Below, piece by piece: positions 1 to 40,728 of a DNA stretch of 40,728 bases (its first letter is position 1; the number at the start of each line of letters is the position of its first letter). Below the pieces are notes generated by a model, which made no database searches, was not told the DNA's origin, and saw nothing but the letters and a program-made list of their open reading frames with translations. Position numbers and translations under genes: made by a program. The stretch lies in assembly GCA_030427365.1 (NCBI GenBank), contig JAUHWW010000006.1, forward strand, positions 1 through 40,728. Direction: 5' to 3'. This stretch comes from a bacterium (GTDB lineage Bacteria > Patescibacteriota > Saccharimonadia > Saccharimonadales > SZUA-47).

Positions 1-569
1 CGTAGTTTTGTAAGCTTGTGGGCTTCTTTGAAATAGGAAATGGAAAAACCTGATTGTTCAAATTGGCTCAAGAGTTCTTCAGATGGGTGCTCGTAGGACT
101 CGGCCACGCCATCAACCAGAATTTCGCCTGTTTGTGTGTTGACACAGTGATCAATGATTCCTGCAAGCTCGGTCAGTGGGTTTCGCGCAGCTCCACCGCA
201 TAGACCAGAATGTAAATCCTTTCCACCTGTTGTTAGTGAAACTTCAAAAAAGAAAGAACCTCGCATGCTCAATGTCATTGTAGGCTGATCAGGTGTTAAC
301 CAAACTGTATCCGACACAATGATGGAGTCTGCTTTGGAAACGTCTTTGACTTGGTCTAGAAACCCTTGGAAATTTGGTGAACCAATTTCTTCTTCTAGCT
401 CACGCACTGCAGCATCTTCGAATGTTTCACCTTCGTCGACCGCTCCACCAGGGGCTTCCCAGCAAAACCTGTCATTACGCGCTGACTTGCCTCGCTGCGT
501 TAACAAATAGCGGCCATCATAGCCCTGAATATAGACTCCGACCGCGCGGCGAGGATTAATTGCGCTCAT
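1..569 (-). CDS. Chimeric ORF: N-terminal half of a NUDIX hydrolase fused in frame to the C-terminal part of an M20 family metallopeptidase (runs off window edge; possible pseudogene or chimera)
   Basis: Manual minus-strand translation from ATG at 569: MSAINPRRAVGVYIQGYDGRYLLTQRGKSARNDRFCWEAPGGAVDEGETFEDAAVRELEEEIGSPNFQGFLDQVKDVSKADSIIVSDTVWLTPDQPTMTLSMRGSFFFEVSLTTGGKDLHSGLCGGAARNPLTELAGI... NUDIX box GX5EX7REUXEEXGU, then M20 EEEIGSPNF and DLHSG motifs. Open to the window edge, so absent from the ORF track. Confidence 0.8.
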   Translation of the reverse strand, partial: MSAINPRRAVGVYIQGYDGRYLLTQRGKSARNDRFCWEAPGGAVDEGETFEDAAVRELEEEIGSPNFQGFLDQVKDVSKADSIIVSDTVWLTPDQPTMTLSMRGSFFFEVSLTTGGKDLHSGLCGGAARNPLTELAGIIDHCVNTQTGEILVDGVAESYEHPSEELLSQFEQSGFSISYFKEAHKLTKL

Positions 570-1020
570 GCGCTTCATAGATGTGCAGGTACTCAGACTT
601 GTCATAGTCGAACAATTCCTTATCTGCAAAGAACCGTGCGACCTCTTTTTTGCCAGACTCAGCACTATCAGACGCATGTGCGATATTACGACCAGTACCG
701 ATAGCGAAATCGCCGCGCAGCGTGCCAGCATCAGCCTCACGTGGGTGCGTCGCACCCAGAATTAACCGAACAGAAGCCGTGCACTCATACCCTTCCCATG
801 CCATTACCACGACAGGTGAACTTTTCATGTAGGCTTCAAGCCCTGGATAAAAGCTTTTTTCTAAGTGTTCTTCGTAGTGCTCGCGAAGCACTGCATCTTC
901 AAGCTGCATCATCTTGAGCCCGATGAGTTTCAGCCCTTTGTTCTCTAGCCTGCGGATAATTTCACCCACCAAACCACGCTGAACGGCATCTGGCTTGGCG
1001 ATCAAAAGTGTTCGTTCCAT
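556..1020 (-). CDS. ndk: Nucleoside diphosphate kinase
   Basis: MERTLLIAKPDAVQRGLVGEIIRRLENKGLKLIGLKM...GRNIAHASDS; catalytic His motif present. Confidence 0.95.
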   Translation of the reverse strand: MERTLLIAKPDAVQRGLVGEIIRRLENKGLKLIGLKMMQLEDAVLREHYEEHLEKSFYPGLEAYMKSSPVVVMAWEGYECTASVRLILGATHPREADAGTLRGDFAIGTGRNIAHASDSAESGKKEVARFFADKELFDYDKSEYLHIYEAHERN

Positions 1021-1086
1021 ATAACTCCTTAAGTTTTCACGATTTACTCTTTAAATTCTACCACAACCCACAGCACCCCCATCAAT

Positions 1087-1126
1087 TTGTCTAAAGTTTA
1101 CTACGGCCGTAGTAAACTTTAGACAA
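1087..1126. repeat. Perfect 40-bp palindrome immediately 3' of the PaaX-like gene stop codon
   Basis: ttgtctaaagtttactacggccgtagtaaactttagacaa; self-reverse-complementary over 40 bp; TAG stop (rc of 1127-1129) directly abuts. Confidence 0.95.
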
Positions 1127-1717
1127 CTAGCTACAAGTTTTTAATAGCTCTCGAAAACGCTTCTCTAGCACATCTGAATTATCAATATAATCGGTTGACA
1201 TATACGTGACGTACGCCTCGATACCGACGTGTCGTGCTGCCACGTACACTTCTTCTTTTGAGGCAAACGGGTGAATCCAAACACTTTGTTGCAGCAACTG
1301 ATAGCCAAGCTCTTGCAACTTTCGTATGAATACCACACGGGATTCACGTTTCTCTTCAGGCACATCGAACATTACGAGCCTCCACTTCCTATCCCAATAC
1401 TCAGGCACTGCGACATTTAAAGTGTTATACGAATAGCTTTTGATTCGCTTGTGAGCTTTCGCGGTCAACTCAATCCCATGTTCATAATCGCCGCGTACCA
1501 AACCCTGAGTTTTCATATAGCTACGTAGTCGACTCAGTTCTCTACTCTTCTGTCGCTCATCTAGCCCATCCAGCAGTTTTTTAATCGGTTTATCAAGCAT
1601 AGGGCCAGCGTTCGCACCGCTCAAAGCCATGCCAGTGAGAGATCCTACAGCCAAGCCATAAAGCACTGCATCAATCGCACGAGAAGTCTGCTTGTTTCGT
1701 GAAATCTTTCGTCGCAT
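1127..1717 (-). CDS. PaaX-like transcriptional regulator with Cas2-fold-like C-terminal domain (track ORF extends to 1786; start at MRRKISRN preferred)
   Basis: KWRLVMFDVPEEKRESRVVFIRKLQELGYQLLQQSVWIHPF typical of PaaX C-terminal/Cas2-like proteins; promoter-like TTGTAC-N17-TAATAT lies inside the longer ORF. Confidence 0.75.
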   Translation of the reverse strand: MRRKISRNKQTSRAIDAVLYGLAVGSLTGMALSGANAGPMLDKPIKKLLDGLDERQKSRELSRLRSYMKTQGLVRGDYEHGIELTAKAHKRIKSYSYNTLNVAVPEYWDRKWRLVMFDVPEEKRESRVVFIRKLQELGYQLLQQSVWIHPFASKEEVYVAARHVGIEAYVTYMSTDYIDNSDVLEKRFRELLKTCS

Positions 1718-1718
1718 A

Positions 1719-1756
1719 TGTCTAAAGTTTACCACGGCCGTAGCAAACTTTAGACA
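1719..1756. repeat. 38-bp near-perfect palindrome, second copy, just upstream of the PaaX-like ATG (candidate operator)
   Basis: tgtctaaagtttaccacggccgtagcaaactttagaca; same arms as 1087-1126; predicted TSS ~1751 lies inside. Confidence 0.9.
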
Positions 1757-1822
1757 CATATTATTCGTAATTATTATGTCGTACAATATTGCTAGTTACC
1801 ATCATTCGATGTATGCTTAAGC

Positions 1823-2746
1823 GTGATGAACTTTGCGAAAACAAAAACTGACTTCCTAGAATATTTAGAAATCGAGCAAGGCCGTTCGCAGAAAACGATT
1901 CGCAACTACGATCACTACTTAACACGCCTCATCGATTTCGCTGGTGATATTTCTGTAAAAGACATTGACCCAGAACTAGTCCGTAAATGGCGCCTATGGC
2001 TGAACCGACTTGGCTCCAATACCTCTGATGAATTGCAGAAAAACACCATGAACTACCACCTTATTGCGCTGCGTAGCTTTCTAAAGTTCTGCGCCAAGCG
2101 CGACATCCCTGCCATGAACGCTGACAAAATCGAGCTTGCAAAAGCCGCCCGAAAGCAAGTTACCTTCCTCAGCAGCGAAGAAGTCGAACGCCTCCTAAAC
2201 ACTCCGGATATTAACCAAGAAGCGGGCATGCGTGACCGCGCTATCTTAGAACTGCTCTTCTCGAGCGGCTTGCGTGTCAGTGAGCTGGTCGGACTCGACA
2301 AAGACCACGTCAATCTCAAACGAAAAGAATTCATGGTTCGCGGTAAGGGACAAAAAGATCGACCAATATTCATCAGCGACGCTGCGGCCTGGTGGATTGA
2401 GAAATACCTCGAAAAGCGCACCGACAATAGCCCTCCCCTATTTATTCGGTACGGGGGGCGAAAGCCGGTTGATAACACCGGCAATCACCTGCGTTTGACC
2501 GCTCGTAGCGTACAACGCCTTGTTAGTAGCTACGCGCTCAAAGCTGGCATCACCAAGAAAGTCAGCCCGCACACCCTTCGTCACTCATTCGCGACTGATC
2601 TGCTCATGAACGGTGCCGACATTCGCAGTGTCCAGGCCATGCTTGGCCACAGCAACATCGCCACAACGCAAATCTACACCCACGTCACCGATCCTCACCT
2701 AAAGGCAATCCACGAGAAGTTCCACCGAAGTAACTCTGAAAGCTAA
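1823..2746 (+). CDS. Tyrosine recombinase XerC/XerD-like
   Basis: N-terminal SAM-like domain; HTLRHSFATDLLMNGADIRSVQAMLGHSNIATTQIYTHV catalytic signature; GTG 1823 or ATG 1826 start. Confidence 0.93.
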   Translation: MMNFAKTKTDFLEYLEIEQGRSQKTIRNYDHYLTRLIDFAGDISVKDIDPELVRKWRLWLNRLGSNTSDELQKNTMNYHLIALRSFLKFCAKRDIPAMNADKIELAKAARKQVTFLSSEEVERLLNTPDINQEAGMRDRAILELLFSSGLRVSELVGLDKDHVNLKRKEFMVRGKGQKDRPIFISDAAAWWIEKYLEKRTDNSPPLFIRYGGRKPVDNTGNHLRLTARSVQRLVSSYALKAGITKKVSPHTLRHSFATDLLMNGADIRSVQAMLGHSNIATTQIYTHVTDPHLKAIHEKFHRSNSES

Positions 2747-2749
2747 TAG

Positions 2750-3808
2750 CTAGTTATAGCAATCAGCCCCATCGACAGACGCGCCCACTCCGGGGACAAC
2801 ACCGAGTGTTTTACAAAAGCCGCTATTATTCGTCTCAAGCACGGCTTCAGGACGATCAAAATTTGGCTCATTTGATATTCGCACTTCGATGCGGCGCAAG
2901 ACATCGTTCGCCTTCCCGGTCACGTCCACCAACGTCTGTGCATTTAGAAATTCGAAATCACCGGTTCCATCAGTTGCTGTCACATTCAACGTACCAACGC
3001 TGTTATAGACACTCTTTACACGTGCGTAGTACCGATTGTATCTGGTTGGCGTGTCAATATTGACCGTGACGGCACATGGATTTGATTCATCACAGTTCAC
3101 ATAGACCAGCTGACCGGCATTTGCTCCTGACGCAGAAGTGAAGTTCTCAGAATTAGTTGCAGTGAATGTACTTGAACAAGCACCTTTAGCGGGGATGAAA
3201 TAATAGCTCGCAGTATTTGCAAGTACCACCGTTTTATCAAAGCTTGCTCCAGCTGGTGCTGCTATGAGGTCAACGCGTAGCATAGGAATCGATTCATTCG
3301 CAAAACTTGCCGGCAAATTTCCAGTGCAATCGCCACTATCATCAACTGAGGTACTGTTACTCGGCCCATTCCAGGTGAAAGTCACATTTCCGACTTCGTT
3401 ACCTGACTCCGGCTGGATTGGAAATACCTCAGATGCACTCGTAGTAATAGTGTCGGTGAATACGAGATCGCCCGGCGTTTTATCGTAGATGAGGCATGTA
3501 TACTTCACATCTTGTTCGTCAGATCGAATAACTCCGTTGTTAAATGTATTAAATGGCGCACTAGAAGGAAGATCACAGTAGTCTTTCTCGATTGGCAGCG
3601 CTGGATCATCAAGCACGTTTGCCAGGTCATTCACCCCCGTCTCAGCGGCATAGAACGCTTGCGTACTCAACTGGCGATCCAGCGCTTGGCGCTGTTCTCG
3701 CTGCATGATAGTTGCGAGGCCGAGCACCACAAGCGAGACGAGCACCATTAAAATAGATGCAACGATAATCGAAACAAATCCTTTTTCATCGTTATCTCGT
3801 GTATACAT
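2750..3808 (-). CDS. PilX-like type IV pilus-associated membrane protein
   Basis: N-terminal GFVSIIVASILMVLVSLVVLGLATIMQREQRQALDRQLSTQAFYAAETGVND typical of PilX-type N-termini; in prepilin cluster. Confidence 0.75.
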   Translation of the reverse strand: MYTRDNDEKGFVSIIVASILMVLVSLVVLGLATIMQREQRQALDRQLSTQAFYAAETGVNDLANVLDDPALPIEKDYCDLPSSAPFNTFNNGVIRSDEQDVKYTCLIYDKTPGDLVFTDTITTSASEVFPIQPESGNEVGNVTFTWNGPSNSTSVDDSGDCTGNLPASFANESIPMLRVDLIAAPAGASFDKTVVLANTASYYFIPAKGACSSTFTATNSENFTSASGANAGQLVYVNCDESNPCAVTVNIDTPTRYNRYYARVKSVYNSVGTLNVTATDGTGDFEFLNAQTLVDVTGKANDVLRRIEVRISNEPNFDRPEAVLETNNSGFCKTLGVVPGVGASVDGADCYN

Positions 3809-3810
3809 AC

Positions 3811-4509
3811 TTATAATCTCCTCAGAACAGTCGTTGAGAGTTCAGATATCGTGCAGTTCTCCCTGCCAATAAGCGAACCGGTGCATTCATACCTGTTGCC
3901 ACTATTACGCAGCAAGTCGTTATCGCCATACGCTAATGATAAAGCAATACTCCATACATTACCATTATCACTAATCTCCAGCTTCGAGATACGCATGTTT
4001 TCAGCCAGCAGCTCACGGCCATTACCGCACTTTCCGGTGCCAAGTTCGCACGGCTCATCCTCGTCTATGGCTGCTGAACCAATACCGGCATTATTCGCAC
4101 AACCCGTCTCTGGCGTATCTAGCCACAACACCCGGCGTTTTTCCTTCTCAGCGGCGTCTGGTCCGTCTGGTACTAATTGCCGATCAAGTGCATAGGTATA
4201 GCGAGCCGGCCCTACACAGAAAAAGCCGATAGAACTATCAGGGGTTGGAGACACATCGACGGGTATGTCTACTGACGTCGGAGAAATCATCCCTGACGTC
4301 AATACATCTCGTTTAGAAAACTGAATTGATTGGCTAATCTCAGCCAGCACGTTTCTATTCACTTCTTGCGTACGTGTAGTAATCACACCGTTTTGGTAGA
4401 TACGTCCCATCTGAATAAGCGCTGCCATTGCCCCTAGTAACACAAGGCTGAACACCAGTGTTGATACCAGCACCTCGACAACGGTAAAGCCGAACTCTTT
4501 TTTATTCAT
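3811..4509 (-). CDS. Type IV minor prepilin (PilW/PilV-like)
   Basis: FGFTVVEVLVSTLVFSLVLLGAMAAL prepilin cleavage/methylation motif. Confidence 0.85.
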   Translation of the reverse strand: MNKKEFGFTVVEVLVSTLVFSLVLLGAMAALIQMGRIYQNGVITTRTQEVNRNVLAEISQSIQFSKRDVLTSGMISPTSVDIPVDVSPTPDSSIGFFCVGPARYTYALDRQLVPDGPDAAEKEKRRVLWLDTPETGCANNAGIGSAAIDEDEPCELGTGKCGNGRELLAENMRISKLEISDNGNVWSIALSLAYGDNDLLRNSGNRYECTGSLIGRENCTISELSTTVLRRL

Positions 4510-4966
4510 ACGTTCGATACCTCAGCTCCACAACTGCAGGTTCTCGTGAATTCGGCACATCCCACGACACCGAGGAGCGAAACGACTGATCCGTCGCGTC
4601 GTAATCCATTTGCAGTCGATAAAACCCAGTGCCATTACCGCCTGCAATTGTGTCAATTTCATAGCACTTTGAGGCAGTATCGGCCGCATCAGCAACCTTT
4701 TGATCTCCAGATAGGATGCAGTACGGCGTACTATCGTCATACCCGAGTGTTGCGATTGCTGTCGGCTGCCCATTCAAGTTCGATTTGAGCAACTCAAGTT
4801 GTGATTCCGCCAAAGACAGCGCTTCCGAGCGCTCACGAGCAACCTGTCCTGTTTGCTGAGCATTCCGTGCCAGGTTGAAGCCAATGCCAAGAGTGAGGCC
4901 AACCACCACCATCGCTAGCAATACCTCGATAATTGTATCGCCCTTTTGATCGACAGACTTACGCAT
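4502..4966 (-). CDS. Type IV minor prepilin (track ORF extends to 5023; start at MRKSVDQKGDTIIEV preferred)
   Basis: GDTIIEVLLAMVVVGLTLGIGFNLARNAQQT; start overlaps the stop of the upstream gene. Confidence 0.8.
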   Translation of the reverse strand: MRKSVDQKGDTIIEVLLAMVVVGLTLGIGFNLARNAQQTGQVARERSEALSLAESQLELLKSNLNGQPTAIATLGYDDSTPYCILSGDQKVADAADTASKCYEIDTIAGGNGTGFYRLQMDYDATDQSFRSSVSWDVPNSREPAVVELRYRTYE

Positions 4967-5789
4967 CAGTCTCACACTCCGAATCATATCCATCAAATTG
5001 CACCGTGGTTCCACGCGTACCATCTTTTCCTATGACGATTGCAGCTCGTTTTGTCTGGTCGGCTTTTTGCAGACATATCGTTACCGCATCACCGTTTGGC
5101 TCACTCGCAATGTTAGCAATCGGTGTAAAGACGCCGGAATCATCGGCTGTCATCCCAAACGTACTACCGGCAATTCCCATATGCCGCACCTGTTGGTTGT
5201 TTGATATAACAGCATTTTCCTCTGCTGCAAAAGTCGTGAAAGCAGTGAAGAGTCCAACGGCGCCAATATTTGTGTTTGCACCACTACTATCGGTAACAAA
5301 GACCTTTGTGACGCGCAAGCCCCAGTCCAACGCAATTGTTTCCACTGAGTTCGGCGCCGCTTTTGGTGCTGAATCAACCAGCGAGTTACTCAACTCTCCA
5401 GAGGTTGCTTTGCGCTTTCCAACGACGGTAATAACGTTCATCTCATCATACTCTCCGGGCGGCCCACTCCCTGGCCGGAACTGCAATACCTTTCCAATGA
5501 ACACACAGTCATCGTTGCTGCCCTGTTCATCTGGTGAGCCGACAAACTGGATTACATCAGAAATAACTGTGCAGGCCTGATTGCCATCATTATTGAAAAA
5601 TCCCGTCGAGACATCATTTGTGAGGTCTATTAAACGTGAGTCGAAATCCCTCACTGCCTGCGTGAATTGTACTTCTTGTTGCCGGCCGTTAAAGGCAATG
5701 ATTGCAGTAAAGAACATCGCGGCAGACACCGCAATAACAATCAACAATTCAAGAATGGTGTAACCCCTGTTATGCTGCCCACGTTTCAT
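4959..5789 (-). CDS. Type IV prepilin
   Basis: NRGYTILELLIVIAVSAAMFFTAIIAFNGRQQE class III signal. Confidence 0.85.
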   Translation of the reverse strand: MKRGQHNRGYTILELLIVIAVSAAMFFTAIIAFNGRQQEVQFTQAVRDFDSRLIDLTNDVSTGFFNNDGNQACTVISDVIQFVGSPDEQGSNDDCVFIGKVLQFRPGSGPPGEYDEMNVITVVGKRKATSGELSNSLVDSAPKAAPNSVETIALDWGLRVTKVFVTDSSGANTNIGAVGLFTAFTTFAAEENAVISNNQQVRHMGIAGSTFGMTADDSGVFTPIANIASEPNGDAVTICLQKADQTKRAAIVIGKDGTRGTTVQFDGYDSECETDA

Positions 5790-5844
5790 CTGTTACTGAG
5801 TATAGCATAAGCGTTACTTTTTCGCTGTGTAGGCTATCTATGTG

Positions 5845-6657
5845 CTATGGCACCAGAAAGCGCTCATACCACTGCACGAGCCGCTCGCCAAACACAACTG
5901 CAATATATACACCTGCAAGCAATGATGGGCCAAATGGTATTTTCAGTTTGCTGCGCTTCCCCTTCTTTGTCCGTAGCAGGACAGGCACCCCTGACAACAA
6001 GCCCACAACAGAAGCTGCAAACACCGCGAGCCACGCCGACACGATCGAACCAGTAAAAAAGCCGATAGCGATAGCCAGACGCACGTCACCGCCGCCAAGC
6101 CACTTGCCTTTGGAATAGGTATGCATGAACCAAAATAAGCCGTAGGTCACTGTCATGGCGGCCAGCAGCTCAACCAACTGAGGCCAAACGGCACCGTCGC
6201 GTGTAGGTAGTGCTAGGAGCCAAAATACTGCCGATAGGGCTATCAGGGGGTTAACGAGCTTAAAGGGCAGTAGATACCAACGAAGATCATACACAAGTAG
6301 CGTGGCCATAATGACCAGGGCGATTAACCAGACAATAAACTGACTTATAGAGGCGACTGATGAAAGCTCTATCGGCCAAAACACAAAGCTCACCGCATAC
6401 ATTACGCCGACCAGAAGCTCGACGAGCGGATAGGCTGGTGACAGCCGGACCTTGCAGGTTCTACAGCGCCCCTTAAAGGCCAGCCAGCTCAGCACCGGCA
6501 CGAGATCTATCGGTGACAACACCCGTTTGCAGGCATCACAGCGTGAGCGGTCGCGTACCCAATCTTTCTTGGCGTGCAGACGATCGGCAAGAGCCAGCGC
6601 AAAGCTACCGGTCATTAAGCCGATGATGCCGAGGTAAATTGCAATTAGTGCAGTCAT
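5845..6657 (-). CDS. pilD: Prepilin peptidase (A24 family)
   Basis: CDACKRVLSPIDLVPVLSWLAFKGRCRTCKVRLSPAYPLVELLVG; GGGDVRLAIAIGFFTG catalytic Asp motif. Confidence 0.93.
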   Translation of the reverse strand: MTALIAIYLGIIGLMTGSFALALADRLHAKKDWVRDRSRCDACKRVLSPIDLVPVLSWLAFKGRCRTCKVRLSPAYPLVELLVGVMYAVSFVFWPIELSSVASISQFIVWLIALVIMATLLVYDLRWYLLPFKLVNPLIALSAVFWLLALPTRDGAVWPQLVELLAAMTVTYGLFWFMHTYSKGKWLGGGDVRLAIAIGFFTGSIVSAWLAVFAASVVGLLSGVPVLLRTKKGKRSKLKIPFGPSLLAGVYIAVVFGERLVQWYERFLVP

Positions 6658-6692
6658 ACTCGCTTATGGTAGCAATAAACGTGAAGAAAAAG

Positions 6693-6724
6693 AAAAGACG
6701 CCCTTTTTATCGGGCGTCTTTTTG
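6693..6724. terminator. Bidirectional intrinsic terminator between pilA and pilD
   Basis: aaaagacgcccTTTTTATCgggcgtctttttg GC stem with A/T tracts on both sides. Confidence 0.85.
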
Positions 6725-6743
6725 CCGAAGTTACTTCGTCTAC

Positions 6744-7328
6744 TTATCGGTTATCAAAGCAAGCGATAGCACCACCTTCGAGGCGCATCTGGAAGACAAA
6801 GTTACGATTGCTTGCAGCAACTGTTCCTTCACCGTCACAAACAACACCGGTCCTATAGCCAATTGAGCCAGCAACGGTTCCAACACTTACGCTGTCGCTA
6901 AGTATTACAGATGTTAGATCATTACTACCATCTGCTCCTTGACCTACAGGGTCACCGGTACGAGGATCGTTAATGTTTGTCGTACAATCAGCTGCATCAG
7001 CACCACCTGTACAGCCGAGGTAGCGACCAAAGAAGTCATCGTTGCCTGAATCCGGCGCTCCCCACTCCTTTATGATTGGCGCACCTGTAGAACCGTTGGC
7101 TTCTGCAACTGGCAAATCACCATTATTATTTCCAGCGAAGTTGCTTATTTCTGTCGTAACACGTGCCGCGACTGAACGTCGTTGCTCGTTACGTTGGTTT
7201 CGTTGCAACTGTGGAATCGCGATCAACACGACTACCAAGATCAAACCGGCAATTGCCAGCACGATCAATACTTCGATAATGGTAAAACCAGCATTATCTT
7301 TCTTTTTGTCTCTTATTGCATCTAACAT
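6744..7328 (-). CDS. pilA: Major type IV pilin-like protein
   Basis: NAGFTIIEVLIVLAIAGLILVVVLIAIPQLQRNQRNEQRRS; strong GGGGG SD upstream; own terminator. Confidence 0.85.
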   Translation of the reverse strand: MLDAIRDKKKDNAGFTIIEVLIVLAIAGLILVVVLIAIPQLQRNQRNEQRRSVAARVTTEISNFAGNNNGDLPVAEANGSTGAPIIKEWGAPDSGNDDFFGRYLGCTGGADAADCTTNINDPRTGDPVGQGADGSNDLTSVILSDSVSVGTVAGSIGYRTGVVCDGEGTVAASNRNFVFQMRLEGGAIACFDNR

Positions 7329-7451
7329 TCTGTATCCCCCTTTATAGTGCGAATGCGATATATACCTTGGTATCGTACCGGCAAACTGTCATAAGCGCAA
7401 GCATTTTGTTGCCAAAAATGTGCAAAACCCCACTATTTATCAATTAGATGT

Positions 7452-7481
7452 CATTCTAATGTTCGTGCGAACATTAGAATG
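7452..7481. promoter_or_regulatory. 30-bp palindrome between pilC stop and pilA upstream region
   Basis: cattctaatgttcg-tg-cgaacattagaatg; 14-bp perfect arms; same sequence recurs at 25491-25520. Confidence 0.75.
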
Positions 7482-7482
7482 T

Positions 7483-8691
7483 CTAGATATCTTGGCCAAC
7501 CAGGCCGTAGATTGGGAGCAGTATTGCACTGACGAGTACAAGAGCAACGATACCGAGCACTACCATCAGCAGCGGTTCGATAATGGTCGAGATAGCTTTG
7601 ATTTGATCATCGACTTCTTTTTCATAGTAGTCGGCAGTCTTGGCCATCATCTGTTCAAGCGAGCCTGAGTCTTCACCGATCTTTATCATCTGCGGCACGA
7701 GCTCGAGGAAGTTCTCATCACCCGAAAGAGACTCAGACAGTGATTTTCCGCCTTTGACCTTCTCAGAGGCCCGGTTAATGGACCGCTCTATATGCACATT
7801 ACTGATCGATTTCGAGGTAATATCAAGCACCTGCAGCAGTGGTACACCACTTGCAACCAGCGTGGTTGCAGTACGCGTAAAGCGTGCCATGTACACCTTC
7901 TGGAATAGCTTCGCGAACGGCGGCATTGTTAGCTTCAAACGGTCAATAACTTCCTTGCCACCAGCGGTACGAGCGTACTTCGTCGTCATAAACCCGATAA
8001 CACCAAGTATAAGGATGACCAGCCACCAGAACTGCGTTGCAAAGTCAGATACCGCGAGCAAAAAGCGAGTCTGCACCGGCAAACGAGCGCCTGGCAGGCC
8101 GTTGTACAGCTCACCGACTTGCGGCAGCACCGCGATAACCATAAACCCAACCACACCAATCATCACGAGCAGCACGATCGCTGGGTAGATAAGGGCGCCT
8201 CGCACCTTACTGATCAGTTCCGCGTCTTTCTCCTGCTGCTCCGCAATGCGCTCAAGCGCGGCATCGAGTGTTCCTGATGCTTCACCTGCTGCGACGAGGC
8301 TGACGAATATTTGGTTGAATACTCTTGGGTGCTTACCAAGAGCCTCTGCAAACGGTTTTCCTGCTTCGACACTCTGTATGACATCATTGAGAACGATCTT
8401 TAGCTGAGGGCTTTTGGTTTGATTGGTGACAGACGTAAGGCTCTGTACCAATGGTAAGCCAGCGTTAATCAACGTAGAGAGTTGTCGCGAAAAGATAATC
8501 TTATCTTTGGTTCGTACTTTTCTCTGTAGAAAGCCGAATCGTCCACCAGCGCCAAGCGGCTTCACTGATACCAGTGCGTACCCCTGCTCTTTCACAATCT
8601 TTGCAACGCTGCGTTCATCAGTCGCCTGTACTGTACCGGTAATTTTCTTGCCACTGTCGCCATCACGCGCGACATATTCGAACGTCAACAT
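7483..8691 (-). CDS. pilC: Type IV pilus inner-membrane platform protein
   Basis: TKDKIIFSRQLSTLINAGLPLVQSL and the second T2SSF domain. Confidence 0.95.
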   Translation of the reverse strand: MLTFEYVARDGDSGKKITGTVQATDERSVAKIVKEQGYALVSVKPLGAGGRFGFLQRKVRTKDKIIFSRQLSTLINAGLPLVQSLTSVTNQTKSPQLKIVLNDVIQSVEAGKPFAEALGKHPRVFNQIFVSLVAAGEASGTLDAALERIAEQQEKDAELISKVRGALIYPAIVLLVMIGVVGFMVIAVLPQVGELYNGLPGARLPVQTRFLLAVSDFATQFWWLVILILGVIGFMTTKYARTAGGKEVIDRLKLTMPPFAKLFQKVYMARFTRTATTLVASGVPLLQVLDITSKSISNVHIERSINRASEKVKGGKSLSESLSGDENFLELVPQMIKIGEDSGSLEQMMAKTADYYEKEVDDQIKAISTIIEPLLMVVLGIVALVLVSAILLPIYGLVGQDI

Positions 8692-8744
8692 AAAGTACCT
8701 CGATATTGCATTCGTGATGATAGCGTGTGGTCAGTCTGTTTCAT

Positions 8745-9809
8745 TTAGCCTCGCATAAGCCTGTCTAATTCCTCAATATCAACTGCCACATTACGAGCCT
8801 CATCATAGCTGATCGTCCCGGCATGGATCATCTGAACAAGCGTCTTATCCATTGACTGCATACCGTGATCAGCGCCGGTTTGAATAACCGCATCAAGCTG
8901 ATGTGACTTTCCTTCTCGGATGATGTTTCGTACTGCTGGATTCGCGATCAACACTTCCGCTGCTACCACGCGGCCGCCGCCAATGGCCGGCACCAAGCGC
9001 TGTGAACAAATCGCCATCAGGATGTTACTGAGCTGAGCACGAATCTGCGGTTGCTGATGCGCTGGGAACACGTCAATCATACGGTCGATACTCTGGGCTG
9101 CTGAGTTTGTGTGCAGCGTTGCAAATACCAAGTGTCCAGTTTCAGCAATCGTAATGGCACTTGCAATAGTCTCGAGGTCACGCATCTCACCGATGAGCAC
9201 GACATCTGGATCTTGTCGCAAACTCGAGCGCAGAGCGGCTGAGAACGAGAATGTATCATAATGCACTTCTCGCTGCACGAGCACCGATTTCTTCGATTTG
9301 TGCGTAAACTCAACCGGATCTTCAATCGTGATAATGTGCACCGGTTTCTCACTGTTGATCTTATCGAGCAATGCTGCCAATGTCGTTGACTTACCAGAAC
9401 CAGTTGGGCCAGTCACGAGCACAAGTCCTCGCGGATAGTCAGCGAATTTATTCGCAACTTTTGGCAGGCCGAGCTGCTCGACCGTCAATATCTCATTCGG
9501 GATCAAGCGAAGCGCTGCAGCCAAGTTGCCGCGCTCGTGAAAGGCGTTCACACGAAACCGGCCAAGATCGCCAAACGCAAAGCTGAAGTCAAACTCTTTG
9601 TCTTTCAGCAGAATTTGCTTCTGATCATCATCCAAAATAGCGAACACGAGGCTCTCAACCGCCTCCTGAGTCAACACGTCACTGCCGGATATTGCCTCCA
9701 ACGAACCATCGACGCGAAGCATTGGAGCTAAGCCAACTTGCAGATGCAAATCTGAAGCTTTTTTCTTAATAACTTGCTCTAGTAGTGCTTCTATCCGTAC
9801 TGCTGCCAC
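8745..9809 (-). CDS. pilT: Type IV pilus retraction ATPase
   Basis: VLVTGPTGSGKSTTLAALLDKIN; ITIEDPVEFTHKSKKSVLVQREVHYDTFSFSAALRSSLRQDPDVVLIGEMRDLETI. Confidence 0.95.
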   Translation of the reverse strand: MAAVRIEALLEQVIKKKASDLHLQVGLAPMLRVDGSLEAISGSDVLTQEAVESLVFAILDDDQKQILLKDKEFDFSFAFGDLGRFRVNAFHERGNLAAALRLIPNEILTVEQLGLPKVANKFADYPRGLVLVTGPTGSGKSTTLAALLDKINSEKPVHIITIEDPVEFTHKSKKSVLVQREVHYDTFSFSAALRSSLRQDPDVVLIGEMRDLETIASAITIAETGHLVFATLHTNSAAQSIDRMIDVFPAHQQPQIRAQLSNILMAICSQRLVPAIGGGRVVAAEVLIANPAVRNIIREGKSHQLDAVIQTGADHGMQSMDKTLVQMIHAGTISYDEARNVAVDIEELDRLMRG

Positions 9810-9811
9810 CC

Positions 9812-11746
9812 TTAGTTCTCCTTTTCCTCACCCGCGTCTGGCGCCGGTGTTTCTTCTTTTTTCTCATTTTCATCGTCTGCCTTCGTATCGTCTGAGTCGT
9901 CTGATGGAGCTGATGTCGGTTTCACCGCTTCTTCATCAACGTCATCATCGTCGTCGTCGCTACTGCCTTCTGCGGCTGCGACACGATTGACTTCGGCAAG
10001 GGTAGTCGCACCGGCGAGGGCTTTCAAATACCCATCTTGGCGCATGGTGACCATGCCTTGCTTCTCGGCAGTTTTTTGGATTTTCGAGCTGGTTGCTCGC
10101 TCCAAAATCAACTTTTGAATGTCCTCGGTGACTTCAAACACCTCGTAAAGACCCATCCTCCCCTTCAGACCCTCAGGTGCTTCAGTTGAAGTTGTTCCTT
10201 TGTACAAAGTATAAGCTTTTTGATTGGCGAGAGGCAAGCTCGTATAGCCAAGACGCTCTGAAACTTCTTTCACCTCTTCTTTTGTTTTCGGCAAAAGGTG
10301 CCCGATCGTCTCTTTTATCGCCGCCGTCTCCACCTGATCAGACTCATACGGTTGCGGCTTGTCGACGCGACGTACAAGTCGCTGACCAATGACCGTATGC
10401 ACGGTGCTCGCAATCAAGAACGGTTCAATACCCATATCGAGCAAACGCGGCAAAATACCGGCGGCTGAGTTTGTGTGTAGTGTTGAGAACACTAGGTGAC
10501 CCGTCAACGCGGCTTGCACGCCAAGCTGCGCTGTTTCTTTGTCACGAATTTCTCCAACCATAACAACGTCTGGGTCTTGACGCAGGATCGAACGCAAACC
10601 GGATGCGAAGGTTAACCCAACATCGGCATTCACCTGAATCTGGTTGATGCCGCTCATTTTGTACTCAACCGGATCTTCGAGCGTCACAATGTTTATCTGA
10701 TCAGACTTGATCTCCTGCAGCAGCGCGTATAGTGACGTCGACTTTCCAGAGCCGGTCGGACCACTTGTCAGAATCATGCCGTTTGAGCGCTTCAAGCCAC
10801 TGCGGATTGTGCGTAGTGACACGCCGTAGTAGCCCATGTCTTCGAGCTTAAGCGTCGTCCCACTTTTATCCAGCAAACGAATAACCACTTGCTCACCCCA
10901 TACAACTGGAGATATCGCGATACGCAGATCGATTGCCCGATCACCTGCCGACATCGTAAACTGACCATCTTGTGGGATACGATGTTCATCTATTTTAAGA
11001 TTGGATAAAATTTTTATTCGGCTGACAAGCGGCGCTTCGACACTTTTTGGCAGTGTCATAACTTCTTTCAACACCCCGTCGATGCGGGCGCGTATCTTGA
11101 GTTCTGTCTCCATTGGTTCAATATGAATATCGCTAGCACCACTTTTTGCTGCATAGTCTAGAACTGAACTGAGTGCCTTACTAATTGGCGAGTCGGTATT
11201 CAGCTTTTTTATCTCAACGCCATTTTTGCGCTTGTTCTCTTCAGCTTCCTGCTCTTGTTGCGCAATCTGCGTATCAAGTGCGCTCGTGACATCTTGCCCG
11301 AGACTCGCAGTGTACTGTGACAGGACATTGCGTATACCCTCTTGGCTAGCAGTGTAGACCTTAAGAGGCCTACCAATTTTGTTGCTCAGGAAATCAACTG
11401 CTTGAACATTGTCGGCATCAAGCATAGCTACCACCAGCCGGTTGTTCATTTCACCGAGAGGCACCGACATATAACGCTCAGCTATTTCTTTTGGCAGCAA
11501 TGAAAGTACCTTAGGATCAATCTTCGCTTCCGAGAGATTTACATACGGAACTTTCGTGACGTGCGCAGTTGTTTTTGTCAGCTGCTCGTTATTGATAATC
11601 TTGTTGTCTAAAAGGACTGAAAACAGTGGCTTCGAGGTTTCTTTCGCCTCTTTTCGGTACTTTGTCATATCAAGACGAGAAACCACGCCCTCATCAATCA
11701 ATGCTTGCTCAACTTTTTGCTGAGTGTCAGTGGAGAGAATGCTCAT
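9812..11746 (-). CDS. pilB: Type IV pilus assembly ATPase with acidic C-terminal tail
   Basis: T2SSE N-terminal domain, GPTGSGKSTSLYALLQEI, RQDPDVVMVGEIRDKETA; C-terminal SSDDDDDDVDEEAVKP... Confidence 0.95.
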   Translation of the reverse strand: MSILSTDTQQKVEQALIDEGVVSRLDMTKYRKEAKETSKPLFSVLLDNKIINNEQLTKTTAHVTKVPYVNLSEAKIDPKVLSLLPKEIAERYMSVPLGEMNNRLVVAMLDADNVQAVDFLSNKIGRPLKVYTASQEGIRNVLSQYTASLGQDVTSALDTQIAQQEQEAEENKRKNGVEIKKLNTDSPISKALSSVLDYAAKSGASDIHIEPMETELKIRARIDGVLKEVMTLPKSVEAPLVSRIKILSNLKIDEHRIPQDGQFTMSAGDRAIDLRIAISPVVWGEQVVIRLLDKSGTTLKLEDMGYYGVSLRTIRSGLKRSNGMILTSGPTGSGKSTSLYALLQEIKSDQINIVTLEDPVEYKMSGINQIQVNADVGLTFASGLRSILRQDPDVVMVGEIRDKETAQLGVQAALTGHLVFSTLHTNSAAGILPRLLDMGIEPFLIASTVHTVIGQRLVRRVDKPQPYESDQVETAAIKETIGHLLPKTKEEVKEVSERLGYTSLPLANQKAYTLYKGTTSTEAPEGLKGRMGLYEVFEVTEDIQKLILERATSSKIQKTAEKQGMVTMRQDGYLKALAGATTLAEVNRVAAAEGSSDDDDDDVDEEAVKPTSAPSDDSDDTKADDENEKKEETPAPDAGEEKEN

Positions 11747-11764
11747 AGGCCTTCGCCCCCGCCC

Positions 11765-12010
11765 CTACTCACCACCAAAAGGCTTGCTATCTGGGTCTGC
11801 TTTAATTTCAATCGTTTTGGTCGGATTCAGTGCATCGGAATTAAAGTACGCTTCAGGTGGACGTTCAAAGTCCGAGCTAATTGGCTCCACCACTTCGACT
11901 CTTTGCTCTCTGTCCTCAGGCGTTGCTAAAAAGTTGTTTGAAATCAGTACAGAAATAATCATGCTGACTGCACCAACAACGACGAATGTGAGAATATCTT
12001 TGGACTTCAT
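11765..12010 (-). CDS. Small single-TM protein of the T4P operon, unknown function
   Basis: ILTFVVVGAVSMIISVLISNNFLA; lies between pilB and pilO-like gene. Confidence 0.75.
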   Translation of the reverse strand: MKSKDILTFVVVGAVSMIISVLISNNFLATPEDREQRVEVVEPISSDFERPPEAYFNSDALNPTKTIEIKADPDSKPFGGE

Positions 12011-12732
12011 TATTTCACCACCTTACTCGATATATCGAGGCCTGTCGCCGGCAAGTAGAATGTCTTCAAACCAATGTTTGCAGACAGGTTGCCACCTTGA
12101 CCCTGCAGCGTCAACGTATCAACATAGAACGGCCGTATAGAGCTCTCCAGCAGCTGAAGCAATCGTAAGTTGTTTTCGGTCGTTGAAACGATGGTGAATG
12201 GATACGGGATCTCTTGCGGTGTTGGATTGGTCACCACTGTCGCCTCGCCTGGCGTTTCACTTTGCTGCGCTGGGTCTTCACTTCCACCTATTGCAGTAAT
12301 CTGATAGCCGCCGTCAAGAAGAAGCTTTTCGATCGAGCTCGATAAACCAGGATAATCGTACTCACTCGGCAAAGCGTCCAGGACTATCTTTGCGTTATCA
12401 CCATCAAGCGGCCCTTCCCCATCTGGGTTGCCGCCCAGCACATTCGTTGATTCACCCTCAAACGCCGTGTAGACTTTTGCCAACTCATCAACTGCCTCAC
12501 GATTTGCCTTCAACGTATCAAGCGCCTCACGCTTCTCGGTAATCACCCGCTGATGATAGCCCCCTTGGCTTATCAAAGCTTTGACTGCGAATCCGCTAAA
12601 GACAACGACAAACACCGCTGCCGACACCGCGATGAGTATGGTCGTGTTCGCTTTATCAACGATAGCGTGCTTTTCTGACTTGTGATTTGACGGAGCTGCC
12701 ATACTAGTTCTCCACCTCCGGGTTATCTTCAA
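12010..12732 (-). CDS. pilO: PilO-like inner-membrane protein
   Basis: N-terminal TM plus coiled coil; position after pilN. Confidence 0.7.
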   Translation of the reverse strand: MKITRRWRTSMAAPSNHKSEKHAIVDKANTTILIAVSAAVFVVVFSGFAVKALISQGGYHQRVITEKREALDTLKANREAVDELAKVYTAFEGESTNVLGGNPDGEGPLDGDNAKIVLDALPSEYDYPGLSSSIEKLLLDGGYQITAIGGSEDPAQQSETPGEATVVTNPTPQEIPYPFTIVSTTENNLRLLQLLESSIRPFYVDTLTLQGQGGNLSANIGLKTFYLPATGLDISSKVVK

Positions 12733-13396
12733 ACAATTGATTGTCGCCCTGGTCGCTGAGGTCTGGTTTACCTAGCGTTGAGCGAGTGGTTACCTGCTCA
12801 GGGACGACCATAACGATGTCTTGCGTATTATCAAACAGCAATGGATCAAACGTGAGGTCGATCGTGTAACTTGCGGTGTTTCCGCTTCGGCTCAGTGACG
12901 TCACAACACTCGGGAACGGAACGAGGCCGTTGGTGTCTTGGGTATTAAACCGTGCAAACTTAAGGGTGTCTGCGTACCTGTTGATTGACGCTAGATCACT
13001 TGCCGACCCGGACAGTGACATTGATTGATCCACGATACCGAGTTCAACTGACTGAATCTTAATATCTGCGGGTGTTACTTGCGTCAAGATACTAAAGATA
13101 CGAGACGTCTCTGGTTTTGCCTGATGAAGGGCTGGGAGTTCAGCGAGCTGATTTTGGATGGTGAGTATCTTGTTCAGGTCGTTCACTGATTCTAATGCAC
13201 GTCGCTCAGCCTGGATATCTTCGGTAATGTTATCAATGTCTTGTTTTTGCACTACCTGCACGTAGCTAAACATCAGCACAACGACGCCCAGACTCGCGCC
13301 AGCCGCGATGACAGAAACGGTCATAATAAGCCGCTTAAGTCGCCGTGCTTTAACGTATTCTTTTTTGATGTCAGGTAGGAGGTTAAACTGAACCAT
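12704..13396 (-). CDS. pilN: PilN-like protein
   Basis: MVQFNLLPDIKKEYVKARRLKRLIMTVSVIAAGASLGVV PilN N-terminus. Confidence 0.85.
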   Translation of the reverse strand: MVQFNLLPDIKKEYVKARRLKRLIMTVSVIAAGASLGVVVLMFSYVQVVQKQDIDNITEDIQAERRALESVNDLNKILTIQNQLAELPALHQAKPETSRIFSILTQVTPADIKIQSVELGIVDQSMSLSGSASDLASINRYADTLKFARFNTQDTNGLVPFPSVVTSLSRSGNTASYTIDLTFDPLLFDNTQDIVMVVPEQVTTRSTLGKPDLSDQGDNQLFEDNPEVEN

Positions 13397-14433
13397 TATT
13401 CGTTCCTCATTGCGAGTCCTGCTGCGACCGCATACTTATGGGATACTGCGAGTAATTCATTCTGTCTGTTTGCCGGATAGGTTGCGTTTCGCCACGCGTT
13501 CCCTATTTCGACATTTACGGCAAACTTGTTCGCAACCATCAATGGGAACTCTGGCAATATCGAGGCAACGCCAGTCAGGATAATTTTGTCGATAGCGCGC
13601 TGCGGATAACGCGTCTGGAAGAACTTTATTGACTTCTCAACTTCACTGAGAAGTGAATCAATATTGCCTTTAATCGCTCCATACACTTGGCCTTCCAGCT
13701 TGTCAGCGCTCACGCCAAACTTGTACACAAACTGTTCTGCTTGCTTTTCATCAACGCTCAGATTCTGCATTGCTGACCGAATAATCGCATCACTACCGAT
13801 AGGAATTGAACGTACTAATCGCGGTGCATCATCCAGCAGCATTACGAGGTCAGACGCATCAAACCCGATGTTCAGTAGCAGCGCTGTACCTTGTGCACCT
13901 GGCTCTTGCAGCGAGCGTGCGAGCGCGAGTCCATTTGGTTCAAAGGCAACGACGTTTAATCCAATACTTTCGAGGAGGTCCAAACGCTGCTCTATAAACG
14001 CGTTTGGCACGCTACCGAGCAGTATTTCGACTTTCTTGGCTTCTTTTGGTGAGTCGCCAAGGAGCGACCAGTCAATTTTAGAGTCATCAAGCGGCGTTGG
14101 TATAAGTGAATCAGCTTGGAGGCGAATTGATTGATCGAGCTCTTTTGGTGAGAGTCGTTCGATATCGACCACAGTCATAAAGGTGCGCTGTGCGGGCAGC
14201 CCGACAGCAACATTTGGTGTGGTAATTTTAGCTTGCCCAACTACTTGCTTGATAGCCTCAGCCAGCTTCTGCTTATCCGCCCCCGCATCGCTGCGAATAA
14301 TGGACGGATCGATATCAACTGAACCATAGCGAGCAAGAGATTTTGTTTTGCCACCCTTCAGTTGAACCACCCGCAATGCCGATGTATCAATATCCAGGCC
14401 AAAAAAGTCAATAGAGGTAGATAGCATGCCCAT
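13396..14433 (-). CDS. pilM: Type IV pilus assembly protein PilM
   Basis: FFGLDIDTSALRVVQLKG, actin-like fold protein; SLLSEVEKSIKFFQTRYP; ILTGVASILPEFP. Confidence 0.9.
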   Translation of the reverse strand: MGMLSTSIDFFGLDIDTSALRVVQLKGGKTKSLARYGSVDIDPSIIRSDAGADKQKLAEAIKQVVGQAKITTPNVAVGLPAQRTFMTVVDIERLSPKELDQSIRLQADSLIPTPLDDSKIDWSLLGDSPKEAKKVEILLGSVPNAFIEQRLDLLESIGLNVVAFEPNGLALARSLQEPGAQGTALLLNIGFDASDLVMLLDDAPRLVRSIPIGSDAIIRSAMQNLSVDEKQAEQFVYKFGVSADKLEGQVYGAIKGNIDSLLSEVEKSIKFFQTRYPQRAIDKIILTGVASILPEFPLMVANKFAVNVEIGNAWRNATYPANRQNELLAVSHKYAVAAGLAMRNE

Positions 14434-14501
14434 GATCGATTAATCGGTATTATAAAGCATAAGTATTATGACCGCTACCCCTAATTTCAATCTGTTGTGG
14501 A

Positions 14502-17500
14502 TTAAAAGCTTGGAGGACGAGCAATGATAGAATCATACGGAGGCTGTACCCCTGGCCGGGCTGGCACTCCTGCCCCGTTTGGTATCACGTATATCTCAGG
14601 GTTGAATCGTACCGACTCAGCAATTGTCGGTGACGCATGCGCTTCATCAAAGCTACCACCATTCAGCACCGAGCTTGTCGTGCGTAGGAAGTGTACATAA
14701 CCGCCCGCCCGTAAACTACCTTCGATGACGAGGTTACCTGCACAACTGTTCGCAATGAAATCTTCGTCAAGCGGCGCGAGTAACGACGTGCTACCACTTG
14801 AACACGTATGGATATCTCCCGTTGCGATGATATTTGCGTGTACTTGACTCACTGTACTGTCGATATAGACATCACCGTCAACATAGAGAATCACCGACGG
14901 GATATCGTCAGTGTCTGACCAATTACTACCGTTGAGGGTTATGTTTCCATCTATGAGTAGATCAGACTCTGCAACAAGTACAATATTGCGATTAACAATA
15001 TTATTACCTCTGATACTCAAGATTCCGCCTCCGCCGTAACCAACTCTCCCATTAAGACTGTTGAGGTTCTCGCTGCTCGAAAGTGTCGGGGTAAGTCCAT
15101 TGTTGAGTCGACCGAACTCCTCATCAACGTCTCGACCGCATACATTTCCATCAAGCTCACCGCCAAACGTATCCTGATTCGTTGTTATCGCTGTCCCTCC
15201 AGAATTATTTCCGGAGTTCGCAAATGCAAGAGCCCAGGGGTTGCCTCTGTCGACTTGGGAGCCAGGTAACAGCCCCTGATCTGCAACCGGATTTGACGAT
15301 AATGGTTTGCCATTTATCCCCGCCGCCATGACAGCAAGCTGCGATGCACTTCCTCGATAGTCTGCATATGATGACCCGCCAACATACCCGTGATTCACAT
15401 TGATATTCGCGATATCACCCGTGCCGCAGGCGATAACATCATTGCCGTAAAATCGCACGTATGGCCGAGCGGTAACAACAGCCGTCCTATTGCACGGCGG
15501 CGGATTTGGTGCACCAACAAACACGATTCTACCGGTTAGTGATAGCCTCCCTGCTCCTGGAGATACAAGCAGGCGACTTGTTTCTGAGAGCGTTTGCACA
15601 GTCGGTGAGATGGTTTGAGCGGTCGCTGGATCGTCGAGCTGCTCTTCTGGATCCATTAATCCAGTTACCCGAAGAAAGACCTCGTATTCGTAGGTGCCTG
15701 CTTCACTACCCAGGGTTGCGGAGTTGTTTGATGTAACGGTTAGAGAGAATGGATCGTTAGCCTCAATCGCGAGCGGCGAGACCTCACAATTGACCGTGAC
15801 ACATGCTCCGGGTGTCCAGACTCCTGAAAGTGCTGTTGGATTGTCCGGGTGGGTGACACGCACTTCGAAATTGCGCCCAACGAGGTCCCTCCACCGAGAA
15901 ATACCGTATGTGTTTGCTCCCCTATTTTGATTATTGCGAGTAAAGGATGCATACACCAAGCCATCAACGAGTAGTTGAACAGTGAACCCGTTCGGCGTGT
16001 CTGGATCAATAATGTTATACGATAACGTTGTACAGTTACTGCTGGCTGGGTTTATCGTTACCTGCGTCGGCACGTCCTCTATCTCAACACATCGGTTACT
16101 TGTAACCCGCCACCCAGAAGATGTGACAGAGATTGTACCGCTGCTAGACCTGGTGCCTAGGTAAGGGCTAATTTCACCACGAAAACACACGATGGTACCC
16201 GGAGCTGTTGATGACGGAATTGTATACGTGGCTGAACGCGTTGGCGATGATGTTGCGCCAGAAGCAAGTTGAGATTCTGCTGTCCATGAACCGGATGGCA
16301 TATTTGACCAGGTGCTGCCCCCGTTGAGACTCACGCGTAACCGATAATCATAATTATTAGCGCCTGTGCCTGTTCCGTAGTTACGCACGCGACCGCCGAT
16401 GGTTACCGACGTCCCCGCTCTAATAAGTGGATAAGTAGTCCCGGAGGCCGCACCATCATTGAACTGATAGTGGCGATAATCCCACGTCGTCGGAGGAATA
16501 TTTGGCAGACACGCATCAGGTATACGACTTCCAGGGAAGCCAGAGCTTCCCGATACGCCACCAGATGGAGGTGACGATGACGTGTTTATACCTAGCGCTT
16601 GGTTTGAACCTGGCCCTACATCAAGCACCGTACCACTCAAGTTATAGGTATTGCCTCTGGTCAATCCAGAATACGTTATAGCAAACCCATATCTATTATC
16701 ACGAGCCCTGTTCCCATGACTAAAAGTATCTAGGTAACTATTTATCTGTGAATTACGATATGAACGATCTGTATCGTCAGTTACAGCACTGCCTCCATTC
16801 AGACGTGTTGTAACTCGAGGCCTACCGTCATTTGTAGAAGCATTATCGTCATACGCCCAGCCGTAGATAATGGTATTGTTTCCGGAAAGTACACAAGAAT
16901 CAGCGTAACCAACAGGGTCGATTGGGTCGGCACAAGTTACAAGAGTGGTAATTTCGCTAAAAGGAACCCAAACTTGAATACCGTTTGTCCTGTTAACATT
17001 TTCCCACCTCCATTCATAAGACCTTCCTCTAATAAGAGTAACTGGTGCTTCTCTAAATTCTCCATTTGCTCCCAACTGAGACCCTGACCTTGACGCAACT
17101 ACTGAGCCGTTTCCGATATCGATCAGCTGCCATGAAATATTCTGTGGCTGGTTACTTGCTCCCACATCGGCGTCAAACCATTTTAAGTAAGCAGTTCTAG
17201 AGTTAGGACTGCTGTCATTGAAAAAATTACAGTTTGGTGAAAAATAATAAGATATTCTGCCTGCAACATTTCCAGTAGAAGGGCCTCTACCGTCCCAAGC
17301 AGAAACAACAACCGCTGACGGCTGGCCTGGACTAGCAGAAGCATTTCCAATCTCTGCGGCAGTAACTACAGCACTCGATAAGCTCGCTTGTACCCTAAAA
17401 GAACGTATGCCCGTACCACCTGTTTTCCTGACCTGTAGAAGTGCTACTCTATAGCTTGAGCCATAATCTTCTGTAAGCGTACTGAATTCTGAAGTTGGCA

Positions 17501-17942
17501 CTGTGAACACCAGGTTGTTTCCAGAACAGTTTGCCGACGCATTAGACTTTGCGGCTCCACCTGTCATGGTAGGCCCAAAGCCTGCTGTTGCATGTCTATA
17601 TACCTGTGCTTCGATACTCGTGTTACCGATTGAATTGTAGCCGGAAACGGTACCGCACGCAGCGATTATCCTTATTTCTATATTTTGATTAGGAGTACCA
17701 GTAGGTATGGCGACTTTGTAGGTTGCGCTCGGGGCATCTAGCGTCACACCTGACCCTGCGATTGCAACCATTGCAACTGCATTATTCCCGGTGCTGTGAG
17801 TTGAGTCAGTGTAAGTCCTAGAAAGCGCATCTGCATGCGCAGAACTAAATAAAAACAAAGATGCAATAAAAACCAAAAAAGCGTAAGTTAAAGGATTTTT
17901 AATCAGCCGATTATTCAAAACTAAGCTAAAGTAACGGCTCAT
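14502..17942 (-). CDS. Very large secreted/surface protein at the head of the pilMNO-B-T-C genes; candidate T4P-associated adhesin (function inferred)
   Basis: Signal peptide NPLTYAFLVFIASLFLFSSAHADA; Ig/CARDB-like segments; C-terminal beta-solenoid-like ILSIRGNNIVNRNIVLVAESDLLIDGNITL. Track ORF begins 17966; ATG at 17942 preferred. Confidence 0.7.
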   Translation of the reverse strand: MSRYFSLVLNNRLIKNPLTYAFLVFIASLFLFSSAHADALSRTYTDSTHSTGNNAVAMVAIAGSGVTLDAPSATYKVAIPTGTPNQNIEIRIIAACGTVSGYNSIGNTSIEAQVYRHATAGFGPTMTGGAAKSNASANCSGNNLVFTVPTSEFSTLTEDYGSSYRVALLQVRKTGGTGIRSFRVQASLSSAVVTAAEIGNASASPGQPSAVVVSAWDGRGPSTGNVAGRISYYFSPNCNFFNDSSPNSRTAYLKWFDADVGASNQPQNISWQLIDIGNGSVVASRSGSQLGANGEFREAPVTLIRGRSYEWRWENVNRTNGIQVWVPFSEITTLVTCADPIDPVGYADSCVLSGNNTIIYGWAYDDNASTNDGRPRVTTRLNGGSAVTDDTDRSYRNSQINSYLDTFSHGNRARDNRYGFAITYSGLTRGNTYNLSGTVLDVGPGSNQALGINTSSSPPSGGVSGSSGFPGSRIPDACLPNIPPTTWDYRHYQFNDGAASGTTYPLIRAGTSVTIGGRVRNYGTGTGANNYDYRLRVSLNGGSTWSNMPSGSWTAESQLASGATSSPTRSATYTIPSSTAPGTIVCFRGEISPYLGTRSSSGTISVTSSGWRVTSNRCVEIEDVPTQVTINPASSNCTTLSYNIIDPDTPNGFTVQLLVDGLVYASFTRNNQNRGANTYGISRWRDLVGRNFEVRVTHPDNPTALSGVWTPGACVTVNCEVSPLAIEANDPFSLTVTSNNSATLGSEAGTYEYEVFLRVTGLMDPEEQLDDPATAQTISPTVQTLSETSRLLVSPGAGRLSLTGRIVFVGAPNPPPCNRTAVVTARPYVRFYGNDVIACGTGDIANINVNHGYVGGSSYADYRGSASQLAVMAAGINGKPLSSNPVADQGLLPGSQVDRGNPWALAFANSGNNSGGTAITTNQDTFGGELDGNVCGRDVDEEFGRLNNGLTPTLSSSENLNSLNGRVGYGGGGILSIRGNNIVNRNIVLVAESDLLIDGNITLNGSNWSDTDDIPSVILYVDGDVYIDSTVSQVHANIIATGDIHTCSSGSTSLLAPLDEDFIANSCAGNLVIEGSLRAGGYVHFLRTTSSVLNGGSFDEAHASPTIAESVRFNPEIYVIPNGAGVPARPGVQPPYDSIIARPPSF

Positions 17943-18414
17943 CGGTGTCATAGTAGTCTTCACCAACTTCCTCCAACTCTAAGTACTTATCATTGACGGC
18001 ATCGGTACTAAGCTCTACCCTTGTTTTTTTTATAGTAATATCGCTCTTAACACCATCATCTTTGGCCAACAATAAAGCATCATCATATGAACTAATTGCA
18101 GATTCCACTTCTCCGAGGTTGAAAAAACAGTCCCCTTTCAGAGCTGTTAAAAGTGCTTTATCATTGCCTTCAAACACCTGAATGCTTTCGTCAATCTGAC
18201 CCCGCACATCGTCGGTACAACCATCAATACTGATACGATTCTCCAATAACTTTATTGTAGGATCTTCTGAATAGCTAGCAATGCTGTTCGAGTCAGCGCC
18301 AGTATCAGCCTGTTCCTTCTCCGTGGAGTTTTGAACCATTGATACGATGATAGTAACCGCAGCCAATACAACACAAACAATTCCCACTACCGCCGCAATC
18401 TGTTTCCGATGCAT
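17926..18414 (-). CDS. Membrane-anchored TPR-like protein, unknown function
   Basis: N-terminal TM; KALLTALKGDCFFNLGEVESAISSYDDALLLAKD. Confidence 0.7.
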   Translation of the reverse strand: MHRKQIAAVVGIVCVVLAAVTIIVSMVQNSTEKEQADTGADSNSIASYSEDPTIKLLENRISIDGCTDDVRGQIDESIQVFEGNDKALLTALKGDCFFNLGEVESAISSYDDALLLAKDDGVKSDITIKKTRVELSTDAVNDKYLELEEVGEDYYDTDEPLL

Positions 18415-18420
18415 GAAAAA

Positions 18421-18434
18421 ATTATAGCATGAGC
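18421..18434 (-). promoter_or_regulatory. Extended -10 promoter, leaderless arrangement
   Basis: minus strand GCTCATGC-TATAAT-tttttc-ATG; 6 nt between -10 and start codon. Confidence 0.7.
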
Positions 18435-18480
18435 TTTATCAGGAAGTTGTTTTCTGGGACTATTAATTCAAAATTAAAGG

Positions 18481-19746
18481 CTAGGGCTGCGGAGCATCCA
18501 CTGGTAAACCAATCACAGGGCTTGGCTCCGGCGGAAGTTCCACTCCGTTGCAAGCGACCTCAATTGGGTTACCGTTATTGAGCCACTCATAGTCATAAAA
18601 ACCTGTCTGGTATGTTCTTTTAATCAGAAATTGTGTAGATATAAATCCAGGATCAGGATCTACTGAGAACCCGACGTTCTGAATCACATTAGGGTTATAA
18701 GTTATATCATAAGGCTCAAAGAGATTTGAATAGTATGTTGCAGTAACTAGTTCATCTCTATCGTTCTCAAAAACAAAATTGAATTCAGGATAAATTCCGT
18801 CCATACAAGATTTAGTAATATCTGTATTCTCTTCAGGAATACCACCATCCCTCGAATCAAACAGTCGCTCTGGTGTTTGCGAGGTTCCGTTAACTTGACC
18901 ATTTACGTCAGCAATAAAGTGAGCGCTAGCAAGAGTATTAAAGCAGATATCACCGTTTTCGTCGGTTGAGAGAATCGTGGTGTTGGCAATAGTTTGACCT
19001 GGTGCATAGTTAAGAATTGAAGCATCTGGCATTGCTTCACTGCATGGCCATGCGGTCACGTGACCTGCGGCTTCAGGCTGAGTGATAGTTGCATTGATGG
19101 CGTATTGGGTGTTTGGTTCACCGACACGGACTGGTGCTGTCTCACCAGCATCTAACCGCACTTTTCTATCATCCCTCGAATCAAACAGTCGCTCTGCCGT
19201 TTGCCCAGTTCCGTTTACCTGGCCGTTTTTATCAACAACGAGGTGTGCAGCAGCAAGTGTGTTGAAGCAAATGTCACCATTTTCATCAGTAGTAAGGATA
19301 GTCGTGTTGGCAATAGTTTGACCTGGTGCATAGTTAAGAATTGAAGCATCTGGCATTGCTTCACTGCATGGCCATGCGGTCACGTGACCTGCGGCTTCAG
19401 GCTGAGTGATAGTTGCATTGATGGCGTATTGGGTGTTTGGTTCACCGACAGAAACCTTAATCGTCTCACCGGCTTGAGGCTTATCATTGTCCTCTGCAGC
19501 TGCTGCAGTAGGCAACAAAGCAAGTCCGGCAAGCAAACCTACTGTAGCCTTAACCTTCTTTGAGCGAGGTTTTTTCTTTTCTTGTGTTATTGCGCGTGGA
19601 GAACTAGTAGTAGCAGTGTCGGTATGGTTATGACGTTCAAGCCAGCGGCCAAAAACACCCGTTTCCGGACTTATGCTCTTACTTCCTTGAAGGAAATAGC
19701 TCGATTTGTCGTTGCTTCTCGTAAGTAATGACTTTAATAGTCCCAT
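18481..19746 (-). CDS. Secreted surface protein with two tandem ~108-aa repeats of an actinobacterial-type domain
   Basis: Long basic N-region plus hydrophobic segment; repeated GEPNTQYAINATITQPEAAGHVTAWPCSEAMPDASILNYAPGQTIANTTILxTDENGDICFNTLAxAHxxxDxNGQVNGTxQTxERLFDSRD. Confidence 0.8.
   Translation of the reverse strand: MGLLKSLLTRSNDKSSYFLQGSKSISPETGVFGRWLERHNHTDTATTSSPRAITQEKKKPRSKKVKATVGLLAGLALLPTAAAAEDNDKPQAGETIKVSVGEPNTQYAINATITQPEAAGHVTAWPCSEAMPDASILNYAPGQTIANTTILTTDENGDICFNTLAAAHLVVDKNGQVNGTGQTAERLFDSRDDRKVRLDAGETAPVRVGEPNTQYAINATITQPEAAGHVTAWPCSEAMPDASILNYAPGQTIANTTILSTDENGDICFNTLASAHFIADVNGQVNGTSQTPERLFDSRDGGIPEENTDITKSCMDGIYPEFNFVFENDRDELVTATYYSNLFEPYDITYNPNVIQNVGFSVDPDPGFISTQFLIKRTYQTGFYDYEWLNNGNPIEVACNGVELPPEPSPVIGLPVDAPQP
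18980..19126. repeat. 147-bp direct repeat, copy 1
   Basis: identical by eye to 19304-19450, offset 324 bp (108 codons). Confidence 0.9.
19304..19450. repeat. 147-bp direct repeat, copy 2
   Basis: identical by eye to 18980-19126. Confidence 0.9.
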
Positions 19747-19818
19747 TGTTTTTCACTTTGGTTAAGTAATAAAACGCCCTGCACTACCAGTATAGCCCAC
19801 CTACTACTGTTCTGTGTA

Positions 19819-19834
19819 TGTGAATTATATCACA
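19819..19834. promoter_or_regulatory. CRP-type binding site TGTGA-N6-TCACA overlapping the -10 of the 18481-19746 gene
   Basis: tatgtgaattatatcacata; the N6 is TATAAT's complement (attata), with TTGCAT 17 nt upstream on minus strand. Confidence 0.7.
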
Positions 19835-19906
19835 TATTAGCTTTCAATGCAACACTTTCCCCACCGAAAGTGTGGCTTTTCCGCAGGAGTGGATAACCAC
19901 GATAGT

Positions 19907-20104
19907 TTAACAAGGTGTGACGTCTGAGGTCGCGTCGTCACACGATATCGGTGCCGCAACACTGTCGAAGCCTGGAAGCCTGTCTGGAGCGACTACCGCG
20001 ACAGCAACAGACGCTGTCACAACGCAAGCAGCGATAGCTAAAGGCCGGGTAATCCCCGCTGGACGGTCTTGGCGCTCTGAACGATCAAGAGAATTTTCTG
20101 ACAT
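19907..20104 (-). CDS. Small membrane/secreted protein, unknown function (start MSENSLD preferred over 20122)
   Basis: aaggaaaata-ATG; ITRPLAIAACVVTASVAVAVVAP hydrophobic stretch. Confidence 0.6.
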   Translation of the reverse strand: MSENSLDRSERQDRPAGITRPLAIAACVVTASVAVAVVAPDRLPGFDSVAAPISCDDATSDVTPC

Positions 20105-20170
20105 TATTTTCCTTTCAAACACTTTATTTTATTTATAAGTAGAGAGCTACTCTACCACAGAACTCTCAGC

Positions 20171-20198
20171 CTGACAAATACACGTTATCTGTTAAAAT
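20171..20198 (+). promoter_or_regulatory. Promoter of ychF with predicted TSS at the start codon
   Basis: CTGACA-N16-TAAAAT then 6 nt to ATG at 20205. Confidence 0.65.
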
Positions 20199-20204
20199 AG
20201 TGTG

Positions 20205-21290
20205 ATGGCTTTAGAAATTGGAATTGTAGGCTTGCCAAATGTTGGCAAATCGACCCTATTCAACGCACTCACAGACAGCAATATTCTCGCTGCTAACTAT
20301 CCCTTTGCAACCATTGAACCGAACACCGGCATTGTTCCCGTACCTGATGAACGCTTAGGAAAGCTCGCCGACATGTACCACTCACAGAAAGTCATCCCAG
20401 CCACCGTCACATTTGTCGATATCGCAGGCTTAGTCGAAGGAGCAAGTAAAGGCGAGGGTCTCGGCAACCAATTCCTCAGCCATATTCGTTCGTGCAACGC
20501 AATTGTTCAAGTCGTGCGTGCATTTGAGTCAGGCGACGTTTTGCGCAGTGACTCATCAAAAGACCCAGAACATGACATTGATGTTATCCTCACCGAGCTG
20601 GTCCTCGCCGATCTGCAGACTGTCGATAATCGCTTGCCACGCTTTGCTAAAGAAGCTAGAGCAAACCCAAAGATGAAGCCACTCGCTGATGACTTGCAAA
20701 AGATAAAAGATGTGTTCGAAGCCGGCAATCCACTCTGGAAAGACGCGGCGTTGCTGGAGGCATACCATGAACACTTCAGCGATTTGCAGCTGATGACAGC
20801 CAAGCCGATTCTTTATTTGTTCAACCTCGACGAAGACGATCTAGGAAATACTGAAAAGCAAGCAGAACTTCAAAAGCTTGTTGCCCCCGCCCCTGCCGTG
20901 TTTGTCAGTGCGAAACTCGAGGATGAGCTGCGCGGACTCGACGAGCCTGACCGCGATGAAATGCTCGCGAGCTACGGCCAAAAAGAGCCTGGCCTACACA
21001 AGGTAATCAAAGCTGCCTATGATTTGCTTGGCTTGCAAAGCTATCTCACTGCCGGTGAGAAAGAAGTTCGCGCTTGGACAGTGCGAAAAGGCTCCACTGC
21101 TCCGCAGGCCGCTGGCGTCATTCACAGTGATTTTGAAAAAGGCTTTATCGCCGCGCAGATCGTCGACTACGATGACTTGATGGCCGCCGGCTCAGAATCA
21201 GCCGCTCGCTCCCAGGGTAAACTCCGCACCGAGGGCAAAACCTACATCATGCAGCCGGGTGATGTCGTTGAATTTCGATTCAACAACTGA
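20205..21290 (+). CDS. ychF: Ribosome-binding ATPase YchF (Obg-family GTPase fold)
   Basis: LEIGIVGLPNVGKSTLFNALTDSNILAANYPFATIEPNTGIVPVPDERL; C-term TYIMQPGDVVEFRFNN. Track start GTG 20202. Confidence 0.97.
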   Translation: MALEIGIVGLPNVGKSTLFNALTDSNILAANYPFATIEPNTGIVPVPDERLGKLADMYHSQKVIPATVTFVDIAGLVEGASKGEGLGNQFLSHIRSCNAIVQVVRAFESGDVLRSDSSKDPEHDIDVILTELVLADLQTVDNRLPRFAKEARANPKMKPLADDLQKIKDVFEAGNPLWKDAALLEAYHEHFSDLQLMTAKPILYLFNLDEDDLGNTEKQAELQKLVAPAPAVFVSAKLEDELRGLDEPDRDEMLASYGQKEPGLHKVIKAAYDLLGLQSYLTAGEKEVRAWTVRKGSTAPQAAGVIHSDFEKGFIAAQIVDYDDLMAAGSESAARSQGKLRTEGKTYIMQPGDVVEFRFNN

Positions 21291-21301
21291 TAATGCAGCG
21301 C

Positions 21302-21376
21302 GGAAAGAGTAGCCGTAGAAGCGGCTTTGCCGACTTCAACGCGCGACATGAGAAAACCTGCAAGGTTGTCTCATAG
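21302..21376 (+). repeat. Structured dispersed repeat, copy A (3' of ychF)
   Basis: ggaaagagtagccgtagaagcggctttgccgacttcaacgcgcgacatgagaaaacctgcaaggttgtctcatag; two hairpins; homologous to copies B and C. Confidence 0.85.
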
Positions 21377-21382
21377 ATTGCG

Positions 21383-21426
21383 TCATGCAGCCAGGCGATG
21401 TAGTTGAATTCAGGTTCAACAACTAG
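21383..21426 (+). pseudogene. Duplicated ychF 3' terminus (encodes MQPGDVVEFRFNN*)
   Basis: tcatgcagccaggcgatgtagttgaattcaggttcaacaactag vs 21247-21290; all coding differences synonymous, stop TGA->TAG. Confidence 0.9.
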
Positions 21427-21473
21427 GACTGTCGTCGTTGAGTTCAGAAGTAGCACCTGATACGCTAGTGGTC

Positions 21474-21866
21474 ATGAGCAAACAAACAGACGATTTCCGT
21501 CATTTCATCACCCATCTCAAGTTTGAAGCGCTCGCGCTCGCACTTCTTATGGCTGCACTTATCAACCAATCCGATTACAGTATGTGGTGGCTGCTGATCG
21601 GTTTCCCGCTTGTGGACATTGGCATGATCGGTTACGCAAAAAACTCTCGGATTGGTGCTATGACTTATAACCTACTTCATAACGCGACGATTCCAACGCT
21701 CATGATTGCTACCGGCGTTGTACTTACCCTGCCGCTAGTATCACTTATCGGCTTTGTTTGGACGTTCCACACAGCTATCGACCGCGTGCTCGGCTATGGC
21801 CTCAAACATAAGCATTCGTTCAAAGCCACTCATATGGGCGAAATAGCATCAGTACGCAATAACTAA
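21474..21866 (+). CDS. DUF4260-like small membrane protein
   Basis: MSKQTDDFRHFITHLKFEALALALLMAALINQ...LVDIGMIGYAKNSRIGAMTYNLLHN; TTGAGT-N17-TACGCT-7nt-ATG supports this start rather than 21438. Confidence 0.75.
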   Translation: MSKQTDDFRHFITHLKFEALALALLMAALINQSDYSMWWLLIGFPLVDIGMIGYAKNSRIGAMTYNLLHNATIPTLMIATGVVLTLPLVSLIGFVWTFHTAIDRVLGYGLKHKHSFKATHMGEIASVRNN

Positions 21867-21879
21867 CCGTCATTGACGG

Positions 21880-22272
21880 CTATACTACTCGAAAAAGCTT
21901 GTCGAATATTCTCCAATGTGTCTCAGGTACCTCAGTAATGAGGCCAAATGCTGGCATCGTGACGCAACCATTCTGCCACACAATCGGAACAGGTACTGGA
22001 CCGTCAATTCCATGTCGTATTCGTACGTCACTCTTACTAAAATATGCCGAGGTAGTTGGTTCATTTTCTATATCTAAGCCAACAGTTACTATCGGATCTT
22101 CGAAGCGCATATAAACAGCCACACCATACTCATGATCTTCTAGTGATGCCATGTCTCGGAGTTCAGCAGTTGAGAGTCTACCAAGCCCTATTGCTTTTTT
22201 TCTCAGCTGTTTTGGCCGCAGAGAACCGTCCAGAAATTCAGGCTGTGCAAAGTGTTGTTGTTCCAAAGTCAT
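21880..22272 (-). CDS. Hypothetical protein
   Basis: ORF with TAAGAT-6nt-ATG upstream; no family recognised. Confidence 0.55.
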   Translation of the reverse strand: MTLEQQHFAQPEFLDGSLRPKQLRKKAIGLGRLSTAELRDMASLEDHEYGVAVYMRFEDPIVTVGLDIENEPTTSAYFSKSDVRIRHGIDGPVPVPIVWQNGCVTMPAFGLITEVPETHWRIFDKLFRVV

Positions 22273-22293
22273 ACTTATATCTTACCAGATTTC

Positions 22294-23169
22294 CTAAAGT
22301 TCTGTACTTAATTTCGACTCTAACAGAACAGCTAACCCTCTCAAATAATTTGTACCGGCTCCATTCGTTACTGCAGACAAAATAAACTGTGAGCCATCTT
22401 CTAGCTGTACAATGGCAACGTCGTGGTACTCATCAAGTTCCCTGAAGCCAATCTTGTTATAGACAGTAATCGACTCAGAAAAGCCTGCATCAAACGTGTC
22501 GTCATAAATCTGATCTTTCATTGATGCTAGCAGTCGTTGTTGCACTCCTTCGCTCAAGCCCTCACCAGTTGCAATTCTTTGCAACATAAGAGCTGCGTCA
22601 CCCGCCGATGTCGTAATCGATGTCATACTGGTATTCGTGAGCCCATACTCTTGCATCGTTGTGTTTAACGCTTCCTTACCCAGCTCGACCCATAGCTTCT
22701 CAGCACACGGACTATCTGACTCACGGATCATGATATCCAGGCATTCAGCCAAAGTGTTCCCGCCGACATAATCCTGCTCAGGGTCTAGCTCTCCAGCATC
22801 AACCGCTCGGTAGCCTTCATAGGCGACGTAGAGCTTGTAGATACTAGCCGCAAAAAACTCAGTATCTGGCTGATACGAGGCCAGCACGTCTCCATCAACT
22901 GTCGTTATCTGCACTCCAGCTTCAGCGCCTGCCGGTAGATCACCCACCCACTCTTCTAGGGCTGCTGATATCGCGTCTGTGTCAAATGCTGCTGTCACTT
23001 CCGGCTGTTCGACTTCAGCTTCTGGCTCCTCTGCAACGGTTACGTCGATCGTTTGCTCTTCTATTGGCTGCGTATCTACCGTCGGGCTTTGCAAAAAAAC
23101 AAGAGCTGCAATCACTCCCGCCAGCACGACCAGTGCAAGCGACGCCCCCACAACAACATCACGTTTCAT
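22294..23169 (-). CDS. Class A beta-lactamase-like / penicillin-interacting serine hydrolase, N-terminal TM anchored
   Basis: SIYKLYV (SxxK), RESDSPCAEKLW (SDN-like), YNKIGF (KTG-like). Confidence 0.8.
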   Translation of the reverse strand: MKRDVVVGASLALVVLAGVIAALVFLQSPTVDTQPIEEQTIDVTVAEEPEAEVEQPEVTAAFDTDAISAALEEWVGDLPAGAEAGVQITTVDGDVLASYQPDTEFFAASIYKLYVAYEGYRAVDAGELDPEQDYVGGNTLAECLDIMIRESDSPCAEKLWVELGKEALNTTMQEYGLTNTSMTSITTSAGDAALMLQRIATGEGLSEGVQQRLLASMKDQIYDDTFDAGFSESITVYNKIGFRELDEYHDVAIVQLEDGSQFILSAVTNGAGTNYLRGLAVLLESKLSTEL

Positions 23170-23201
23170 GATTATTAGTGTACACCAGCATAAGCGTTCT
23201 A

Positions 23202-23699
23202 TCAGTAACGGAACGTATCATGCCGATGACGCGGTGCAAGCACGCCGCTGAGGGCAATCTCATCCTCTAGCTTTTTCAGATGCGATATGATCGCATGCAC
23301 AGGCTTCTTACTGTGCACTGATGACCAGAGCAATTGCTCAAGACTCTTCAGCGAGTCAAGTGATTTGTGGTGCAAATGATACGCTTTCCCGCCGATCTTA
23401 AGCGTCATTTGTCCACCGAACAGTCGCTTCACACACTCAACGTCTGTGATATCACTGCAATCGATGACTTGCGAGTACGCATGGAGCCACCTTTTATCAA
23501 GCAGAAACAGTTTTCCAGCTGCGAATGCCGCCGTGAACTTACGTCCGTCAATACTTACCGGAGTCGTAAAATCGATTTTTCCGCGATAATTAAAATACTT
23601 TTCAAGTAACTCTTTACTTGAGCGTTTTTTGGTCAGTTGGCTTGCCCCAAGTGACGCAAGACGCTTCGTGTAGAGCCACGTCGTTGCTAGTTTACTCAT
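23202..23699 (-). CDS. Hypothetical protein (PH-like?)
   Basis: Single intact ORF; no confident family. Confidence 0.5.
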   Translation of the reverse strand: MSKLATTWLYTKRLASLGASQLTKKRSSKELLEKYFNYRGKIDFTTPVSIDGRKFTAAFAAGKLFLLDKRWLHAYSQVIDCSDITDVECVKRLFGGQMTLKIGGKAYHLHHKSLDSLKSLEQLLWSSVHSKKPVHAIISHLKKLEDEIALSGVLAPRHRHDTFRY

Positions 23700-23776
23700 T
23701 GCTCACCTCTCTTCTTTTGTACATCTATTTAACCTCACCTTTGAGAGTGTTGCAGTAATGTTCGATACGCTCCGCC

Positions 23777-23792
23777 TGTGATTTCTATCACG
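23777..23792. promoter_or_regulatory. CRP-type site upstream of the crp/fnr-like gene
   Basis: TGTGA-tttcta-TCACG; centre about 40 nt upstream of predicted TSS (-10 TATACT 23812-23817). Confidence 0.65.
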
Positions 23793-23824
23793 CAAAAAAA
23801 CAATGTTCTGATATACTTTGTGAT

Positions 23825-24478
23825 ATGAGAACAGTTTTAAAGCAGCGTGAACAGTTGGAGACCTTCTTTCGCGCACACACCAGGGTGGATTATAAAAAGG
23901 GCGAGACTATTGTCAGGCCGCAAGATGACCCTGCGGGTGTGTACTTTCTCGACAGCGGTTTTGTCAAAGCCTACAGCATCACGAAATATGGTGAAGAAAA
24001 CTTGCTCTACATCAGAGGAGCAGGCAGCGTATTCCCGCTTATTTGGGCTTTTACTGGCGAGCACAAACAAGTCAGCTACGAAGCAATGGCGAAAACAGTG
24101 CTATGGCGTGTATCCCGAGCCGAATACCTGGAATTTCTCGATAAAAATCCGGAGATCCTCTCCCTTATTCTTGATATGGCGATCGAGGCATACCGACTTA
24201 ACTCAGAACGGGTGATGACGCTTAGCTACCGCACCGCGCGTGAACGTATCGTATCGTTCATCCTTAATCATGCGAAACGTTTTGGCATTACTGACAGCCA
24301 GGACAGAATAGTGATACACGCGCCACTGCGACAATCGGATATTGCCAGTTCTGTAAACGCCACTCGTGAAACGACAAGCCGCGAACTCAATACGCTGAAG
24401 AAAAAAGGCATCATAACCGTCGAGGATCATATGATTTGCCTGAGCAACCTACCAGAGCTTGAACGAATCCTGAACTAG
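23825..24478 (+). CDS. Crp/Fnr family transcriptional regulator
   Basis: cNMP-binding-like N-term; HTH LRQSDIASSVNATRETTSRELNTLKKKGII with RE-x3-R recognition helix as in CRP. Confidence 0.93.
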   Translation: MRTVLKQREQLETFFRAHTRVDYKKGETIVRPQDDPAGVYFLDSGFVKAYSITKYGEENLLYIRGAGSVFPLIWAFTGEHKQVSYEAMAKTVLWRVSRAEYLEFLDKNPEILSLILDMAIEAYRLNSERVMTLSYRTARERIVSFILNHAKRFGITDSQDRIVIHAPLRQSDIASSVNATRETTSRELNTLKKKGIITVEDHMICLSNLPELERILN

Positions 24479-25194
24479 CGAGCTGTTCGCGATAACTTTA
24501 GTTTATAAAAGCGCTCCACGTTCCCCTTAGAACCTGCTACTTTTGAGTCTTGTTTATCCAATATCACAAACGCATGCGTTTCTAGCCAATCTTCAAAATC
24601 ACTAAGTATCTGGCGCCGGATTTTTGAGTTTTTGATCACCCCTTTATTGACTTGGTCTTTGCCTGCTTCAAACTGCGGTTTGCACATGACCACTATCTCT
24701 GTTTTGCCGGAGGAGAGTGAGGCAATAGCAGGCAGCACTTGTGTAAGTGAGATGAAGCTCACATCGGCAACGACAATATCGATCATTTCTACTGTTTTAA
24801 ACGAACGAATATCGGTCTTTTCATGCAGCTCGATGCGCTCGTCTCCGCGCAAGCTTGGATGCAGCTGATCACTGCCAACGTCAACCGCTATCACTTTTAT
24901 AGCTCCACTCTGCAGCGCATACTCAGTAAAGCCACCTGTGCTACTACCGACATCAAGCACTGTCTTACCGCGGAAATCTACATGTAGTTCGTTCGCAACT
25001 GATGCTAGTTTCAGTGCCGCCCGTGACACATACTGATCGCCGATAATTGTCAGCTCGTCCGTCTCTGCGACCTGATAACTCGGCTTATCGACTTTCTTTC
25101 CGTTTACCCGGACGTGGCCTAGCTTTACGGTGTTATCTGCTTGCGATCGAGACTGCGTCAGCCCGCGACTGTAGAGGGCACTATCTAGTCTCAT
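24475..25194 (-). CDS. tlyA: TlyA family rRNA 2'-O-methyltransferase / hemolysin-like
   Basis: MRLDSALYSRGLTQSRSQA S4 domain; VSRAALKLASVANELHVDFRGKTVLDVGSSTGGFTEYALQSGA. Confidence 0.95.
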   Translation of the reverse strand: MRLDSALYSRGLTQSRSQADNTVKLGHVRVNGKKVDKPSYQVAETDELTIIGDQYVSRAALKLASVANELHVDFRGKTVLDVGSSTGGFTEYALQSGAIKVIAVDVGSDQLHPSLRGDERIELHEKTDIRSFKTVEMIDIVVADVSFISLTQVLPAIASLSSGKTEIVVMCKPQFEAGKDQVNKGVIKNSKIRRQILSDFEDWLETHAFVILDKQDSKVAGSKGNVERFYKLKLSRTAR

Positions 25195-25457
25195 GACAGC
25201 GTTCTAAGGAAATCAGCCACACACTCACCTCTGTCTGTCAGGCGATGCTCTACCCTGCGGCCGTAGTTTTTTTTCGTTATAAGTCCGGCGTTTTTTAACC
25301 GGCGTAAATGTACTGATAGTGATTTGTAGCCAGCATTCACTCGCTCTGCGAGCTCCTCAACAGACAAATCCGGCTGCGTTTTCAGCTCATGCAGAACATC
25401 TATTCGATAGTGGTTCGATGCGCCTTTCATGATCTGCTGCAATGCATAACTATCCAT
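25191..25457 (-). CDS. ArsR-like winged-helix regulator
   Basis: NHYRIDVLHELKTQPDLSVEELAERVNAGYKSLSVHLRRLKNAGLITKKNYGRRVEHRLTDRG. Confidence 0.85.
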   Translation of the reverse strand: MDSYALQQIMKGASNHYRIDVLHELKTQPDLSVEELAERVNAGYKSLSVHLRRLKNAGLITKKNYGRRVEHRLTDRGECVADFLRTLS

Positions 25458-25490
25458 ATCAGGATCCCCATTTACAGATGCAATATATCA

Positions 25491-25520
25491 CATTCTAATG
25501 TTCGTTCGAATATTAGAATG
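25491..25520. promoter_or_regulatory. 30-bp palindrome between wHTH gene and NUDIX gene, same family as 7452-7481
   Basis: cattctaatgttcg-tt-cgaatattagaatg. Confidence 0.75.
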
Positions 25521-25902
25521 TCTCTAGAATCTTTTTTATTGGATACGAGATCTTATCGTTTGGGATATCGCGCAGATCCTTCAGGCGAACAATCCCCTGC
25601 CCCTCATAGCAGTGGACGACCGCGTCCTCAGGCAACACCACTTCAAAAACTGCTGTGTGCCTCTCACCATTTTCATCGACTACTTTATAGTCGACAACCA
25701 GACGTAATTGATCTTCCGCTGCCGTAACGCCGGTTTCCTCATATAATTCACGGATAGCTGTTTGCTCGAAAGATTCACCAGGTTCACCTGCACCACCCCA
25801 TACGGCATAACGACCTGGGCTTGGAATAGTTGATATATCGTCGCGGTGCTGCAAGAGATACTCATCTCCCTGCTTCAGCAAAACCCCCGCAAACTTTCTC
25901 AT
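25513..25902 (-). CDS. NUDIX hydrolase
   Basis: MRKFAGVLLKQGDEYLLQHRDD...GGAGEPGESFEQTAIRELYEETGV; start 25902 preferred over 26013. Confidence 0.9.
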   Translation of the reverse strand: MRKFAGVLLKQGDEYLLQHRDDISTIPSPGRYAVWGGAGEPGESFEQTAIRELYEETGVTAAEDQLRLVVDYKVVDENGERHTAVFEVVLPEDAVVHCYEGQGIVRLKDLRDIPNDKISYPIKKILETF

Positions 25903-25903
25903 G

Positions 25904-26467
25904 TTATTTTTTTCTTTCTCGGTAAGCACCTGTCTCGGTATCGACAGAAATCTCATCGCCCACCTTAATAAACGCTGGTACTTTGACGGTGATGCCGGTA
26001 TCGACTGTCGCATCTTTCAGCACACTGCTGGTCGTATCACCCTTTACGACATCTTCCGTGTACGTCACCTTCAGGAACACGTTCTTTGGCAGCTCAACAC
26101 TCACCGCGTTGCCATCAAGCTTCATGGCTTTCACCACATCGCCTTCGCGCAAATACCCAGCCTGTTCGCCAATAACATCATTGCTGAGCTCCATCTGATC
26201 ATACGTATCCTGATCCATGAAATAATGCTTGCTGTCATCAGCGTAGAGAAACTGCACGTTGCTATAGCCTAGGTCGACGCTATCGAGCTGTTCGTTCCCT
26301 TTGAACGTTTTTTGAAGCAACTTGCCATCGAGGAGACTTTTCATCTTCACGTTCACGATACTACCGCCGCGTCCCATGACCTTTTGTGCGTACTCCACCA
26401 CGATATATGGGTGATCTTCCCAAGCAAAAACTTGCCCTTTTCGTAAATCAGTTACACCTAATGCCAT
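25904..26467 (-). CDS. efp: Elongation factor P
   Basis: DLRKGQVFAWEDHPYIVVEYAQKVMGRGGSIVNVKMKSLLDGKLLQKTF; three-domain length. Confidence 0.95.
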   Translation of the reverse strand: MALGVTDLRKGQVFAWEDHPYIVVEYAQKVMGRGGSIVNVKMKSLLDGKLLQKTFKGNEQLDSVDLGYSNVQFLYADDSKHYFMDQDTYDQMELSNDVIGEQAGYLREGDVVKAMKLDGNAVSVELPKNVFLKVTYTEDVVKGDTTSSVLKDATVDTGITVKVPAFIKVGDEISVDTETGAYRERKK

Positions 26468-26470
26468 CTG

Positions 26471-26758
26471 CTATTTCTCCTCGTTAATTTTCTCTAACAG
26501 TTCCATCAGTTCTATTAAGTCTTCACTGCCAATCACGTTCATCGCCTGCGTGACGTGAAGCACGCCAATAACCTCTTGAACTTGTTCATCGAGCTTATTA
26601 TCAACTTTGGCTTGTGGGAGCATCGAAGCTGCTTTAAGAAGGTCAAGCTTCACTTGCGTTTTACTCGAAACACCTGAGATAGCTGTCGCCAGCGCTCCAC
26701 TAAGCTTTGTCATCTGAGCAACACGCTCGATGAACTGATCAATCGCTTGGTCCTGCAT
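26471..26758 (-). CDS. Hypothetical helical protein
   Basis: ORF tightly packed between efp and rpsR. Confidence 0.6.
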   Translation of the reverse strand: MQDQAIDQFIERVAQMTKLSGALATAISGVSSKTQVKLDLLKAASMLPQAKVDNKLDEQVQEVIGVLHVTQAMNVIGSEDLIELMELLEKINEEK

Positions 26759-26767
26759 GAACCAAGC

Positions 26768-26971
26768 CTAGTTATTTGCGACGAATGGCAGCAGTGCTAG
26801 ATGCCGTGCGCGCTTGATTGCTTTCGCAAGCTGACGCTGCTGACTCTCGGTCAGACCAGTCTTCTTACGAGTCTCGATTTGTCCGTACTGATTCACATAT
26901 CGCTGCAAGGTCTTAAAATCCTTGTAGTCGAAAAATGGAATGTCAGTTCTGTGTTTAAAAATCTTTGCCAT
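26768..26971 (-). CDS. rpsR: 30S ribosomal protein S18
   Basis: DYKDFKTLQRYVNQYGQIETRKKTGLTESQQRQLAKAIKRARHLALLPF. Confidence 0.95.
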   Translation of the reverse strand: MAKIFKHRTDIPFFDYKDFKTLQRYVNQYGQIETRKKTGLTESQQRQLAKAIKRARHLALLPFVANN

Positions 26972-26983
26972 AGTATTTCCTTT

Positions 26984-27409
26984 CTATTCGTTTAGTTCGT
27001 CTTCAGTTAGCATCCGCGACTCAGGGTTTGATGCTGCATAAGCCGCGTCAATGTCTGGGCTAGAGCCATCACTGAAAAATGAAGCCACCCACTCTCCTGT
27101 GCCATAGCCTTTTTCATTCCAGAGATTATCTGTTTCTTCTTGAGTAGGCAGTACACCGACATAACCTAGCACTGTAACTGTAGTTGGATTAACTTCGTCG
27201 TCAAGCTCTACTTTCACCACGTGCGTAGGAATATCTTCTAGGTTCTCGGGTCGTGGAACACCTGACCCTTCGACTGTGTCTACGCTAACAAGGAACGTAT
27301 GTGGATCACAATCTAAATAAGGTATATAAACCTCTACTGTATCACCTAGCGTACCTTCGTCGGTAACGCTCCATCCAGACACATAGCCTTCTGCATTACA
27401 TTTCGTCAT
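26984..27409 (-). CDS. Hypothetical protein inserted between ssb and rpsR
   Basis: MTKCNAEGYVSGWSVTDEGTLGDTVEVYIPYLDC...; SD upstream; no family recognised. Track start 27427. Confidence 0.55.
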   Translation of the reverse strand: MTKCNAEGYVSGWSVTDEGTLGDTVEVYIPYLDCDPHTFLVSVDTVEGSGVPRPENLEDIPTHVVKVELDDEVNPTTVTVLGYVGVLPTQEETDNLWNEKGYGTGEWVASFFSDGSSPDIDAAYAASNPESRMLTEDELNE

Positions 27410-27440
27410 TTTTCTTCCAGTCTCCACCTATTACTTGATG

Positions 27441-27572
27441 GTTCTAGCGAATTTTGAGCTGTGAAGGTTGGGATGAAAACCGAGCACATTTGCTGAAATC
27501 GTATTTAACATACGATGAAGCAAATTGTCGCAGGCTTTCACCCAAGATTCACGCTCACAAATTCGCTAGAAC
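27441..27572. repeat. 132-nt imperfect fold-back (long hairpin) overlapping the ssb stop
   Basis: gttctagcgaattt...gaaatcgtat-ttaac-atacgatgaag...aaattcgctagaac; arms ~63 nt, loop near 27507. Confidence 0.85.
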
Positions 27573-28036
27573 GGGATGTCGTCCAGGTTGATAGGCTCAT
27601 CATCCGCTTCCTCTGACTTCTTTCCGCCAGCTGGCGGATTTGAAGAGCTCGAACTACTCGCGTTCGAGCTGCTCGATCCACCTGATGAGCGGCTTCCACC
27701 GCTGCCATCGCCACCACCGACGAAGTTAAAGTCTTCGACAACTACTTCGACTTTGCTGCGCTTCTGGCCGTCTTGCTCCCATGATCGCTGCTGCAATCGC
27801 CCGGATACCAAGATACCGGAGCCTTTGTTCATGTACTGGTCGATGATCTCAGCTGGCTTGCCCCAGATATTACAGTCGATATAGTCAACTGCTTCCTGCT
27901 GCTCACCGCTGGCATTCTTCCACGTGCGGTTCACCGCTAGTGAAAAGCTACACACTGTTGATCCTTGCGGGGTTGTTCGCAGTTCCGGATCCCGTGTCAG
28001 GTTCCCCATTAGAACTACTTTGTTAAATCCTCTCAT
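27566..28036 (-). CDS. ssb: Single-stranded DNA-binding protein
   Basis: MRGFNKVVLMGNLTRDPELRTTPQGSTVCSFSLAVNR; C-terminal DDIPF. Confidence 0.95.
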   Translation of the reverse strand: MRGFNKVVLMGNLTRDPELRTTPQGSTVCSFSLAVNRTWKNASGEQQEAVDYIDCNIWGKPAEIIDQYMNKGSGILVSGRLQQRSWEQDGQKRSKVEVVVEDFNFVGGGDGSGGSRSSGGSSSSNASSSSSSNPPAGGKKSEEADDEPINLDDIPF

Positions 28037-28050
28037 AAAACCTCCACACC

Positions 28051-28092
28051 AGAAGCTTGGCAAGCCGGCAAAGCCACCTTGGCCTTGCTTCT
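28051..28092. other. 42-nt hairpin just upstream of the ssb SD
   Basis: agaagcttggcaagccggcaaagccaccttggccttgcttct; core ggcaaagcc resembles hairpin 2 of the dispersed repeat. Confidence 0.5.
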
Positions 28093-28316
28093 TGCTGGCG
28101 CATATTCCATATTTCGCTTATGAGATTTTTTCGTTCGTCGTACGTCTAGTACGCCTCACTCGAAAACTCATGCAAAATTGTAATCTGCATCCAGCTGTGA
28201 AAGGTTTTATCCCCTTCTTACCCTCTCCTGATTGTTAACTTACGTTCCTAACCGTTTATATTATGTACTTCTACTTATACCACTGGATGTCGAAACATGC
28301 ATAGGTATTTTGTACA

Positions 28317-28712
28317 TTATTCTTCGTCTTCATCGTCGTCTGAATCATCTGATGATTCAGCGTTGTCAGCCATACGCTTGTCGCGCTTCGTCTTCATCTC
28401 TTCAGCCTTGGCGATCTTTTTCAGATCAGGCTTGGTGATGAGAAACCGGATGACTTCGTCGGTAATGTTCAGCGCATCGTTCAATGACGCAACGCCCTCG
28501 CCTGGCAGATCGAGTGTATAAAACACGTATACGCCATGCTCGTGGCTACCGATTTTGTAAGCGAGCTTGCGCTTGCCCCAGTTATCAGTTTCGGTGATTT
28601 TCCCGCCAGCGTCAGCAACAAGTTTCTCAACTTGCTTCTCCGCCTTCTCGAGATCAATCTCGAGATCAGGGTGATACACCACTGCCAACTCATAAGTTGC
28701 AGTATCAGCCAT
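28317..28712 (-). CDS. rpsF: 30S ribosomal protein S6 with acidic C-terminal tail
   Basis: TYELAVVYHPDLEIDLEKAEKQVEKLVADAGGKITETDNWGKRKLAYKI. Confidence 0.93.
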   Translation of the reverse strand: MADTATYELAVVYHPDLEIDLEKAEKQVEKLVADAGGKITETDNWGKRKLAYKIGSHEHGVYVFYTLDLPGEGVASLNDALNITDEVIRFLITKPDLKKIAKAEEMKTKRDKRMADNAESSDDSDDDEDEE

Positions 28713-28785
28713 AGTGACTCCTTTCTTTGGTCCTCGGACTATGAACTAAGATTCACAGCCAGAAATTAGTTGTTTACAAGAGTAA

Positions 28786-29271
28786 TTATACCCTACTATC
28801 AATACTTTGTATAGCCTTAGTTCTGACCTGAGCAAGACGGCCAACCAAAATGCGCACATGCCTTTCGCCGAGATGCACCAATGAATCTGTCCGTGAAAGC
28901 TGTCTTATTGCTTCTTCGGGGTCACGTCCGTGCTCTTCAAAAACCTCATCAGTCATAATAATTGGCGATAATATTCTGCAGGATAATATACTCCATTTTA
29001 CGTCTCGTCCTCTTTGATTACTTACCCCTTCAGCTGAAAGTTCCAAATCAAAGAACGGATTTTTATCACCCCATTCATAGATGTGTGTCATCGTAATAAA
29101 TGCTCTGCCAAATGGCTTACTCATATTCCCGAAGCTCATTTTCAAATCAGGTACTTGTGCGAGTTCTGCTACCTCACCAAATGCATCATCCATAAACCCG
29201 GCTGCCCTAGACCAGTTATAAGCACTACTCAATGCTTCGAAGAGTCGAGTATCAGGATTTGTCATCTTCAC
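28786..29271 (-). CDS. Hypothetical protein
   Basis: Single intact ORF, no family recognised. Confidence 0.5.
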   Translation of the reverse strand: MKMTNPDTRLFEALSSAYNWSRAAGFMDDAFGEVAELAQVPDLKMSFGNMSKPFGRAFITMTHIYEWGDKNPFFDLELSAEGVSNQRGRDVKWSILSCRILSPIIMTDEVFEEHGRDPEEAIRQLSRTDSLVHLGERHVRILVGRLAQVRTKAIQSIDSRV

Positions 29272-29339
29272 ACCAAATTAATGCTTTATAAAAGTAATTG
29301 CAAGCATGAGCGATTTCTCGTAACGAGCTCTGGCCGAAA

Positions 29340-29535
29340 ATCTCTGATTTCCGCCACCCTCGCTTTCAGAAAACTCTGTCAGCAGGGCCAAAAACTACCG
29401 AGTCATTTCCGAGGACCTGCCAAAAGTAATCAACTAGAAAAACCACTTTTGGTCCCCTTAAGGCGTTCCGCAGGAACGTTAGTTTTTGGTTCTGCTGATG
29501 AGATGTTTTATGAACCGCGAGCGGTTTTTATCCAA
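29340..29535 (+). ncRNA. Candidate structured intergenic RNA / fold-back element (strand tentative)
   Basis: Outer imperfect stem tcagcagggccaaaaactac (29379-29398) with gttagtttttggttctgctga (29478-29498), extending outward; inner hairpins ccaaaagt/acttttgg and cgttcc-gca-ggaacg; ends in AACCGC-ga-GCGGTTTTT on + strand. Confidence 0.45.
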
Positions 29536-29614
29536 TATTTTTGACGCCAAAAAATTGGCCGTTTGTCTGTCGGAACAGGACACCATTCGGGGGGCAGATC
29601 AATAGCCTACTCTT

Positions 29615-31819
29615 TTAGAAGTTTTCGTCTAGCACGTCGTCAGGGGTGCCACCCTCGGCCGCTGGCTGGCCAAATACATCGTCCATACTGCTGATCAGCA
29701 CGTCACGCGGTTTGCTGCCGTTGGCAGGACCGATAATGCCCTGCTCTTCCATCTCGTCCATGAGCCGACTAGCACGACCATAACCGATACGCAGCCGACG
29801 CTGCAGTAAGCTGGTTGAAGCCTTTCGGTTCTCTAGCACCACGTGCACGGCGTCGCGGAACATATCATCGTCGCTATCGCTGCCGGACATGTCAGACTCT
29901 GCCACAATGCCGCCTTTGCCATTGAGCTGCACCGGCTGGGCAACTACTTCATCATCATACTGCGGCGGCCGCTGCATACGGAGGAAGTCATTGACCTTGA
30001 CGGTCTCTTCATCGGTGATAAAGGCACCCTGCACGCGAATTGGCTTCGGCATATCGGCAGTGGTGAACAACATATCACCCATACCGAGCAATTTCTCCGC
30101 CCCCACGCCGTCGATGATTGTGCGGCTGTCGACCTGGCTCGCCACGGTAAAGGCGATACGCGCAGGTACGTTGGCCTTGATGAGGCCGGTGATAACATCG
30201 ACCGATGGTCGCTGCGTTGCGAGCACCAAGTGAATACCAGCTGCTCGCGCCTTTTGGGCGATACGAACAATCAGCGCCTCAACGTCGCGCGCAGCCATCA
30301 TCATCAAATCAGCGAGCTCATCAATGACGATGACGATATACGGCATCGCATCCTGATCCTTCAGGCTGTTAAAGCCAGCAATATCACGCTTGCCATTGGC
30401 TGAGAACGTTTTCAGGCGGCGCTCCATTTCTGAAACTGCCCATTTCAGCGCGCTGATACACTTCTCAGGCTCGGTAATCACTGGCGTCAGCAAATGAGGA
30501 ATATCGTTATACGGTGTCAGCTCAACTTGCTTTGGATCGACAAGAATAAGCTTCATATCTGATGGCGAATTTTTATACAGCAGGCTCGTCAGCAAACTGT
30601 TGATCATGACCGACTTACCAGAGCCTGTCTGACCAGCGATCAAAAGGTGCGGCATTTTGTTCAGCTCACCGACGACTGGCTTACCAGCAATATCTCGTCC
30701 GACAACGAAACTCAACTGTTCCTTCGCAGACGTCCACTTCTTGTCATCGAGCACGCCAGCAACGCGCACCATAGCTGGCTTTACGTTTGGCACTTCGATG
30801 CCTACTAGGCGCGTCCCGGGTATTGGCGCTTCGACGCGGATACTTTGCGCGGCCAAACTAAGGGCTAATTCCCTATCAAGTGCCGAGATTTTACTCAACC
30901 TCGTGCCACTTGGCGGTTTCAGCGTAAACTGCGTGACACGCGGCCCAATATTTGCACCATCCATTTCAACATCGATATTAAAATTCTGGAATGTATCTTG
31001 GATAAGATCAGCATTATTGTTCACATCACCAGCATCGGCTTTGTCCTGCTTCTGGATGAGTAAATCAGTAGTTGGGAACTGCCAATTCGGGTCGACTGCC
31101 TCGGTGAGGGCTTCATGGTTTTCATCAGGACTAAGGCTAGCGACGCTGTTTTTCATGCTGCTTCGACGTGTAGCCGCTTTGTCTTTGTCAGTGAGTACAG
31201 GGACACCTTGATTCAACTTAAATCCCTTTGATTCTTCTGTCTTTGCTTTCAGCTCTTCCATGTCTGTATCTTCGCGTTCACGACGCTTGAATGGCGTCAG
31301 CAATGCTTTTAGCGGCCACCCGAATGTCCAGAACAGTACGAGAATAAGCAGCGCGAAAAATAATATAGCAGCTGGGATTTTATCGAATAAGCCAAGGCTC
31401 AGCCCGCCGATTAGCTCGCCTAACGCGCCACCCTTGCCATCAACCCAACCATCGACTGCGTCCTCGGTCGCAGTCAAAACATGAAGCCATACAGAGAAAA
31501 CAACTAACAGCAGTGACATGCTCAGTACGCGCCATGCTTCGAGATCATGTTCCTCAGCGCGCAGCTTATGCACACCCCAGTATGTTAACGCCACCGGCGT
31601 TAGATAGGCTGCCCCACCGAGCAAATCATACACAAGATCAAACATGCCAACAGGCAATGAACCGCCGGTGCCGAAGCCGCCGAGTAGCAGAAATACTGCC
31701 ACAACAATCATCAAGACCGAGGCAGTTTGCCTGACTAGCATATTCGGCTCTTTCGGCACTCGTGCCGGAGCTTTTTTACTTGCCTTCTTCTTTGAGCTGC
31801 GTTTTTTTCTTTTTGCCAT
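29615..31819 (-). CDS. ftsK: DNA translocase FtsK/SpoIIIE
   Basis: N-terminal TM segments; HLLIAGQTGSGKSVMINSLLTSLLY; LVLATQRPSVDVITGLIKANVPARIAF; gamma domain. Confidence 0.96.
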   Translation of the reverse strand: MAKRKKRSSKKKASKKAPARVPKEPNMLVRQTASVLMIVVAVFLLLGGFGTGGSLPVGMFDLVYDLLGGAAYLTPVALTYWGVHKLRAEEHDLEAWRVLSMSLLLVVFSVWLHVLTATEDAVDGWVDGKGGALGELIGGLSLGLFDKIPAAILFFALLILVLFWTFGWPLKALLTPFKRREREDTDMEELKAKTEESKGFKLNQGVPVLTDKDKAATRRSSMKNSVASLSPDENHEALTEAVDPNWQFPTTDLLIQKQDKADAGDVNNNADLIQDTFQNFNIDVEMDGANIGPRVTQFTLKPPSGTRLSKISALDRELALSLAAQSIRVEAPIPGTRLVGIEVPNVKPAMVRVAGVLDDKKWTSAKEQLSFVVGRDIAGKPVVGELNKMPHLLIAGQTGSGKSVMINSLLTSLLYKNSPSDMKLILVDPKQVELTPYNDIPHLLTPVITEPEKCISALKWAVSEMERRLKTFSANGKRDIAGFNSLKDQDAMPYIVIVIDELADLMMMAARDVEALIVRIAQKARAAGIHLVLATQRPSVDVITGLIKANVPARIAFTVASQVDSRTIIDGVGAEKLLGMGDMLFTTADMPKPIRVQGAFITDEETVKVNDFLRMQRPPQYDDEVVAQPVQLNGKGGIVAESDMSGSDSDDDMFRDAVHVVLENRKASTSLLQRRLRIGYGRASRLMDEMEEQGIIGPANGSKPRDVLISSMDDVFGQPAAEGGTPDDVLDENF

Positions 31820-31833
31820 AATTTCCGCTTTGC

Positions 31834-31910
31834 TTTAGAGACAAACCTAGCGGTTTTTCTCTAGTCGCGCCGTGCGGTCGAATAAATCGCCGCGCGGGCT
31901 ACTCTTTTCC
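31834..31910 (-). repeat. Structured dispersed repeat, copy C (in the predicted ftsK 5' leader)
   Basis: + strand tttagagacaaacctagcggtttttctctagtcgcgccgtgcggtcgaataaatcgccgcgcgggctactcttttcc; aligns to reverse complements of A and B. Confidence 0.75.
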
Positions 31911-31957
31911 CTACCTGCTATTTTATCACTTTGATAGAAGAAAGGAGCTATGTTGTT

Positions 31958-31987
31958 ATTTTAACATAAACGCTTATGCTTTGTCAA
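31958..31987 (-). promoter_or_regulatory. Promoter of ftsK
   Basis: minus strand TTGACA-N18-TAAAAT. Confidence 0.8.
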
Positions 31988-33006
31988 TTCTTCCTGTACG
32001 GGCTATGTTCTTGGCCTCTCTTTATGACTCGGCCAACCGTTGATTGATCGTTAATAATATCTATCGCAGTGTCTCTATATGCTTTCCTGCCGCGTGATGA
32101 GGTGTCTACAGTTTTTACCCTCTCAACAAGGTCTGCTGCCGGCTCTTGAAAGCTTTGACTGATACGATATCTAAAACTCATATGACCAATGTCGCCGGTC
32201 TCAGTTGCTCCTGGCGAATACCGAGGATTATTGGAGCTGAGAACTCTTATAACTCTTTCTCTCATGTCACTCACATCTGCTTCAGCAACAATTCCATTTT
32301 CCAAAGCAAACGCAACTAGTTCATCCGCTGTCCATGGGTGAGCAGGCTGCTCTGTTTTTGCCTGTTTTAACAACGTGTACAGCGCTGTTTGACCAGAACT
32401 TAGCTCTCTTTTAGCTCGATACTGTGGATCGATTATTTTTGCTCTTACTTCGTGCGGCTCAGCTACGACAAGTCCGTTTTCTAGCATCTTTTTAAATCGA
32501 CTGTTATATTCTGTAGCTGCTCCTGTACGGTGCCTTTTGTACCTTGATTCAGCGATGCGGTTAATCCCATATACTCCATTTAACAGGCTTTCAAGTATCT
32601 GAATGGTATTTATGGGTGCTCTTGATCCTTGTGATGCAGTACTAGATAGTGCCGCCAATATTGGGAAATCGTGCTGTTCAGACCATTCCATCATTGCTCC
32701 AACTGCAGCAAGTGCGTGTTCAACTCTTTCCGCCCCATAGCCTCGTGCGTCCTTACCACGGTGCCGTCCGACTACTTCGCTTGATGCAAAGCCCTTATCC
32801 TCAAACGTTAGAGGATACGATTTTACACTTGGAACTGGAAACCCTGCTCGAGACTCTACCGCCTTTGCAAGGCCTCCTGTCGTGAGGAAACTACCTTCAT
32901 CAACAAGAGTTGCGTAAGCGACCGCTTTGACATCATGGTTTGCAACGATGTCGAAAGAATCTTGCGTCTCTGGAGAAAACTGTATTGCTGGTCTTTTTGT
33001 AATCAT
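31984..33006 (-). CDS. Hypothetical protein
   Basis: Intact 340-aa ORF; no family recognised. Confidence 0.55.
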   Translation of the reverse strand: MITKRPAIQFSPETQDSFDIVANHDVKAVAYATLVDEGSFLTTGGLAKAVESRAGFPVPSVKSYPLTFEDKGFASSEVVGRHRGKDARGYGAERVEHALAAVGAMMEWSEQHDFPILAALSSTASQGSRAPINTIQILESLLNGVYGINRIAESRYKRHRTGAATEYNSRFKKMLENGLVVAEPHEVRAKIIDPQYRAKRELSSGQTALYTLLKQAKTEQPAHPWTADELVAFALENGIVAEADVSDMRERVIRVLSSNNPRYSPGATETGDIGHMSFRYRISQSFQEPAADLVERVKTVDTSSRGRKAYRDTAIDIINDQSTVGRVIKRGQEHSPYRKN

Positions 33007-33039
33007 AGTTGGGGTTTTTATCTTTACTGTGTTGCCTGA

Positions 33040-33330
33040 CTAGCTCCCAGCGAGGAATATGGTCGAGAGGTCGGGCTTATCTTTCGGTTTCGCATCCTGC
33101 TTACTGTCCTGACTAGGAACATCTGCATACGTAAGTTTGTCGTTCATCGTATGCATAAAAGGGGTTATCTCATGGATGCCGTACGCGGCTACTGCTGCTT
33201 CATCAATATCACCCTGCGGGACGGCGTGGTCACCAGCGACAACAGTATGATTAGTCGCATGAGCAATAGCCGGAAGGTAACCTGATCTCAGGGCAATTTG
33301 TGTTTGTGGTTGTTTTTGTGTTGAGTCCAC
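33040..33330 (-). CDS. Hypothetical protein, probably leaderless GTG start (track start 33366 lies upstream of the promoter)
   Basis: Consensus promoter 33337-33366 would place the TSS at ~33330, at GTG. Confidence 0.6.
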   Translation of the reverse strand: MDSTQKQPQTQIALRSGYLPAIAHATNHTVVAGDHAVPQGDIDEAAVAAYGIHEITPFMHTMNDKLTYADVPSQDSKQDAKPKDKPDLSTIFLAGS

Positions 33331-33336
33331 TCTTAT

Positions 33337-33366
33337 ATTATAGCATAAGCTGTAACATTTTGTCAA
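33337..33366 (-). promoter_or_regulatory. Consensus sigma-70-type promoter
   Basis: minus strand TTGACA-N18-TATAAT; -35 overlaps the RNase J TGA stop. Confidence 0.85.
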
Positions 33367-35516
33367 TCTACTCTAGGGTCGTGGCCGAGGAGTTGTTGGC
33401 GGAGACTCGCAAACCGCTCCTGCTGCTCTGCAGCAACCTGTTCAGGGGTCTTTTCAGGCTTGTCATCTTTGCGGCCGTTTCTATCGGTCGCGACTTCAGC
33501 CTTTTTACCACCCCCAGAGATGACATTCACAACTGGAATCACAATCGGACTTCGCTGGGTCTGCTCATAGAGGAAGTGAGTCACGTAATCCTTTAGTTCA
33601 GCTTTGAACCTATCGAGATCAACACGCTTGTAGCGCTGCGCGACAGCTCGCTTCAGCTCCGAGCGGAACAAGCCCATCAACTCTTCGTTATCGCGAATAT
33701 AGATGAATCCTCGGCTAATAATATCCGGACTGGTAAGCAAGCGACCTGATTTCTTATCAACGGTGAGGATGACGACCACCATACCTTCTTCGCTGAGCAT
33801 CAAACGATCCTTAACGACGACGTTGTTCACAATCGCGCCGGTCTGATCAACCAGCTGGATACCTGTTGGTACTTCGCCTCTCGACTTCATTGAGTTTTCG
33901 GTAAATTCAATAATCTCACCGTTGTCGATAGTTTTAAGATTATCCTTCGGAAAGCCTCGTTTTACTGCTTCTCTGTTGTGATATATCTGCGCCGTGTAAT
34001 CCGCTCCATAGATTGGGATAAGGAATTTTGGTTGGAAATAATCTATCATATCCATGTAATCATCGAGTGACCCGTGACCTGACACGTGTAGTGGGCCACA
34101 GCCATCGACTTCACGGGTGTTATGACGATAGACGTGCACACCTTTACGGTTGAGGTCGTCGACCATCATTGCGATTTTCTTGTCGTTTCCTGTACCCGGA
34201 ATCGGCGTGCTCGATAAGATCACTGAATCTTCTGCCTTGAGTTTGATGTGTTTATGATCACCTGTGCTCATCCGCTGCAAGGCTGAGTTCGGTTCCGCCT
34301 GTGAACCGGTGCAGATAATAACCACTTCACTGTCCTTCATGTTCGGAACGCTGGCAATTGGCACGAACGTCCCTTTTGGAATCTTTATCATGCCGAGTTT
34401 GATAGCAACTTCGAGTGTTGACAACATACTGCGGCCGTCCATGGCAATTTTACGTCCGTCTGCAACAGCGGTGTTTACGAGCATCTGGATACGGTTCATG
34501 TTACTGGAGAATGAAGATACAAACACCCGGCCTGGGGCCTTCTGAAACAGATTCTTGAACGTATCTTCAATCGTTGCCTCTGGCGGCGTGCGGCCAATCT
34601 TTGCGGCTGACAGACATTCGTTCAACAGCACTAGCACACCTTCTTTTCCAATCGCCTTAAAGCGTTCGATGTCTGATATTTCGTGGTCATGCGGGTTTGG
34701 ATCAAGTTTGTAGTCACCTGTACAAACAACCTTACCGACCGGTGTATCTAGCACGACAACCGTACTTCCCGGAATGGAGTGTGTCACGCGGACTAGCTCA
34801 ACAAAAAACTGACCAATCTTTAGTTTCTCGTGGGTCGTTTCATTCATACTGACGGTTTGCAGCTCGAACCCTTCTGGGTATTCCAAGCCGAAGTTATCAA
34901 AAAACTTCTCGACCATCCCAATAGTAAAGTTAGAACCATAAATTGGCGCAGGATAGCGCGGCACAATATGCGGCAGTCCGCCGATGTGATCAAGGTGACC
35001 ATGCGTGATGATATAGGCTTTAAGCTTATGCTTTATCTGCTCGAGGTACGTGACATCGCAAATGCCGTAGTTAATACCGGGCAGATCCACGCCGAGGTCG
35101 TTTCCGCAGTCGATGACAACTGCCTCATCTTTGTATTCAACGACAATCATGTTTTTTGATCCACCACTGTCCATACCACCAAGCGCGATGATTTTTAGTC
35201 GCGGTGAATCATCAATTTTGTTTGCGCGACCCTTATCCTGATTTTGCGATTTTTTCGCATCAGCAGTCTGGTACTGATCCAGCAAACGGTTTACATCGTC
35301 CATGTTCCGGCGCTGAGCTCGGATGGCTTCTCCACGGCTCGCACTACGTGCAACATCGGTTGTTTTTGGACGAGGCTTAGCATCCAGGCGCAGGCCATCG
35401 TCTTTTTTGGATTGGTTTTTCTGTCCTCTTTTTTGGTTGTTTTGAGGCTTTCTGTTGCCTCGGCTATTTCGATTCTGAGATTTCTTCTCTCCAGAACCAT
35501 TTTCGTTTTTACTCAT
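33363..35516 (-). CDS. Ribonuclease J
   Basis: YIITHGHLDHIGGLPHIVPRYPAPIYGS; VVCTGDYKLDPNPHD; HVSGHGSLDDYMDMIDYFQPKFLIPIYG; basic N-terminal extension. Confidence 0.95.
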   Translation of the reverse strand: MSKNENGSGEKKSQNRNSRGNRKPQNNQKRGQKNQSKKDDGLRLDAKPRPKTTDVARSASRGEAIRAQRRNMDDVNRLLDQYQTADAKKSQNQDKGRANKIDDSPRLKIIALGGMDSGGSKNMIVVEYKDEAVVIDCGNDLGVDLPGINYGICDVTYLEQIKHKLKAYIITHGHLDHIGGLPHIVPRYPAPIYGSNFTIGMVEKFFDNFGLEYPEGFELQTVSMNETTHEKLKIGQFFVELVRVTHSIPGSTVVVLDTPVGKVVCTGDYKLDPNPHDHEISDIERFKAIGKEGVLVLLNECLSAAKIGRTPPEATIEDTFKNLFQKAPGRVFVSSFSSNMNRIQMLVNTAVADGRKIAMDGRSMLSTLEVAIKLGMIKIPKGTFVPIASVPNMKDSEVVIICTGSQAEPNSALQRMSTGDHKHIKLKAEDSVILSSTPIPGTGNDKKIAMMVDDLNRKGVHVYRHNTREVDGCGPLHVSGHGSLDDYMDMIDYFQPKFLIPIYGADYTAQIYHNREAVKRGFPKDNLKTIDNGEIIEFTENSMKSRGEVPTGIQLVDQTGAIVNNVVVKDRLMLSEEGMVVVILTVDKKSGRLLTSPDIISRGFIYIRDNEELMGLFRSELKRAVAQRYKRVDLDRFKAELKDYVTHFLYEQTQRSPIVIPVVNVISGGGKKAEVATDRNGRKDDKPEKTPEQVAAEQQERFASLRQQLLGHDPRVD

Positions 35517-35544
35517 AATTTCCTTTTATGTTTAGTTAATAAAT

Positions 35545-36141
35545 TTAGAGTTCGTTTGAAATAATGCGCGAAACTATCTGAAAATCTTCAAGTAATGTTT
35601 CACGTAAGCTGCCGTTATACAGGGCTGCTGCTGGATGGTAAAGTGGCAATACAACGATTGTTTCTTCTTTACCGTCCAGGACAACTCGCAATTTTTTCGG
35701 CTGACCGTGGTCTCGACTAATTGTCAAATCTTGCAAAAACGCACTCCCGCTGTGTCGTCCAAGCGTGGCAATAATCTTCGGCTGGATAATGGCAATTTGC
35801 TTAAGCAGATATGGCCAGAATGCGGCTTTTTCTTGCGGGAGGGGATCTCGATTATTCGGTGGCCTATATTTTACTATATTTGTGATGTAGATGTCACTTC
35901 TTTTTAACTGCACGCTATCAAGCATCTCATCCAAGAACTTCCCTGCCGCGCCGACAAAAGGCTCACCTTTCAGGTCCTCGTTCTTCCCTGGCGCTTCGCC
36001 TATGAACACCACGTCAGCGTCGGGATTGCCACTGCCGAAGACCAGCTGCGTGGCCTGAGCCTTCAGCTGCGGCGTCGGGTTGTCCTCGAGAATCAGGTTA
36101 GCGAGCTCGTCGAGCTGCTCCTGTTTTTGCTTTCTTATCAT
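35545..36141 (-). CDS. Family 4 (UDGa-type) uracil-DNA glycosylase lacking all cysteines
   Basis: [59 protein letters not shown]; start MIRKQKQE preferred over 36207. Confidence 0.9.
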
Positions 36142-36424
36142 TGGATGTCTTGTGTTGAACAGCAGCGTGGCCGTGATGGATGGTGGCATAGAAGAAGTAA
36201 AAGCCAAGCGCGTAGTGGATCAGGCTGCCAGAATCGATGGCAAGCGAGAACGCAATGTAAGCCAACACTGCCGCTATCACTGACACAAGCCAAGCTGGCA
36301 CATAGTCATAGATTGACCATAGTTGCTTGCTCTGCTTCGACGCAGCCTTACGGGTCGACTTTTTAACAGTCGCTTTCTTGCGCGTTGTAGCGGATTTTTT
36401 ACTAGTCGTTTTCTTTGTTGCCAT
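36098..36424 (-). CDS. Small membrane protein with lysine/alanine-rich histone-H1-like N-terminal tail
   Basis: MATKKTTSKKSATTRKKATVKKSTRKAASKQSKQLW then two hydrophobic segments. Confidence 0.6.
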   Translation of the reverse strand: MATKKTTSKKSATTRKKATVKKSTRKAASKQSKQLWSIYDYVPAWLVSVIAAVLAYIAFSLAIDSGSLIHYALGFYFFYATIHHGHAAVQHKTSNDKKAKTGAARRAR

Positions 36425-36442
36425 AAGGAGTACTGCTTATAC

Positions 36443-36706
36443 TTACTGTACCACACTAGATGGATGGGGTGGTGCTTTTTGCATGTCCTCGACACTTAGT
36501 CCATTAGCTCTCGCGCGTTCCACTTGCCACTCCAATCCTGCTAGGATAACTGCTGAGATCGGGTCGTCTCCGGAGACGTCAAGGACTCTTGAGTACGCTC
36601 CGGGGAATAATTTCTCTATAGATTCCGTAGGTAAGACGCTGTCTGTTGGCCGTACATCATCCCGGCCTCTCAAGACCCGAGCAGTTCCATGACGACGCCT
36701 GGGCAT
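36443..36706 (-). CDS. Hypothetical protein, overlapping the pnp stop
   Basis: MPRRRHGTARVLRGRDDVRPTDSVLP...; start adjoins the pnp stop. Confidence 0.5.
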   Translation of the reverse strand: MPRRRHGTARVLRGRDDVRPTDSVLPTESIEKLFPGAYSRVLDVSGDDPISAVILAGLEWQVERARANGLSVEDMQKAPPHPSSVVQ

Positions 36707-38841
36707 TATTTTCCTTCGAGTTCGCGCTTGGCTGCCTTCATAGAAAGCTGCAGACGACCACGCTCATCAATGGCGACCAGCTTTACGGTAACTTTATCGC
36801 CTTCTTTAAGGACGTCGGCAACTTTTTCGACACGCTCTTCACTGATCTCGCTGACGTGCACGAGCCCATCTTTGCCTGGCATAATCTGCACGAAGGCGCC
36901 GAAATCAAGCACGCTCACTACTGGCTTGTCCTTATAGATTGCGCCGACTTCAGGCTCAGCGGTGATATCGTTAATCATTTGCTTCGCTTTCGCAATGCTT
37001 TCACCGTCAGGTGAGGCAATCATGATAGTTCCGTCGTCTTTGATATCGATTTCTGCACCAGATTCAGCCACGATACCTTGGATGGTTTCACCGCCCTTAC
37101 CGATGACTTCACGAATCTTATCAGGATTAATCTTGATGCTCTCAACACGTGGTGCATACGGACTCATCTCACCAGGCGTGTTTATGACTGTCTTCATATG
37201 CTCGAGGATCTCGGCGCGGCCTTTCTTGCCTTGCTCCAGTGCTTTTCCAAGCACCTCAGGCGGCAGGCCGTGCACTTTCATATCCATTTGCAGCGCAGTG
37301 ATACCTTTTTCAGTACCTGTCACCTTAAAGTCCATGTCACCAGCAAAATCTTCAGCATCCGCAATATCACTAAGAACATACGGCGTGTCGCCGTCCATCA
37401 TCAGGCCCATTGCAATACCGCTTACCATGCGCTTCAATGGCACACCTGCGTCAAGGAGCGCGAGGCAGCTTGAACACGTTGCCGCCATAGACGTAGAGCC
37501 GTTCTGTGACATGATTTCAGTTACGCTTCGAATCACGTATGGGAAGTCTTCAACGGATGGCAACATTGGTGCCAAAGCACGCTCAGCCAGGTAGCCGTGG
37601 CCAATTTCACGACGGCCTGGTGAACCAAGTCGCTTCACTTCACCGACTGTCCAGCCTGGGGCGTTGTAGTGGTGCATGTAGCGTCGCGTCGTGTCGCGTT
37701 CCATGGTGTCCACGAGCTGCTCGTAGCTGGTTGCCGCCAATGTCACGATGTTCATCGCTTGCGTAACGCCGCGGGTAAAGATACTTGAGCCGTGCGTGCG
37801 CGGGAGGAAGCCAACCTCACTAGAAAGTGGGCGGATTTCGTCCATTTTACGGCCATCTGGGCGTACTTGCTCTTCAACGATACCTTTACGTGAATCAGCA
37901 AACACCGCCATCTGGAAGGCATCGCTATATTCGCCCTTTACATCAGCATAGTCTTCTTCGCCGACTTCAGCTTCGAAATGCGCGTGCATCTCGTCTTTGA
38001 GTTCAGCCAGCATGTCATTGCGCTCTGGGTAGTCTTTGCGAACTTTAGCGCCAAGCTTGCCATCAAGCCATGCGGAGACTTTCTCTTGGATTGCTTCATC
38101 AGGCTTGATGAGTTCGTATTCGATTTTCTCTGGGTTTACTTTGGCGATCAGCTCTTGCTGCAGCTTTATTATTGGCTGCATAGCTTCCTGAGCCCATTCA
38201 ATTGCTTTAAGGACTTCTTTCTCAGTTGCTTCATTGGCCGCTGCTTCAACCATCATGACGCCGTTTTCTGTACCAGCCACCACGAGGTCGAGCTTGCTAT
38301 CGTCGTATTCATTAATGCCCATAAAGGCTTTGTACTCACCACTTTCGGTCATACCAACGCGCAGACCAGCCACCGGACCTTCAAACGGCGCACCCGTCAG
38401 CGACAATGCTGCTGAAACCGCCAACATGGCAAGCATGTCAGGACGAAACGCCGGATCAGTTGATAGAACGGTTGCAATACCTTGCACTTCAGCACGGTAG
38501 CCTTTTGGCCACAGCGGACGAATCGGACGGTCGATGATACGGCCGATAAGTACTGCCTCTTCGCTTGGGCGTCCTTCACGCTTGATGAAACGCGAGCCGC
38601 TGATCTTTCCTGCGGCGTACATCTTTTCTTCGTAGTCAATGCTGAGTGGGAAGTAATCAAGCTGCACTGGACGATTACCAATCTGAGCCGTACCCAAGAT
38701 AACGGTGTCGCCGTAGCTTACGAGGACTGATGCTGAGGATCGGAAACCAACGCGGTTGATCTCAAGGGTTAATTCCTGACCAAATAGCTCAGTAGATACG
38801 CGAGTAATTTCCTTCCCGCGCGGGTTGATAATCTGTGACAT
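36706..38841 (-). CDS. pnp: Polyribonucleotide nucleotidyltransferase
   Basis: RNase PH domains, KH (IREVIGKGGETIQGIVAESGAEIDI) and S1 domains; start MSQIINPRGKEITR preferred over 38877. Confidence 0.96.
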   Translation of the reverse strand: MSQIINPRGKEITRVSTELFGQELTLEINRVGFRSSASVLVSYGDTVILGTAQIGNRPVQLDYFPLSIDYEEKMYAAGKISGSRFIKREGRPSEEAVLIGRIIDRPIRPLWPKGYRAEVQGIATVLSTDPAFRPDMLAMLAVSAALSLTGAPFEGPVAGLRVGMTESGEYKAFMGINEYDDSKLDLVVAGTENGVMMVEAAANEATEKEVLKAIEWAQEAMQPIIKLQQELIAKVNPEKIEYELIKPDEAIQEKVSAWLDGKLGAKVRKDYPERNDMLAELKDEMHAHFEAEVGEEDYADVKGEYSDAFQMAVFADSRKGIVEEQVRPDGRKMDEIRPLSSEVGFLPRTHGSSIFTRGVTQAMNIVTLAATSYEQLVDTMERDTTRRYMHHYNAPGWTVGEVKRLGSPGRREIGHGYLAERALAPMLPSVEDFPYVIRSVTEIMSQNGSTSMAATCSSCLALLDAGVPLKRMVSGIAMGLMMDGDTPYVLSDIADAEDFAGDMDFKVTGTEKGITALQMDMKVHGLPPEVLGKALEQGKKGRAEILEHMKTVINTPGEMSPYAPRVESIKINPDKIREVIGKGGETIQGIVAESGAEIDIKDDGTIMIASPDGESIAKAKQMINDITAEPEVGAIYKDKPVVSVLDFGAFVQIMPGKDGLVHVSEISEERVEKVADVLKEGDKVTVKLVAIDERGRLQLSMKAAKRELEGK

Positions 38842-38973
38842 AGTGTCCTTCTTTCTTTGTTCGATGTTCAGAATCAAGGCTGTAAAACCAGTATAGAAAG
38901 CTTTACAATCTTTGTTCTGTTATCGAACGTTATTTTCCATCTGTCTCGCGAACCAAAGAGCTTGATGCGCGTG

Positions 38974-38994
38974 AAAAAGGGAAAATTCCCTTTT
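38974..38994 (-). terminator. Hairpin between rpsO and pnp (terminator or processing site)
   Basis: aaaaagggaaaattccctttt. Confidence 0.6.
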
Positions 38995-38999
38995 AGCGT

Positions 39000-39260
39000 C
39001 TAGCGACGTAGACCCAATTCTTTAATCAAGTCGAGATATGCCTGTGCATCCTTGCTTGCAAGGTATTTTAGAAGGCGCTTGCGCTTCCCTACCATAACGA
39101 GAAGACCGCGGCGTGCCATGTGGTCTTTCTTGTTTTCTTTGAGGTGTTCAGTAATTTCGTTGATACGGCGAGTCAGCACCGTAATCTGCGCCTGTGGTGA
39201 ACCGGTGTCGGCAGCCTGCTTTGACGCTTTCGCAGTACTTTTTGCTTTGGTCTCTGTCAT
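39000..39260 (-). CDS. rpsO: 30S ribosomal protein S15
   Basis: [48 protein letters not shown]; start MTETKAK preferred over 39425. Confidence 0.95.
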
Positions 39261-39291
39261 GTAAGGAGTAATTCTACCAAAAATTCGTCTC

Positions 39292-39984
39292 TTATGCAAG
39301 CAGTCGCTGGTAGATTGTTTCTGCATCCAGCTCTTCAGGCGTAATAGCGTCGTCAACAGACCACTGTGCAACGCTCGTGCGGCGCAGACGAGATAGATGT
39401 CCGCTTGTTCCCAGCGCCTTAGCAATATCCTCTGCTAAGACGCGTATATACGTTCCGCTGCCGACATGCGTCTTGATTCGTACCGTCGGCCAGGTACATG
39501 ATTCGATTGTGATATCAAAAATCTTCACTGTTCGGGATGCGATATCCACTGTTTCGCCCTTGCGAGCCAACTCATAGGCTCGTTTCCCATTCACCATTAC
39601 GGCGCTATAGCTTGGCGGTGTCTGTTCAATTGCACCGATAAACTGCGGCAACACTGCCTCTACGTCTTTTTGGTTACGCACAGGAGCATTGTCTACGCTA
39701 ATAAGCTCTCCTTCAGCATCACCAGTGGTCGATGCTACCCCGAAGGTTATCTCGGCTTCATAGGTTTTATCATGTTTGATGAGCTCAGGTACCTTTTTTG
39801 TGTATGTTTTGCCGATGACCAAGACAAGCAGTCCTGTTGCCATAGGGTCCAACGTTCCCGTGTGCCCTACTTTCACCTGACGCGGTTTTTTGCCCTCACT
39901 ACTAGCGATGATTCGCCTAACAAAATTCACAACATCAAAAGACGTCCAGCCCTTTGGCTTATCAATAAGCAGCAAACCTTCCAC
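39292..39984 (-). CDS. truB: tRNA pseudouridine(55) synthase
   Basis: GTG start; [44 protein letters not shown]. Confidence 0.96.
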
Positions 39985-40136
39985 TAAAGAACACCTTTCA
40001 CGGAAGGAAAAAGAGCAGCCGGCGAAGTGGCTTTGCCAACTTCACCGCGCGATGAGAAAAAACCATCAGGGTTTTGTCTCATAGGTTCAAACGATGTCCA
40101 ACCCTTTGGCTTATCAACGAGAAGTATACCTTCCAT
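39984..40136 (-). CDS. 50-codon leader ORF: diverged copy of the truB N-terminus plus repeat-encoded peptide
   Basis: ATG...TAG translates as [53 protein letters not shown] overlaps truB GTG by 1 nt (TAGTG). Confidence 0.7.
   Translation of the reverse strand: MEGILLVDKPKGWTSFEPMRQNPDGFFSSRGEVGKATSPAALFPSVKGVL
40002..40084 (+). repeat. Structured dispersed repeat, copy B (between truB and its duplicated 5' end)
   Basis: ggaaggaaaaagagcagccggcgaagtggctttgccaacttcaccgcgcgatgagaaaaaaccatcagggttttgtctcatag. Confidence 0.85.
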
Positions 40137-40162
40137 AAAGGATAGGATACGCTATCTCAGCA

Positions 40163-40728
40163 CTAGTTTGTCAGCGGATCGGTCTTTTGACCGTCGGCGT
40201 CGTAGAACTGCGGGCCTGCCCCAGCAACTGATGGTGGCATCATTGGTGGCGGCACAGCTGGAGGTTTTGTTGAGTCTTCTACCTCTGGCTGATCTTGGTA
40301 TACGAGTGGCTTTGGTGGTTCTTGCGCTGGCATTGTTGGTGCTGAACTGGCAGGTTCAGGTTGCTTTTTCTCTGCAGGTGGAGGTGGAGGTGGAGGCGGG
40401 ACAGTTGGAGGTGGAGGAGCCGGAGCTGTGTTTGCAGGTGGGCTTACTGGCGTGGGCGGCTCACTCTTTTCTAAGTCAACGTGCATCGCCCCAATATTTT
40501 GCTTTGGTTTTGGCGTTTCCTGGGCACTACTATTAATAGACTGCCGAATCTTCTCTAGCTTATCCTCGAGCTCCGCTGGTCGATCAGCGGATAAATCTGC
40601 ATTATCATTAGCGATGTCTTTTACTGGTAATGTGGGTGTCTTGCTCTTAAATTCATCACTAATTGGCTGCAATGTTTTGTGCTTATGTTGCATAACTGGC
40701 ACATTGCTGGCTGGCTTTATGTTATCGC
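40163..40728 (-). CDS. Proline-rich hypothetical protein (5' end beyond window)
   Basis: TAPAPPPPTVPPPPPPPPAEKKQPEP; frame open upstream of 40702 to the window edge. Confidence 0.6.
   Translation of the reverse strand, partial: DNIKPASNVPVMQHKHKTLQPISDEFKSKTPTLPVKDIANDNADLSADRPAELEDKLEKIRQSINSSAQETPKPKQNIGAMHVDLEKSEPPTPVSPPANTAPAPPPPTVPPPPPPPPAEKKQPEPASSAPTMPAQEPPKPLVYQDQPEVEDSTKPPAVPPPMMPPSVAGAGPQFYDADGQKTDPLTN

Follow-up and report, generated by a model that had tools for sequence, protein, structure and literature searches.

How a gene comes to possess two beginnings, and which of them it uses, is the question raised by truB in the window, by which we mean the whole stretch of 40,728 nucleotides that was analysed. 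The first-pass annotation had described a truB 5′ end duplicated across a repeat (copy B), and alignment confirms this: the two termini are ~80% identical across ~54 nt, and the left and right flanks of the repeat align with a score of 62, against a maximum of 30 in 1,500 mismatched pairs of flanks taken from different copies. The differences between the termini are mostly synonymous, as had been reported, and translation likewise reproduces the 50-codon ORF that shares one base with the truB GTG (TAGTG); its coding part occupies 40136–39987 on the minus strand, its TAG 39986–39984, and the GTG begins at 39984. Copy B, whose 5′ end faces the cut-off terminus (the relic) and whose 3′ end faces intact truB, is predicted to fold into two hairpins (z −3.3) and scores 97.7 bits against a covariance model, R1, of which it is itself one of the four seed sequences.

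The terminus joined to the element had been taken as the true start of truB. The GTG on that side is indeed the functional one, but it is the upstream copy, the relic, that holds the native position: it stands behind the native upstream gene, in a context common to four relatives. In these four members of the family, for which the truB start was inspected, the gene begins just downstream of the same neighbour, recognised by its PQF-containing C-terminus, and the site carries no element. Homologues of truB were found in nine of ten genomes searched, the source genome counted among them. In polarizing the two arms by means of relatives, operon position and a few residues were informative, synonymous sites being saturated (TruB is 61% identical within the genus). 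A search of 393 genomes for a donor in which the element adjoins this truB terminus found none. The Shine–Dalgarno-like motif ahead of the truB GTG (Table 1) has counterparts at the other genes affected at their 5′ ends (tpiA, GGAGGGG; typA, GAGGA; msrA, AAAGGG).

Table 1 Features of the truB and ychF loci and of the third copy of the element in the window
Feature	Position	Strand	Basis and remarks
Intact truB	39292–39984	minus	GTG start, 230 aa; by translation
Right end of insertion	39985–40005	minus	Shine–Dalgarno-like GAAAGG ahead of truB GTG
Copy B of structured element	40006–40081	minus	~76 nt; hairpin 1, hairpin 2, pyrimidine tail
Relic of native truB 5′ end	40087–40136	minus	16 codons; alignment with truB 5′ end
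Leader ORF	39984–40136	minus	50 codons + TAG; relic, then element in frame
Intact ychF	20202–21290	plus	Translation; element-side 3′ end ..MQPGDVVEFRFNN, then stop
Copy A of element	21300–21373	minus	Covariance-model match 81.8 bits, seed member; 3′ end against intact ychF 3′ end
Relic of ychF 3′ end	21385–21426	plus	MQPGDVVEFRFNN, then stop; five changed codons, all synonymous
Third window copy	31837–31911	plus	Covariance-model match 88.3 bits, seed member

The same layout of terminus, repeat and diverged terminus had been claimed for a second gene, and it is found at copy A, where the real 3′ end of ychF is followed by the reversed repeat and then by a second 3′ end; ychF homologues are present in every one of the ten genomes searched. 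With four copies as its seed, a covariance model finds seven copies in the 0.94-Mb source genome, three of them inside the window and four elsewhere; a further, weak match falls on the opposite strand of copy B. The third window copy has its 5′ side toward the start of an ftsK-like ORF (29615–31819, minus strand), and no relic was detected there; a counterpart of this copy occurs in L055, beside a homologous gene. Outside the window, the copy at C10:122176–122244 (L008) is again accompanied by the relic of a gene 3′ end.

Covariation strongly supports an element made of two hairpins. Across 105 copies, 91.6% of cells in the two helices are paired, versus 70.0% after shuffling, and double changes number 547 where 137 are expected; because the alignment follows the model, pairing is partly biased to the structure, but slid controls gave 42–51%. 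The 3′ tail of the element mirrors the pyrimidine arm of hairpin 1 and is thus parallel-complementary to its purine arm, with matching pairs such as GAGGGGAGA with CTCCCCTCT, GAGAGGAGG with CTCTCCTCC, and GAGAGGGAA with CTCTCCCTT. The mean score of hairpin 1 with its own tail is 6.08, versus 4.74 with permuted tails (s.d. 0.10, which understates the uncertainty, related copies being non-independent); in the commonest variant, the fit requires one skipped base. This parallel covariation of tail and purine arm suggests a triple helix; one of the pyrimidine-motif type would yield such a pattern. In several RNAs (TnpB/Cas12-type guide RNAs, ToxI and MALAT1), a third, pyrimidine strand runs alongside a hairpin's purine strand in the same direction, and the element would resemble these; by contrast, no TnpB-type protein was found in 41 genomes, and the triplex of the element is read from covariation only. 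Three copies (L050, L054 and L096) hold an extra hairpin of ~30 nt in the loop of hairpin 1.

The repeat is apparently an undescribed structured element, ~100 bp long and non-coding, found almost only in Saccharibacteria. About 200 copies were examined overall. Covariance-model matches occur in 27 of the 41 genomes sampled, with up to 21 per genome, and in a wider sample of the phylum strong matches came almost only from the same order (elsewhere there were a few weak matches and a single strong one, from a fragmented assembly). Named genomes scanned with one exact consensus pattern returned 55 stretches, mostly labelled Saccharibacteria, with a few unlabelled and one labelled Nomurabacteria. 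In Rfam, nothing in the window reached gathering score, and four other copies had no match at E values up to 0.5; the papers covered by literature searches contain no account of such an element. Viral contigs contained no match to that same exact pattern, which does not cover diverged copies, and viral carriage was set aside as a candidate on this result. Copies occur in both orientations, beside many unrelated neighbours. Orthologous copies stand beside an mraZ-like gene in four genera (L002, L038, L062 and L090, at 1501), with a conserved left flank containing TTGACT; this is possibly an ancestral copy with a promoter. In L007 (1480–1510), a holA-like gene seemingly receives its stop codon from the left end of the element (CTATGA).

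Whether each copy is flanked by a duplicated gene terminus had been proposed as a check. The duplication does recur, at the L008 copy and around copies in many other genomes, so that the refuting condition set beforehand, its absence from all other copies, fails; it is seen at a minority of sites. Direct repeats with a flank score of at least 30 were found at 23 of the 147 distinct copies for which both flanks were available, the maximum for mismatched pairs being 30; a few of these are weak or misplaced, and ~20 of 147 (about one copy in eight) are counted as secure, with scores of up to 103 against that null maximum. Most copies have no detectable relic. The direct repeats measure 15–65 nt, end 4–14 nt before hairpin 1 (once 21 nt), and begin 7–23 nt past the end of the model, or 37 nt at a yjbR-like gene, whose nucleotide alignment is interrupted. 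Of the two arms, one extends into a complete gene and the other is truncated; in every assignable case the complete gene lies on the 3′ side of the element and the relic on its 5′ side, and the repeat's outer edge falls at gene termini. Going by our reading of the translations rather than by database assignment, relics occur at the 3′ ends of alaS (three), uvrD (two), tlyA (two), smpB, ychF, fmt, the yjbR-like gene and an ftsE-like gene, at the 5′ ends of truB, tpiA, typA and msrA, and at a tRNA-Pro gene. Most are thus at gene 3′ ends, with the element antisense to the gene. The one-sidedness is also seen among copies that abut a gene on one side only: 14 of 20 with the gene on the 3′ side have relics, versus 3 of 53 with it on the 5′ side (p = 5e-8). 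A later set of 56 copies gave four or five further relics, tRNA-Pro again among them; the relic rate was lower in this set, and the left/right test had no power there. Inverted similarity between flanks did not rise above the null. The msrA-like gene of L145 (242–901) is enclosed by two inverted elements, beyond which lie relics of its own 5′ and 3′ ends; this is a composite gene replacement.

By codon position (1/2/3), relic and gene differ at 19, 8 and 58 sites, and 55 changed codons are synonymous and 17 non-synonymous, with ratios of 5 to 0 at ychF, at uvrD and at alaS in L044. A larger share of non-synonymous codons would be expected if, of two arms identical at first, one had decayed neutrally with mutation rates equal (p ~3e-4 to 6e-8, by measure); once the gene may change at the relic's own pace, decay is no longer rejected by codon position alone (p = 0.43), although synonymy still leans against it (p = 0.02). 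Neutral decay of an initially identical copy is, on these counts, disfavoured. Changed codons also cluster toward the terminus beside the element (0 of 5,000 permutations), perhaps partly as a bias, since protein ends evolve fast and local alignments end on matches; at fmt, for example, the relic reads SASEFLAGYR and the gene SASEFLLGHR, and the adjoining sequence is identical at 37 of 38 nt. Mostly synonymous, element-proximal differences suggest that the intact, element-side terminus derives from a diverged ortholog, that is, from a donor. Not all loci conform: the relics of typA and of alaS in L126 show mainly non-synonymous changes, as simple decay would give, and the arms are identical at L113 (50 of 50) and L069 (38 of 38), pairs that would be recent or from near relatives.

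The overlap of leader and truB had been thought to allow translational coupling or regulation. A leader does run through the element in all four cases at gene 5′ ends, and each terminates 6–13 nt into the duplicated arm, level with the real start codon or immediately downstream of it. However, for two of the three sense frames, 60–70% of copies have no stop, and four open leaders out of four have a chance probability of ~0.04; a gene 3′ end, the site of most relics, leaves no room for a leader. A selected regulatory leader for truB is therefore not borne out: openness is near chance. Most probably the leader ORF is a by-product, through which translation may be coupled at TAGTG; we do not read it as a sign of regulation. 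The broader idea that the element is a regulatory RNA or leader controlling adjacent genes, truB being under a coupled leader peptide, would account for the strong RNA-like covariation and for the open leaders that end near real starts, yet it sits badly with near-chance openness, with an element that occurs in both orientations beside many unrelated genes, and with relics that are mostly at 3′ ends and antisense to the gene; we regard it as very improbable. An assembly or binning artefact is less probable still, since one geometry recurs, with this element separating the arms, in many independent assemblies and genes, even if the genomes are drafts and metagenome bins.

What is observed is a family with a covarying two-hairpin fold and a recurrent order of native gene-end relic, element (5′ to 3′) and intact gene, and in this structured family with its relic signature we have high confidence. 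The element probably constitutes a mobile family of repeats in Saccharibacteria, able to leave relics of gene ends where it inserts. Our main reading, that it is a mobile-like small non-coding repeat inserting by way of homology on its 3′ side, is, taken as a whole, given a probability of about 0.5. The donor DNA would begin with the 5′ end of the element and run on into the neighbouring gene terminus of a related donor, and this terminus would pair, on the 3′ side of the element, with the recipient's copy of the same gene. The recipient strand would then be extended past the terminus by 15–65 nt, and the 5′ end of the element would be ligated inside the recipient gene, 15–65 nt past the terminus, so that the native terminus would stay behind as a relic and the gene would regain its end from the donor. 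At truB, the gene stays in use through the start codon and ribosome-binding site on the element side.

A plausible route for such an insertion would be natural transformation, with a hairpin-protected 5′ flap being ligated instead of trimmed, a step that we put forward tentatively. The 5′ boundary of the element lies a few nucleotides before hairpin 1 or before a mini-hairpin that precedes it (GGCTTCGCC-like; by inspection, present in most cases with a longer left gap and absent from those with a short gap), which would fit an end trimmed back to structure. Saccharibacteria can take up DNA by natural transformation (PMC10633639), and one-ended homologous integration has precedent in competent bacteria (PMC3240628). 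ComEC is encoded in the source genome and was found in 24 of 27 element-bearing genomes, versus 9 of 14 without the element, a difference that is not significant (p about 0.1); the search gave no match in three element-bearing genomes. More speculatively, and no more probably than the flap step, the element might be mobile with no protein of its own: a structured, triplex-containing DNA end would protect transformed DNA and be ligated beside a homologous terminus, and the element would spread between species carrying replacement gene ends, with host competence and replication machinery only.

Two enzymatic routes are real alternatives to homology-guided insertion, each of them unlikely in our estimate, if far less so than a regulatory RNA. 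In one, the repeat would be a miniature integrative element that a site-specific recombinase moves in trans and that enters gene ends with a replacement terminus, the direct repeats then being attL and attR. Genomic islands that enter gene ends are well known (for example, PMC8409611), and such a recombinase would explain targets at 5′ ends, 3′ ends and a tRNA, recurrent targets such as alaS, uvrD and tlyA, and regenerated termini with relics on the far side. It is harder to reconcile with an element of only ~100 bp and with many unrelated target sequences in one family. A search confined to tyrosine recombinases, in the source genome and in copy-rich G007, G008, G038 and G040, found nothing beyond one Xer-like gene, which nearly all relatives possess with or without the element; a dedicated tyrosine integrase was set aside for these genomes on that basis. 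The other route is a staggered-nick integrase that makes long target-site duplications (15–65 nt), so that the arms are initially identical and later diverge or, through allele exchange, come to differ. The identical arms of L113 and L069 and the non-synonymous decay of the typA relic in L094 speak for it. However, diverged relics at untranslated 3′ positions (ychF, uvrD and alaS in L044) keep their purely synonymous, coding-type differences, the outer edge of the repeat matches gene termini, the geometry is one-sided, and no candidate enzyme was found.

Other enzymes that could copy or move the element were sought by domain. Reverse transcriptase (PF00078) is absent from the source genome and present in 2 of the 41 genomes overall, and RT-based copying of a retroelement or SINE-like kind was rejected on its absence from the source genome. 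A TnpB-type nuclease (PF07282) was found in none of the 41 genomes, which removes a guide-RNA element of the TnpB/IS200–IS605 type. The Y1 transposase of REP/RAYT systems (PF01797) is absent from the source genome and from copy-rich G005, G007, G038 and G040 and shows no association with the element across the 41 genomes (p = 0.74), so that a REP/RAYT system was rejected as well.

Comparison with known repeats places the element beside several classes. Like RAYT-mobilised REP/BIME sequences, it is short, multicopy, hairpin-forming and mostly outside genes; unlike them, it has a much longer covarying two-hairpin fold, a pairing tail and gene-end relics, and no association with Y1_Tnp. Rickettsia palindromic elements (RPE), ERIC and RU are small mobile repeats of ~100–150 bp with stem-loops that can be read through in frame, traits that the element shares, whereas its sequence and hosts are different; we know of no gene-terminus relics for these three. 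MITEs are likewise small, non-autonomous and multicopy, but the element has no evident terminal inverted repeats, its ends being hairpins (by inspection), and its flanking repeats are 15–65 nt and one-sided where those of MITEs are short and fixed; in neither trait does the element fit this class. A direct repeat of a gene terminus together with a regenerated gene, as in gene-end integrative elements, is found at the ~20 of 147 copies counted above, and gene-end genomic islands with tyrosine recombinases also leave a diverged or partial terminus as a direct repeat; the element differs from them in being ~100 bp and non-coding, in having many targets per family and in that no dedicated integrase was found. 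Homology-facilitated illegitimate recombination in transformation, finally, shares the combination of homology on one side and non-homologous joining on the other (PMC3240628), whereas the non-homologous joint of the element recurs near its 5′ end and leaves a duplication.

The family is widespread in Saccharibacteria, which are among the few genetically manipulable Patescibacteria, and the signature of relic, element and restored gene would record interspecies transfer in core genes (alaS, truB and ychF). It further draws attention to core genes whose ends are hybrid and whose annotated start sites mislead. If insertion is guided by homology and needs no enzyme of the element's own, selfish DNA would have a new means of spreading.

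The window contains further repeats. Near-identical 40-nt palindromes at 1085–1126 and 1716–1759, one of them perfect over 2 × 20 nt, stand at both ends of a 219-codon ORF (1127–1786, minus strand). A second palindrome family (CATTCTAATGTTCG..CGAACATTAGAATG) has two copies 18 kb apart, at 7445–7484 and 25484–25523, which are 88% identical. Two 281-nt direct repeats, also 88% identical, lie at 18846–19450 within a 421-codon ORF.
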